A stretch of 52,227 nt of DNA from Pirellulales bacterium (GTDB taxonomy: Bacteria; Planctomycetota; Planctomycetia; Pirellulales; JAEUIK01): contig JAIESQ010000090.1 in the NCBI GenBank assembly GCA_019745975.1, positions 1 to 52,227 of the forward strand, read 5' to 3'. The notes beneath the pieces are model-generated. The model worked only from the letters and a program-made list of their open reading frames with translations, was not told the DNA's origin and made no database searches. Below, piece by piece: positions 1-52,227 of this stretch (position 1 is the first letter of the stretch; every line of letters begins with the position of its first letter). Both the position numbers and the translations under genes were made by a program.

Positions 1-1
1 C

Positions 2-67
2 CTCACCGCCGCCCTCGAAGCCCACTTCACCGGCCAAAAAACGCCCTCACTCCTCCCCAGGGTGTGA
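2..67 (+). CDS. possible C-terminal end of a gene cut by the window edge
   Basis: Frame 2 is open from the window edge to a TGA at 65-67. It gives about 21 residues containing LEAHFTGQKTPSLLPRV. The stretch is too short to recognise a family. It could be the real end of an upstream gene or a chance open frame, since high-GC DNA often stays open over such distances. It is listed only because nothing else explains the left edge. Confidence 0.2.
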   Translation, partial: LTAALEAHFTGQKTPSLLPRV

Positions 68-397
68 ACGGTTACGCATTGGCCGAAGCGGACTTCGCAA
101 CGGGAAAAAGCCTGTTGTCCGTGTCAAATACTCGATCCGGGGAAGTTGACGAGGATGGAGAAGGCCGTTGCGAGCGGCGCTGATGGCGAGAGACGGCTGC
201 GATGCCTGCGGGCGTCGGGCGACTGAGCCGTCAAACTCGCCGCACAGCGCCCAGTTTCTAGCGTAGCGCGGAGGATGATCGAACAAGTGAGTTGATCACT
301 GCAAGAACCTGTCGCCAGCGCTCGGCCGCGAGGCGCGCGTAGCGGTGGCGCAAGCCGCCGACCAAGCGGGATGCTCACCACGGGCCCACCCCCACCC

Positions 398-560
398 GGA
401 CGCAAATCGCCTGCCCGGACGCAAACCGGACGATCACCCGGACGCAAACTGCCCGGTGTTACACCCGCCCCAAGCTGTGCCCTCTATTTGATTTACGGTC
501 CAATAACAACACACCCGGACGCACCCGGACGCAAATTCCCGGGCAACTTTATTCTGGGGG
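398..560 (+). repeat. dispersed repeat of GGACGCAAA units (copy A)
   Basis: The 9-mer GGACGCAAA occurs at 398-406, 417-425, 440-448 and 527-535, with a variant at 517-525. The spacing is irregular (10, 14 and about 70 bases). The block ends with ATTCCCGGGCAA followed by an ACTTTATTCTGGG-like tail and a G run. The same end, in the opposite orientation, is found at 41388-41540. The rest of bases 68-697 shows no gene I can support: reading frames there are short and have no family resemblance. Confidence 0.7.
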
Positions 561-698
561 GGGTGATGGTAGACCTACGACCAGGTCGGCAACCTAATCT
601 CCATGACCGAGCCGGCGTCGGGGGTCACGCCGCTCGATGGCCGCGCTGAAGTTCGCGGCCAAAGATCGGTCGCGGCGAACACGCCGCTGCGATCGGCC

Positions 699-2282
699 TT
701 ACTCCCACTCGATCGTGGCCGGGGGCTTCGAGCTGATGTCGTACACCACCCGGTTTACGCCGCGCACTTCGTTGATGACGCGGGTCGAGACGCGGGCGAG
801 CAAGTCGTACGGCAAATGGCTCCAGTCGGCCGTCATGAAATCGTCGGTGTTCACCGAGCGGATCGCGATCGCGTCTTCGTAGGTGCGGGCGTCGCCCATC
901 ACGCCGACCGACTGCACCGGCAAGAGCACGGCAAAGGCCTGCGACACTTCGCGATAGAGCCCGGCCTGGCGGATTTCGTCGATCAGGATGGCGTCGGCGT
1001 CACGGAGGCGATCGAGCCGCTCGCGGGTGACCTCGCCCAGGCAGCGCACGGCCAGCCCAGGGCCGGGGAAGGGATGACGCCAGACGATCTCCGGCGGCAG
1101 GCCCAGTTGCTCGCCGAGCCGGCGGACTTCGTCCTTGAACAAATCGCGCAGCGGTTCGATCAGCTCGAACTCGAGGTTCTCGGGCAGTCCGCCGACGTTG
1201 TGGTGCAGCTTGATCGTGGCGGCGGGGCCGTCGGCCGAAGCGCCGCTCTCGATCACGTCGGGGTAGAGCGTGCCTTGCGCGAGAAAGCGGGCGCCTGAGA
1301 TGTGGGTAGCTTCGTCGGTAAAGCACTCGATGAAGGCGTGGCCGATGCGGCGGCGCTTTTCCTGCGGTTCGACGACGCCGGCCAGGGCTGCCAGGAACTT
1401 GTCCTCGGCCTTGACGACGTGCAGGTCGGTTTTGAAGTGCGTGGTGAACTCGCGGATCACCGCGGCTTCTTCGTTCTTGCGCAGCAGGCCATTGTCGACC
1501 AGGATGCAGGAGAGCCGCTCGCCAATTGCCTGGTACAAAAGCGCGGCGACCACGGAGCTATCGACCCCGCCGCTTAAACCGCAGATCACCCGCCCGTTGG
1601 CGACGCATTGACGGATGCGGTCGATCGTGGCGGTGGCGAAATCTTCGAGCCGCCACGAACCGCTCAGCTTGCAGACCGACGTCAAGAAGTTCGCCAGCAC
1701 TTGCGCGCCGTAGGCCGTGTGCGTCACCTCCGGATGAAACTGCAGGCCGTACACCGGCAACGCGCGATGTCGCACCGCGGTGATGGGGCAAGTGGCAGTG
1801 CGGGCCAACGGCTCGAACTCTGCGGAGACGCGCGTCACCTGATCGCCGTGGCTCATCCAGACGTCGATCTCGTGCGGCAGGCCGGCGAACAGGCCGTCGG
1901 GCTCGACGATTTCGCAGCGCGCGCGGCCGAATTCGCGAGCCGGCGCGTTTTGCACCTTTCCGCCGAGGGCTTCGCAGGCCAACTGCATGCCGTAGCAGAT
2001 GCCCAGCACCGGGATGCCGAGCTTGAAGATGGCTGGGTCGCAGTGCGGGGCGCCTTGTTCGTAGACGCTAGCCGGTCCGCCCGAGAGGATCAGTCCCTGC
2101 GGAGCAATCTGGCGGATGCGATCGGCCGAGAGGTCGTGCCGGACGATTTCGCAATAAACGTGGGCTTCGCGGACGCGGCGGGCGATGAGCTGGGCGTACT
2201 GCGAGCCGAAGTCGAGGACGAGCACTTTTTCGCTCGTCAAAGGCGCGGTTGTCGCGACGTCGGTGTCAAGAACGCTGGTCAT
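699..2282 (-). CDS. guaA: GMP synthase (glutamine-hydrolysing)
   Basis: This 527-residue cytoplasmic enzyme converts XMP to GMP, the last step of guanine nucleotide synthesis, using ATP and glutamine. The N-terminal class I amidotransferase domain (about 20-205) shows the nucleophile Cys96 in GICYGMQ and the His183/Glu185 pair in QFHPEVTH. The ATP-pyrophosphatase P-loop is SGGVDSS at 237-243. The C-terminal dimerisation domain ends in the family signature KPPATIEWE. Length matches the family (about 510-525), and the first 18 residues are a short non-conserved lead. ATG at 2280-2282 is the only good start. A hairpin terminator lies 80 bases upstream, so the gene is probably transcribed separately from the leftward genes before it. 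Confidence 0.97.
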
Positions 2283-2360
2283 TCGTCAAGTCGCCCCAGT
2301 GCGCTTTGTGGGATCGGGGCTCTGCGGAATCGGGGTCCACGCTGGCCACCGGCCTACAAA

Positions 2361-2387
2361 ACAAAAATGCCCGTCGACAGGACGGGC
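2361..2387 (-). terminator. rho-independent terminator (leftward)
   Basis: A perfect 7-bp stem, GCCCGTC (2369-2375) with GACGGGC (2381-2387), encloses a 5-base loop. Read leftward it is followed by ATTTTTGTTTTG, a clear U-rich tract. It would end transcripts coming from the small membrane gene and RluA gene to its right. Since it lies just upstream of guaA it could also act as an attenuator, but I see no alternative antiterminator pairing. Confidence 0.72.
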
Positions 2388-2453
2388 GTGGCAAAGGGGG
2401 ATTATATGGGTTCGAGGCGTCGAGCGTCTAGCGGGCGGCTTCCGGGTGGTGTC

Positions 2454-2702
2454 CTAATTTGAATCCCACTTTTTTGGGAACGCCGATTTCGACTTATCGC
2501 CTCGGTAACCGCGGCGCAAAGTTCGGATTCCCCACCAGAGCGCTAGGCCACCGCTTCCGATACACAAGGCGGCTAAGGGCACTGCTGAAAGCAATGAGCC
2601 CTTCTCAATCCCAATCAACACCGCGACGGGTCCGAGCAGTACAAACAGCGACCCGTTGCCGATGAGTATTAACCGGCCGGCTAGCCAGCGTTCGTACGTC
2701 AC
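2454..2702 (-). CDS. small two-helix membrane protein
   Basis: I do not recognise the family. From a GTG at 2700-2702 the product has 82 residues: a basic start (MTYERWLAGR), two hydrophobic segments (about 10-30 and 35-58, the second containing LLSAVPLAALCIGSGGLAL) and a Lys/Arg-rich tail ending FPKKWDSN. This pattern suggests an inner-membrane protein with two spans. The GTG is preferred because GGGAGAG precedes it closely. An ATG at 2753 would add 17 residues with no obvious ribosome binding site. It lies 64 bases after the RluA gene on the same strand and is followed by the terminator at 2361-2387, consistent with being last in that transcript. Confidence 0.55.
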   Translation of the reverse strand: MTYERWLAGRLILIGNGSLFVLLGPVAVLIGIEKGSLLSAVPLAALCIGSGGLALWWGIRTLRRGYRGDKSKSAFPKKWDSN

Positions 2703-2766
2703 CGCTCTCTCCCGCGGACGACAAAGCCGTCCCAAGGCGCCGTGGTTTAGCATCGCGCCCGCTCGA

Positions 2767-3645
2767 TCACGACATCAATCTGCGCAGCGAATTCGGCAAT
2801 CGCGATCGAAAGTTCAACTGCTCGCCCGTCAACGGGTGCGCCAATCGCAGTTCGCCGGCGTGCAGCGCCAACCGGCGGCCGGCCACAGATCGGTTGCCGT
2901 AGCGCCGGTCGCCAACGACCGGACAGCCGATGCCGGCCAGGTGCACGCGGACCTGGTGCTTGCGGCCCGTCTCCAAGCGGACTTCGATCAGCGAGAGCAT
3001 GCCGAAGGTCTTCAGCAGTCGAAAATGGCTGACCGCCAGCCGTGAGTGCGGCAGCGGCTGGTCGCTGGCCAGCACTTGGAGCGATTGGCGGTCTTCGGTC
3101 AGGTAGTTGCTGATGGTGCCTTGCTCGGCGCCGGGGTGCCCGATGACCACAGCGTAGTACCGTTTTTCTACCTTCGCCCAACCGGCTTGCAGCAATCGCT
3201 TAACGGACTCGTTCTTGGCGAACAGCACCAGGCCCGAGGTCTCTCGGTCGATGCGATGCACGACGTGCGCGCGGTGGCCGGCATTGCGGCCGCTCAAGTA
3301 CTCATTCAGGCGAACGTAGAGCGTGTCGGTGCTCTCGTGGCCGGTCGCCACCGTCAACAAACCGGCCGGCTTGTCGACGGCGACGAGCGCACTGTCTTCG
3401 TAGACCAATTGAATGCGGGCCCGCTCGAGCCGGCCAGCGACCGCGGCCGTTTGCAGCGTGCCAACGGTCACTTCGTCCCCCGACACCAGCGGATGGTCGA
3501 ATTGCCGAACTGGGCGGCCGTTTACCCACACCGCGCCGAACTTGAGCAGTTGCTTGATTGCCGAACGCTTCAGCCCCAACTCGGCCAGCAAAAACGCCAG
3601 CAGTGGTTGCACGTCGGTGATGCGGAGGCGCCGATTCATGGCCAA
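2767..3645 (-). CDS. RluA-family pseudouridine synthase with S4 domain
   Basis: This is a 292-residue RNA-modifying enzyme that isomerises uridine to pseudouridine in rRNA or tRNA. An S4-like RNA-binding segment covers about residues 15-62 (LKRSAIKQLLKFGAVWVNG). The catalytic domain follows, with the active-site Asp133 in HRIDRETSG and the family motif ETGRKHQVRVHL near 230. Length is normal for the S4-bearing RluC/RluD branch. The exact target base cannot be read from sequence. It is one of three RluA paralogues in this window, the others being at 24558 and 27740. All conserved motifs are present. Confidence 0.92.
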   Translation of the reverse strand: MAMNRRLRITDVQPLLAFLLAELGLKRSAIKQLLKFGAVWVNGRPVRQFDHPLVSGDEVTVGTLQTAAVAGRLERARIQLVYEDSALVAVDKPAGLLTVATGHESTDTLYVRLNEYLSGRNAGHRAHVVHRIDRETSGLVLFAKNESVKRLLQAGWAKVEKRYYAVVIGHPGAEQGTISNYLTEDRQSLQVLASDQPLPHSRLAVSHFRLLKTFGMLSLIEVRLETGRKHQVRVHLAGIGCPVVGDRRYGNRSVAGRRLALHAGELRLAHPLTGEQLNFRSRLPNSLRRLMS

Positions 3646-3753
3646 GCCAACCCCCGGGCCAGGTTCCGCGGCCGTACGATATCACCTGGCAGAGCGCGGT
3701 CTCGATGCTCGCCCAACCAATGGCCGCCGTGCGCGCGACCACGCCCCGCGGGG

Positions 3754-3846
3754 CTATCTTGAGGTCTTGGCCTCGGGTTTCTTGGCACCCTTCTTCGGCT
3801 TCTTGTTCTTCTTGTCGTTCTTCTGACTGTGGTTGCCTTTACCCAT
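3754..3846 (-). CDS. 30-residue Lys-rich peptide
   Basis: ATG at 3844-3846 is preceded by GGAAAGG with a 5-base spacer, a strong ribosome binding site. The product is a 30-residue, very basic chain starting MGKGNHSQKNDKKNKKPKKG, with 12 lysines and no hydrophobic segment. It probably binds nucleic acid or the ribosome, but this is inference from composition only. The frame is also open upstream as far as 3951, but that part is Cys/His/Arg-rich and unlike the rest, so the short form is preferred. It lies between tal and the RluA gene on the same strand. Confidence 0.6.
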   Translation of the reverse strand: MGKGNHSQKNDKKNKKPKKGAKKPEAKTSR

Positions 3847-4023
3847 GTAGACCTTTCCGTCGAGGTGGTTCAATGTGCCGTGAGTGAGAGTACGCCCCCG
3901 CCGCGCAGCCGCGGAGCGGTGGCAAGTTGCTTGATGGACACAGCATATCACATGCTGGCGGCCGCGCGATGGGGAGTTGGGCGTCAGCCCGCCACGCGCA
4001 GCAACGGCGCTAGCCGCGATCCG

Positions 4024-5079
4024 TTATTTCGCGACCGCCAGCGCCTGCCGCTTGCTAGCGATCAACTTCAGCAAGTCTTTCTGCGGATCGGCGAACTTCT
4101 TGATCCCCTCGCTCATCAGAACTTCTTCGAGCCTGGTCATATCGACGTCGCGGTCGATTTCGGCCAGCACGTCGGCAGGGGGCAACTTGTCGACCTGTCG
4201 CGTCGGCGTGCGGCCGCTCTTGGCGTAGGCGTCGTTGGTCTCCGGCGGATTGGTTTCGATGTCACTGCCGGCGAACGCTTCGATGTATTTCCAAGGAGCG
4301 TCCTCGGGGCGCTTGGTGCCGGTGCTGGCGAAGACGATTTCTTGCGCTAGCGGCAACTGCTTGTCGGCCCAAAACTGCTGATTTTCGGCCCAGGCGCGCT
4401 TCGCGCCCACAATGCCGACTTGACCTTGAGCGGCCGGGCTCAATTGCGGGACGGCCTTGAGTGTGTAGACGTCAAGGCGAGAGACAAAGATGCTGTAGAC
4501 GCTTTTGAAGCCGTCGAGCGACTTGCGCCGCTGGGCGCCGCGCCAGATGGCATCGCGGGCCGCGCGGTATTGCCGCAGGGTGAACAGGAGCGTCACGTTG
4601 ATCGTCACGCCGGCGGCGGCCAGCGATTCGAGGGCATCAAGCCCAGCCGGCGTCGCGGGCACTTTGATCATGCGATTGTCGTGGCCGGCCGACCAACGCT
4701 TGCCAAGCTCGGCATAGGCCGACACGCGCGATGCGTGTGGCAGGTTTCGCTGTGGGTCTTCCAGGAGCGGATCGAGTTCGAAGCTCACGTAGCCGTCGTT
4801 GCCGCCAGTCGCCTGCCACACGGGGTGAAACACCTGCTGGGCCCCACGCACCAGTTGATCGGTCACCGACCAGGCGATCTGCTCGTCGCTTTGGCCTGCC
4901 TGAATCAGGCGGTCGAGGTCGCGGTCGAAGCGGCCGGTTTGGATCAGGTTGGCGATGATGATGGGGTTGGAAGTCGCCCCGGTTGCCCCCCAGGCGCGGT
5001 TGCTGGCAACCAGGTCGGGGTCGATCGAGTCGAGCCAGAGCTTGGTGCCACAGGCGATCAGGGCTTCGAGCGGCGTCAT
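4024..5079 (-). CDS. tal: transaldolase
   Basis: The 351-residue cytoplasmic enzyme moves a dihydroxyacetone unit between sugar phosphates in the pentose phosphate pathway. The N-terminal strand motif [13 protein letters not shown] and the ATSNPI signature (near 35-40) are typical. The Schiff-base lysine is Lys139 in [11 protein letters not shown]. Additional family blocks are [12 protein letters not shown] and the C-terminal [11 protein letters not shown]. Length fits the single-domain enzyme, slightly longer than TalB. The ATG at 5077-5079 has GGAG about 11 bases upstream. It is the first gene of the leftward group that ends at the terminator near 2.4 kb, although gaps of roughly 120-180 bases leave room for internal promoters. 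Confidence 0.93.
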
Positions 5080-5354
5080 CGTATCGGGTTCTCCGCGGCA
5101 GGCGGGTCAAAATGTGGGCTTCACAGATGTTAAGGGAAAGAGGCGCGAGGGGGTAGCGCCCGACAGCCGTCGTGGGGGAGTGAACCGGCCGCCGCCGGCA
5201 TTTGTCGGCTGCTGTGAAGACGGGAAAATTGCGCAAACTATTCTGATCCGCGAATATTTGCCGGTTATTCCTGTTGTGCGGGTGCCATTTGGCCGATCTA
5301 TGCGTCGTGAGTCTCGTGATAGGGGACTGCGCTAGCGGTCAAAGGGCTCGACGC

Positions 5355-6851
5355 TTGAATTGCAAAGCGGCAATTTTGATCACGATCGCGGCGATGGCCA
5401 TCGCGGCCGGCGACGCTTCGGTCGGTCTGGCCGACCCGCCGCGTATGAAGCGGGCAGCGGTGCGCCGCGGCCAGCCGCTGGCGCCGACCGCCCCAGCCGT
5501 GCCTGAAGACACCACCGCACTGGCGGACGAGGCGATGCCGCCGGCAGACCAGCCTCCGGGGAGCGTTCAGCCTGAAGGTATGGAGCCGTCCGAGGTCGCT
5601 GGCGAGCCCGAAGCGACCGAGACGCCGGATGCCCCAACTGAGGCAGTTCCCGACGACGAAGCGGCTCCTGAGGAAGTCGTTACGCCGCAAGCTGCCGGCG
5701 CTGCGCCGGAGATGTTCGAGGGAGAAGATTTTTCTCCCTATCAAGAGCGCTGCCCGAATTGCGGTAACATCGGTTGCGTCTGCCCGCCGCCGGTGTGTCC
5801 ACCGACGTGGTATGTCGAAGCGGACGCGGTCTGGCTGCAGCGGAACGCGAGCCACAGGCGGCGGATTGCGCAGACCTTTGCCACGATCGTCATCAATAAC
5901 ATCCCAATTACTGGCACGGTCGAGCGCGGCAACGCGCGGTCGCTGAACTTCTTGTTCGAGCCCGGGACGCGCGTGACAGTCGGGCGGGTGCTGTTCCAGG
6001 ATTTTCTGGATCGCTATCACTCGATCGAAGCCACGTACCTTGGCTGGTACGACTGGGGCGCGTCGCAGACCATCCAAACGCCCGCCATCATTGCCACCCC
6101 GATATCGCAAAACGCGATTGTTGTTTCAGGTAACTTGTTCACGCCCTTTCCCACGAACACCGCTGGGTTCGGGCGGCTGTTCGAAATGCGGCAAGACTAC
6201 TCGTCGACTTTCCAGAACCTGGAATTCAACTACCGCATTCGGCGCAGCCTCGAACAGGATCGGCTGGTGGCCTCGGTCGATGGCACGTGGGTGCGCGAGA
6301 TCACGCCGCAAGGCATACCTTCGTTCTTGATGGGTTTGCGCTATATCGAGATTGACGAGCGGTACAATCTTCGAACGCTGTCCGTGACTGAAACGATTGA
6401 GCCGAACCAAACGATCCTGAACGTCGCGCGAGGCAACTACAACGTTCGCACGCGGAATCATCTCTTCGGCTTCCAGATTGGCGGCGATTGGGTCGAGGAG
6501 CACGCACGCTTCAATTGGGGCGGCCGGGGCAAGTTCGGACTCTTCGGCAACGCGTCGCGGCTGTATACCGATATCACAGCCACGCCCGATGCGTTTGGTT
6601 CGGTCAGCCCAGCGCGGAACTTCATCAAGGACCGCGGCGTGTTCTCGTTCGTCGGGGAATTCGGCCTGATGGCTTCCTGGCACGTCACGAAACACATCAG
6701 TTTGCGCGCGGCCTACGACTGGATGTGGATTGCCAATATTGCCGTCGCGCCGGAACAGTTGAACTTCAGAATCGGCGGCCCGAACACGATGAACACGGGC
6801 GGATTCCGGTTCTTGCAAGGCCCGTCGATTGGCGGCCAAGTGGTGTGGTAG
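5355..6851 (+). CDS. BBP7-type outer-membrane beta-barrel protein
   Basis: The product resembles the planctomycete BBP7 family, predicted outer-membrane beta-barrels of unknown substrate. I place the start at a TTG (5355): this gives 498 residues beginning MNCKAAILITIAAMAIAAG, a clean signal peptide with probable cleavage near GLA/DPP, and AAAGGG lies 8 bases upstream. The frame is open further 5' but that part is Cys-rich and unlike a secretion signal. A Pro/Glu-rich linker (about 45-130) leads to the cysteine cluster CPNCGNIGCVCPPPVCPP, then WYVEADAVWL, where the barrel starts. Alternating aromatic strands continue to the C-terminus (GPSIGGQVVW). The gene stands alone between two non-coding gaps. 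Confidence 0.8.
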   Translation: MNCKAAILITIAAMAIAAGDASVGLADPPRMKRAAVRRGQPLAPTAPAVPEDTTALADEAMPPADQPPGSVQPEGMEPSEVAGEPEATETPDAPTEAVPDDEAAPEEVVTPQAAGAAPEMFEGEDFSPYQERCPNCGNIGCVCPPPVCPPTWYVEADAVWLQRNASHRRRIAQTFATIVINNIPITGTVERGNARSLNFLFEPGTRVTVGRVLFQDFLDRYHSIEATYLGWYDWGASQTIQTPAIIATPISQNAIVVSGNLFTPFPTNTAGFGRLFEMRQDYSSTFQNLEFNYRIRRSLEQDRLVASVDGTWVREITPQGIPSFLMGLRYIEIDERYNLRTLSVTETIEPNQTILNVARGNYNVRTRNHLFGFQIGGDWVEEHARFNWGGRGKFGLFGNASRLYTDITATPDAFGSVSPARNFIKDRGVFSFVGEFGLMASWHVTKHISLRAAYDWMWIANIAVAPEQLNFRIGGPNTMNTGGFRFLQGPSIGGQVVW

Positions 6852-7205
6852 TCGGACCACTTGTGACATTCCGTCAGTTGCTCTCTTGCGACGGTCCGAG
6901 ACATTTCATTTCATAAGTCGTTGCGCCGGGCCGCGAGCGAACGCCTGAAATCGCGTTCGAAGTCCCTTGGAGGCGGCGTCCGATGGCCGTTGGTAGCCTC
7001 GCGCCTGCCTAGCTGACCGATTGCTTGTCCTCTGCCGAGAGCTCGTGCGAAACTCTGGCTGCGGTTGGCTTTGAATGGGGGGCCGTCCAAGCCCGTGCTG
7101 AAGCGCCACGTGCTTGCTTACAGGATCCGTTTTCTGCCACTCGACGCAGCGCACGCGCGCCGTTTATACTCAAATCAACCCACGCGACTGGAAGCGAGCC
7201 GATCT
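6852..7205. other. 354-base gap with a weak promoter for the next gene
   Basis: No gene is supported here. Reading frames on both strands are short and of random composition. At 7165-7170 the hexamer TATACT follows TCGACG (7141-7146) with an 18-base spacer. This is a possible sigma70-like promoter about 35 bases before the start at 7206, but the -35 match is poor. Confidence 0.4.
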
Positions 7206-7673
7206 ATGAGCCAGGACCGTCACAGCACAGCCAGCTTGTTCACTCAGGTCGAGATCTCGCCGGCGTCGGATCCGGCGGCGGTGAGCACCATGGGGGATGA
7301 CGTCACCGGCCTGCTGCGACAGATTCTGACCGCGCAAGACCGCCAGAACGAACTGTTGGAAGAATTGCTCTCGGCGATCAGTTCGAATCAGCGTCAGCGC
7401 ACCAGCGAATTGCGGCAGTGGAAGCAAGCCAACCCGCGGCTGGCGCGTAGCTGCCGCGGCGCCGCTGAAGCGCTCAGCCGCGTGCAAACCGAGTTCTTGT
7501 CGCGGTTGACCGAAGAAGTCAATCGCGACCCAGAGCAGTTGCTCGACGGCGAATTCATGCTCAACGAGTTTGTCGACCGTTTCGGACCGCGCCTCGCGCA
7601 CCTAAATGGAGTTTTGCAAGTCCTGTCGCAGCTTGGCAGCGCCACGCCTGCGTCCCCGCCACAAGTACCCTGA
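7206..7673 (+). CDS. conserved hypothetical protein with coiled-coil segment
   Basis: I do not recognise a named family. The start at 7206 (MSQDRHSTASLFTQ) gives 155 residues; the frame upstream reads through a likely promoter and is excluded. Residues about 30-60 (DVTGLLRQILTAQDRQNELLEELLSAIS) look like an amphipathic, coiled-coil helix. The middle holds a helical region with conserved-looking WKQANPRLARSCRGAAEAL, and the tail is Ala/Pro-rich. There is no signal peptide or membrane segment, so it is probably cytoplasmic and may oligomerise. It stands alone, 200 bases before the propeller protein gene. Confidence 0.65.
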   Translation: MSQDRHSTASLFTQVEISPASDPAAVSTMGDDVTGLLRQILTAQDRQNELLEELLSAISSNQRQRTSELRQWKQANPRLARSCRGAAEALSRVQTEFLSRLTEEVNRDPEQLLDGEFMLNEFVDRFGPRLAHLNGVLQVLSQLGSATPASPPQVP

Positions 7674-7874
7674 CCGGATTGTTTCGATCTGATTTCGACC
7701 TTCGCTGATCCCCGCGTCGCCAGATACTGATCCGGTTCGCGTAGCCCGCCTGACAGTGCTCGGAATTCGGATAGCTTCGCCGACTCGACGCGACTTCGGT
7801 CTCGTCGACTCGTTGTCTCGCTGAATCCCGCTGCCGTTACAACCCGCCACCTGTCCTACCAACTACGTTAACCC

Positions 7875-9446
7875 ATGTCGCTCGACCGCACCCTTCCGGT
7901 GGTCGCTTGGCACGATCGTTGTCGTCGCGCGCTTGCGGCCACGCTGTGCGTTGTGCTGGCCGGCGGTTGCGACGCGGCGCTCAACAAATCGCCCCAGGCC
8001 GTTTCCCTGCCGGCGGTCGACAGCGACGACGCGGAAGCTCGTTCCGACGGTGGACAGTGGTCCGGCTGGCGCGGCTCGCACAGCGCCGGCATTGCGACCG
8101 ACAAGGGGCTCCCCGTCACCTTTGGTCCGCAAGCCGGGGTGCGCTGGAAAGTCGAAGTGCCCGGCGCGGGGAACTCGTCGCCAGTCGTCTGGGGCGATCG
8201 CATTTATCTCACGTCCGCTTTGGGCTCGGCTCCGTCGCGACTGACGCTCTTGGCGTTTGATCGCAACAGCGGCAAGATCATCTGGCAAACCGACGCTGCC
8301 GCTGCGGCCGGCGCCACGCACGACAAGAACGGGCATGCCTCGGCCAGTGTGGCAACCAACGGGCAATTGATCTTTGCCTTCTTCGGCGCTAGCGGCTTGT
8401 TCGCATTCGACTCATCCGGTCGTCAAGTCTGGCAGCGATCGTTGGGGCCGCTCGAGCACGGCTGGGGGACCGCTTCGAGCCCGGTGCTCTACGAGGATCT
8501 CGTGATTCAGTTGGCCGACTCCCAGGCCAACTCCTCGTTGCGGGCCTTTCGCCAACAGACGGGTGAGCCGGTTTGGACGACAGCGCGCGAAAGCACGGGC
8601 TGTTGGACGACTCCCGTACTGATTGAAGTGCCGCCGGTGGGAGGGGCCGCGGCACGGACGGAGCTTATCGTCAATGGCACGGGCACCGCCGACGGTTCGC
8701 CCGGGTACGTGATTGCCTACGATCCGCGCAGCGGTAGCGAGCTGTGGCGCGTGCGGGGCACGACTGACATCGTTTGCCCGACGGCACTCGTGGCCGGGGG
8801 GCTCGTCTACAGCATGAGTGGCCGCAATGGCCCGATGCTGGCGATTCGGCCGGGTGGCGCCGGCGACGTCACCGCGTCGCACGTCGTGTGGAAGACGAAG
8901 CGTGGCGGTCCGTATGTGCCGACCGGTGTCGTCTATCGTAATCGGATGTACGTGATCACCGACGGCGGCGTGTTGGCCTGCCACAACGCGGGGGATGGTA
9001 CCCGCATTTGGCAACAGCGTCTGCGCGGCGCGTTCACTTCGAGTCTGGTGGCAGGCGACGGCCATATCTACGCGGCGAACGAGCGGGGGACGATGTTTGT
9101 CGTCGTCGCCGCCGACGAGTTCAAGTTGCTGGCCGAGAACGAGCTCGACGAGCGCATGCTCGCGACTCCTGCCATCGCCAACGGCGAGCTGTTTGTGCGT
9201 ACGGAGGACCACCTGTGGTGCATCGGGGCCACGCCAGCCCCGCAGGCCGCGGCAATCCCCACCACCACGTCTCCGCTGGCGGCTGAAATCCGGCAGGTCG
9301 CCGCCGATTCGTCCGCGGAAGTCACGGCGCCGCCCGGCCGACACCACTTCAGCGGATCGCTTCGCGCGGCCGACGCGGTACTCGTCGAATTGCCGAAGGA
9401 CGGATCGACATCGCGGTCGCCACGCCCCTCTTCTCCTGCGGAATGA
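7875..9446 (+). CDS. PQQ-like beta-propeller lipoprotein
   Basis: The 523-residue product is predicted to be a lipoprotein: a hydrophobic stretch ends in LAGGC, with Cys32 as the lipidation site. The mature part carries WD40/PQQ-like repeats typical of planctomycete propeller proteins: WSGWRGSHSAGIATDKG, WKVEVPGAGNSSPVVWGDRI, then several blades containing G-x-x-x-W (GKIIWQ, GEPVWT, GSELWRV, GTRIWQQ). No dehydrogenase active site is visible, so an enzymatic role is doubtful; a scaffold or BamB-like function in the envelope is an inference. The Pro/Ala-rich C-terminus (residues about 455-523) lies outside the propeller. The paralogous gene at 9483 follows after 36 bases, suggesting an operon. 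Confidence 0.85.
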   Translation: MSLDRTLPVVAWHDRCRRALAATLCVVLAGGCDAALNKSPQAVSLPAVDSDDAEARSDGGQWSGWRGSHSAGIATDKGLPVTFGPQAGVRWKVEVPGAGNSSPVVWGDRIYLTSALGSAPSRLTLLAFDRNSGKIIWQTDAAAAAGATHDKNGHASASVATNGQLIFAFFGASGLFAFDSSGRQVWQRSLGPLEHGWGTASSPVLYEDLVIQLADSQANSSLRAFRQQTGEPVWTTARESTGCWTTPVLIEVPPVGGAAARTELIVNGTGTADGSPGYVIAYDPRSGSELWRVRGTTDIVCPTALVAGGLVYSMSGRNGPMLAIRPGGAGDVTASHVVWKTKRGGPYVPTGVVYRNRMYVITDGGVLACHNAGDGTRIWQQRLRGAFTSSLVAGDGHIYAANERGTMFVVVAADEFKLLAENELDERMLATPAIANGELFVRTEDHLWCIGATPAPQAAAIPTTTSPLAAEIRQVAADSSAEVTAPPGRHHFSGSLRAADAVLVELPKDGSTSRSPRPSSPAE

Positions 9447-9482
9447 ATTGAGGCGCGCCTCGGCAGAGGAGACGCGGCGATC

Positions 9483-11006
9483 ATGCCAGCAACTCAACGG
9501 CGCCTGATGTTCGCGGCCGCCTGTGCGCTCACGCTTGTCGTGGTAACGCGGCTAGGCGCCGCCGAGCCAGGCGCGTCACAGACGAATATCGACCGCGATT
9601 GGCCAATGTGGGGCCGCACGCCGGCTCGAAATCTGGTCGCGGCGGATGCCACGCCTCCCGAGACCTGGGACGTCGACGTGGGCAAGAATATCAAATGGAT
9701 CGCGGAGCTCGGAGGCGCCACGTACGGCAATCCCGTGCTGGCCGACGGCCGGCTATTCGTGGGCACGAACAACGAGCATCCTCGCGACAGCGCCATCACG
9801 GGCGATCGCGGCGTCGTGATGTGCTTTCGCGCCACCGATGGCCAGTTCCTCTGGCAGGATGTTTACGACAAGCTGGCTGCGGGAGACTCGCAAGACTGGC
9901 AGCTCATCGGCATTGGCTCCAGCCCCGCGGTTGCCAATGGCCGCGTGTACTACGTCACGAATCGCGGGCAGGTTGTCGCGGCCGACGTCGAGGGCTTTGC
10001 CGACGGCGAGAACGATGGCCCCGCGACCGACGAATCGCGCACGGGCGCGCACGACGCCGACATCGTCTGGCGTTTCGATATGCTGGGCCAACTGGGGGTG
10101 ATCCCCCGCTATCTGGCGGCGTCGAATCCATTGGTTGTCGAGGGCCGAGTTTTTGTCGTCACATCGAACGGCATCGACCCCGACTCCAACGAGTTGAAAT
10201 CGCCCACAGCCCCCAGCTTTCTGGCACTCGACGCGGCGACCGGCAAGCTCCTCTGGCAGGTAGGTTCTGTATCGGGCTCACAGCACAAGGTTCATCTGAC
10301 GTCGATTCTCGAGGGGCAGTGGGGAAGCCCCTGCTGGGTGCCAGCCACGAAGGATCGCGCCGCGCAGGTTTGCTTTCCAGGGGGGGACGGCTGGCTCTAC
10401 GCGCTTGATCCCGCGACCGGCGCTCTGGTGTGGAAGTTCGATTGCAATCCGCCTGGCAGCGTGTGGAAGCCGGGAGGGCGCGGTGACCGCAATTACATCT
10501 TGAGCACGCCGGTTGCCGTCGACGGAGTCGTCTATGTGGCGACGGGCGTCGACCCGCAGCACGGCAGTGGCGCAGGGCAACTCGTGGCGGTCGAGACGAG
10601 CGGCTCGGGCGATGTCACCGCCACGCATGGGCGCTGGCGGATTGGCGGCAAGCAGTTCGGGCGTTCGATCTCGTCGGTCGCCGTGCACGACGGCATCGTC
10701 TACGCTGCCGAACTAGCTGGCTTCTTGCATGCGCTGGATGCCGCGACTGGCAAGGAACTCTGGCAACAAGATACGCTGGCCGAGGTGTGGGGCTCGACAC
10801 TGGCCGCCGCGGGGCGCGTCTACTTGGGAGATGGCGACGGCAAGCTGACAGTCGTCAAAGCGGGGCGCAAGCTCGAGCTCGTGGCCGAGAATCAGTTCGA
10901 CGAGTCGATCTATGGCACGCCGATCGCCGCCGGCCGCACGCTGTACCTTGCCACGCAAAGCAAGCTGATCGCGATTGAAGAGCCAGTCGGCGCGGCAAAT
11001 AAGTAA
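9483..11006 (+). CDS. exported PQQ-like beta-propeller protein
   Basis: The 507-residue product begins with a signal peptide (MPATQRRLMFAAACALTLVV, probable cleavage after LGAAEP). The mature protein starts with DWPMWGRTPARN, a common opening of planctomycete PQQ-like propellers, and has repeated blades ending in GKLLWQ, GALVWKF and GKELWQQ. It differs from the upstream paralogue in having a standard signal peptide instead of a lipobox. Loss of PQQ ligands cannot be judged by eye, so enzymatic activity is uncertain. GGAG lies about 10 bases before the ATG. It sits between the lipoprotein paralogue and an alpha/beta hydrolase, all read rightward with short gaps (36 and 41 bases), so the three are probably co-transcribed. 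Confidence 0.85.
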   Translation: MPATQRRLMFAAACALTLVVVTRLGAAEPGASQTNIDRDWPMWGRTPARNLVAADATPPETWDVDVGKNIKWIAELGGATYGNPVLADGRLFVGTNNEHPRDSAITGDRGVVMCFRATDGQFLWQDVYDKLAAGDSQDWQLIGIGSSPAVANGRVYYVTNRGQVVAADVEGFADGENDGPATDESRTGAHDADIVWRFDMLGQLGVIPRYLAASNPLVVEGRVFVVTSNGIDPDSNELKSPTAPSFLALDAATGKLLWQVGSVSGSQHKVHLTSILEGQWGSPCWVPATKDRAAQVCFPGGDGWLYALDPATGALVWKFDCNPPGSVWKPGGRGDRNYILSTPVAVDGVVYVATGVDPQHGSGAGQLVAVETSGSGDVTATHGRWRIGGKQFGRSISSVAVHDGIVYAAELAGFLHALDAATGKELWQQDTLAEVWGSTLAAAGRVYLGDGDGKLTVVKAGRKLELVAENQFDESIYGTPIAAGRTLYLATQSKLIAIEEPVGAANK

Positions 11007-11047
11007 CGCCGCCGCCGGCGGACGCGCCGCGCGAAGGGTCTCGATCC

Positions 11048-11977
11048 ATGTTCGTCGAGCTCGTCCAGGTGACCACCGACGATGGCGTGCGCCTCGATGG
11101 CATGCTGCAGGCCGCTGACGAAGAAGTAGCCGGTTCAGCGCTGCCGTTGGGAATTGACGCGGTGGTCATGGTCCACGGAACCGGCGGCAATTTCTATGCC
11201 TCGACGATGATGGAATTGTTGGCCGAGTGTCTGCGAAAGCTCGGCGCTGCCACGCTACGCGTCAACACTCGCGGTCACGACGGCATCAGCACGGCTGTCA
11301 CGCGCACGGGAGGTATCCGGCAAGGCGCCGCTTACGAAGTCGTCGACGATTGCCGACACGATCTGGCGGCCTGGCTCGATCTGGCCCAAGCACGCGGCTA
11401 TCGGAGCGTAGCACTACTGGGTCACAGCCTGGGGGCGGTGAAGTCGATCTACGCACTGGCCCAAGCAGGTTCTGGAAGTGACGATACGGCGTCTGGTCGG
11501 CCGCGAAGTGTAACGCGGTTGATCGTCCTGTCGCCGCCGCGCTTGTCGTACTCGTACTTTGCCGCCAGCCCGCGCGCCGAGGAGTTTTTGGCGATGTGCC
11601 GGCAGGCCGAGGAGCTCGTGGCTGCCGGACGCGATGAGTCGCTGGTGGAGATCAGCTTTCCGCTCCCCTACGCGGTGACGGCGCGGGGATACCTCGACAA
11701 GTACGGCCCGGCCGAGCGCTACAACGTTCTGAAACACTTGCCGACCATCTCTTGCCCGACGCTCGTCACGTTTGGTTCCATCGAGGTGCAAACGAACGTG
11801 GCGTTTCGCGGCATGCCCGAGGCGGTCGAAGCCCTGCCCGCGGCGGCAGACGGAGCGTCGAGATCGTTGGCACTCATCGCTGGAGCCGACCATTTTTACT
11901 CGGGGACGCGCGCGGAGCTGGCCGCCCGAGTCGAAAGTTGGCTGCGCAAGCAGTCACAAACAACACGAAGCGAGTAA
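11048..11977 (+). CDS. alpha/beta hydrolase family protein
   Basis: This 309-residue protein has an alpha/beta-hydrolase fold. The oxyanion-hole strand is VVMVHGTGGNFY (about 39-50), the nucleophile elbow is GHSLGA near residue 125, and the catalytic histidine is probably in GADHFYSG near 283. An acid residue in the strand before (TFGSIEVQTN) may complete the triad. The substrate is unknown; the family includes esterases, lipases and peptidases. No signal peptide is visible, so it is cytoplasmic, unlike the two exported propeller proteins encoded just upstream. AAGGG lies 10 bases before the ATG. Confidence 0.85.
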   Translation: MFVELVQVTTDDGVRLDGMLQAADEEVAGSALPLGIDAVVMVHGTGGNFYASTMMELLAECLRKLGAATLRVNTRGHDGISTAVTRTGGIRQGAAYEVVDDCRHDLAAWLDLAQARGYRSVALLGHSLGAVKSIYALAQAGSGSDDTASGRPRSVTRLIVLSPPRLSYSYFAASPRAEEFLAMCRQAEELVAAGRDESLVEISFPLPYAVTARGYLDKYGPAERYNVLKHLPTISCPTLVTFGSIEVQTNVAFRGMPEAVEALPAAADGASRSLALIAGADHFYSGTRAELAARVESWLRKQSQTTRSE

Positions 11978-11995
11978 TGTCCGGCGGGCCAGGGC

Positions 11996-12099
11996 AATTC
12001 CAACTTCAGAATGGAATTGGGTGCCATGGCCACTTAGGTACTCCGTAAGTGGCCATGCCCGCTCGATCCTTCGGCATGCCCACGGCAAGCGTGGGCATG
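11996..12099. repeat. three consecutive hairpin repeats
   Basis: Three inverted repeats follow one another: AATTCCA/TGGAATT (11996-12018), ATGGCCACTTA/TAAGTGGCCAT (12026-12056) and CATGCCCACG/CGTGGGCATG (12075-12099, loop GCAAG). The last is followed by GCACCC and recurs almost exactly at 41894-41918. No U tract follows, so this is more like a REP-type composite element than a terminator, although it may still stabilise the 3' end of the hydrolase mRNA. Confidence 0.7.
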
Positions 12100-12179
12100 G
12101 CACCCCAGAGGCACTACTAGAAGCGATCCACATCCTTACCTGTCGACCAGGCGCTCTCGTTCGATCGAGGGCGGATCGA

Positions 12180-12185
12180 TATAAT
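12180..12185 (+). promoter_or_regulatory. -10 box probably serving prfB
   Basis: A perfect TATAAT lies 51 bases before the prfB start, in the first AT-richer stretch after the hairpin repeats. The -35 region at a 17-base spacing (TCGTTC) is a weak match, so the assignment rests on the -10 box and position. Confidence 0.4.
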
Positions 12186-12236
12186 TCGCTGCCCGATACT
12201 TGTACTCATTTTTCTTGCATTGAGTTTAGCCAGCAC

Positions 12237-13335
12237 ATGGATAAAGAGCTTCGCGATCGCGCCGAGATCATTCGTCAGCGAGTCCTGCAGTTGCGAGACT
12301 CTCTTTGACTACGAAGGACGCCAGGGGCGAGCTGCCGCCATCGAAGCGCGGATGGCCCAGCCCGAATTCTGGGGCAATCAAGAGCGTGCTCAGGCGACCG
12401 TCGCTGAGCTCAAGACGGTCAACGCGGTGCTCCGGCCACTGCGCGAGCTGATCGACCAAAGTGGCGACCTCGAAGCCCTCGTCGAAATGGCCGAGGAGGA
12501 CGAGAGCCTGGCGGCCGAGGCTCCCGCGCAGATCGAACAGCTCGAAGCGCTCTTGGCCGATCTGGAACTCAAGGGGCTGCTCAATGGCCCGCACGACGCA
12601 GCGGCGGCGATCTTGACGATCAACGCCCGCGACGGCGGCCTGGACGCCAACGACTGGGCAGAAATGCTGTTGCGCATGTACACGCACTGGGGCGAGGATC
12701 AAGGCTACGAAGTCGAGCTGCTCGACCGCCAGGACAACGAACAGGCCGGCATTCAAAGCGCCAGCGTTGCCATCCGCGGACCGATGGCCTACGGCTACCT
12801 GAAGGGGGAAACCGGGATGCACCGGCTGGTGCGGATCAGCCCGTTCAATGCCGAAGGCAAACGCCAAACCAGCTTCGCGGCGATCGACGTTTCGCCCGAG
12901 ATCAACAACGACGCTGAGATCGAATTGCGCGACGAGGACATTCGCGAGGATGTGTTTCGCGCCAGCGGCGCCGGCGGCCAGCATGTCAACAAGACGTCGA
13001 GCGCCATCCGGCTGACCCACATCCCCACTGGTGTTGTCGTGCAGTGTCAGAACGAGCGCAGCCAGCACAAGAATCGCGCCACGGCTCAGAAGATGCTCCG
13101 CGCCCGGCTGGCGCGCATCGAGGAAGAAAAACGCGAGGCGGAACAGGCCGCCAAATACAATGAGCGCCCCAAGGTCGGCTTCGGCTCGCAGATTCGCAAC
13201 TACTTTCTGCACCCCGACCAGCGCGTCAAAGACGCGCGCACCGGCTTTCAGGTCGGTAGCTTTCAGGCGGTGATGGACGGCAAGATCCAGGGCTTTCTCG
13301 ACGCCTTCCTGCGCTGGCGCGTGGAGAATCAGTAG
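12237..13335 (+). CDS. prfB: peptide chain release factor 2 (programmed +1 frameshift)
   Basis: RF2 terminates translation at UGA and UAA codons. The gene is in two frames: ATG at 12237 opens 23 codons (MDKELRDRAEIIRQRVLQL...) ending CTT TGA at 12303-12308, and skipping T12306 continues in the +1 frame as GAC TAC GAA to the stop at 13333-13335. The joined product has 365 residues, the usual RF2 length. Domain landmarks are the stop-codon recognition tripeptide SPF (LVRISPFNAEGKRQ) and the peptidyl-hydrolysis motif GGQ in ASGAGGQHVNKT. In-frame starts just upstream of the second segment are artefacts of the frameshift. No clear ribosome binding site precedes the ATG. Confidence 0.95.
12303..12309 (+). 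promoter_or_regulatory. prfB autoregulatory frameshift site CTTTGAC
   Basis: The slippery heptamer CTT TGA C is identical to the conserved RF2 site. When RF2 is scarce the ribosome pauses at UGA, peptidyl-tRNA-Leu slips from CUU to UUU and reading resumes in +1. In Escherichia coli an internal AGGGGG three bases upstream stimulates the slip; here the equivalent bases are CGAGAC, so that element is weak or absent. Confidence 0.93.
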
Positions 13336-13363
13336 CCGTGGAGCTCGGGAGGACCGTCAAGTC

Positions 13364-13440
13364 GGGGACTGGTCCATTTTTCGGTGAGCCGAGGTCAACT
13401 TAAGCCAAACGCCGTTGGCCGAAAACATGGACCTGTCCCC
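13364..13440. repeat. 77-bp element with about 22-bp terminal inverted repeats
   Basis: The left end reads GGGGACTGGTCCATTTTT then CGG; the right end is its near-complement, CCGAAAACATGGACC then TGTCCCC. The middle is non-coding. Related ends occur at 42969-43078. This fits a small non-autonomous mobile or REP-like element. It begins 28 bases after the prfB stop. Confidence 0.65.
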
Positions 13441-13481
13441 CTCGCAATTGACTTAGCGGCACCTCGACCGCCGGAGCCGTC

Positions 13482-14009
13482 ATGGGCGTTGAGTTTGCGC
13501 TGACTGCCGGATCGCTGCGCGTGAGATTTGTGCGCCGCGGCGATCGTTTCGCGCACTTCGTCGAACAGGTGGTCGACGATCGCGCGGTTGTGTTGCTGGA
13601 ATCGATCGAGGGCACGGCCGCTGAGCACTGGCCAGCCAGTCCTCCTGTGCAGGAATTGGAACCGGCCGCCGGACCGCGGGCGGGACAGTCTCTCGGCGAC
13701 CAATCGCAAATCGTCTGGCTGATCGGCCGCGCGGGGGCGAGCCACTGGTCGGCCAGCGTCGAGGCCCTGCCTTCGGGAATCGTCACGTTCGATATCGCTT
13801 GCCGCGTTCATTCTGCTCCCGACTGGTTGGGGAGCCGCTACCGCGTGCACGACGTGCCCGGCGGCGAGCGGCTGTCGATCGAGCCGCTCGCAGACTGCCA
13901 GCTTGCATCGACCGACGGCCGTTCCGAGCTGGTCGTCGTCGCGGAAATCGTGGGCGATACGCTCCCTCGCACGATCCGCTGGCGCTACCGGATTTCCGCC
14001 CGGTGCTAA
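13482..14009 (+). CDS. hypothetical protein
   Basis: I do not recognise this 175-residue protein. It begins MGVEFALTAGSLRVRFVRRG, and predicted strands dominate (RFAHFVEQVVDDRAVVLLESIEG, QIVWLIGRAGASHWSASVEAL, GSRYRVHDVPGGERLSIEPL, RSELVVVAEIVGDTLPRTIRWRY), suggesting an all-beta fold. A Pro/Ala/Gly-rich stretch sits near residues 48-70. There is no signal peptide or hydrophobic helix. Codon use and third-position GC match the neighbours, which supports it as a real gene. It stands between prfB and the aminotransferase gene, whose -10 box lies just 12 bases after its stop codon. Confidence 0.65.
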   Translation: MGVEFALTAGSLRVRFVRRGDRFAHFVEQVVDDRAVVLLESIEGTAAEHWPASPPVQELEPAAGPRAGQSLGDQSQIVWLIGRAGASHWSASVEALPSGIVTFDIACRVHSAPDWLGSRYRVHDVPGGERLSIEPLADCQLASTDGRSELVVVAEIVGDTLPRTIRWRYRISARC

Positions 14010-14020
14010 CGGCGGCATGA

Positions 14021-14026
14021 TAGAAT
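14021..14026 (+). promoter_or_regulatory. -10 box TAGAAT before the aminotransferase gene
   Basis: TAGAAT lies 85 bases before the ATG at 14112, directly after the preceding stop codon. The -35 region is not recognisable. The same hexamer occurs just before the small membrane genes at 42465 and 43259, suggesting it is a common -10 sequence in this genome. Confidence 0.35.
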
Positions 14027-14111
14027 CGAGGTTCGCGTTCGCGTGGAATCCCCCGAGTTTGCGCGCGATCGCGCGGCGAGTACTCGATCGGCATCAGGCA
14101 CTGGCAATCGC

Positions 14112-15392
14112 ATGACGTCAGTTAACACCCCATCGGTTGCACGGCAGGCCGCCAGCGCACCGGTGCCGCTGTTGGAACTTACGCAGCAACACGCGGCGCT
14201 GCGCGACGAGATCGACGCCGCCATCGCGCGCGTGATCGATCGCGGCGAGTTTATCTTGGGGGAAGAAGTCGCGCGGTTCGAGGCGGAATTCGCTGCGTAT
14301 TGCGGCGTGCGCTATGCCGTTGGCGTGGCGTCGGGACTCGATGCTCTGACTCTGTCGCTCGTGGCCTTGGGCATTGGCCCGGGGGACGAAGTGATCACCG
14401 CGGCCAATACGTTCATCGCCACGGCGCTGGCGATTGTGCACGCCGGCGCGACTCCCGTGCTGGTTGATTGCGATCGCGAGCAGCTCTCGATCGATGTCGC
14501 GCAGGTGGCGGCCGCGATCACGCCCCGCACTCGCGCGATCCTGCCGGTACACCTCTACGGACGCATGGCCGATATGGCGGAGCTGAGCGCGCTCGCCGAT
14601 CGGCACGGCCTGGCGATCGTCGAAGACGCTGCCCAGGCGCATGGCGCCTCGCTCGCAGGGCGCGCGGCCGGAGCCTGGGGTATCGCGGGCTGTTTCAGCT
14701 TCTACCCGTCGAAGAACCTCGGTGCACTAGGGGATGGCGGCGCAGTGGTGACGAGCGACGCGGCGCTGGCCGACACGCTGCGCCGGCTCCGCAACTACGG
14801 CGCGCGGCAAAAGCACGTTCACGAGTCGATCGGATACAACTCGCGTCTCGATCCGTTGCAGGCGGCGGTCCTTAGAGTCAAACTGCCGCACCTCGACGAC
14901 TGGAATCACGCCCGGCGGCGCGCCGCGGCCAAACTGCGCGAGCTGCTGAAGTCGGGCGCAAACGAACCAACTGGTGCCACTGCTGGCTTGTCCAGCAGTG
15001 CCTCGGTCAAACACGGCCGTCCAAGCGACGAGTTTCGAGGTCGAGAACCGATCGAGCTCAAGGCCCTGCCGCGCGACGCCGATTTCCCCGTCGATCATGT
15101 GCAGCATCTGTTTCCGGTCGAAGTCGACCAACGCAATCTGGTCGCTGGGCGGATGGCCGAATGTGGCGTCGGCACCGGCGTGCACTACCCCACTCCGGTT
15201 CACCTGGCGCCGGCGATGGCCCACTTGGGTTACCAGCGCGGAGCGTTCCCGGTGGCCGAACGGGCGGCCGACAGGCTGTTGAGCCTGCCGATGTTCCCGG
15301 AAATCCGCGACGAGCAACTCGAGCGCGTGGCTGAAGCGGTGCGAGCCGTGGTTGCAGTTCGGGAGAACGGCGACGGCGCGCGACCGACGTGA
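14112..15392 (+). CDS. DegT/DnrJ/EryC1-family aminotransferase with repeat-derived insert
   Basis: A 426-residue PLP enzyme of the sugar aminotransferase family, which transfers an amino group to nucleotide-linked keto-sugars, usually for surface polysaccharides. The PLP lysine is Lys201 (FYPSKNLGALGDGG), the ring-contacting Asp is Asp172 (IVEDAAQAHGA), and the C-terminal substrate loop GTGVHYPTPVHL is present. Residues about 281-312 (GANEPTGATAGLSSSASVKH and following) are an insert not expected at this place in the family. Its DNA contains a perfect dispersed hairpin (14978-15000), so a repeat has been accepted in frame. The active site is intact, so the enzyme may still work. The start is ATG 14112; upstream codons lie in the leader. 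Confidence 0.9.
   Translation: MTSVNTPSVARQAASAPVPLLELTQQHAALRDEIDAAIARVIDRGEFILGEEVARFEAEFAAYCGVRYAVGVASGLDALTLSLVALGIGPGDEVITAANTFIATALAIVHAGATPVLVDCDREQLSIDVAQVAAAITPRTRAILPVHLYGRMADMAELSALADRHGLAIVEDAAQAHGASLAGRAAGAWGIAGCFSFYPSKNLGALGDGGAVVTSDAALADTLRRLRNYGARQKHVHESIGYNSRLDPLQAAVLRVKLPHLDDWNHARRRAAAKLRELLKSGANEPTGATAGLSSSASVKHGRPSDEFRGREPIELKALPRDADFPVDHVQHLFPVEVDQRNLVAGRMAECGVGTGVHYPTPVHLAPAMAHLGYQRGAFPVAERAADRLLSLPMFPEIRDEQLERVAEAVRAVVAVRENGDGARPT
14973..15000 (+). repeat. dispersed hairpin repeat inside the aminotransferase gene
   Basis: CACTGCTGG (14978-14986) and CCAGCAGTG (14992-15000) form a perfect 9-bp stem around CTTGT, preceded by GGTGC. The same core occurs in inverse orientation at 43815-43843 and 52123-52144. 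Here it encodes GATAGLSSSA within a surface-loop-like insert of the aminotransferase. Confidence 0.8.
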
Positions 15393-15401
15393 ATCCACTC
15401 C

Positions 15402-15430
15402 TTGTCGGTCCGCTCACGGTCGCCTATATT
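15402..15430 (+). promoter_or_regulatory. sigma70-like promoter of the small basic protein gene
   Basis: TTGTCG (15402-15407) and TATATT (15425-15430) are separated by 17 bases, the ideal spacing, and match the consensus at four and five positions. Transcription would start near 15437, giving a leader of about 100 bases before the ATG at 15536. The promoter begins just 9 bases after the aminotransferase stop. Confidence 0.55.
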
Positions 15431-15535
15431 GTTCGATCCCCCTGTAAACCCAATGCCGCTGGTTGGTTAAGGCCGCGGCAGAGCCGATACGACGCCCGCA
15501 ACGAAGTCGGGCCGCTAGCCCGGAGATGCCAGACG

Positions 15536-15835
15536 ATGACCATGGACAAAAGCCTTCGCCGCAAGAGTGCCCTGGAGCGGAGCCGCAGCGTGCTCACGCG
15601 CGCCGAACGTATCGACCGCCTCAAGACGGAGGAGCGCTGGCAGGAAGGCCAAAGCCCGCTGGGCCTTGCCAAGGTCCGCGTGCTCAAGCTGGCGATGAAG
15701 AAGAAAAAGAAGAAGAAGGAAGAGGAAGGGGAAGCCGGGGCCGCCGCTACGCCTGCCGCTGGAGCCGCCAAGACCGAAGCCGCCAAGCCGGCCGCGGGCG
15801 CCAAGCCTGCCGGTGGCAAGGGTGGCAAGAAGTAG
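15536..15835 (+). CDS. small basic protein of the planctomycete/chlamydial/verrucomicrobial type
   Basis: The 99-residue product begins MTMDKSLRRKSALERSRSVL, then TRAERIDRLKTEERW and SPLGLAKVRVLK. It resembles the 'small basic protein' family of the PVC bacteria, which is suspected to be ribosome-associated. Residues 1-50 form the conserved core; a run of lysines (KKKKKKK) and an Ala/Lys/Gly-rich disordered tail (about 65-99) follow. GGAG lies 10 bases before the ATG at 15536; a second ATG at 15542 is possible. It has its own promoter. Function is unproven; a role in RNA or ribosome binding is inferred from charge and family. Confidence 0.8.
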   Translation: MTMDKSLRRKSALERSRSVLTRAERIDRLKTEERWQEGQSPLGLAKVRVLKLAMKKKKKKKEEEGEAGAAATPAAGAAKTEAAKPAAGAKPAGGKGGKK

Positions 15836-15921
15836 CTATGGGTGCCTGCTGGGGCGCTCCGCGCTAGGTTTTGCTTCCCCGGCTTTTTCGCGCGAACCGG
15901 TGTTCCCGGCGCGAGACCGAC

Positions 15922-17193
15922 ATGCGAGTGCGTCTGGAGTATGGCCGCAGCGGGCTCGAAGTCGAGCTGCCCGATAAGCGGGTCGCGCGGCGACTTGGTT
16001 ACCCGCACACATCGCCAGTGGCCGACGCGGACGCGGCCGTGGCAGCCTGTCTGGCATCGCCCAACGGCACGCCGTCACTCGCTGAGCTGGCGCGCGGCCG
16101 CCGCGACGCCTGCGTGGTCATCTGCGATATCACACGGCCCGTTCCCAACCGCGTGTTGCTGCCGCCGATCCTCGGCACGCTGGAAGACGCCGGAATTCCG
16201 CGCGACAAGATTCGGATCCTCGTCGCCACCGGCTTGCACCGACCCAACCTGGGGGACGAGCTCGTCGAAATGGTTGGTTCGGAGATCGCCGCCAACTATC
16301 GGATCGAGAACCATAACGGCCGCGCGCTCGACGAGCACACGTATCTCGGCGACAGCCCCCGCGGCGTGCCGATCTGGATCGACTCGCGCTATGTGGAGGC
16401 CGATCTCAAGATCACCACCGGCTTGATCGAGCCGCACCTGATGGCGGGGTACTCGGGCGGGCGCAAGCTCGTCTGCCCCGGGCTGGCCGCGCTCGAAACC
16501 GTGAAGGTGTGGCACGGCCCCGCGTTTCTCGAGCATCCGCGGGCCGATTGCGGCATCCTCGCAGGCAACCCGGTGCACGAGGAAAACACCTGGATCGCGC
16601 GGCGGGCCGGCTGCGACTTTATCGTCAACGTGGCGATCGACGACAAGCGGCAGATCCTCAAGGTGGTCGCAGGGGACATGGAAGCCGCGTTCCATGAAGG
16701 GGTCGACTTCGTCCGCTCGGTCGTGCGCGACACCGTCAGCGAGCCGGTCGACGTAGTCGTCACCTGCGCCGCCGGTTACCCGCTCGACACCACGTTCTAT
16801 CAGGCGATCAAAGGGCTGGTCGGCGCGCTGTCGATCGTGAAGCAGGGGGGGACGATCATCCTCGCCGCCGGGCTGAGCGAAGGGATTGGCAGCCCCGAAT
16901 TCGCGCGGCTGTTTGAGGAGAATCCGTCGCTCGATGTGTTTGTCGAGCGCATCCTGGGGAAGGACTACTTCGTGCTCGACCAATGGCAGCTCGAGGAACT
17001 GGCCAAGGTGCGCCGTAAGGCGCGCGTGAAGATCGTCAGCGATGGCTTGCCGGCTGCCACGCTCGAGCGGCTGTTCGTCGAAGCGGCGCCCACGGTCGAG
17101 CAAGCGGTCGCCGAATCGCTGGCTGAATACGGCGACGACGCCCGGCTGGCCGTGATCCCCAAGGGCCCGTACGTGCTCGCGCAGGTGAGCTGA
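15922..17193 (+). CDS. larA: LarA-family nickel-dependent racemase
   Basis: The 423-residue cytoplasmic protein belongs to the LarA (DUF2088) family, which racemises 2-hydroxyacids with a nickel-pincer cofactor. The key residues of lactate racemase are present with a constant offset: His106 (ATGLHRP), His172 (IEPHLMAGY), Lys182 (SGGRK, the lysine that anchors the pincer nucleotide) and His198 (VWHGP). DITRPVPN at 69-76 and FYQAIKG near 310 are further family blocks. Many homologues act on other acids, so lactate is only a possibility. The cofactor genes larB, larC and larE are not in the window. The start at 15922 begins the conserved MRVRLEYG strand. Confidence 0.85.
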
Positions 17194-17226
17194 CGCGGCG
17201 CGCCGGCTGGTAGCCGAATGCCCCCG

Positions 17227-20205
17227 TCAGCTCGTCTCCGGCGGTGGTTCGTCCGAACGCGACCGCTCGTGAAGCAGTTCCTTCAGCTCGGCAAAACTGC
17301 GGACGGGCGCCTTGCCCTGCTTCATCGCGTCGGTCAGTTGCACGGGCAGGGGCGGTCGCTTGCGGCGCGGCGGTTCGGCTGGGCGGCCGCCGCGTCCCTG
17401 TCCGCCACGATTGTCGCCCCCTTGCGGCGCAGCGGCGCCTTGTGTCTGGGCCGTGCCAGCGGCCACTGGTCGAGGTCGCCCACCGCGCCGGCGCTGGCCG
17501 CGCTGGCCTTGGCCGCCACGCTCTCCACCCTGCGGAGCAGCCCCGCGCTCGGCCGGGCGCTCGCGGCGCGGTTTCGTCGGATCGATCATCGTCAGCGAGA
17601 CGCGCCGCCTGGGGCGGTCGACCGCCACGACCCAGCAGCGCACGATATCGCCGACGGCGACCACGTCGTGTGGATCGGCCACATAGCGGTCGGCCAGTTG
17701 GCTGATGTGTATCAAGCCGCTGTCAGCCAGACCCACGTCGACGAATGCGCCAAAATCGACGACGTTAAGAATCGTGCCGCGCAGTTCCATGCCAGGCGAG
17801 AGGTCTTCGAGCTTGAGAATCCCTTGCTTGAAGATCGGCGGCGGCAGGTCTTCGCGCGGATCGCGGCCGGGACGGGCCAGATCCGCCAGCATATCGCTCA
17901 GTGCCCGTTGACCCACGGCGAGCTCGGCCGCCACGGCCGGCACATCGACGGCCGGCAGTCGCGTCGCCAACTCGGCGATGCGGTCGCGATTGCGCACGTC
18001 GTCGGGCGCAAAGCCCAGCTTTTCGAGCAAGCGGCGCGCGACGTCGTAACTTTCCGGATGAATCCAGGTGGCATCGAGCGGATTGTCGCCGTCGGCGATC
18101 TTCAAGAACCCCGCGGCTTGGGTGTACGCCGCTTCGCCAATACCAGAGACTTGCTTCAGGTCGTCGCGATTCTTGAACGGGCCATGCTCGCGCCGATGAT
18201 CGTAGACGCGGCGGGCGGTGAGCTGATTGAGCCCGGACACGTACCGCAAGAGCGCCGGGCTGGCCGTGTTCAAGTCGACGCCGACAAAGTTGACGCACGA
18301 TTCGACAACGTCGTCGAGCGTGCCGCGGAGGTGCTTGGCCTTGAGATCGTGCTGATACAAGCCGATGCCCAGGCTCGCCGGCTCGATCTTCACCAGTTCG
18401 CTCAACGGATCTTGCAGGCGGCGGCCGATTGAGATCGTACCGCGCTGCGTGGCGTCATAGTTGGGAAACTCCTCGCGCGCCAGGGGGCTGGCCGAATAGA
18501 CGCTGGCTCCGGCTTCGTTGAGGATGACGTACGCCACACCACGCGCTGCTAGCGCGCCCGCCAGCAATTCGCCCACCAACTCTTCGGTTTGGCGGCAGCC
18601 GGTGCCGTTGCCGATGGCGATCACCGACAACTCGTGCCGGGTCACCAGGTCCGCAATCCGCGCGCCTGCCGCCTCGCGCGCCGCGGGTTTGCCCACCACG
18701 TGCACGACGGCGTATTCCAGCAGGTTCGAGAACTCGTCGATCGCCGCCAGCTTGCATCCGCTCTTGAGCCCCGGGTCGACAGCCAGCACGCGCCGCCCAC
18801 AAACCGGCGGTTGCAACAGCAAATTGCGCAAGTTGCGGGCGAACACCTCGACGGCGTGTTCTTCGGCGCTGTCGGTCAGCTCGCGGCGCACTTCGCGCTC
18901 CAGGCTCGGCAACACCAGTCGATCGAGGGCATCGCGAGCGCAGCCGCGCAGCATCGCAGCATGGGGATGATCGGGCGGCACGAGCAACTCTTCGGCCGCC
19001 GCGTAGCTGGCCTCGCGATCGAACTCCACTCGCACGCGCAACAGTCGTACGCGCTCGCCACGATTGATGGCCAGCACGCGATGCGGCGGCACGCGCCCCA
19101 GCGGCTCGCGGAAATTGAAGTAATCGCGAAACTGCTGCATCAGCCGCTCGCGCTCCTTGTCCTTCTGCTTGGCGCGGGCGGCGGCGCGTTCGGCGCGCGT
19201 GTTGCCGCGCTGGCGCTTCGAGTTGTCGGCAGCCGGCCGTTGACTCGCGGCGGCGGTGTGCGCGGTCGCTGCGACCATGCTCACCGAGATCGTGTCTTCG
19301 ACGACAGCAGCGACCGGCTCGTCGTTCGATTGCTCCGGAGGGCTCGCCGCGTCGACGGTTGCCAACTCATCCAGCGTCGCTGTTGACATCGGGACGGAGG
19401 ATTGCAGTTCAACTGCAGAATCCGCAATCTCGCTCGGCATTGGCACCACTTCGGCAATCGCCGCGTCGCTTGCCACAGTCTCAGCAGGCTCGGTCGCGAG
19501 CGATATTTCGATCGTGGCTTCGTCGTGTGCCGGCGCTGCGGGAGTGGCAGCGGCATCCGGTGTCTCGATTGGCGTTGCCGTGTCGGGAGCCGGCGCGACA
19601 TCGACCTCAATGCGCGTCGTCGCAAGCAATCCCGTGCGATGCAGAATTCCGCGCACGCGATGCCGCAAATCGGCGCGCTCGCTAAACCACTCGGCGAGAA
19701 TGTGGCCAGCCCCCAACAGTGCTTCGGCCGGAGTCGGCACTTTGTGATCGGGATTGACGAAGTCCTGCGCACGGCGATCGAGATCGGCGGCCGGCGGCGC
19801 CGCTTCGAGAATCTCGCGGGCCAACGGCTCGAGCCCCCGCTGACGCGCCTGCGTGGCCAGCGTTTGTTTGTTGGGCTTGTAGGGGAGGTACAAGTCTTCG
19901 AGTCGGCGCTGCGTGTCGGCCGACTGAATTTGGTCGGCCAACTGCGGCGTCAATTTGCCTTGTGTTTCGATCGACCGCAGAATCGTCTGTTTACGCTCGG
20001 CCAACAGCCGCAACTGCGTCAGCCGCCCCTGGACGGCCCGAATCTGCTCCTCGTCGAGCCCGCCGGTCTGGTCCTTGCGGTAGCGGGTGATGAAGGGAAC
20101 GGTGTTCCCGGCGTCGAGCAGCGCGGCGGCAGCTTCGACTTGAGAGGGTGCCAGCCGAAGCGACCGCGCCACCTGGTGTAAGTCAATCAACATCGCGGTG
20201 GTCAT
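17227..20205 (-). CDS. tex: Tex-family transcription accessory protein with large insert
   Basis: Tex proteins bind RNA/DNA and influence transcription. This one has 992 residues from ATG 20205, against about 770 for typical family members. The N-terminal helical domain starts with LHQVARSLRLAPSQVEAA; TVPFITRYRKDQTGGLDEEQ is a hallmark. The YqgF-like RNase H fold follows (RVLAVDPGLKSGCKLAAID), then helix-hairpin-helix repeats (GLNQLTARRVYDHR, LKQVSGIGEAAYTQAAGF), and an S1 domain at about 802-877 (GTILNVVDFGAFVDVGL). Two additions stand out: an acidic Ala/Thr/Pro/Val-rich insert at about 203-350 and a basic Gly/Arg-rich tail at 878-992. The gene converges on larA, 33 bases away. Confidence 0.93.
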   Translation of the reverse strand: MTTAMLIDLHQVARSLRLAPSQVEAAAALLDAGNTVPFITRYRKDQTGGLDEEQIRAVQGRLTQLRLLAERKQTILRSIETQGKLTPQLADQIQSADTQRRLEDLYLPYKPNKQTLATQARQRGLEPLAREILEAAPPAADLDRRAQDFVNPDHKVPTPAEALLGAGHILAEWFSERADLRHRVRGILHRTGLLATTRIEVDVAPAPDTATPIETPDAAATPAAPAHDEATIEISLATEPAETVASDAAIAEVVPMPSEIADSAVELQSSVPMSTATLDELATVDAASPPEQSNDEPVAAVVEDTISVSMVAATAHTAAASQRPAADNSKRQRGNTRAERAAARAKQKDKERERLMQQFRDYFNFREPLGRVPPHRVLAINRGERVRLLRVRVEFDREASYAAAEELLVPPDHPHAAMLRGCARDALDRLVLPSLEREVRRELTDSAEEHAVEVFARNLRNLLLQPPVCGRRVLAVDPGLKSGCKLAAIDEFSNLLEYAVVHVVGKPAAREAAGARIADLVTRHELSVIAIGNGTGCRQTEELVGELLAGALAARGVAYVILNEAGASVYSASPLAREEFPNYDATQRGTISIGRRLQDPLSELVKIEPASLGIGLYQHDLKAKHLRGTLDDVVESCVNFVGVDLNTASPALLRYVSGLNQLTARRVYDHRREHGPFKNRDDLKQVSGIGEAAYTQAAGFLKIADGDNPLDATWIHPESYDVARRLLEKLGFAPDDVRNRDRIAELATRLPAVDVPAVAAELAVGQRALSDMLADLARPGRDPREDLPPPIFKQGILKLEDLSPGMELRGTILNVVDFGAFVDVGLADSGLIHISQLADRYVADPHDVVAVGDIVRCWVVAVDRPRRRVSLTMIDPTKPRRERPAERGAAPQGGERGGQGQRGQRRRGGRPRPVAAGTAQTQGAAAPQGGDNRGGQGRGGRPAEPPRRKRPPLPVQLTDAMKQGKAPVRSFAELKELLHERSRSDEPPPETS

Positions 20206-20571
20206 ACACTCGAACGGCCGCCCTTGAGGCCGCCGCCGGCACGGTCGCAAGCATTCGCTAGCGTTTGTTTTGGAGCGCGCTCCGCTCGCGGCAATCTAGC
20301 CAAGCGCGGCGCGGAGTGTCAAGCTGCGCACCCGCTTTTCGCCCGCAGTTTACGCAGCTTAGCTCCCTTGCTCGCTACACCTTGTGCGCGCCGTCTGTTG
20401 CGTTTTCGCGCTCTGGGGGCCAAACCTGGAAAAAACGAAATTCATGTAAGAAAACATCAAACCCGCAGGATGCGTCTTGCCGATACCTAGGGCGCAGGGC
20501 GGGCATGGCCGTCGCCTGCGCGCCAGCTACCGGCGCGCGGGTCTGCGACAGGACGAGAAGGGAATCGGCGC
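20206..20571. other. 366-base intergenic region between divergent genes
   Basis: This gap separates leftward tex from the rightward small gene at 20572 and must hold promoters for both. I see no clear -35/-10 pair. It contains an AT-richer stretch near 20425-20460 and no recognisable repeat or RNA gene. Confidence 0.4.
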
Positions 20572-20814
20572 ATGGCACGAAGCCACTTGCGAGTCTACTA
20601 CGGGCCCGAACTTCATTGCCCCCCGACGGATCGGCGGCCGGCAAAGCAACACTCGATCGAAGTTCCGCTGGGCGAAGTCTTGCCGCTGTTGGCCGACGCC
20701 GTGAGCAGCCGCCGCACCTGGCTGAACGACTTTGCCAACGACGAGATCACGATCTCGACCGACCTCTACGAGGTGCTGTTGGCCTACCAGCACTGCCGGC
20801 GACCGTCGGCGTAG
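20572..20814 (+). CDS. 80-residue conserved hypothetical protein
   Basis: The product begins [20 protein letters not shown] and includes [20 protein letters not shown] and [20 protein letters not shown], with helical and acidic character and no membrane segment. I do not recognise a named family, but composition and codon use look genuine. A GAAGGG motif precedes the ATG by about 9 bases. It stands alone between tex and the dehydrogenase gene. Cytoplasmic location is likely. A role cannot be assigned. Confidence 0.65.
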
Positions 20815-20988
20815 CGCATTCCCCGGCGGCCATTCTGATCGTACAACTTCTGTCCAGCGTGTGCCCCGTCCCGGGTCGACTCGCTGGCCTGCGGTTTTGA
20901 TCGCTGGCGTCTCGCAACCCAATGCGCCGACACCGCGTGGGGCGCAACCGAGCGCTAACCGACACTTCTGCAACGCTTCGGGCGCGGC

Positions 20989-20994
20989 TATACT
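20989..20994 (+). promoter_or_regulatory. possible -10 box for the dehydrogenase gene
   Basis: TATACT lies 103 bases before the ATG at 21098. TTCTGC stands 17 bases upstream as a poor -35. The rest of the 283-base gap between 20815 and 21097 shows nothing recognisable. Confidence 0.3.
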
Positions 20995-21097
20995 CCGAGC
21001 GAGTTTCTGGAAACGGCCTTGCCGCGCTTGGCGTTCCTTTAGCAATGGCGCGGACGATCTTGGCCATTGTCCATTTGCTATTCGCAGGAGTCGACCT

Positions 21098-22015
21098 ATG
21101 CCCCAGCGACGTATTGCGCCCGGAGAAACTCGCCTCGGTTGGATCGGCACCGGCGTCATGGGGTCGAGCATGGCTGGCCATCTGCTTGCCAAGGGCTTTG
21201 CGGTCACGGTGTTCAATCGCACGAGATCGAAGGCCGAAAAGCTGCTGGCCGCTGGAGCGAAATGGGCCGACACCCCCAAGGCGGTGGCCGCCACGTGCGA
21301 CGTGGTGTTCTCGGTCGTCGGCTACCCGGCCGACGTGCGCGAGACCACGCTCGGCGACGATGGCACCTTGGCCGGGGCCAAGTCGGGCTCGATCCTCGTC
21401 GACATGACGACCAGTGAGCCGTCGTTGGCTGTCGAAATCTACGAGGCGGCGAAGAAACGCGGCATGGCCAGCGTCGATGCTCCCGTTTCGGGGGGCGACA
21501 TCGGCGCGCGGGAAGCCCGCCTGGCGATCATGATTGGCGGCGATGCCGACGTCGTCGAAGCGCTCCAGCCCTGTTGGGACGCGATGGGCAAGACCATCGT
21601 TCGAGTCGGGGGGCCGGGCGCCGGGCAGCACACGAAGATGGTCAATCAAACCCTGATCGCTTCGAACATGATCGGCGTCTGCGAAGCGCTGTTATATGGT
21701 TACAAAGCCGGCCTGAATCTCGAAACGGTGTTGCAAGCGATCGGTACCGGGGCCGCCGGCAGTTGGTCGTTAAATAATCTCGGCCCACGGATGATGAACA
21801 ACAACTTCGATCCGGGGTTTTTTGTCGAGCACTTCATCAAGGACATGGGCATCGCCCTGGCCGAGGCCCACCGCATGCGCCTTGCATTGCCGGGCCTGGC
21901 CTTGGCCAATCAACTCTACGTGGCGCTATCAGCCCAAGGACACGGCCGCGATGGCACGCAGTCCCTGATCCTGGCATTGTCGAAGCTCTCGGGCTTCGAC
22001 TGGAAGAAGCGGTAG
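21098..22015 (+). CDS. 3-hydroxyisobutyrate dehydrogenase-like NAD(P)-dependent oxidoreductase
   Basis: A 305-residue beta-hydroxyacid dehydrogenase. The Rossmann dinucleotide motif GTGVMG is at 17-22 after a short basic lead, followed by [14 protein letters not shown], where the Asn-Arg pair suggests NADP preference. The substrate signature [19 protein letters not shown] and the catalytic lysine region [16 protein letters not shown] are intact. Closest roles are 3-hydroxyisobutyrate, tartronate semialdehyde or gamma-hydroxybutyrate oxidation/reduction; sequence alone does not decide. The ATG at 21098 has GCAGGAG 7 bases upstream, a good ribosome binding site. The neighbour on the opposite strand converges 21 bases away. 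Confidence 0.9.
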
Positions 22016-22036
22016 CCTCGCTGAATTGCCCGGCGG

Positions 22037-22981
22037 TTACACCCGCGCGGTCTCGCGATAGTAGTCGAGCGATTGTGCGAGCCCCTCGTCGAGGGTGAAC
22101 CGCGGTTCGTACTTGAGGTACTGGCGCGCCAAGGTAATGTCGGCCAGGCTTTCGCGCACGTCGCCGAGACGGGGCGGCGCGAAGATCGGCTCGACGGATA
22201 GATCGAGCAGGCGGCCCAGCGTGTCGAGCAACTGCAACAGCGTGGCGCTGCGGCCGGTGGCAACATTGATCACGCGGCCGGCCACATCCGCTGCATCGGC
22301 CGCCAGCAGGTTGCCGCGGACCACGTCGGCCACGAACGTGAAATCGCGCGACTGCCCACCATCGCCATAGATCGTCGGCCGGCGGCCCGTCAAGAGCGCG
22401 GTCACGAAGAGCGGGATTACTGCGGAGTACGGACTGTCGGCGTCTTGGCGCGCTCCGAAGACGTTGAAGTACCGCAGCGCCACCGTCTCGAACCCATACG
22501 TCGCGGTGAAGGCATGGCAGTAGTGCTCGGCCGCCAGTTTCGCGGCGCCGTACGGTGAAAGCGGATCGGGGAGGTCACTTTCGCGCTTCGAGGCGAAGGG
22601 CTGATTGCCGTAAGCGCTGCTCGACGCGGCGTAGACCAAACGCCGCACTCCAGCGCGGCGGGCTGCATCCAGCAGCGTCAGGGTTCCCGTGACGCAGGCG
22701 GCGTGTGTGTCGAGCGGCAACTCCACGCTGCGCGGCACCGAGGCTAGCGCCGCTTCGTGGAACACCAGCTCGACGCCCGACACCGCACGGGCAACCGCGT
22801 GGGCGTCGACCAGGTCACCTTCGATGAATTCAATCGAGTCGGCGACCGCCGCCAGATTGCGCCGCTTGCCGGTGCTCAGATTGTCGAGCACGCGAATTCG
22901 GTCGCCGCGCTGGACGAGTGCATGCACCAAGTGCGAACCAATAAAGCCAGCTCCACCGGTAACCAGAACGTTGCGCGCCAT
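22037..22981 (-). CDS. NAD-dependent nucleotide-sugar epimerase/dehydratase
   Basis: A 314-residue short-chain extended dehydrogenase. GGAGFIGSH (9-17) binds NAD, DNLSTGKRRNL marks the adenine-ribose contact, and the catalytic set is Ser121/122 with YGAAK (Tyr144, Lys148). VALRYFNVFGARQDADSPYS is typical of UDP-glucose or UDP-N-acetylglucosamine 4-epimerases. It probably supplies sugars for envelope polysaccharide. Length is normal. No signal peptide, so it is cytoplasmic. It faces the dehydrogenase gene tail to tail and is followed upstream by the small zinc-ribbon gene on the same strand, 92 bases away. Confidence 0.92.
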   Translation of the reverse strand: MARNVLVTGGAGFIGSHLVHALVQRGDRIRVLDNLSTGKRRNLAAVADSIEFIEGDLVDAHAVARAVSGVELVFHEAALASVPRSVELPLDTHAACVTGTLTLLDAARRAGVRRLVYAASSSAYGNQPFASKRESDLPDPLSPYGAAKLAAEHYCHAFTATYGFETVALRYFNVFGARQDADSPYSAVIPLFVTALLTGRRPTIYGDGGQSRDFTFVADVVRGNLLAADAADVAGRVINVATGRSATLLQLLDTLGRLLDLSVEPIFAPPRLGDVRESLADITLARQYLKYEPRFTLDEGLAQSLDYYRETARV

Positions 22982-23073
22982 GACAAAGCATAGCTTGTTT
23001 GGCGCGTCGGGCCACCTGTCCGAATCCAGCGTCCAGCCCGCAAATTAGGGCGCGCCGGCACGACGCGAGTCCG

Positions 23074-23202
23074 TCAAGCGTCGGGCTGCCGTTGATGGCA
23101 GCGCTTGCAGCGCTTGATCTGTGAGTTCAGAGCGCTGCCGCACTTGGGGCAGCGGCGTCGCTTGCGAGCAAGGACCAGTTTGGTGCGGGGGCGGATTCCC
23201 AT
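23074..23202 (-). CDS. 42-residue zinc-ribbon protein
   Basis: Read leftward, ATG at 23200-23202 opens a 42-codon frame to TGA at 23074-23076. The product begins MGIRPRTKLVLARKRRRC and carries CPKC (18-21) and CKRC (32-35), separated by ten residues: a two-knuckle zinc ribbon flanked by basic residues. GGAAA lies 6 bases upstream of the ATG. The layout recalls small zinc-binding ribosomal or RNA-binding proteins, but I cannot name a family. It precedes the epimerase gene by 92 bases on the same strand. The same DNA is open in another leftward frame (23045-23320), which has no such pattern. Confidence 0.65.
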   Translation of the reverse strand: MGIRPRTKLVLARKRRRCPKCGSALNSQIKRCKRCHQRQPDA

Positions 23203-23394
23203 CGTGTTTCCAATGCCAAGTTGAAAGCAGCCGCAGCGGAGCGGTTGCACGGGTGATGCCGCGACTGCGCCGCGTGGTGTTCGCAGCCTCTACCAGCCAG
23301 CGGCACGCGAAACGCTGCACGATAAACCAGAGCGAGCAGCGCGCGAAGGGGGGAGCCGTTTTCGGCCCGACTCATGGCCGCAAGTTGTTCAGCC

Positions 23395-23424
23395 TTGACC
23401 CCTTCGGCCGAGCCCCTCTATATT
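23395..23424 (+). promoter_or_regulatory. sigma70-like promoter before the membrane TPR-like gene
   Basis: TTGACC (23395-23400) and TATATT (23419-23424) are separated by 18 bases, each matching five of six consensus positions. Transcription would begin near 23431, about 120 bases before the ATG at 23551. The remainder of the 348-base gap (23203-23550) holds nothing else I can identify. Confidence 0.55.
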
Positions 23425-23550
23425 CACGGTTTGGTTTGAGCGCCGAGTATTTCCGTTGAATTTGCCAGCGATCCGGTCAAGCCCGCCTCGCGCCGAAAGT
23501 ACCGTTTCCACTCCTCGCCGGCCTGGTACCGTACCTCCTAGCAGTCGACC

Positions 23551-24468
23551 ATGAAAACCGAGCGTCGTCACGAACTGAAGACCAACGAACTGGCCGACTG
23601 GCTCGGTAAGTCGATTAGTCGTGTCGAGGAGAACTACAAAGTCGGGCTGGGTATCGTCGCCGTTATCGTGGTGATCGTCGCCGTCTGGGCGTATTTGCGC
23701 AACAGCGCGACGGAGAAAACGCAGGAGTCGTGGGCGGCGTTTCAACGCGCCGCGGCCGACCAGGAATCGACGCAACTCGACGACGTGGCCAACCGTTATG
23801 GGGATTTGCCCGGCGGCGCATGCGCTCGGTTGTTGCTGGCCGATCGGCAGTTGCGCGTTGGTACCGACCAGTTGTTCGCCGATCGGGCCGATGCTAATGA
23901 TCAATTGCGACGGGCCCTCGACAACTACCAGGGTGTCGTCGACTCGCGGGCCGAATTGACGCCGATCGTCAAGCAGCGGGCCTTGTTGGGCCTGGCACGA
24001 GCCTCCGAGTCGCTCAACGATTTGCCGCGCGCTCGCGAAGCCTATCAGCAACTCACTGACACGGATCGGTGGCCGCAAACATTCTATGCCGATGAGGCGA
24101 AAGCTCGACTCGACGTACTTTCTCGCGACTCCGCCAAGGAGTTTTACGATTGGTTTGCCAAGCAAGAACCGCGGCCGGCTTTGAGCCCGTCGCAGGACGG
24201 CGCCTCGCTGTTCAATGAGAGCAAATTACCGACGGAGCCCCCCACCTCGACATCGCCACCTGCAGCGGATGGAACCGCGCCGACGACTCCCGCGGCTGAA
24301 ACTCCCGTCGAGCCGACATCTCCTGCTGAAGCGACCACTCCGGCTGAGCCATCCGCCCCTACGACACCGTCGACCGAGACCCCGGCATCACCGCCGGCTC
24401 CGTCTAGTGAAACATCTCCGGTGGTGCCACCGCCGACTGAACCGACTACTCGGCCCGCGAATCCCTAG
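23551..24468 (+). CDS. single-pass membrane protein with TPR-like domain
   Basis: The 305-residue product has a cytoplasmic N-terminus (MKTERRHELKTNELADWL), one membrane helix at about 30-49 (VGLGIVAVIVVIVAVWAYL), an extracytoplasmic helical repeat region (about 60-205) and a Pro/Thr/Ser/Glu-rich tail (about 220-305). The layout resembles YfgM/ancillary SecYEG translocon subunits with TPR domains: LLADRQLRVG, RALDNYQGVV, ALLGLARASESLNDLPRARE. This resemblance is by architecture; orthology is uncertain. The tail is probably disordered and extends into the periplasm. It has its own promoter and is followed by an RluD-like gene after 89 bases. Confidence 0.75.
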   Translation: MKTERRHELKTNELADWLGKSISRVEENYKVGLGIVAVIVVIVAVWAYLRNSATEKTQESWAAFQRAAADQESTQLDDVANRYGDLPGGACARLLLADRQLRVGTDQLFADRADANDQLRRALDNYQGVVDSRAELTPIVKQRALLGLARASESLNDLPRAREAYQQLTDTDRWPQTFYADEAKARLDVLSRDSAKEFYDWFAKQEPRPALSPSQDGASLFNESKLPTEPPTSTSPPAADGTAPTTPAAETPVEPTSPAEATTPAEPSAPTTPSTETPASPPAPSSETSPVVPPPTEPTTRPANP

Positions 24469-24557
24469 TGCGCGGCGTCGGTCCCGATCGCGCCCCCTTG
24501 TCCCGATTGTTCGCTTGCGTTGGGTATCCGCCCGGCGGGATCAGTTGTCGCACCACC

Positions 24558-25559
24558 ATGGCCGAGCTTTCGTCGGAACCGGTCGAGTTGTTCGTTTCGT
24601 CCGCGCAGGCGGGATTGCGGCTCGATCAGTTTTTGGCGCAGTCGTTTCCAGAATACAGCCGCGTGCTGCTGCGCAAGGCGATCAACGCCGCCGCGGCGCG
24701 CGTCGACGGACAACGCACCAAAGCGGCGCACCACCTGAAAGCCGGCGACCGGGTGACGATCGCGCTGCCAGAGCTGCCTCGACCGCGACCGCAGGCAGAG
24801 AACATCCCGCTGCGAATCCTCTACGAGGATGAGCATCTGGTTTTCATCGACAAACCACCCGGCATGGTCGTGCACCCGGCTAAAGGGCACTGGAACGGAA
24901 CGCTGGCCAGCGCGCTGGCATTTCACTTCGAGCAACTCAGCCAGGTGGGGGGCCCCACGCGCCCCGGTATCGTGCATCGGCTCGACCGCGACACGAGCGG
25001 CGTGATGGTGGTCGCCAAAACCGATCGCGCCCACACAGCGCTGGCCCGACAGTTTGAGGATCGCACCATCGAGAAGGAGTACTTCGCGATCGTGGCCGGC
25101 GAGCCAGACCGCGATCGCGACCGCATCAACTTGTCGATCGGGGTTCATCCCTATCAGCGCGAGAAGATGGCGGTTCGCCGCGAGGGCCCCGGCGCGCGGC
25201 CGGCCGAGAGTTTTTACGAAGTGCTCGAGAGGTTTCCCGGCTTCGCCGCGGTGCGGATCGTGCCGAAAACGGGGCGAACACACCAGATACGCGTCCACTT
25301 GTCGAGCATTGGCTGTGCCGTGCTGTGCGATGCTCAGTACAGCGGTCGCAACCGGATGACCCGGGGTGAGCTGACTGGCGATGTGAGCGACCAAACGGTC
25401 GCGTTGGCTCGCCAGGCGCTGCACGCCCGGCGGCTGGCGCTGCGCCATCCGATCAGTGGCGAGCGACTGGAAATCGAGGCGCCGCTCCCCGATGATTTGC
25501 AGGCGGTGCTCGTGTTGCTGGGCCAACACCGTGCGAAAACTGCGAGTGTGCGAAAGTAA
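24558..25559 (+). CDS. RluD-like pseudouridine synthase
   Basis: A 333-residue RluA-family enzyme with an N-terminal S4 domain (RLDQFLAQSFPEYSRVLLRK, about 20-75) and a catalytic domain carrying Asp in HRLDRDTSG and the KTGRTHQIRVHL motif. The closest relation is RluD, which modifies helix 69 of 23S rRNA (uridines 1911, 1915 and 1917 in Escherichia coli), but assignment to particular sites is by analogy. ATG 24558 begins MAELSSEPVELFVSSAQAG; codons upstream are in the leader. The next gene follows 17 bases later, so co-transcription is likely. Confidence 0.92.
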   Translation: MAELSSEPVELFVSSAQAGLRLDQFLAQSFPEYSRVLLRKAINAAAARVDGQRTKAAHHLKAGDRVTIALPELPRPRPQAENIPLRILYEDEHLVFIDKPPGMVVHPAKGHWNGTLASALAFHFEQLSQVGGPTRPGIVHRLDRDTSGVMVVAKTDRAHTALARQFEDRTIEKEYFAIVAGEPDRDRDRINLSIGVHPYQREKMAVRREGPGARPAESFYEVLERFPGFAAVRIVPKTGRTHQIRVHLSSIGCAVLCDAQYSGRNRMTRGELTGDVSDQTVALARQALHARRLALRHPISGERLEIEAPLPDDLQAVLVLLGQHRAKTASVRK

Positions 25560-25576
25560 CTGCCGGAGCCTCCGCG

Positions 25577-26446
25577 ATGAAGCTCGTGAAATATGTTCAG
25601 CAGACGGCTACGCCAGAAGTCGGCGTCTTACATCAGGGACAAATTCGTCCACTGGCGGTCTCGCCGGGGCATCGGCAATTCTGTTCGCTGAGCGACGTGC
25701 TGGAGGACGAAGATCCCTTGGCCGCGGCGCGGCTGTTGGTCGACGACCGTCGCGACCCGCTCCCCCTTTCCGAGGTGCGCTTGTGCCCGCCGATCGACGC
25801 TCAGGAGGTTTGGGCCGCCGGCGTCACGTATCGCCGCAGCCGCACGGCGCGCATGGCCGAGTCGGAGGGAGCCGCGCGGTTCTACGATCTGGTGTACGAA
25901 GCGCCGCGCCCCGAGTTGTTCTTCAAGGCCAACCCGCATCGAGTGGTCGGGCCGGAGCAAGAAGTGCGCATTCGTGGCGACGCTCGTTGGAGCGTTCCCG
26001 AACCCGAGCTGGGGCTGGTGCTTTCGTCGCGGCTGCGGCTGGTTGGCTACACGATCGGCAACGACATGAGCGCCCGCGATATTGAGGGGGAGAACCCGCT
26101 CTATCTCCCCCAAGCCAAAGTGTACGACGCCTGTTGTGCCTTGGGGCCCGCGGTGACGTTGGCCGACACGTGGCTCGAGTCCGGTAGCGCCGCGATTCGG
26201 CTGGTCATTCGCCGGGAGAAGAAGGTGATGTTTAAGGGTGACACCAACGTTTCGCAGATCGCGCGCACCTTCGACGAGCTGATCAGTTGGCTGGGCCGCG
26301 ACAACTCGTTTCCCAACGGCGTCGTGCTGCTGACAGGGACGGGGATCGTGCCCCCCGACGACTTCACGCTGGCAGCCGGCGACACGATCGAAATCTCGAT
26401 CGATGGGCTGGGGACGCTGACCAACACCGTGAGTCAATTGAAATAG
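25577..26446 (+). CDS. fumarylacetoacetate hydrolase family protein
   Basis: A 289-residue FAH-fold enzyme. Metal ligands are expected in the segment PEPELGLVLS and in VGYTIGNDMSARDIE, both present; the family GTGIVPPDDFTLAAGDTIEI block follows near the C-terminus. The family includes hydrolases, decarboxylases and isomerases of aromatic-acid breakdown and sugar-acid dehydratases; the substrate cannot be fixed here. It follows the RluD-like gene closely and overlaps the convergent nuclease gene by 13 bases at its end. No secretion signal. A good ribosome binding site is not obvious (GGAG lies 12 bases upstream). Confidence 0.85.
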   Translation: MKLVKYVQQTATPEVGVLHQGQIRPLAVSPGHRQFCSLSDVLEDEDPLAAARLLVDDRRDPLPLSEVRLCPPIDAQEVWAAGVTYRRSRTARMAESEGAARFYDLVYEAPRPELFFKANPHRVVGPEQEVRIRGDARWSVPEPELGLVLSSRLRLVGYTIGNDMSARDIEGENPLYLPQAKVYDACCALGPAVTLADTWLESGSAAIRLVIRREKKVMFKGDTNVSQIARTFDELISWLGRDNSFPNGVVLLTGTGIVPPDDFTLAAGDTIEISIDGLGTLTNTVSQLK

Positions 26447-27549
26447 GCGCGGTCACGGTCTTCATGTAGCGTGCCATGGCGCCCTCGCGCGATCGCTAGG
26501 CCAATCAGGGCCGTGCCGAGCAACGCCATCACAATTGAGGACGGCTCGGGGACCACGGTCACCAGCAAGTTAACCGTCACCGGAAAGTGATCCGAGGGAT
26601 ACTTCCCGTTATACGAAGTGTGGACGATGTTGGCGGCGACCGCGTCGAAGACGCTCCCCGTGCTGTAGAAAATATGGTCGATCGACGAGCCGGAAGTGGC
26701 CCCCGTCCAGTCGTGGAAGGTGCGCTCCTGGCTCCCCGTCGTCGGAAAAACGTCTCGATAGGCGCTCGTGAGTTGAAACCCGGTCGGGCTCGACTTGCCG
26801 ATCAGCGTGCCGTACTCGCTGCTCGATTGCGTGGAGTTCAAATCGCCCATCACGACGATCGGCAGGCCGCCCGCAAGCTGCTCGATTTGTGAACGGATGA
26901 GCGTGGCGCCCTGTCGCCGCGCCAGCGAGTCCAGCGACCAATGCGTGGATAGCACGAAGTAGGTGCCGTGCGATTGATTGTCATAGAGCTTCAGCCACGT
27001 CGCCATGCGCGGGTTGCCAGTGTCGCTACCGTTGCCCGCGAACACCGTGCCCGGGACATCGGGGGTGCTACTCAGCCAGAAGTCCCCTTGATCGAGGCGC
27101 GTGAATCGCGACGAGCGATAGAACACACCGTTGCGGTCGCCAGTCGTTCCGGTCTCGCGGCCGACGCCGTAGTACTCGTATCCGGCCAATTGTGTCGAGC
27201 CCAGCAAATCGGCGAGCTGGTTATCTTTCAACTCTTGCACGCTGAGCAAATCTGGCCCGTATTCGCCGATCACGGCCAGGGCCCGCTCGCGACGTGCGGG
27301 TCCGTTGCCAAAGAGCGGATACCAGGCGTTCTCGCCGAGTCGTTCGCCAAAGCTACCGCCGTCTCCCTTGATGTTGAACGTCATCAAGTTCAATGCGACC
27401 TGAGCGGCCGGAGCGTTCGTCGAATAGACAAAATGGCACGTGGCGATGATCACGGCCACGAGAAACGGGGCACGGCCTCGTCGCATCCGGGGGGCGGTCG
27501 ACGGTTTTGCGGCGCGCGCGGTTTTCCGTTTTCGAACTCTGTTCCTCAA
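26434..27549 (-). CDS. exported endonuclease/exonuclease/phosphatase with PEP-CTERM anchor
   Basis: A 371-residue secreted protein of the EEP (DNase I-like) fold. A basic N-terminus and hydrophobic segment (FLVAVIIATCHFVYSTNAPA) form a signal peptide. EEP motifs are MTFNIKGDGG, LLSVQELKDNQ, GDLNSTQSS, SIDHIFYS and YPSDHFPVTV, covering the metal and catalytic His/Asp residues. The C-terminus has VPEPSS, a hydrophobic helix (IVMALLGTALIGLAIA) and RGRHG, the PEP-CTERM sorting signal processed by exosortase. The enzyme may degrade extracellular nucleic acid or act on phosphoesters. No exosortase gene is in the window. It converges on, and overlaps by 13 bases, the FAH gene. Confidence 0.88.
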   Translation of the reverse strand: MRNRVRKRKTARAAKPSTAPRMRRGRAPFLVAVIIATCHFVYSTNAPAAQVALNLMTFNIKGDGGSFGERLGENAWYPLFGNGPARRERALAVIGEYGPDLLSVQELKDNQLADLLGSTQLAGYEYYGVGRETGTTGDRNGVFYRSSRFTRLDQGDFWLSSTPDVPGTVFAGNGSDTGNPRMATWLKLYDNQSHGTYFVLSTHWSLDSLARRQGATLIRSQIEQLAGGLPIVVMGDLNSTQSSSEYGTLIGKSSPTGFQLTSAYRDVFPTTGSQERTFHDWTGATSGSSIDHIFYSTGSVFDAVAANIVHTSYNGKYPSDHFPVTVNLLVTVVPEPSSIVMALLGTALIGLAIARGRHGTLHEDRDRAYFN

Positions 27550-27739
27550 CTGCTCCCCCCTGTTCGCGGCACCGCCGTTTGGAGCACGGCGGTTGCCATC
27601 TCACACTAGAACCCGCTTCTCGTAGCGAGCGAGCCTAGCACGGCGCTAGCCGATTGTCGAGAATCGAGCCTCGCGCCGTCACAAGACTGAATAACGTCGT
27701 AGCTCGCATCAGGCCGACGTCGCCCCAGAGTCTACCGGC

Positions 27740-28414
27740 ATGCCGAAGCTCGACATCCTCTTCGAAGACAATCACTTGTTGGCGATCAACAAGTCGGCGG
27801 GGCTGGCGACCATGGGGGTTTCGGCCGACCGGCCCAGTTTATTAGCCAGCGCAAAAGAGTACATCAAGCAGCGGTATCACAAGCCCGGCGAAGTGTACCT
27901 TGGGGTCGTCAGCCGCCTTGATGCGACGGTCACCGGAGTCATCCTGCTGGCCCGCACGTCGAAGGCCGCTGCGCGGCTCAACGAGCAATTTCGTGGCCGT
28001 GAGGTGGAGAAGATCTATTGGGCCGTGGTCGAAGGAGACGTCGGTCCGCGCGAAGTCGCTTGCCGCGACTGGATCGCCGCCGACGAACGCCATCGCCGGA
28101 TGCGACTGGTTGATGCCGACATGCCCGGCGCCCAACTCGCCAAGCTCGTCTATCGAGGCTTGCAGCGCGTGCCGGCCGGCACGTTCGTCGAGGTGCGGCT
28201 AGAAACGGGTCGCAAGCACCAGATTCGCTTGCAGCTTGCCTCGCGCGGACATCCCGTTGTCGGCGATCGCAAATATGGCAGCCGCCGCCCGTTGTCCCAG
28301 GGCATCGCCCTGCACGCTCGCCGACTGGTGTTTCGCCACCCCGTGCGGACCGAAACCATCGAACTCGTGGCGCCGGTTCCGGCTTCGTGGGCGGCCCTCG
28401 GCATTAGCGATTAA
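27740..28414 (+). CDS. short RluA-family pseudouridine synthase without S4 domain
   Basis: A 224-residue RluA paralogue that starts directly at the catalytic domain (MPKLDILFEDNHLLAINKSA). The catalytic aspartate is in SRLDATVTGVI, where the usual HRLDRxTSG is changed (Ser for His, Ala for Arg, Val for Ser). The Asp itself and the later ETGRKHQIRLQL motif are present. Similar short, variant paralogues are known, so activity is plausible. Length fits TruC/YlyB-like short forms. Target base unknown. It follows the PEP-CTERM nuclease gene divergently, with 190 bases between starts. Confidence 0.88.
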   Translation: MPKLDILFEDNHLLAINKSAGLATMGVSADRPSLLASAKEYIKQRYHKPGEVYLGVVSRLDATVTGVILLARTSKAAARLNEQFRGREVEKIYWAVVEGDVGPREVACRDWIAADERHRRMRLVDADMPGAQLAKLVYRGLQRVPAGTFVEVRLETGRKHQIRLQLASRGHPVVGDRKYGSRRPLSQGIALHARRLVFRHPVRTETIELVAPVPASWAALGISD

Positions 28415-28585
28415 AGCGGCAATGCCGGCCTCAAGTTCGTCACACGGCACGGCGCTGGACGAGTTGTTTCGGCTGGTGGACTTTTTGTCGCCGACGGCCG
28501 ATTGTGCAGGACGCACCCGCGCGCTACGATCGACGGAAGTCGCCCTGGCGGCCGCCGTCTCAGCCCATTTCGGAGAATCTCACGC

Positions 28586-29530
28586 ATGACCGCTTTCCAC
28601 GGTGTCATTCCACCGATTATCACACCTTACGACCGCTCTGGGGGGATTCATGCCGAGGCGTTGCGGCGACTAATCGACTGGTATGCCGACGCCGGCTGCC
28701 ACGGCCTGTGGGTCTGTGGTGGCACCGGCGAGGGAGTGAGTCTGACAACGCGCGAACGCGACGAGATGATCGCACTATCGTGCCAACACGCCGCGGGCCG
28801 CTTGCGCGTAATCTTCCACGTTGCCGCGCCGACGACGGCGCAAGCCGTGGCGGCTGCCGAGCGCTGCCAAAGCGAAGGCACCGACGCCATCTGCAGCGTC
28901 CCGCCGTACTTCTACGGCAAGAGCACGCCGGAGGTGGTCGACTACTATCGCGCGTTGGCCGACGCCACCGACCGGCCGATCTTTCTCTACAACCTGCCAG
29001 ATGCCAGCGGACTGCCGCTCACGCTGCCGTTGGTCGAAGCGATCGTCAAGCGCGTCCCCACGGTCGTGGGCATCAAGCAATCGGCCGGCGTCGTCGACTA
29101 CGTGGCCCAGCTCCTGAAATGGAAGCCCGATCTGACGGTGTTGATTGGCCGCGGAGAAACGACGCTGGCCGCGCTCACGCTCGGGGCGACGGGCGTGGTG
29201 TGCGCGTCGCTATGCATGGCGCCCGAACGCTTTGTAGCCGTATACCAGGCGTTTCAAGATGGCGATTTGCGCCGCGCGATCGAAGCCCAACGATTCGCCT
29301 CCAGCGTCAAGGACTTGTACGACGAATTTCCGGTGATTGCCTCGACGAAGTGGGTCAATTCACAGCAACTTGGGATCGATTGCGGAGCGCCTCGAGCACC
29401 GCTGGCGTCGATCGCGCCCGAACGCGAGCGGGAGCTGCGCCGCATGGCCGAAGCGCTCGAGCTACTCGGCCCTGCCGCGAGTCGCCGCGAGGCCGAGCCG
29501 GTAGGTGCCGCGACCGCCAAGCCGCGTTAA
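28586..29530 (+). CDS. DapA/NanA-family aldolase (class I lyase)
   Basis: A 314-residue TIM-barrel enzyme of the dihydrodipicolinate synthase/N-acetylneuraminate lyase family. Key features are GGTGEG (45-50), Tyr135 in FLYNLPDASG and the Schiff-base Lys164 in VVGIKQSAG. The YNLPDASG loop is nearer to sialic-acid lyases than the YNVPSRTG of lysine-pathway enzymes, so a sugar-acid or sialic-acid lyase role is more likely; this remains inference. GGAG lies 9 bases before ATG 28586; codons 5' of it belong to the leader. The C-terminal Ala/Glu-rich tail extends about 25 residues past the barrel. It converges on queF, 53 bases away. Confidence 0.88.
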   Translation: MTAFHGVIPPIITPYDRSGGIHAEALRRLIDWYADAGCHGLWVCGGTGEGVSLTTRERDEMIALSCQHAAGRLRVIFHVAAPTTAQAVAAAERCQSEGTDAICSVPPYFYGKSTPEVVDYYRALADATDRPIFLYNLPDASGLPLTLPLVEAIVKRVPTVVGIKQSAGVVDYVAQLLKWKPDLTVLIGRGETTLAALTLGATGVVCASLCMAPERFVAVYQAFQDGDLRRAIEAQRFASSVKDLYDEFPVIASTKWVNSQQLGIDCGAPRAPLASIAPERERELRRMAEALELLGPAASRREAEPVGAATAKPR

Positions 29531-29583
29531 TTGCGCGCGGACTTGCGACGAGGGCAGCCACCGGCAGAAACGACCAAGACAAA

Positions 29584-29943
29584 CTATTGCGCGGCCTCAT
29601 AGCGGGCCGTGACTTTGGTCGTGATCCCGCCGCGCGGCGTAAAGGCCGCCTCGAGGGTCATCCGCCGGGGAGCGAGCACCCCCACCAGGTCGTCGAGAAT
29701 CCGGTTCGTCGCATTCTCATAAAAGATCCCCTGATTGCGAAACTGTTGCAGATAGAGCTTCAGGCTCTTGAGCTCCACGCAGCGGCTCGCCGGCACGTAA
29801 GTGATCGTCAACGTCCCGAAGTCTGGTTGGCCCGTCTTCGGACAAACCGAGGTGAATTCGGGGCAGGTGATTTCGATCGTGTACTCGCGATCGGGATAGG
29901 TGTTTTCAAAAGTCTCCAGCAGCTCGGCGAACTGGGCGACCAC
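29584..29943 (-). CDS. queF: 7-cyano-7-deazaguanine (preQ0) reductase
   Basis: QueF reduces preQ0 to preQ1 with NADPH on the way to queuosine in tRNA. This is the short single-domain form. I choose the GTG at 29941-29943 because GAGAGGAG sits 7 bases upstream, giving 119 residues ([16 protein letters not shown]). The nucleophile Cys34 (FTSVCPKTG) and Asp41 (GQPDFG) are present, as are the substrate motif [11 protein letters not shown] and the tunnel-fold strand RITLEAAF-like [12 protein letters not shown]. An upstream TTG would add 10 residues but would place the ribosome binding site inside the gene. Other queuosine genes are not in the window. Confidence 0.92.
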
Positions 29944-30151
29944 GACGACACTCCTCTCGATTAACCCCGGCAACCGGCCGCCTCGGCTCTAGTCCGTGCA
30001 GCACTCGTCAGACCATAATAGTGCGATTGTAGGTCTTGGGTGGTCATCTGCGAATCGGTCCGACACCCGCCTTTGAGGCCCGCGAGAACGCTGTTTTTTC
30101 GCAAGCGCCCCCCGCGTTCACGATTGACGTCGCGTCGAACACCGGCATTCC

Positions 30152-30991
30152 ATGGGAATTAAATACACTCTGGCCGCCACGCTGAACGCCGTGCTGCGGC
30201 CGCTGGGCGCCCGGCTCCAGCGCGACGACGCCCCCGAACCGTGGCAAGTCGCTGAGTTGGCCAAACGTCACGCGGCCGTGGTGCGGCAACTGCACGCGCT
30301 ATTTCGCGAGCAGAATCCGCAGCTTCCCGCAACGCCGGGCCGCGACGAGCTGCTGGCCGGGTTAGTTGGCACCCTGCCCGGGGAGGCGCTGTGGCTTGTC
30401 CGGGCCTTGCACGAGGCCCTCGCGGTACCCGGCGACGTTTGCGAATTCGGCATTGCCGAGGGAGCGACGTCGGCGCTGTTGGCTAACGAAATCCGCGCCA
30501 CCGGCAGGCGCCTCTGGCTGTTCGACTCCTTCGAGGGGCTCTCCGCACCGACGGCCGAAGACGTGTTGATCGACGATATCTTTCAACTGGGCTCGATGGA
30601 CGCCTACGCCGGCAAGATGAGCTACCCGGTCGACGAAGTGCGCAAGCGCCTGACGGCCGTCGACTTTCCGCTGTCGCGCGTCGAGATCGTGCCGGGCTTT
30701 ATCGAAAAGTCGCTCGAAGGTCCGCGCCTGCCCGAGCGAGTCGCGCTGGCCTACGTCGACTTCGATTTCTATGAACCAATTCTCGTAGCGCTGAAGTTCT
30801 TGCGCCAAGTAATGCCGCGCGGAGGGCGGATTGTCGTCGACGACTACGGCTTCTTCTCGGCCGGAGCGCAGCGCGCCGTCGATGAGTTTGTCGTCGAATG
30901 CAGTGGCCAATTCTCGCTGCGCTTGCCGCAGCCCTTCTTCGGACACTTCGCCGAATTGGTGTGCGAGCAGGAGCCAACCGCCAACCGTTAG
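30152..30991 (+). CDS. TylF/MycF-family O-methyltransferase
   Basis: A 279-residue SAM-dependent methyltransferase resembling TylF, which methylates hydroxyls of sugars in natural products. The SAM-binding strand is VCEFGIAEGATSALLANEI (about 99-117), followed by LWLFDSFEGLSAPT, typical of the family. The metal/substrate loop is AYVDFDFYEPILVALKFL, and RGGRIVVDDYG completes it. The native substrate is unknown; sugar residues of surface polysaccharide are plausible because glycan genes (epimerase, DegT aminotransferase, glycosyltransferase) are scattered in the window. It overlaps the convergent peptidase gene by 4 bases. There is no signal peptide. Confidence 0.85.
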   Translation: MGIKYTLAATLNAVLRPLGARLQRDDAPEPWQVAELAKRHAAVVRQLHALFREQNPQLPATPGRDELLAGLVGTLPGEALWLVRALHEALAVPGDVCEFGIAEGATSALLANEIRATGRRLWLFDSFEGLSAPTAEDVLIDDIFQLGSMDAYAGKMSYPVDEVRKRLTAVDFPLSRVEIVPGFIEKSLEGPRLPERVALAYVDFDFYEPILVALKFLRQVMPRGGRIVVDDYGFFSAGAQRAVDEFVVECSGQFSLRLPQPFFGHFAELVCEQEPTANR

Positions 30992-32601
30992 TTACCCTTG
31001 TTTTCGCCCGCCAGCGCGCGACTGTGGGCACGAGGCAGCATCGTGAGCGGCGCCTCTGGCGGCTCCCGCAGCAGCATGAGTCTGGCGGTGCCGACCATGC
31101 CTTGCCGCTCGAATACGAGCTCCACCTCGTCGCCGGCGGTCTTCAGCAATTGCAGGAATTCCTCCTGCCCATGAAACGATTGCCCGTTTACCGCGTAGAT
31201 GCGGTCGTTGACTTTCAAGCCTGCCTCGCTGGCGGCGGTTCCGGCGATAACGCGTGACAGGATGACTCCGCCCGGAGTGGCGTCGTCGCCGCGCCAAGTC
31301 AGGCCAACGCGCACCGGTGCGCCGTCGAGCGTCACACTCAACCGTGTCGGTTCGGTAGCGTCGCCTCGCAACACTTCGATTTCTAGCGGATTTATCGCCG
31401 CCCAAATGCGCTTGCGCACCGACGGCAAATCGGTGACCTCCGCGCCGCCGAGCCGTATCAGTCGATCGCCGGCCAACAGACCCGTTCGCGCCGCGGCCGA
31501 TCCGGGTTCGACTCCGCTGATCGTGATCGACCCAGCCGGTTCGACTTGCATCCGCGCGCCGAGCCGAGGAGGCAGCGTTGACAGCGGTTGCTCGATTCGC
31601 CGGCGATCGAACGACGACTCGCGCCGTGCGTACGAACGAAAGCCGGGCACCTGCTCTTCATTCGCGACTTCGACGACCGTGCGAAATAGCAATTCGGTGA
31701 TTTGTCGCATGCCATCGAACTCGATGTGTTCGACGTCGTCGCTCGGCCGATGGTATTGATCGTGTAGTCCCGTGTGGAACATGAGGATCGGCATTCCCCG
31801 TTCGTAAAACGACCAGTGGTCGCTATCCTCCTTGAGCTCCCAAGTGAAATCGAGCTTCAGCCCGACGTCGCGATTCGCCAGGCTGACCTTGCGTCGCAAA
31901 TCGTAGGTCGTACGGGTGCCCAGCACCTCGAGCCGGTTGCGCAACCGTCCCACCATGTCGAGGTTGGCCGCCAGCTTGATGCGCGAGACGGGGATCGTCG
32001 GCGCGGACAGCCAATGTTTTGAACCCAGCAGGCCCTTTTCTTCGCCGTCCCACAGGGCGAATAGTATCGTCCGCCGCGGCGGCGCTCCCATCGCCACGAA
32101 AGCCTCGACGAGCTCGACCAACGTCGCCGTGCCGCTGGCGTTGTCGTCGGCGCCGTTGTGAATGCGTCCGGTCGGCCCAAAGCTGTTCTGCAGCGTGCCG
32201 TAGCCGACGTGGTCATAATGTGCGCCAACGAGGATCACCTCGTTCTTAAACGCGGGATCGCTCCCTTCGATCATCCCCAGGACGTTGCGAAACCCATTGT
32301 TGAACGTCTGGTAGTAGCTCCCGCGCGCGCCGGCCGGCGCGAGCTTGAACTCCTGGAATTTGTTATGGAGATAACCCCCCGCCGCGCGACCTCCTCGACT
32401 GCCGGCCTCTCGGCCCTCGTAAGTGTCGTCGGCCAGCACGAGCACGTGGCGGCGCAAATCTTCGCGCTGAATCGACGACAGGCCTCGCGACAGCGCGGCC
32501 GCGTCGAACATTTCGGCAGCCAAGACGCTCGCAGCACTCGTCGAACCTACGGCTGCCAACGACGTCAAAATAAAAACAATTGCGCGCATCGAACGTGTCA
32601 C
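30988..32601 (-). CDS. secreted M28-family metallopeptidase with two PDZ domains
   Basis: The 537-residue product starts with a signal peptide (MTRSMRAIVFILTSLAAVGS, cleaved near VLAAEM). The M28 domain shows the two-zinc ligands in VGAHYDHVGYG, NGADDNASGTA, WDGEEKGLLGS, LDMVGR and HTGLHDQYHRPSDD, so an aminopeptidase-type activity is expected in the periplasm. Two PDZ domains follow, with the typical GSAAARTGLLAGDRLIRLGG and GTAASEAGLKVNDRIYAVNG blocks, probably for substrate or partner binding. GAGGG lies 8 bases before the GTG at 32599-32601; an ATG at 32589 is an alternative. The frame stays open further upstream, but that part is Pro/Arg-rich and untypical. Confidence 0.88.
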   Translation of the reverse strand: MTRSMRAIVFILTSLAAVGSTSAASVLAAEMFDAAALSRGLSSIQREDLRRHVLVLADDTYEGREAGSRGGRAAGGYLHNKFQEFKLAPAGARGSYYQTFNNGFRNVLGMIEGSDPAFKNEVILVGAHYDHVGYGTLQNSFGPTGRIHNGADDNASGTATLVELVEAFVAMGAPPRRTILFALWDGEEKGLLGSKHWLSAPTIPVSRIKLAANLDMVGRLRNRLEVLGTRTTYDLRRKVSLANRDVGLKLDFTWELKEDSDHWSFYERGMPILMFHTGLHDQYHRPSDDVEHIEFDGMRQITELLFRTVVEVANEEQVPGFRSYARRESSFDRRRIEQPLSTLPPRLGARMQVEPAGSITISGVEPGSAAARTGLLAGDRLIRLGGAEVTDLPSVRKRIWAAINPLEIEVLRGDATEPTRLSVTLDGAPVRVGLTWRGDDATPGGVILSRVIAGTAASEAGLKVNDRIYAVNGQSFHGQEEFLQLLKTAGDEVELVFERQGMVGTARLMLLREPPEAPLTMLPRAHSRALAGENKGN

Positions 32602-32989
32602 GGCAAAAGCCCTCGGGGGCAACGACGCGATCGGCCTGCGTTGGGCTGTCGGTGGTAAGGGAGCGCCTGCGCGACGACCGGGACGCCTGTCATTCGCGGG
32701 CACGGTGGGATCGGCCAAAGTATAGTCCGCAACATGGCTTCGGCCAAAGTTGACCGGCGTGGCTGATCACGGTTTTCCCCTTCGAACGCGTGCGCCTGAT
32801 ACTACCGTATCCGTGCGCCCCGGTTGAATCGATCGCGCCGAATAGGCGTGCGAGAGCAACAGCTACCGAGCGCCGACGCGAGCCGCAAACCGCGCTGCGC
32901 CAGCGAGTTGGCGTCCCTTGCATAGGTTGCCAAAATGGATCAGAATTCCAAGCGCTCGAAGCCAGTTCGGCTGGTTTGGGGCCTGCTCT
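32602..32989. other. 388-base gap between peptidase and tRNA-Ser
   Basis: No gene is supported. It should hold the promoters for the leftward peptidase and rightward tRNA. I see no clear hexamer pair. Reading frames on the minus strand (near 32690-32923) are Arg/Ser-rich without pattern. Confidence 0.4.
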
Positions 32990-33076
32990 GGAGAGGTGGC
33001 TGAGTGGTCTAAAGCGCGGGTTTGCTAAACCCGTGACCGGGTAACTGGTCCGCAGGTTCGAATCCTGTCCTCTCCG
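32990..33076 (+). tRNA. tRNA-Ser (anticodon GCU)
   Basis: Acceptor stem GGAGAGG (32990-32996) pairs with CCTCTCC (33069-33075), discriminator G33076. The anticodon loop TTTGCTAAA, enclosed by CGGG/CCCG, gives GCU, which reads AGC and AGU serine codons. A long variable arm (GTGACCGGGTAACTGGTCC region) is as expected for tRNA-Ser. GGTTCGAATCC is the T arm. CCA is not encoded. Total 87 bases. Confidence 0.96.
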
Positions 33077-33302
33077 CTCGTCGGTTGACTAGCCACATTC
33101 AGTGGTCACTTATCCGTTCGCGGCTTCGCTCGGCCCATTCCTGGTAGCTCCGTGCGCCGTCCTCTGAGCCGGTCAAGCTGATATTGGACCGTGCAACGAT
33201 GTTGTCAACCTCGGTGCTTCATCGCAGAATCCAGTATTACGTGTGATCGTCGGCGTCATCGTTCGGGCGCGGTACAATCGCGTCCTCGTGAAAGGGCCCG
33301 CC

Positions 33303-35648
33303 ATGGAACGCCGCGCCGTGACTGTTCGAGGGATCGTGCAAGGAGTGGGGTTCCGCCCGTTTCTGAGTCGGTTGGCCCGCGAATTCGGCCTCGTGGGGAG
33401 CGTTCGCAACGTTTCGGGAGCGGTGTGCATCGAGATCGAAGGCGAGGCTCTTTGGCTCGATCGATTCTGTACCGAATTGGGAAGGCGTCGACCGCCGCTC
33501 GCCGTGATCGACGAAATTGCCTGGCAAAGCCGGGCCTGCATAGGCGAGCCCGTATTCACGATTGCCGAAAGTTCGTGCCGTCGATCGGGCGACGTTTTCA
33601 TTCCGCCTGATGTCGCCACTTGCGACGATTGTTTGCGCGAATTGTTCGATCCGACCGATCGGCGCTATCGATATCCCTTCTTAAATTGCACTCAGTGCGG
33701 TCCGCGGCTGACGATCGTTGCGAGTGCCCCCTACGACCGCCAGCGGACGACGATGGCGTCGTTCGCGATGTGCGCCGCGTGTCGCGCCGAATACGAAGAT
33801 CCAGGCAATCGACGATATCATGCCCAGCCGACTTGTTGTCCGCGATGTGGTCCGCGATTGCAATTGCTTTCGCCAGACGGAATGGCCGTCGAGGCGTCCG
33901 ACCCGATCGAACACTTTGCTAGTGCCCTGCGTGACGCGCGAATCGGAGCGCTGAAAGGACTAGGCGGCTACCATCTGGTATGCGATGCGTCGAATCGGGA
34001 GGCCGTTTCCGAGCTGAGGCGCCGCAAGCATCGCGACGAAAAACCCTTCGCCGTCATGTTGGCCGACGTCAAGGCGGTCGCGCGGATCTGCTATGTCGAC
34101 GAAGCGGAACGCGCACTACTAAGAGCTCCACGGTGCCCCATCGTCCTATTACGTAGGCGCGATCGAGCTGTGGAGAATGTTTCAATACAAGCGCCATTGG
34201 CCGAAGAAGTCGCGCCGGGCAACCCAAATCTCGGGGTGATGCTGCCATACTCGCCGCTGCATCACTTGCTCGTCGAGGCTACAGGCGACATGCCACTGGT
34301 CATGACCAGCGGCAATCGCTCGGATGAGCCGATTGCCTACGAAGATGGCGCGGCACTATCGCAGCTAGCCGGGATCGCCGATTTGTTCCTAACGCACGAT
34401 CGACCGATCCAGGTCCGTTGCGATGATTCGGTGACGCGTGTGATTGCCAGCATCGAGGCTCCGCTCCGGCGTTCGCGCGGCTATGCGCCGGCCCCGATCA
34501 GGCTCCCAGTCACTTGCCACAACCCGATTCTGGCTGTGGGGGGTCAACTGAAGAACACGTTCGCGCTAGGGCGCGAGCACTCTGCGCTGGTGAGCCATCA
34601 TCTTGGCGATCTTGATCATTTCGAGGCGTTTCGAGCCTTCCAGCGCGACATTCACTCGTACGAAGAATTGTTCGACATCCAACCGCGAGTGATCGTACAT
34701 GATCTGCATCCCGATTATGCCAGTACAACCTATGCCCAACGTCGGGCCGCCGCCGCTGGGCTCGACACGCTGGCCGTTCAGCACCACCATGCGCACGTCG
34801 CTGCCTGCATGGCCGAACACGGCCTGCGGGGCGACGTGCTCGGCGTGGCCTTCGACGGCACCGGCCTGGGCACCGACGGCGCGATCTGGGGTGGAGAATT
34901 CCTGATCGCCGACTATGAACAGTTCCGTCGAGCGGCGCACTTGCGATACGTGCCATTGCCGGGCGGTGACCGAGCGATTCGCGAACCGTGGCGCATGGCG
35001 GTGAGCCACGCGGCTGACGCTGCCTGCCAAGCATCGCTCGCGACCAAAGTTCCGACGACAACGCGAATGGCGGTCAAGCGCATGATCGATCGCCGGCTGA
35101 ATTGTCCGCCGACGTCGAGCGTCGGTCGCTTGTTCGATGCGGTGGCGGCACTCAGCGGCGTTCGCGACGTGGTGACGTTCGAAGCTCAAGCTGCCATGGA
35201 GCTCGAATGGCTCGCGACTGATGTGCCACCCGACCGATCGTACCCGTTCGAAATCGACCGGCCCGCTCTGCAAAGCACCGAGGTGCCTGACGTCGTAGAT
35301 ACGCGGCCGATCATTCGGGCCGTGTTCGACGATCTGTGTCGCGGTATCGGCAAGGAGCGGATCGCCCGGCGCTTTCACTCGACGCTCGTGGAGATCATCG
35401 CCGCCGTCTGCGCTCGCATGCGGGAAACGACGCGACTCGATCGCGTCGTGCTAACGGGCGGGGTCTTTACCAACGCGCTGCTAACCAGCGAGGCAACTAT
35501 CCGTTTGACCGACGACGGCTTTCGCGTCTTTCGGCACCAGTTCGTACCAGCCAACGACGGTGGCCTGTCGCTCGGGCAACTCGCCGTGGGGGCCGCTGTA
35601 ACTGCGAATCGCGTCAACGCGCCGAGCCTATCGACTGCGTCAGCTTGA
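33303..35648 (+). CDS. hypF: carbamoyltransferase HypF
   Basis: HypF makes the cyanide ligand of [NiFe]-hydrogenase: it activates carbamoyl phosphate and transfers the carbamoyl group to the C-terminal cysteine of HypE. The 781-residue protein has all four parts: acylphosphatase (about 4-90, with GVGFRPF), two zinc fingers (CDDC 107, CTQC 129, CAAC 157, CPRC 179), a YrdC-like nucleotide domain (about 205-390) and a Kae1-like domain with HHHAHVAACMAEH and LTGGVFTNALL. The start is ATG 33303, after AAAGGG 6 bases upstream; a GTG at 33288 is in frame. A TACAAT box lies at 33273-33278. It begins the hyp operon. Confidence 0.96.
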   Translation: MERRAVTVRGIVQGVGFRPFLSRLAREFGLVGSVRNVSGAVCIEIEGEALWLDRFCTELGRRRPPLAVIDEIAWQSRACIGEPVFTIAESSCRRSGDVFIPPDVATCDDCLRELFDPTDRRYRYPFLNCTQCGPRLTIVASAPYDRQRTTMASFAMCAACRAEYEDPGNRRYHAQPTCCPRCGPRLQLLSPDGMAVEASDPIEHFASALRDARIGALKGLGGYHLVCDASNREAVSELRRRKHRDEKPFAVMLADVKAVARICYVDEAERALLRAPRCPIVLLRRRDRAVENVSIQAPLAEEVAPGNPNLGVMLPYSPLHHLLVEATGDMPLVMTSGNRSDEPIAYEDGAALSQLAGIADLFLTHDRPIQVRCDDSVTRVIASIEAPLRRSRGYAPAPIRLPVTCHNPILAVGGQLKNTFALGREHSALVSHHLGDLDHFEAFRAFQRDIHSYEELFDIQPRVIVHDLHPDYASTTYAQRRAAAAGLDTLAVQHHHAHVAACMAEHGLRGDVLGVAFDGTGLGTDGAIWGGEFLIADYEQFRRAAHLRYVPLPGGDRAIREPWRMAVSHAADAACQASLATKVPTTTRMAVKRMIDRRLNCPPTSSVGRLFDAVAALSGVRDVVTFEAQAAMELEWLATDVPPDRSYPFEIDRPALQSTEVPDVVDTRPIIRAVFDDLCRGIGKERIARRFHSTLVEIIAAVCARMRETTRLDRVVLTGGVFTNALLTSEATIRLTDDGFRVFRHQFVPANDGGLSLGQLAVGAAVTANRVNAPSLSTASA

Positions 35649-35661
35649 GGAAGCGTACCCC

Positions 35662-35958
35662 GTGTGTCTTGGCATTCCTGGAAAAGTTGTCGAGCTGTCG
35701 ACCGAGCACGATACCCTGATGGGCAAGGTTGACTTCGGTGGTGTCTTCAAGCGCGTTTGCCTGGCCTACACCCCACAGGCACAGCCCGGGCAATACGTCA
35801 TCGTGCACGTAGGCTTCGCGCTGGAGGTGATCGACGAGTCCGAGGCGCAGCGGGTTTTCGCGTTTCTCGAGCGAATGAACGAGTTACAAGAGGTGCGGGA
35901 GCCGAGCGGTACAGAATCAGGATCGCATTCGGTCGTACCACCCGATTGGATGGCATGA
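35662..35958 (+). CDS. hypC: hydrogenase maturation chaperone HypC
   Basis: HypC binds the Fe(CN)2CO unit with HypD and delivers it to the large-subunit precursor. The 98-residue protein starts [13 protein letters not shown], with Cys2 as the essential iron ligand after removal of the initiating residue. [16 protein letters not shown] and [16 protein letters not shown] are family blocks. The C-terminal 20 residues ([19 protein letters not shown]) are longer than in short HypC proteins. The start is a GTG. The stop overlaps the hypD start by ATGA at 35955-35958, indicating coupled translation. Confidence 0.95.
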
Positions 35959-37133
35959 AGTTCCAAGACGAATATCGCGATCCGCGCACTGCCGATAAAC
36001 TGCGGCACGCACTGGCCGACGTCGCCACACGTCCCTGGACCATTATGGAAGTGTGCGGCGGGCAGACGCACACGATCGTCAGGTACGGGATCGACGAACT
36101 CCTGCCGCCAGGGATCGAGTTGGTGCATGGGCCGGGCTGCCCCGTCTGCGTCACACCGATCGAACTGATCGACCAGGCGATCGCCATCGCTTCGCAGCCG
36201 AACGTGATCTTCTGTTCGTTTGGCGACATGCTGCGCGTGCCGGGGAGCACGCGCGACTTGCTTGCCGTCAAAGCTGCCGGCGGCGATGTGCGAATCGTCT
36301 ATTCGCCGCTCGACTGCCTGAGGATCGCGGATCAAAACCCTCGACACGACGTGGTCTTCTTCGCCGTGGGGTTTGAGACGACCGCGCCGGCCAATGCCAT
36401 GGCCGTCTGGCAGGCGAAACGCCGCGGGCTGACGAATTTCTCGGTCTTGGTGTCGCACGTTCTCGTGCCACCGGCGATGGCGGCAATGCTGTCGTCGCCG
36501 TCGAACCGCGTGCAAGGAGTTCTCGCTGCTGGCCATGTGTGCACGGTGATGGGATATGACGAGTACCTCCCTTTGTCTGAACAGTTTCAGATTCCAATCG
36601 TCGTAACCGGTTTCGAACCACTTGACTTGCTCGAAGGAATCTATCGCTGCGTGCGCATGCTTGAAGCGGGGCGCGTGGGCGTGGAAAACCAATACGCTCG
36701 GGTGGTGCGGCGAGCCGGTAATCCGGAAGCGATCCAGCTTGTCCGCGAAGTGTTTCAGGTGTGCGATCGCAAGTGGCGCGGCATCGGCACGATCGCACAA
36801 AGTGGCTTGGAGCTTTCGCCCGAATACGAGCAGTTCGACGCCCAGCGACGATTCACGGTCGATGGCATCGAAGTCGCTGAGTCGAACCTGTGCATCAGCG
36901 GATTGATTCTGCAAGGCCTGAAGAAACCGCATGAATGCCCTGCGTTCGGCGGACTGTGTACGCCCGAGCACCCGCTGGGGGCCACGATGGTGTCGTCCGA
37001 AGGGGCCTGCGCCGCCTATTTCCACTACGCGCGCTTTCGCCCCGCCCCGACGCTCCCGAGTCCAAGCAAGAATTCCGTCGAGCTGACTGACGTCTCCCCA
37101 CAATCGCAGGCAAGCCATGGCCGTAACGGTTGA
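35955..37133 (+). CDS. hypD: iron-sulfur scaffold protein HypD
   Basis: HypD carries a [4Fe-4S] cluster and, together with HypC, holds the iron while CO and CN are attached. The 392-residue protein shows Cys34 in CGGQTH, the cysteines 62 and 65 in GPGCPVC, and the cluster-binding cysteines in the C-terminal half ([28 protein letters not shown]). The start ATG overlaps the hypC stop, and the 3' end overlaps hypE by 17 bases, so the genes are translationally linked. Confidence 0.96.
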
Positions 37134-38205
37134 CATCGATCGAGTTACTTGTCCGCTGCCGATCGCGGACTACCCGCACGTTCTGTTGGGTCATGGCAGC
37201 GGTGGCAAGCTAACCGCCGAACTAATTCAGCGCGTCTTTTTGCCGGCCTGGGAAAACGACACGGTTGCCGCCCTTGAAGACCAGGCGATTTGCGACTGGA
37301 GCGCGCCGGTGGTCGGTGTGAAGGGTCATCAAGGGCTGCGGCTGGCGTTTACGACCGATTCGTTTGTGGTGCGGCCGCTTTTCTTTCCGGGAGGTGACAT
37401 CGGCAAACTGGCCGTCCACGGCACCATTAACGACTTGGCGGTAGGTGGAGCGATCCCCCAATATCTTTCCGCAGCCTTCATTCTCGAAGAGGGACTGCCG
37501 ATGGCAGACCTGCGCCGCATCGTCGAATCGATGCGCCAGGCGTGCGACGAAGCACACGTCGAACTCGTCACCGGCGATACCAAGGTTGTCGATCGCGGCA
37601 AGGGGGATGGGGTGTTCATCACCACGTCGGGCATCGGACTGGTCCCCGGCGAGCGGCGGCTCTCGATTCACAGCGCCCAGCCCGGCGACCGGGTGCTTAT
37701 CTCCGGAACGATCGGCGATCATGGCGTCGCGATCATGTCGGTGCGCGAAGGAATCGAATTCGAAACGACGCTCGCCAGCGACACCGCTCCCTTGAGCGGT
37801 CTCACCGAGGCCATGCTTGCCTGCTGCCCGGCGATCCGCTGCATGCGTGACCCAACGCGCGGCGGGGTGGCCAGCACGTTGAATGAGTTGGCGGCTGGCT
37901 CGGGAGTCGGAGTCCGCCTGAACGAGTCGGCGATCCCCATCCGCGACGAAGTGCGCGCTGCTTGCGAATTGCTTGGCTTGGATCCGCTGTACGTCGCCAA
38001 CGAAGGCAAGCTCGTCGCCGTCGTTCCGCGCGCCGACGCCGACAAGTTGTTGCAAGCGATGCACGCCCACCCGCTAGGTCGAAACGCGGCCGACGTGGGC
38101 GAAGTTGTCGCCGATCACGTTGGATTGGTGGTGCTGAATACGCTCGTCGGCGGCCAGCGCGTCGTCGCGATGCTTTCGGGCGAGCAGTTGCCGCGAATCT
38201 GCTGA
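37117..38205 (+). CDS. hypE: hydrogenase maturation protein HypE
   Basis: HypE receives the carbamoyl group from HypF on its C-terminal cysteine and dehydrates it, with ATP, to a thiocyanate that becomes the iron cyanide ligand. The 362-residue protein is of the PurM/SelD fold: [13 protein letters not shown] near the start, [21 protein letters not shown] and [14 protein letters not shown] are conserved. It ends in PRIC, the exact C-terminal motif required for the modification. It overlaps hypD by 17 bases. Confidence 0.96.
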
Positions 38206-38303
38206 AGTGCTTCAACTGACTGTCGGTTCCTTTTATTCGCCAGACGAGGTGGATCGCTATGCTACGCGTCCACTGAAGTCAGCGACGAAGTAAGCTTCGC
38301 GCC

Positions 38304-38843
38304 ATGCCTGAACCAAGAATTCTGATTGCCGGCATCGGCAACATCTTCCTGGGTGACGATGCTTTTGGCGTCGAAGTCGTCGCGGCCCTGGCAAGGCACA
38401 CATTCCCCGATACCGTGCGCGTGGTCGACTTCGGAATCCGAGGGCTTGAGTTGGCCTTCGCGCTGCTCGACGGGTACGACACCGTGATCCTCGTCGACGC
38501 CATGCCACGCCGCGGCACACCGGGGCAGGTATATCTCGTCGAGGTTGAACGTGATGAGCGGGCACCGTCGAGCGATCCGTCCGCACCACTGTTCGATATG
38601 CATCGACTCGACCCGGCCAAAGTGCTGCGTCTCGTGCCGGCGATGGGCGGACGCTTGGGCCGATTGTTCGTCGTGGGTTGCGAACCGGTGCCGCTCGACA
38701 CGTCAGAGGTTACCCAACCTGGCCTGAGCGCAGCGGCCCGCGCCGCGATTCCGGTCGCGGTCGAGATCATTTGTCAGCTTGTCCAAGAGTGCCACGATGG
38801 CGCTCCAACCGGGGCGAGCAATGTCGAACGTGTGACCGTCTAA
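38304..38843 (+). CDS. hydrogenase maturation endopeptidase
   Basis: This 179-residue protease family (HyaD/HybD/HycI/HoxW) removes the C-terminal tail of the hydrogenase large subunit after nickel is in place. Family features are ILIAGIGNIFLGDDAFGVEV (nickel-sensing acidic residue in the GDD), DGYDTVILVDA and a later His/acid pair, with the C-terminal region VAVEIICQLV. It lies 98 bases after hypE and 67 bases before hypA in the same direction. Its presence suggests that a hydrogenase large subunit with a cleavable tail exists elsewhere in the genome. The subtype cannot be told from this sequence alone. Confidence 0.88.
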   Translation: MPEPRILIAGIGNIFLGDDAFGVEVVAALARHTFPDTVRVVDFGIRGLELAFALLDGYDTVILVDAMPRRGTPGQVYLVEVERDERAPSSDPSAPLFDMHRLDPAKVLRLVPAMGGRLGRLFVVGCEPVPLDTSEVTQPGLSAAARAAIPVAVEIICQLVQECHDGAPTGASNVERVTV

Positions 38844-38910
38844 CCGAAAGCTGACCCCACGTGGCCGAGATCTCTACGCCATCCCCCGAGACAGGTCCGA
38901 AAGGCCAGCA

Positions 38911-39258
38911 ATGCACGAGCTGTCGATCGCGATGAGCATCGTCGAGATCGCCGCCGCGGAGTTGCGGCAACAAGGCGGCACCACCGTGGCCGCCGTGCAT
39001 CTCAGAGTCGGCGCGTGGTCGGGGGTGGCTCGCGAAGCCCTGCAATCGGCCTTCGAATTGGCACGAGTGGATACGGCGCTGGATCGCTGTCAGTTGCAGA
39101 TCGAAGAGGTCGCAGTCGCCATGCACTGCCCGGTGTGCCAGTGCGAGCGCGCGATCGTGTCGCCTGACGACCCGCGCTGCGGCGTGTGTGGCAGCGCTGC
39201 ATCGGAGTTCGTGCACGGCCGCGAGCTGGAAATCGTCGCCTTGGAGATTGAAACGTGA
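38911..39258 (+). CDS. hypA: nickel metallochaperone HypA
   Basis: HypA inserts Ni(II) into hydrogenase (and, in some bacteria, urease) with HypB. The 115-residue protein starts MHELSIAMSIVEI, with His2/Glu3 in the nickel site. The structural zinc site has Cys73, Cys76, Cys90 and Cys93 (CPVC, CGVC). Length is normal. The stop overlaps the GTG start of hypB (GTGA at 39255-39258), so the two are coupled. Confidence 0.95.
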   Translation: MHELSIAMSIVEIAAAELRQQGGTTVAAVHLRVGAWSGVAREALQSAFELARVDTALDRCQLQIEEVAVAMHCPVCQCERAIVSPDDPRCGVCGSAASEFVHGRELEIVALEIET

Positions 39259-39938
39259 ATGTGCTTAAGGAAACCCGACTCGTCGCGCTGCGCACCCACG
39301 TGCTCAAGCACAACGACGTCGTGGCACGGTCCTTGCGCGAGGAGTTTCTGGCCAACGAAGTCTGCGCGATTAGTCTGGTGTCGAGCCCCGGAGCTGGCAA
39401 GACCGCATTATTGGAGCAGTTGCTTGGCAGGCTTATCCTCCAATATCACGTGGCCGCCCTGGTCGGCGATCTGGCTACCGACAACGATGCCCGTCGATTG
39501 GGCAGATCCGGAGCCCTCGTGCGACAAATCACCACCGGCACGATCTGTCATCTGGAAGCGGAAATGGTGCGGACCGCTTTGCTCGATTGGAGCCTGCGCG
39601 ATCTGGACTTTCTGTTCATCGAAAACGTTGGCAACCTGGTTTGTCCGGCGACTTTCGACCTCGGCGAACAGATTCGGCTTGTCCTGTTTAGCGTCACCGA
39701 AGGGGAAGACAAGCCACTCAAATACCCGACGATCTTCAACTCGGCCGACGCAGCGGTGATCACCAAGGTCGACCTTGCACAAGCCGTCGAATGCGACCTG
39801 CCGGCCATGCATCGCAATTTGCAGCTCGTTCGCCCAGGTATCGAAGTCCTGGAAGTCTCGGCCAAGTCCGGTCAGGGGTTGGATCAGTTGCTTACGTTTG
39901 TCGAGCAGTCACGCCGGCGCCAGTGCCCAGGCACGTGA
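39255..39938 (+). CDS. hypB: nickel-inserting GTPase HypB
   Basis: HypB is a GTPase that, with HypA, loads nickel into the hydrogenase large subunit. The 227-residue protein has the P-loop SSPGAGKT (43-50), GDLATDNDA (switch-like) and the G-domain metal site Cys98, His99 and Cys130 (TICHLEAEM, NVGNLVC), plus ITKVDL as G4. The His-rich and CxxCGC N-terminal metal stores known from some HypB are absent, so nickel storage is unlikely here. It starts at GTG 39255, which overlaps the hypA stop. It ends the hyp operon. Confidence 0.95.
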   Translation: MNVLKETRLVALRTHVLKHNDVVARSLREEFLANEVCAISLVSSPGAGKTALLEQLLGRLILQYHVAALVGDLATDNDARRLGRSGALVRQITTGTICHLEAEMVRTALLDWSLRDLDFLFIENVGNLVCPATFDLGEQIRLVLFSVTEGEDKPLKYPTIFNSADAAVITKVDLAQAVECDLPAMHRNLQLVRPGIEVLEVSAKSGQGLDQLLTFVEQSRRRQCPGT

Positions 39939-40008
39939 GTCGGTAGATGCCTGGCAATTGTCTCGAGCGCGATAGCGATCGGCCCGGTGCGACACGGTGT
40001 CACTCGCG

Positions 40009-41091
40009 TCAATCGCCCAGGCAGATACCCAAGGCGCGTGCCGCGCGGGCTAGTCCGCCGTCAAGGGCAACGGTTTTGAGCTTGCCAACGGCCTCGGCGA
40101 TTGGGACGGCGCCGATGTGTGCACCCCCTTGATAGGCCACCATCTTGCCGAAGTCGCCCGCGGCAACTCGCTCGACGGCTTCGGCGCCGAAGATCGAACA
40201 CAACAGGCGATCGAAGCTCGTCGGGCTGCCGCCGCGCTGCAGATGGCCGAGCACGCAGGCCCGCGATTCCTTGCTGGTGCGCCGTTCGATCTCGGCTGCG
40301 ACGAGGTTGCCGATCCCGCCCAGCCGCGCTTCGCCCTGACCCGCCGGGCTCGACCGCGTGACGAAGTCGGCCCCTTGCTCGCGCGCTCCCTCGGCCGCGA
40401 CGATGATCGAGAACCGTCGACCGCGCGCCTCGCGCTCGGCGATCTTCGCGGAAATGCGATCGTAGGAAAAGGGAATCTCCGGCAGCAGAACCACGTCGGC
40501 GCCGCCGGCCACGCCCGAATAGAGCGCGATCCAACCGGCGTAGCGCCCCATCACTTCGAGCACCATCACACGGTTGTGACTCTCGGCCGTGGTGTGTAGG
40601 CGGTCCAACGCGTCGGTAGCACAGGCGACCGCGGAATCGAAGCCGAAGGTCATCAGCGTTCCTTCGAGATCGTTGTCGATCGTCTTGGGAACGCCGACAA
40701 TCGGGATGCCGTGCTCAAATAGTTGCAGCGCAATGCTGAGGCTGCCGTCGCCGCCGATCGAGATCAAAGCGGTGATGCCCGCCTGCTTCAAGCCGCGCTT
40801 CGTTTCTTCGAGCAGTTCGGCGGGGAGCGTACGCGATTGGCCGTGACCGACCTTGGCGGAGAATCGCCCCCGACTGGCGGTCCCCAGGATGGTGCCACCG
40901 CGCGTCAGCAAGTTGCCGAGTGTGCGGTAGTCGAGCGGCAGGAGATTGCCAGGCGGGAGCAACCCCTCGTATCCGCCGACGATTCCCACCGTTTCCCAGC
41001 CGCGCAGGGCGCTGGCTTTGACGATCGCCCGAATGACTGCGTTCAAGCCGGGGCAGTCTCCACCGCCGGTGACAATTCCGATGCGCTTCAT
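40009..41091 (-). CDS. pfkA: 6-phosphofructokinase
   Basis: A 360-residue glycolytic enzyme that phosphorylates fructose 6-phosphate. The N-terminal motif GGGDCPGLNAVIRAI, GGDGS (113-117) and PKTIDND (135-141, catalytic Asp139) are intact, as are GYAGWIALYSGVAGGADVVLLPE and LGHLQRGGSPTSFDRLL. At the position equivalent to Escherichia coli Gly104 there is Gly116, and at the Gly124 position Lys136; the first fits ATP enzymes and the second is shared with PPi enzymes, so the phosphate donor is probably ATP but not certain. I choose ATG 41091 (MKRIGIVTGG); the extra eight codons upstream lie in a repeat-like segment. The ribosome binding site is weak. Confidence 0.92.
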   Translation of the reverse strand: MKRIGIVTGGGDCPGLNAVIRAIVKASALRGWETVGIVGGYEGLLPPGNLLPLDYRTLGNLLTRGGTILGTASRGRFSAKVGHGQSRTLPAELLEETKRGLKQAGITALISIGGDGSLSIALQLFEHGIPIVGVPKTIDNDLEGTLMTFGFDSAVACATDALDRLHTTAESHNRVMVLEVMGRYAGWIALYSGVAGGADVVLLPEIPFSYDRISAKIAEREARGRRFSIIVAAEGAREQGADFVTRSSPAGQGEARLGGIGNLVAAEIERRTSKESRACVLGHLQRGGSPTSFDRLLCSIFGAEAVERVAAGDFGKMVAYQGGAHIGAVPIAEAVGKLKTVALDGGLARAARALGICLGD

Positions 41092-41099
41092 GCTTGGTT

Positions 41100-41151
41100 C
41101 TCTTTGGCTGAACAAACGGACTCCTCGTCAACGCATTCGGCGAGTGCCTGG
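41100..41151 (-). pseudogene. remnant of a SulP-type C-terminus upstream of pfkA
   Basis: Read leftward this segment encodes ALAECVDEESVCSAKE, nearly the same as ALAECVDQESIRSAKE at the end of the truncated SulP gene at 43894. At the DNA level, CTCTTTGGC and GACTCCT...ATTCGGCGAGTGCCTGG are shared between 41100-41151 and 43906-43957 with few changes. No transporter sequence lies further upstream. This is a duplicated fragment or the trace of an old deletion joining pfkA to it. Confidence 0.55.
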
Positions 41152-41387
41152 GGCCAACGTCGCCCAGGCCGCACAAGCCCCGCCTCACGCCCGCCGGGAC
41201 CAGCGCCGGTGAGAGTCGATCCCCAGTCGAAGTTCGGCGCTGCGAATGTGTAGTCGTAACCCAAGATGGATCGCCTAGCGAGCACGAGGGCAGCCGCAAA
41301 CCGCAGGACAACTCCTTACTGCACTTAACGGCTCCTGACTTGCGCCTGAGCTTACCGAAGCATCATCAGCCGCAGGCCGTTGGGGGG

Positions 41388-41540
41388 CCCAGAATAAGTT
41401 TGCCCGGGAATTTGCGTCCAATGCGTCCAACGGTGCTGTTATAAGCGGTTAAGTCCTTTCTTTGCATCGAGTTATTCTTGGACGCAAATCGTCGGGCGAT
41501 TGCGTCCAGTTTGCGCCCAAAGGGAGTTTTGCGTCCAAAG
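41388..41540 (-). repeat. dispersed repeat of GGACGCAAA units (copy B)
   Basis: TTTGCGTCC occurs at 41411-41419, related forms near 41422-41428 and 41510-41516, and GGACGCAAA at 41480-41488 in the other orientation, with TTTTGCGTCC near 41527. The block begins with CCCAGAATAAGTTTGCCCGGGAA, split here as CCCAGAATAAG and TTGCCCGGGAATT, which is the inverse of the end of copy A (398-560). Both copies are non-coding. Confidence 0.7.
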
Positions 41541-41776
41541 CACTGAGCTCGCGCGAAGGGTCACGTAATTGAGGCGCGGCGCGCAGGGCGGACGCAGCTC
41601 TTCGCTCCGACTTTGACAAACGATTCGTGGAACCGCGAAGTCCTTGGGCAAGATGCTTGGCGCAAGGCTGCAGACTTCAGACCGCAGGCTTGCAGGTAAC
41701 GATGCAGCGCGCGGTGTGTTCGGCGCGCAGGCTGGCGCGCCAGGTTACTCCTGTTTTTTGGAAGGTGTTGTTTATT

Positions 41777-41840
41777 TGTAGCCGGCCTCTGTGAGGCCGG
41801 ACCGGGGTCTGCACGTCCGGGGTCACAGACCCCGGCTACA
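41777..41840. repeat. 64-bp cruciform with two nested hairpins
   Basis: TGTAGCCGG (41777-41785) pairs with CCGGCTACA (41832-41840). Inside are two further hairpins, CCGGCCTC/GAGGCCGG (41782-41800) and CCGGGGTCTG/CAGACCCCGG (41802-41834). No U tract follows. It fits a REP-like element of this genome. Confidence 0.7.
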
Positions 41841-41893
41841 GATTGACGTTCTCGTTGCGGCCGTGAGGACAGGCGTGCCAGTTCGATCGCCAG

Positions 41894-41918
41894 CATGCCC
41901 ACGACGAGCGTGGGCATG
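41894..41918. repeat. hairpin repeat CATGCCCACG/CGTGGGCATG
   Basis: A perfect 10-bp stem with loop ACGAG is followed by GCACCC. The stem is identical to that at 12075-12099, also followed by GCACCC, so this is a second copy of the same dispersed hairpin. Confidence 0.75.
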
Positions 41919-42220
41919 GCACCCGCGCGACTCGGTGGCTGGTCTGCATTGTAGCGAGCCGGTGGCTATTTGTCAACCATTATTATGGTCATTTCTATGA
42001 TCTTTTTATGACGCCCTAAGTTCCTGGGCGCCACGGCTGGCGGGCACCGACTGTCGTAGGCGGGTGGTCCTGGCCGGGCTTGCCCTCCGGATTCTTACCG
42101 CAAAGGCCACGAAGGATCGCAAAGAAAAGACGAACGCTGCCAACGAGCCGGGCAATGAACGGCCACTTTCAGGGCCGAAGGCAATTAACTGAACGGCGGG
42201 GCTTTGGGGCTGCCAGGCGA

Positions 42221-42396
42221 CACAGGGCTCACGCCCTGTGCTGGTGCGAAGCGGCCCTGCAGGCCGCAAGACAAATTGCGAGTCCCCGTGCGACGACCAG
42301 GCAAGTCGTATCTTCGGCCTGAAGGGCCGGTTCTGTCAGCCGAGGCCGTCAGGCCTCGGTACGGTGCCCCCGCGTATCTCGGACCTGTCAGGTCCG
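42221..42396. repeat. five tandem hairpins
   Basis: Stem-loops occur at 42221-42240 (CACAGGGC/GCCCTGTG), 42251-42267 (GCGGCC/GGCCGC), 42315-42329 (CGGCC/GGCCG), 42340-42359 (CCGAGGCC/GGCCTCGG) and 42380-42396 (CGGACC/GGTCCG). Together with the hairpins before and after, they fill most of the 1.3-kb gap between pfkA and the gene at 42465. I see no gene in 41152-42452. Confidence 0.7.
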
Positions 42397-42452
42397 TTCA
42401 TGGGCCCCGCGGTTCGCGCGAATCGGTCTCCACACGTTTGGGTCGGTCGCAA

Positions 42453-42458
42453 TAGAAT
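42453..42458 (+). promoter_or_regulatory. -10 box TAGAAT for a possibly leaderless gene
   Basis: TAGAAT ends 6 bases before the ATG at 42465, so the expected transcription start falls on or next to the A of the start codon. No ribosome binding site is visible, which fits a leaderless mRNA. Confidence 0.35.
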
Positions 42459-42464
42459 TCGGTG

Positions 42465-42827
42465 ATGCGCTACTTGCCTTCACGCCGCTGGTTCCAGTTT
42501 CGCCTGAGCACGTGGTTCGTGCTGGTGGCGATTCTCGCCTGGGCGATGGTATGTTGGCCCTGGGTAACATCCATCACGGAACAAGGAGTATCGCTCGGAT
42601 TCTTGCATCCCAAGTTACCGTTTGGGGCGCGTGTAACGCACATGCGCGGACCTGACCAAAGCCCGCCGGATGCACCACCTCGTCCCGTTGAGCATTATTG
42701 GGAGCGGAATGTGCTTCGTGTAAATCCGCAACTCGCTTTCCCCGGTCTCGGTCTGGCCGCCTTCTTCGCCTGGAAAGCCGCGTGGGCCGTGGTCGAACGT
42801 CGACGCCGCGGCGCTCAGCCTGAATGA
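42465..42827 (+). CDS. small membrane protein with RLSTWF-type N-terminus
   Basis: The 120-residue product starts MRYLPSRRWFQFRLSTWFVLVAILAWAMV: a basic head followed by a membrane helix, a pattern frequent in planctomycete proteins of unknown role. A middle loop of about 60 residues (Pro-rich) lies outside the membrane, and a second hydrophobic segment, LAFPGLGLAAFFAWKAAWAV, precedes a basic tail (ERRRRGAQPE). I do not recognise a named family. ATG 42465 is chosen over the GTG just before it because of the -10 box. It stands inside the repeat-rich region. Confidence 0.6.
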   Translation: MRYLPSRRWFQFRLSTWFVLVAILAWAMVCWPWVTSITEQGVSLGFLHPKLPFGARVTHMRGPDQSPPDAPPRPVEHYWERNVLRVNPQLAFPGLGLAAFFAWKAAWAVVERRRRGAQPE

Positions 42828-42886
42828 GCGGCCCCGATGGGGCCGGGAACGATCCAAGGAAGAAATGTGGGGACGTTGCCATGTGT

Positions 42887-42931
42887 CCCAGGCCTGACGG
42901 CCTGGGCTGTTGCGAAGCGGCCTTTCAGGCC
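42887..42931. repeat. two hairpins related to those at 42251
   Basis: CCCAGGCC/GGCCTGGG (42887-42906) is followed by TGCGAAGCGGCC and the GGCC/GGCC hairpin (42919-42931). GCGAAGCGGCC also precedes the hairpin at 42251, so both belong to one repeat family. Confidence 0.65.
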
Positions 42932-42968
42932 TCGATACGACTAGTGCGACATCACACGCGCTGCGGAG

Positions 42969-43078
42969 GGGGACAGTCCCCTGTATTCGGGCGACGGTGG
43001 TTAGGTATCGGGACGTCGAACACCGAATAAGGGGACAGTCCCCGGGCATGTCGCACCCCGAAAAATGTACCAGTCCCC
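42969..43078. repeat. compound inverted-repeat element
   Basis: GGGGACAGTCCCC at 42969-42981 faces the same palindrome at 43031-43043, each with a CGG...TATT or AATA flank, forming an approximately 75-bp element with terminal inverted repeats. A second end, CGAAAAATGTACCAGTCCCC (43059-43078), resembles the ends of the element at 13364-13440. The whole is non-coding. Confidence 0.65.
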
Positions 43079-43245
43079 GGCGCGATGTCGCCGCGGCGCG
43101 GCTCGGCGGCTTGATTGCGACCGATACCGTGGGCTGCGCGCCCACGGCTAAGTGATTTCGCCGCATTGCGGCTCAAAGCGTAAGCGCACGAGCCTACGTC
43201 GGACTTCCACCGGTCGGCTCTCGCGCGACTTTCGTGCGCCCCGGG

Positions 43246-43251
43246 TAGAAT
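43246..43251 (+). promoter_or_regulatory. -10 box TAGAAT for a possibly leaderless gene
   Basis: TAGAAT overlaps an ATG at 43250 and ends 7 bases before the ATG at 43259. The predicted transcription start coincides with 43259, which argues that the second ATG is used. It mirrors the arrangement at 42453. Confidence 0.35.
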
Positions 43252-43258
43252 GGCGGGG

Positions 43259-43489
43259 ATGGCGTGCGCTACTCTTGGATTCGCAGTGATGGCCGCAATC
43301 TTCTGGTACGCGTCGGTCTCTGACATTCGAGCCGGAATCAGCACGGCGACCTTCGGGCCGATATGTCGCCGCGCCGAGCGGCCCGCGCTGTTCTGGATCA
43401 TCACGACGACCAAGCTACTCGCCGCGCTTCTGACCACGGTCGCGGCGATGGCAACGCTGGTGTTTGCTGTTTTTGGACTACCCGCCTAG
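43259..43489 (+). CDS. small two-helix membrane protein
   Basis: The 76-residue product (MACATLGFAVMAAIFWYASV) has two hydrophobic helices: residues about 3-20 and 43-70 (LFWIITTTKLLAALLTTVAA), joined by a short loop with DIRAGISTATFGPICRRAERP. I do not recognise a family. The start is chosen by the -10 box position; an ATG 9 bases upstream lies within that box. It stands alone inside a region of repeats and truncated genes, so it could itself be a remnant. Confidence 0.5.
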   Translation: MACATLGFAVMAAIFWYASVSDIRAGISTATFGPICRRAERPALFWIITTTKLLAALLTTVAAMATLVFAVFGLPA

Positions 43490-43893
43490 AAAGCTGTTTC
43501 CAAACGGTATTTCGCCGCGTCGCGGCGGTATCCTGGCAAGGCACTGCGTTTGCCGGCGCCGTGGTTGGCGCAGTCGTCGCTAGTGCTCTGGCAACGCTTG
43601 AAATTCGGGTTCGAAGTGATTTGGCAGAGCACTAGAACATTTTTGCCGCCGAGCCACTTACGTACTCGGCGGTCGTGCGTCGCCAACCCTAATCCTTAGG
43701 GTTGACGAAGCACTAGGGTGATCGAGGTCGCTTGGAAATCTCAGAAGTAGACTGAACGGCTACCGTGCGGCCGTCGTGAGTGAGAGTCGACGCGTTGCGT
43801 TGGTCAAAATCCAGCAGTGCTGGACAAGCCAGCAGTGGCACCCAATTGCCGGGCGCCGGTGGCACGTTGAATTGGATCGGGGGCACCTGCGCT
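43490..43893. other. 404-base gap with repeats
   Basis: No gene is supported. It holds a hairpin CCGCCGAG/CTCGGCGG near 43647-43673 whose loop CCACTTACGTA recalls the hairpin at 12026, and a dispersed hairpin at 43815-43843, listed separately. Confidence 0.5.
43815..43843 (-). repeat. dispersed hairpin repeat (second copy)
   Basis: CAGTGCTGG and CCAGCAGTG flank ACAAG, followed by GCACCC. This is the reverse complement of the repeat inside the aminotransferase gene (14973-15000) with one change in the stem. A third copy is at 52123-52144. Confidence 0.78.
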
Positions 43894-45216
43894 TTATTCG
43901 GGATGCTCTTTGGCAGACCGAATTGACTCCTGATCGACGCATTCGGCGAGTGCCTGGTCGACGGAGATATGTCGACCGAAGTAGCCCACGCGCTCCTCAA
44001 GGCCGGCGGCACGCAGCAGGTCGCGGGGCTTGGACCGCGCCTCGACCACGCGAAACCGCACGCCGCGCTCGTCCAACTCCTCCGATAGCTTCGTCAACAT
44101 CGCGGCTCCCGCCAGGTCGACGTGGGGCGCGTTCGCGAGGTCGCAGACCACTAGCCGCAGGTCAGGTTCGCCCGCGACGCGACGCCAAACCTCGTCCCGC
44201 ACGTGCTCGACATTGAAATACAGCAGCGAGCCTTCGACGCGGAAGATCAACACGCCGGGCGTGCGCTCATTATCGGGGTGCCGCTCCAGGTCGGAAAATC
44301 GCCGCGTGCCCGGAATCCGCCCGAGGATCGCCACATGCGGCCGGGCCACCGCCGCCAATAGCACCAATAGCGAAGCGATCACCGCCAGTAACACGCCTTT
44401 CAGAATCCCCAGCAGCAATACTCCCACCAGCGCCACCATCGCGATAGCAAACTCGAAGCGGCTGATCCGCCAGAGACGCCGGAGCGCGCCCACGTCGAAC
44501 AAGCCGCGCACAGCCACGAGCACGATCGCAGCCAGCACCACATTGGGCAGATTGCGCAGCAGTCCGGTCAAGAACAATAGACAGATGGCAATGACGGCCG
44601 AGGCGATCACCAAGGCGAGCGGTGTCTTGGCGCCGGCCTTGTCGTTGACGGCCGACTGCGAGAGTCCGCCAGCCACGGGAAAGCCCTGGAACAGCGCGGC
44701 ACCGAGATTCGCGAGCCCCAGCCCCAACAGCTCCTGGCGCGGGTTAATCGCGTAGCCGTGTCGGGCAGCCAAGGTTCGCGCAGCGGAAACGCTCTCGACA
44801 TACGACAACAGAAAACAAGCAGCCGCCAGCGCCAACACGCCGTCCACGTCGCGTGCTCGTAGCGACGGACGCGTGATGCTTGGCAAGCCAGCGGGCAACT
44901 CGCCGACAATCGACACGCCCCGCTCGCCGAGCGACATCGAGCCTGATATCACGATCGCCAACAAAACAACCGCCAAAGCGATGGGGCGGCCGGGGAGAAA
45001 CCGCTCGCCACCAATCAATAGCGCCAGCGCACCCAGGCCCAGCGTCAGCACGAGCCCGTCGGTTTGGCCCAGCTCGCCAATCAGGTGCCAGGCCTGCGCG
45101 AAGAAATTGTCGCCGCTGGCTGGCACGCCGAAGAGCTTTGGGAGCTGCGTCATGCCGATCGTCAGCGCGGCTCCCGCCTTGAAGCCCGTCAGGATCGTTT
45201 CGCTGATGAAGCTCAG
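43894..45216 (-). pseudogene. SulP-family anion transporter lacking its N-terminus
   Basis: The reading frame covers the middle and C-terminal parts of a SulP/SLC26 transporter (sulfate or bicarbonate). Recognisable SulP sequence begins at FISETILTGFKAGAALTIG and continues through membrane segments (YVESVSAARTLAARHGY, GGLSQSAVNDKAGAKTPLAL) to a STAS domain (LIFRVEGSLLYFNVEHVRDE ... DLANAPHVDLAGAAML). The family has about 550-570 residues; here roughly 440 remain, and the first 110-130, with the first membrane helices, are missing. The frame runs on to 45243 only through bases belonging to the adjacent IS remnant. Loss of transport is therefore likely. The C-terminal residues ALAECVDQESIRSAKE recur upstream of pfkA. 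Confidence 0.82.
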
Positions 45217-45869
45217 CGGCGCCACCGTGACGCTCGACGCCATGCATTGCCAGGTGGAAACCGCGGCGGCGATCCAAGCCGCCGACGCCGACTACATCCT
45301 GATGGTCAAAGGCAATCAAGAGTCGTTGCATCAGGCCCTGCTCGACCGGTTCATCGAGTACGGCGAAGACGACTATCAGGTCGCTGGGCTCCGCCGACAC
45401 GTCACCGTCGAGAAGTCGCATGGCCGCCGCGAGCGCCGCGAAATCCACGTGATCGAAGCGCCGGCGGACGAGCCGGCACTGGCGCGTTGGCCGGGCGTGC
45501 GCTCGATCGGCATGGTCTATCGGTGCCGCGAGTCGGGCGAGAAGACGCAGGAGGAAACCAGCTTCTTCATGACCAGCCATCCGCCGAAAGTGCGGATGCT
45601 GAGCGGTTACCTGCGGGGTCATTGGGGCATCGAAAACCGCCAGCACTGGATTCTCGATGTAATTTTTTCCGAAGACGCCAGCCGGATTCGCAAAGGCAAC
45701 GCTCCGGAAATTGCCGGCGCCTTCCGACGACTGGCGCTTAACATTCTGCAACGGGACACTTCGATCAAAGAGAACATCCGCGGCAAACGACTGCGTGCCG
45801 GCTGGGACGAGCGCGTGCTGAACGCCATCTACGCCGGGATTTCAACGGTTTGAACGTGCGATTGCCCTG
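45205..45869 (+). mobile_element. ISAs1-family IS remnant (C-terminal part of transposase plus right end)
   Basis: The frame from about 45205 to 45853 encodes the C-terminal half of an ISAs1-type DDE transposase: LSGATVTLDAMHCQVETA, ADYILMVKGNQESLHQ, HWGIENRQHWILDVIFSEDASRIR and NAPEIAGAFRRLALNILQRD. About 215 of some 370 residues are present; the N-terminal half and the left end are missing. The element seems to end at 45869 with GTGCGATTGCCCTG, which fits a right terminal repeat; beyond it RND pump sequence starts at once. A long rightward frame starting near 44873 is mostly antisense to SulP and only its end is transposase. Confidence 0.82.
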
Positions 45870-47176
45870 AGGTCCCCCTGCAGATTCACTTGCCAGGTGC
45901 GGCCGAACTGGTTGAAGTCGTTCGTGTAGTAGCCGCCCAGGTAGAGCTGCAGTGTCAAGAAGACTTCGTCGAGCGGCACCCCCATTTGCTTGCAGCGCTG
46001 GCGGTCGACGTCGACGTACATTTGTGGGGTGCGCGCGCGGAAAGCGGTATACAAGCCGATCATCCCGGGCTGCTGGTTGCCGTCGGCCGCCAGGTCTTCG
46101 GCCGCCCCTTGCAACATGTCGAGCCCCAGGTCACCCACGTCGCGCACCATGAGCTTGAAGCCGCTGGCGTTGCCGAGCCCGTCAACCGCTGGCGCGCCGA
46201 ACACGGCGACGGCCGCCTCTTGCACTTCCCGGTAGCAGGCATTGCGCAACTTGGCCGCGATGGCGTCGGCGTTCAGCTCGCCTCCTTCGCGGTGATGGAA
46301 GTCGTCGAGAATCACATAGATTGACCCGTAGTTCGAGCCGATCGCGTTCTGCACGAACGACTGCCCCGAAATGACGATCGTGTGGGCGATGCCCGCGATG
46401 CCACCTTGCTCGCCGGCGCCGCCATGCCCTTGGTCGTGCGGCGGTGAACCACTACCCCGCGCGATTTTGTCGACCTGCGCCATCACCGCCTGCGTGCGCT
46501 CGAGCGACGCGGAGTCGGGCAGCCGCACGTCGACCAGCAGATAGCCCTTGTCCTGCTGGGGGATGAAGCCGGTCGGTACGCGCGTGAAGCTGACGTAGGT
46601 CAGAAACAACAACCCGCCGTACACGGCCAGCGCGATGACGCTGACGCGCAGCAATAGTCCCACGCTACGCGCGTACAGGCTCGAGGCTGTCTCGAAGCCG
46701 AAGTTAAAGAGCTTGAAGAACCAGCCGAGCAGCAAATTCAACAGGCGCGTGAGCGGATCGCGCTGCTCATGCTTGGCGCGCAGCAGCAACCCGCACAGGG
46801 CAGGGCTGAGCGTCAGCGAGTTGATCGCCGAGAAGAACGTCGAAACGGCGATCGTCAGGGCGAACTGACGGAAGAACTGCCCCGTGATCCCGGCGATGAA
46901 CGCGCAGGGGATGAACACGCACATCAGCACCAGCGAGATGGCGATGATCGGGCCGGTCACCTCGCTCATGGCTTTTTGCGCGGCGGCCTTGGCCGACAAG
47001 CCGTGCTCGAGGTGATGTTCGACCGCGTCGTCGACCACGATGCCGATGGCCAGCACCAGCCCGAACAGCGACAGGTTGTTCAAGCTGAATCCCAGCCCCA
47101 TCATCACCGCGAACGTGCCGACGATGGCAACTGGCACCGCGATCAGCGGAATCAGCGTCGCGCGCCACGACTGCAC
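45870..47176 (-). pseudogene. fragment of an RND-type efflux pump (AcrB/HAE1 family)
   Basis: The frame encodes the central part of a proton-driven RND pump: SWRATLIPLIAVPVAIVGTF, NNLSLFGLVLAIGIVVDDAV, GPIIAISLVLMCVFIPCAF, NSLTLSPALCGLLL and, at the end, GGYYTNDFNQFGRTWQVNLQ. A full pump has about 1,040 residues; around 435 remain. About 340 residues are missing at the N-terminus and 250 at the C-terminus. The left break coincides with the IS end at 45869. In helix TM4 the residues expected after VVDDA (IVVVEN) are missing without loss of frame. The first 29 codons of the open frame (to 47263) are unrelated to RND sequence. It cannot make a working pump. Confidence 0.85.
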
Positions 47177-47550
47177 CCCCCAAAGGAGTCGGGTATTCTG
47201 CGGCGCGCGAAGTATGTCTCTGGGAAGCGATCGCCCAAAAACGCGCGAGTCGGCAGCCCCCATCTTGTACGCGGAATCGCGAAAACGAAAAGTCGCAAAC
47301 CTCGCAGGCGAGGCTTAGAATACCGCGCCAGGGCGAAAACGCACGCGCAGTGAGCGAAACCGCGCGACGCTTCGATGGGACACTCGTCGAGACATTTACC
47401 TAGACGCGGTCAGCGGCCGCGCTCGTTGCCGCATCGGGCCCGGGCGATTTGGCCATTTGCCGGGCGTGCAGCGCCTTGGTACTCAACTTGCAACCAACCC
47501 TGGCAATCTGTCGAGGGAAGGTCCACTTTCCAACGCGAAAGGGGAATGCC

Positions 47551-48498
47551 ATGACCAAACAAGTCGGTTGCGTGCTGCTAGTCCTCGCGATCGCTGGTAG
47601 CGGCGCGCTATCGCGGGCAGACGAAGCGGCCGACGCCGGTGCGAAGCCTCAGGCCGTGCCGGCCGGCGAAGCCGATGACCTGAAGGCTGTGCGCGCGGCC
47701 GTCGAAACCTATGTCGCCGCCTTCAACGCCGCCGACGCCAAGGGAGTGGCCAACTGCTGGAGCCAGCGCGGCAGCTACATTACTCCGGGTGGAGTTCGTT
47801 TGCAGGGAACAGGCGCCATCGAGCGCCACTTCGCCGACTATTTCGCCGAAAACTCAGGACTGAAGCTTGTCGTGACGGTCGATGCGCTACGGCTTGTCGC
47901 CCCCGACGTCACCCTCGAAGAAGGGACGGCCTACGTCAGCCGCGAGGACGAGCCACCGAGCGAGTCAACTTATGTAGCCGTACACGTCAAGCGCGACGGC
48001 GCCTGGCGGCTCGACACCGTTCGTGAGACCGTCCTCCCCGACGAAGTGGAAACAGCCGGCCCGCTCGACGGCCTGGCCTGGCTCATCGGCCAATGGACCG
48101 ACGACTCGCTCGAAGGGGTGCAAGTCGATTCCAGCTACAGTTGGGCGCGCGACGGAAAATTCCTCGTGAATACCTTCCGTGTGAATATCGACGGACAGAT
48201 CGACCTCGAAGGGACGCAGATCATCGGCTGGGACCCCTCGCGTCAGACGATTCGCTCGTGGATGTTTGACTCCGACGGCGGGTTCGGCGAAGGCACCTGG
48301 ACCCCCGGCGAGTCGGACGGACAGTGGACGGTCGAGATGAAGAGCGTCACGCCCGAGGGGCGACACGCTTCGGCGGAGAACCACTACCGGCGCGTCGACG
48401 ACGATAAGTTCACCTGGGCATCGACTAAGCGCTCGGTCGGCGAGGCGGAGCTATCGGACGTGGAGCCGATCGAAGTTCACCGCGTCGCCGAACCGTAG
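47551..48498 (+). CDS. secreted SnoaL-like (SgcJ/EcaC family) protein
   Basis: The 315-residue product has a signal peptide (MTKQVGCVLLVLAIAGSGAL, cleavage near SRA/DEA). Residues about 45-165 form a SnoaL-like cone (VRAAVETYVAAFNAADAKGV, CWSQRGSYITPGG, GAIERHFADYF), a fold used by isomerases and polyketide cyclases. The second half (about 180-310, LAWLIGQWTDD ... WAWDPSRQTIRSWMFDSDG-like) resembles a lipocalin/DUF1579-like beta barrel. The biochemical role is unknown; export suggests a periplasmic task. AAAGGGG lies 7 bases before ATG 47551. A TAGAAT box is at 47316-47321, with no good -35. The gap 47264-47550 shows nothing else. Confidence 0.8.
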   Translation: MTKQVGCVLLVLAIAGSGALSRADEAADAGAKPQAVPAGEADDLKAVRAAVETYVAAFNAADAKGVANCWSQRGSYITPGGVRLQGTGAIERHFADYFAENSGLKLVVTVDALRLVAPDVTLEEGTAYVSREDEPPSESTYVAVHVKRDGAWRLDTVRETVLPDEVETAGPLDGLAWLIGQWTDDSLEGVQVDSSYSWARDGKFLVNTFRVNIDGQIDLEGTQIIGWDPSRQTIRSWMFDSDGGFGEGTWTPGESDGQWTVEMKSVTPEGRHASAENHYRRVDDDKFTWASTKRSVGEAELSDVEPIEVHRVAEP

Positions 48499-48749
48499 CC
48501 CGCATTTCTCACCAGCCATCTGCTACGCGGAGCCCAAGTCCTTGGATGGCGGCGTCGCCGGGTGCGTCTCGGTCCTCAACGTATGAGCCAATACGCTTCC
48601 GGTCGATCCACACCCTGCTTCTTGCCATCCAAGCACTTAACTCCGCTCGCGACGTAGTTGGTGAGAAATGCGGGCTAGTTGTCAGCCCACGACACGAAAT
48701 CAAACCAATGCCCGCTCAAACCGGCGATTCAATCGCCAGGAAGTCGACG

Positions 48750-50258
48750 ATGAAGACACTCGTCACCAAGATGCTCGTGGTCGTGATCCTGTTGACGCAA
48801 TGCTGCGCGTCTCCGACTGTGTTCGCACGCGGCGGTCGTGGGGGTGGTGGCGGCCGCGGTGGCGGAGGAGGATATCGTGGGGGTGGCGGCGGCTACCGCG
48901 GCGGCAGCGCCGCCCATCGCAGCACGCCGTCGATGAGCCGTGCGGCGCCGCGCTCGGCTCCGCGGGCACAGACCGCGGGCCGGCCAGCGTCCCGTCCGCA
49001 AACTGCCGCGCGCCCCGCCACACGCCCGTCAGCCGGCGCGCGCCCGCAAGTCGCAGCTCGACCTTCTGCTGGCGCGCGGCCAGCCGCGCGTCCGTCGCAA
49101 GGATTCGCCGGCGGCCGCACCGCGACCAGCCGCCCCTCGGCGTCGGATCTCAGTAACTTCCTCGGCATGCCGGCACCGACGAACCGCGCCGCGTCGCGCA
49201 GCTTTGGGCCGACCGCCGGCGCACGCACTTCGCCGCCAACGGCGAGCCAACTCCCATCGCGCGGCAGCGGCAGCCGACACTCGAACACCTGGCAGGGGGA
49301 TCATTTCACGATTGGCGCCGCCGGTGGATCAGGTTCGATCACGACCCCCGGCGGCATCACGATTGGCGGGGCGGGGGGAGCCGTCGCCATTAAGGGACCC
49401 GGCGGCAACACGGTCGTGCGCGGCGGTGGTGCGATCGGCGCGACCAACGGCATCAATTCCGTCGGCCGAGCAGGTGGCTTCGTCGGCGGCGTTGATCGCT
49501 ACGGCAACTCAGCATTCGCGGGACGCAGCGCCACGTTTGCCAACGGTCAGTTCGTGGGTGGGAATCACTGGAGCGCCGTCAATGGAAACTTCAATCATTG
49601 GAACTGCTTCCATTCCGGCTGGTACGGGCGCTATCCGGGCGCCTGGTTCCCCGGCAAATGGGCGGCCCGCAGCGTCTGGGCGACCGCGACCTGGGCGGCG
49701 CTAACCGGCTGGTGGGGCTACGGCGGCGATCCCATGTACTACGACTACGGCGGCGACGTCGGCTACAGCGACGGCGAAATCTACTACGGCGATCAGCCCG
49801 TGGCCTCCGAAGAGCAGTACTACAACGAAGCTACCGACATTACCGCGCTGGGTGACCAAGCGGCTGCTACGGACGATCAGGAATGGCTTCCTCTGGGTGT
49901 GTTCGGCGTCATCGCGGCCGGTCAGTCGAATGCTGACAAGCTGTTTCAACTAGCGGTCAACAAGGCCGGCCTGATCCGTGGCAACTACTACGACCTGATC
50001 AGCGATCAGGTGCAACCGATCGAAGGGGCCGTCGACGCCAAGACGCAGCGCGCCGCCTGGCACGTCAACGCCAAGCCCGAAGTAGTTGTCGAAACCGGCA
50101 TCTACAACCTCACCAACGACGAGGTGCCGGTGCTCGTGCACTTTGGGCCCAACGACACCCAGCAGCGAATGCTGATTCGGTTGCAGAATCCCGAGGAGCA
50201 GGCCACGTCGCCGACACCAGCGCCAGCCGCAGCGGCCGCGCCGGAAAGCGCTCCATGA
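48750..50258 (+). CDS. secreted Gly-rich surface protein
   Basis: The 502-residue product has a signal peptide (MKTLVTKMLVVVILLTQCCA, cleavage near VFA/RGG). It is followed by a run of RGGGGG repeats (about 28-52), an Ala/Arg/Pro-rich stretch (to about 165), a Gly-rich region with TIGAAGGSG and ITIGGAGG repeats, a Trp/Tyr/Gly-rich part (WFPGKWAARSVWATATWAAL), an acidic Tyr-rich part (YDYGGDVGYSDGEIYYGD) and a folded C-terminal domain (about 370-480, LPLGVFGVIAAGQSNADKLF). A similar composition is seen in planctomycete cell-surface proteins. AGGAAG lies 6 bases before ATG 48750. The next gene overlaps by ATGA. Confidence 0.75.
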   Translation: MKTLVTKMLVVVILLTQCCASPTVFARGGRGGGGGRGGGGGYRGGGGGYRGGSAAHRSTPSMSRAAPRSAPRAQTAGRPASRPQTAARPATRPSAGARPQVAARPSAGARPAARPSQGFAGGRTATSRPSASDLSNFLGMPAPTNRAASRSFGPTAGARTSPPTASQLPSRGSGSRHSNTWQGDHFTIGAAGGSGSITTPGGITIGGAGGAVAIKGPGGNTVVRGGGAIGATNGINSVGRAGGFVGGVDRYGNSAFAGRSATFANGQFVGGNHWSAVNGNFNHWNCFHSGWYGRYPGAWFPGKWAARSVWATATWAALTGWWGYGGDPMYYDYGGDVGYSDGEIYYGDQPVASEEQYYNEATDITALGDQAAATDDQEWLPLGVFGVIAAGQSNADKLFQLAVNKAGLIRGNYYDLISDQVQPIEGAVDAKTQRAAWHVNAKPEVVVETGIYNLTNDEVPVLVHFGPNDTQQRMLIRLQNPEEQATSPTPAPAAAAAPESAP

Positions 50259-51037
50259 AGTATGCCGGACCGCTCGACGCTCTACCGCTGTGGGCACTCT
50301 TCGCGCTGACGATCGTCGGAGTGGGAGTCGCCGTCGAGATCGGCTACCGGGTGGGCAAGTTTCGCCGAGCGCGCGCCCCGGAGACCGAGGCGCCGGTCGG
50401 CTCGATCGTCGCCGCCCTGTTGGGGTTGCTGGCCTTCCTGCTGGCGTTCACGTTCGGATTCGCGGCCGCGCGCTTCGACGATCGCAAACGGACGATCCTC
50501 GACGAAGCCAACGCCATTGGCACAACGTATCTGCGGGCCGGCATGCTGCCAGAGCCACAGCAAACTGAGCTTCGCCAGTTGCTGCGGCAATACGTCGACG
50601 CGCGCCTCGAAGGAGCGCAGCCGGGCCGGCTCGCCCAGGCGCTGGCCAGGTCGACCGAGCTGCATCAACAGCTTTGGGATCAGGCGACCGAGGTTGCCCA
50701 AGTCGATCCGCATTCGATCGTCAACGGTCTGTTCATCCAGTCGCTCAACCAGGTGATCGACTTGCATTCGGCCCGGTTGGTGTTGGGAGTGCGCAGCCGT
50801 CTGCCAGCGACCGTTTGGGGAGCACTGTTTCTCGTGGCACTCTCTTCGATGGTGACTGTGGGGTACCAGGAGGGCTTGTCGGGAACGCGTCGCTCGCCGG
50901 CGTCGTTGGGGCTCGTCCTCGCGTTTTCGGTCGTGCTGTGGTTGATCATCGACCTCGACCGGCCACTGGGGGGATTGATTCAGACCAGCCAGCAGGCGCT
51001 GGTCGACCTGCAAGGTTCAATCAAGGCGTCCCCGTAG
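50255..51037 (+). CDS. bestrophin-like (DUF4239-type) membrane protein
   Basis: The 260-residue product has two N-terminal membrane helices (LWALFALTIVGVGVAVEIGY, VGSIVAALLGLLAFLLAF), a cytoplasmic central helical domain with FGFAAARFDDRKRTILDEAN and AIGTTYLRAGML, and two C-terminal helices (VWGALFLVALSSMVTVGYQ, LGLVLAFSVVLWLIIDLDRP). This arrangement matches the DUF4239 family, which is distantly related to bestrophin ion channels. An ion channel role is an inference. The gene overlaps the end of the Gly-rich protein gene by ATGA, so the two are coupled translationally. Confidence 0.8.
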   Translation: MKYAGPLDALPLWALFALTIVGVGVAVEIGYRVGKFRRARAPETEAPVGSIVAALLGLLAFLLAFTFGFAAARFDDRKRTILDEANAIGTTYLRAGMLPEPQQTELRQLLRQYVDARLEGAQPGRLAQALARSTELHQQLWDQATEVAQVDPHSIVNGLFIQSLNQVIDLHSARLVLGVRSRLPATVWGALFLVALSSMVTVGYQEGLSGTRRSPASLGLVLAFSVVLWLIIDLDRPLGGLIQTSQQALVDLQGSIKASP

Positions 51038-51116
51038 GACTATCTGCAAGACGCCGAACTGTCGGCTGGTCGGAGGTTTTCGAGACACGGCTTCCGACGA
51101 GCGCGCAAAGCTCGCC

Positions 51117-51956
51117 TCAATCGGCAATTGAATACCGCACGATGCAGTACAACGCCCGCACGGCGTCGCGCCAGCCGATCTTCTTGCCTTCGCTGTAGTC
51201 GCGCCCCGAGTACGAGATCGGCATCTCGTACACGCGCCAGCGGCCACGAGCGACCTTGGCGGTCAGCTCCGGTTCGATGCCGAAGCGATTCTCGCGCAAC
51301 GTCAGACCTTGCACAACTTCGCGGCGGAAGACTTTGTAACAACTCTCGATGTCCGAGAGATTCAGATTCGTGAACACGTTCGAGGCAAAGGTCAAGAGCC
51401 CGTTGGCCACGCGGTGCCAGAACAGATGGATGCGGGCGACGTTGCCAGAAAAGCGCGAGCCGTACACCACATCGGCCCGGCCATCGACAATCGGCTGCAG
51501 CAAGCGCGGGTACTCCGCCGGGTCGTATTCGAGATCGGCATCCTGCACGATCAGCACGTCGCCGGTCGCCGCCGCGAAGCCGGCGCGCAGGGCCGCGCCT
51601 TTGCCCTGGTTGTGCTCGTGGCAGATCAGGCCCACGCCGGGTTGTTCGGCCAAGGTGGCCAGGACTTCACGCGTACCGTCGGTGCTGCCGTCGTCGACGA
51701 GCAGGATCTCCTTGGCGATCGGCACCGCCTGCACTCGGCGCACCAATTCGGCAACCGTGTCGCGCTCGTTGAAGACGGGGATCACGACCGAAAGCTTGAA
51801 CGCGGCCGGCAGCTTGTAGATCCCTAACTGGCGCAGCACGCCTGGCCCGAGCACGTGGGCGAGGCGTTCGAGCAATTCGGCATCTTCGCCCGTGGCGCCA
51901 GTGACCCACCGCTCGGCGCCGGTCTTGTCGGTCGCAGGTTCAACGGCGTCGTGCAT
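51117..51956 (-). CDS. family 2 glycosyltransferase (DPM1-like)
   Basis: The 279-residue product has an N-terminal lead of about 50 residues ([20 protein letters not shown]) and a GT-A fold: [50 protein letters not shown] and the metal-binding DADLEYDP. It resembles dolichyl- or polyprenyl-phosphate sugar transferases, which charge lipid carriers with a sugar nucleotide at the membrane. No membrane helix is present, as in DPM1-type enzymes without an anchor. ATG 51956 is chosen; a start at 51983 would add nine residues. It is convergent with the DUF4239 gene, 79 bases away. Confidence 0.9.
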
Positions 51957-52122
51957 GGTGTTTGACGGAGGCGGTTGGGCCACTGGGGAACGCTATGCGC
52001 CAAGCTAGTTGGCGCGGCAACGCGGGGTCAAGGGTAGCACGACCGGATCGAGTTGGACGTGTCGTCATCGGGGTTCTCTGCCGATTCGATGGACCAACCC
52101 CGGCGTTCCGTAGCTGGCACGT

Positions 52123-52144
52123 CTGGACAAGCCAGCAGTGGCAT
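52123..52144 (-). repeat. dispersed hairpin repeat (third copy)
   Basis: The bases CTGGACAAG CCAGCAGTGG at 52123-52141 match the core of the repeats at 14973-15000 and 43815-43843; the stem is less perfect here. The rest of 51957-52227 shows nothing else apart from a possible partial gene at the edge. Confidence 0.7.
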
Positions 52145-52150
52145 CCGACG

Positions 52151-52225
52151 CTAGACCTCAATCAAGCGAAGGCTCGGGGTTTTGTGGCGTCCGCAGTGGG
52201 CGCGCACGGTGTAGGTCCGGTGCGG
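52151..52225 (-). CDS. possible C-terminal end of a gene cut by the window edge
   Basis: Read leftward from the edge, the frame ending with TAG at 52151-52153 gives about 24 residues containing HRTYTVRAHCGRHKTPSL and ending LIEV. It is followed directly by the dispersed hairpin repeat. It is too short to identify and may be a chance frame. Confidence 0.25.
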   Translation of the reverse strand, partial: PHRTYTVRAHCGRHKTPSLRLIEV

Positions 52226-52227
52226 TG

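Follow-up and report, generated by a model that had tools for sequence, protein, structure and literature searches.

Two stretches of the window, by which we mean the whole 52,227-nucleotide contig of a Pirellulales bacterium that was analysed (contig C160 of its own genome, G000, which comprises 6.98 Mb in 204 contigs), hold several GGACG motifs that run into a shared end, and the locus raises the question of what kind of sequence this arrangement represents. The earlier note had taken it for a two-copy repeat and had offered three readings, a non-autonomous mobile element, a cluster of protein-binding sites and a non-coding RNA. The first of these is the best supported, as 114 dispersed, intergenic, lineage-specific and mosaic copies were found, and the other two are both compatible with mobility. 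The explanation we favour, with modest confidence, is a non-autonomous, lineage-specific mosaic repeat that bears a promoter in its long form, is spread in trans and is shuffled by recombination.

The two copies in the window and their spread through the genome

The window contains seven occurrences of the motif GGACGCAAA, where 0.70 would be expected, and a count of at least seven was reached in 0 of 100 shuffles. Four of these occurrences belong to copy 1 (plus strand) and three to copy 2 (two minus, one plus). There were two exact matches to ATTCCCGGGCAA, at 535-546 (+) and 41400-41411 (-), and looser matches in the window were at chance level. Copy 1 includes six direct GGACG motifs, at 398, 417, 428, 440, 517 and 527, and no inverted motif. 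Both copies share the end core and copy 2 lies on the minus strand, in agreement with the common conserved end and the inverse arrangement first described. The repeat is present at the intervals originally assigned to it, 398-560 and 41388-41540, but the feature runs far to the left of them, and a promoter-like site of copy 2 is located at 41976-41948. The coordinates are collected in Table 1.

Table 1. Features of the two copies, in window coordinates
Feature	Position	Strand	Basis
Copy 1, subfamily D block, prefix CCCGGACG, right-hand module of unit	394-563	+	Covariance-model match C160:412-562, 48.5 bits
Copy 1 constant end GGACGCAAATTCCCGGGCAAnnTTATTCTGG, common to all four subfamilies	527-557	+	Read from sequence and end-core search
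Copy 1 right junction, run of 8 G	556-563	+	Read from sequence
Copy 2 block of subfamily B, prefix TTGGACG, with direct motifs and a single inverted motif	41384-41542	-	Covariance-model match, 150.5 bits; row L018, alignment A1
Copy 2 first direct motif, proposed helix 5' arm	41528-41536	-	Motif search, alignment
Copy 2 inverted motif, GGACGCAAA on plus strand, proposed helix 3' arm	41480-41488	+	Motif search, alignment
Copy 2 constant end core GGACGCAAATTCCCGGGCAA	41400-41419	-	Core search
Copy 2 unit body hairpin module GACTTCGCG..CGTTTGTC	41604-41642	-	L018:1705-1743 minus; family alignment A3
REPIN-like inverted pair, GTAG-started palindromes in copy 2 unit body	41778-41839	-	Read from sequence
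Copy 2 unit body hairpin GGTGCCATGCCCACG..CGTGGGCATGC, REP-type module, matched in other genomes of the order too	41888-41926	-	
Sigma-70-like promoter TTGACA-17-TACAAT, 11/12, at the left of the copy 2 unit	41948-41976	-	Pattern match

The 20-bp end core, allowing at most 3 mismatches, had 112 matches in the own genome (58 forward and 54 reverse) and the reversed-pattern control had none. A covariance model (R1) built from 61 copies of subfamilies A, B and C gave 116 own-genome matches at E <=0.01, of which two were opposite-strand shadows of better matches, and 114 distinct copies were retained once the TTATTCTGG end was required. The repeat is thus far from two-copy. The earlier note had also allowed that no further copies might exist or that the similarity might be confined to a 9-mer at chance level; neither was the case, given these matches, the excess of GGACGCAAA in the window and conservation that extends past the motif.

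A search of relatives, which the earlier note had proposed, returned no covariance-model match in 395 other genomes of the order, under strict filters that scored at most 7 candidates per genome and that weak relatives may escape. A simpler core search covered a sample of 97 genomes including the own genome, with no other genome of the genus among them, and matches with at most 3 mismatches occurred in 52 of the other 96. These were rejected as relatives and look like chance or conserved genes; five such loci were checked (L032, L059, L040, L039 and L047), and all except L047 fell in one conserved reading frame, RRG.SDL..RKFSGN, which we take to be lipoate-protein-ligase-like. Two exact 20-mer matches in GTDB species genomes (Selenomonadales and Myxococcales bins), a collection that may omit the window's own record, fit chance and were likewise set aside.

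None of 95 rows, a set in which a spurious plus-strand row for L085 is still counted here and in the subfamily comparison, overlapped a gene of a home-made caller, and coding DNA was ruled out for the block on this overlap count. An open reading frame begun at an ATG in the body hairpin ran for 12 to 134 codons with no common end, and some frame of the six was open across the 160-nt block in 54 of 110 cases, which has little meaning in GC-rich DNA. The original view that no protein is encoded was confirmed in that no conserved reading frame was found. The next downstream gene was in the direction of the block in 51 of 90 cases and opposite in 39, and neighbouring proteins (150 of 161 compared, each cut to at most 300 aa) matched 169 Pfam families, none of which had more than 4 members. 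Copy number and intergenic spread are computed quantities, as are the subfamilies, fixed layout and coordinated prefixes described below. Several copies were located at contig ends, which makes the repeat relevant to the assembly of such genomes.

Rfam matches in the window at gathering scores were limited to a tRNA and two Acido-Lenti-1 matches (RF01687), with none for the repeat and no intron RNA. The Acido-Lenti-1 matches are located upstream of the copy 2 unit at 42221-42266 and 42887-42932 (+), the former barely above the gathering score.

The block and the longer unit

The copies were divided into four subfamilies by the motif adjoining the end block, which differ in the bases preceding GGACG: subfamily A (prefix TTAGGACG, 53 of 114 copies), D (CCCGGACG, 37), C (CGGGACG, 13) and B (TTGGACG, 11). 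The A/B/C block is about 160 bp long and consists of five direct motifs and one inverted motif. The distance from the first motif to the end block was exactly 117 bp in 59 of 61 A/B/C copies, these 61 being the 63 non-D rows minus L006, which is left-truncated, and the L085 plus-strand row, a spurious opposite-strand match; 59 of the 61 were gapless. The left edge of the block was whole in 61 of the 63 non-D rows. The irregular spacing noted originally is thus a property of the motifs along a single copy but does not hold between A/B/C copies. Inverted motifs were present in 0 of 33 D blocks, and the D motif chains varied in length by steps, with lengths of 129, 187, 264 and 341 bp among others. 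The end was constant across the four subfamilies despite diverged bodies (mean identity 0.63 between A and C, 0.61 between B and C).

Sequence between the motifs was conserved from copy to copy, and conservation of the block and its constant end extended far past the motif. This conservation sets the repeat apart from a CRISPR array, as do the unequal spacings within a copy, and the earlier exclusion of such an array stands. Two tandem pairs were observed, at L196 694-916 and L112 1501-1722, in each of which a D block was followed by a C block about 200 bp on; the linker was AGGTGGGG..AGGTCGACGCG-like, and parts of it also followed single copies.

The GGACGC block forms the constant module on the right-hand side of a longer non-coding unit that reaches at most about 0.7 kb. 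Similarity between copies reached mainly leftward, over approximately 0.5-0.74 kb in the longest copies, and in the long form a sigma-70-like promoter was followed by hairpin modules and then by the block. The 34-bp promoter pattern had 11 matches in the genome, all 11 of which precede a block on their own strand. Among the 79 of 114 copies with enough flank, the promoter pattern was found 260-760 bp upstream on the sense strand of 26 (25 distinct places, as two of the matches are one promoter), compared to 2 in the antisense direction, and windows downstream yielded 4 and 0; the other 53 had no such pattern in that interval. The hairpin modules included 34 matches of GACTTCGCG.., a GGTGCCATGCCCACG hairpin and 47 matches of a TTAGCCGCGG..GCGCGCTAGC palindrome, which often stood as inverted pairs to the left of the block. 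When a 592-base query taken from one unit was compared to 56 other genomes, with scoring limited to 10 candidates in each, matches were obtained in 15; all those listed were in the GGTGCCATGCCCACG region or, in two genomes, in a GCTAGCGCGCGG palindrome, and none of those listed was in the block region. Left flanks were common to groups of copies, and the left boundary of the unit is not fixed.

Pairing, prefixes and the RNA and protein-site readings

Direct copy 1 and the inverted copy of the A/B/C block would form a helix 11-13 pairs long that encloses a loop of 38 alignment columns. Standard pairs were present in 94.8% of 793 cells and in at most 50.4% when the two were slid against each other. 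At the helix prefix two-sided changes were evident (AU 41, GC 9, UA 9, other 2). Such changes affected 3 of the 13 block-helix pairs and 3 of the 6 pairs in the GACTTCGCG.. body hairpin, for which alignment A3 took 32 of 34 hairpins and all 186 cells were paired in 31 distinct rows. The only cells of the body hairpin that were not Watson-Crick in the sense reading were 4, all G-U, and none was unpaired. For both helices the share of paired cells and the covariation score exceeded all 500 shuffles. Two of the five covariation measures, those counting pairs and pair types, were not above the shuffles (409 and 473 of 500 for the block helix, 265 and 265 of 500 for the body hairpin), which indicates few independent covariation events.

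These helices bear on a possible though doubtful reading, that of a dispersed, multicopy family of structured non-coding RNAs in which each unit is a small-RNA gene and its 3' domain, with the GGACG motifs and helix, would be a binding partner, such as a sponge, for a protein or another RNA. The sense-strand excess of the promoter pattern, the promoter of copy 2, the two-sided helix changes and the sense-reading G-U cells are all consistent with it, and the RNA reading of the earlier note is compatible with the data to that extent. In the 12 of 18 bodies that were compared to shuffles the body also folded better than these, with a mean z of -2.8 in the sense and -2.3 in the antisense direction. 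Weighing on the other side are the folding of the block, which favoured neither strand (mean z -2.14 and -2.06; 25 of 63 rows), D blocks that folded no better than shuffles (z -0.30 and 0.05), the two covariation measures within the shuffles in either helix, the 53 copies that had no upstream promoter pattern and the absence of any Rfam family at the gathering score.

Raw folding energy was considered as an indicator of the RNA strand and was rejected. It favoured antisense in 18 of 18 bodies, which counts against the RNA reading, in 26 of 28 D blocks and in 68 of 93 downstream controls. Base composition is one cause of this bias in the body. As shuffling removed the preference or turned it slightly to sense, no conclusion on the strand was drawn.

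CsrB/RsmZ RNAs, which are multi-GGA sponges, combine repeated GGA core motifs, hairpins and a promoter of their own and are encoded at one to few loci. The repeat resembles them at the sequence level in the first three respects but differs in that the whole motif with its prefix is conserved and in its more than 100 loci.

Direct copies 1 to 5 had the two-base prefix of the inverted copy in 58, 59, 45, 60 and 52 of 61 rows, respectively. The idea that the prefix of copy 1 alone tracks the inverted copy was thereby ruled out, as copies 2 and 4 track it equally well, and the prefix agreement marks out no single pairing partner. By length of pairing with the inverted copy, direct copy 1 was the longest (mean 12.4 nt) with copy 5 near it (11.7). 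In the chimeric copy L080, two motifs of B type lie between an A-type copy 1 and an A-type inverted copy.

Agreement of copies 1, 2 and 4 with the inverted prefix goes beyond what a pairing partner alone would account for, and together with the fixed spacing it argues for a second alternative, in which the block is a cluster of sites for a DNA-binding protein with a role in chromosome organisation or regulation. The protein would read the prefix with GGACG and the subfamilies would follow paralogous proteins. The protein-binding reading first put forward was kept on the strength of direct and inverted motifs with a coordinated prefix, and the recount of prefixes, which strengthened it, led us to weight our favoured explanation lower. 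We regard it as unlikely, however, given that conservation of the block and constant end continues well past the motif, that D blocks have no inverted motif, that there is no fixed relation to neighbouring genes and that copy 1 has the longest pairing to the inverted copy, even if copy 5 comes near.

Right junction, exchange between copies and possible mobility

In 100 of 114 copies the 14 nt that follow TTATTCTGG held a G or C run of five or more, which was so in 9, 3 and 4 of 114 for control windows placed more to the right; the count of 100 leaves out the GG of TTATTCTGG itself, and with that GG included it was 110 of 114. The junction form GGGGGACCCCC was common (37 of 114 copies), and further right-hand sequence was common to some copies (AGGTGGGGA.., GTGACATTC). 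Since this shared sequence lies past the G/C run, the right boundary may lie beyond the run, which may itself reflect either a preference for certain targets or an element tail that is unstable.

Most right flanks seem unrelated to one another. One was found in four places only, the other three being 86-89% identical to the query, and at the same junction these four abut D, B, A/B-chimeric and C blocks. Chimeras joining A and B or A and C parts were also found, for example L080, L005, L028 and L110. Paralogous flanks with different blocks, together with the chimeras, indicate that blocks were exchanged in place, whether through recombination or through insertion more than once into one site. 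The G/C run at the right junction, the chimeric blocks and the paralogous sites with blocks of different subfamilies were, like the promoter-pattern enrichment, computed from the genome.

The four paralogous flanks, as well as the left flanks common to groups of copies, would also be expected if the copies arose mainly from segmental duplication and gene conversion, with no transposition. As the principal source this is very unlikely, given that most right flanks are unrelated and that the neighbouring proteins are so diverse; duplication alone would have to have copied bare intergenic DNA very many times. The two processes could nevertheless have given rise to some of the copies.

No empty site was found among right flanks within the fetched loci or for one flank searched genome-wide, and an RHS-type right flank was present only at its two element-bearing places. 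Because no empty site was found, the case for mobility is drawn from dispersal. An autonomous copy was not recognised, as no recurrent transposase was among the 25 families listed for the 150 flanking proteins. Terminal inverted repeats of the block were not found either (the outer 25 nt had a mean of 7.3 of 25 positions identical to the reverse-complemented other end in 75 of 77 non-D copies), nor was a target duplication at the block flanks, where the longest shared word was 4.21 compared to 4.11 for shuffled pairs and 39 of 200 shuffles were as high.

Under the mobile-repeat explanation, the units would be a non-autonomous element that relies for its copying on an enzyme provided in trans; this enzyme may act on hairpin (single-stranded) DNA, and the constant right end would be its recognition or joining site. 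The likeliest candidate would be one of the Y1/HUH (RAYT-like) transposases of the genome, a link suggested by how many of these genes there are, by the hairpins and by the absence of target duplications. Recombination between copies would then exchange and homogenise the blocks. Matches to Y1_Tnp in the own genome numbered 15, 14 of them over the cut-off. The direct flank test gave the Y1/HUH link no support, as a block was in the fetched flank of 1 of 12 Y1 loci examined (12 of the 15 matches), approximately the chance level by a rough estimate. At that locus, L177 409-1529 (G000:C165), the Y1 transposase match is about 0.6 kb from a D block.

In PMC3733652, REP, BIME and REPIN sequences are defined as palindromes of 20-40 bp of which one end carries a GTAG or CGTC tag, and GTAG, the tag described there for REP palindromes, begins the inverted pair in the body of the copy 2 unit. 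The repeat is like them in its high copy number, intergenic location, hairpins, mosaic modules and lineage specificity, in the REP-type hairpins, often inverted pairs, held by the long units and in the abundance of Y1 genes in the genome. However, the REP-like parts are body modules and not the block, which in subfamilies A, B and C has its ~160 bp, 38-column loop and five direct motifs in place of a 20-40 bp palindrome; the long units carry a promoter, all units have one constant right end, and flanking by a cognate RAYT was not seen beyond the single Y1 locus with a block. With MITEs the repeat has in common that it is short, non-coding, high in copy number and dispersed, but its ends are asymmetric, with neither terminal inverted repeats nor target duplication.

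Eukaryotic SINE-like retroposons have a left promoter, a constant right end, no coding capacity, a variable left extent and subfamilies, and the repeat has all of these features too. A bacterial SINE-like element is conceivable, in which a promoter-driven, hairpin-rich RNA or its single-stranded DNA would have given rise to more than 100 copies in one lineage, with the right end as recognition site, a prefix code that separates subfamilies and blocks swapped like cassettes, although we think this improbable. The differences are that no reverse transcriptase of the RVT_1 family (PF00078), the only one searched, was found in the own genome, in a search whose control was positive in 3 of 14 genomes, and that the left edge of the block is usually whole and not randomly cut. 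Nor did the Rfam scan of the window match an intron RNA family, as would be expected of a group II intron derivative. Since a defining feature of each was looked for and not found, we do not claim membership in the REP, MITE, retroposon or CRISPR classes.

In an open-access literature search, no description of the repeat was found among the matches listed; absence from print is not claimed. On those matches, what appears to be new is the ordered unit itself. Approximately 114 hairpin-rich non-coding units, often promoter-bearing and with a constant end over diverged subfamilies, make up a large, ordered repeat family for a 7-Mb genome. If mobile, it would provide a bacterial system for how non-autonomous elements that have no inverted ends spread and stay distinct, and if transcribed for a purpose it would be, in our judgement, an unusually large bacterial RNA gene family.

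Other sequences were observed beside the units. Intergenic quasi-repeats of the short words CACTGAACACTGAAAAC and GGAGAACAGGAGAAAGGAGA were located next to units at L009, L083, L087, L099 and other own-genome loci. To the right of copy 1, at 573-623 (+) of the window, a YD/RHS-like stretch TYDQVGNLISMTEPASG was recognised by eye beside a guaA-like open reading frame (699-2282, -), and RHS-like reading frames were directly right of the block at L061 and L070 too, which suggests that remnants of RHS-like genes border several units.
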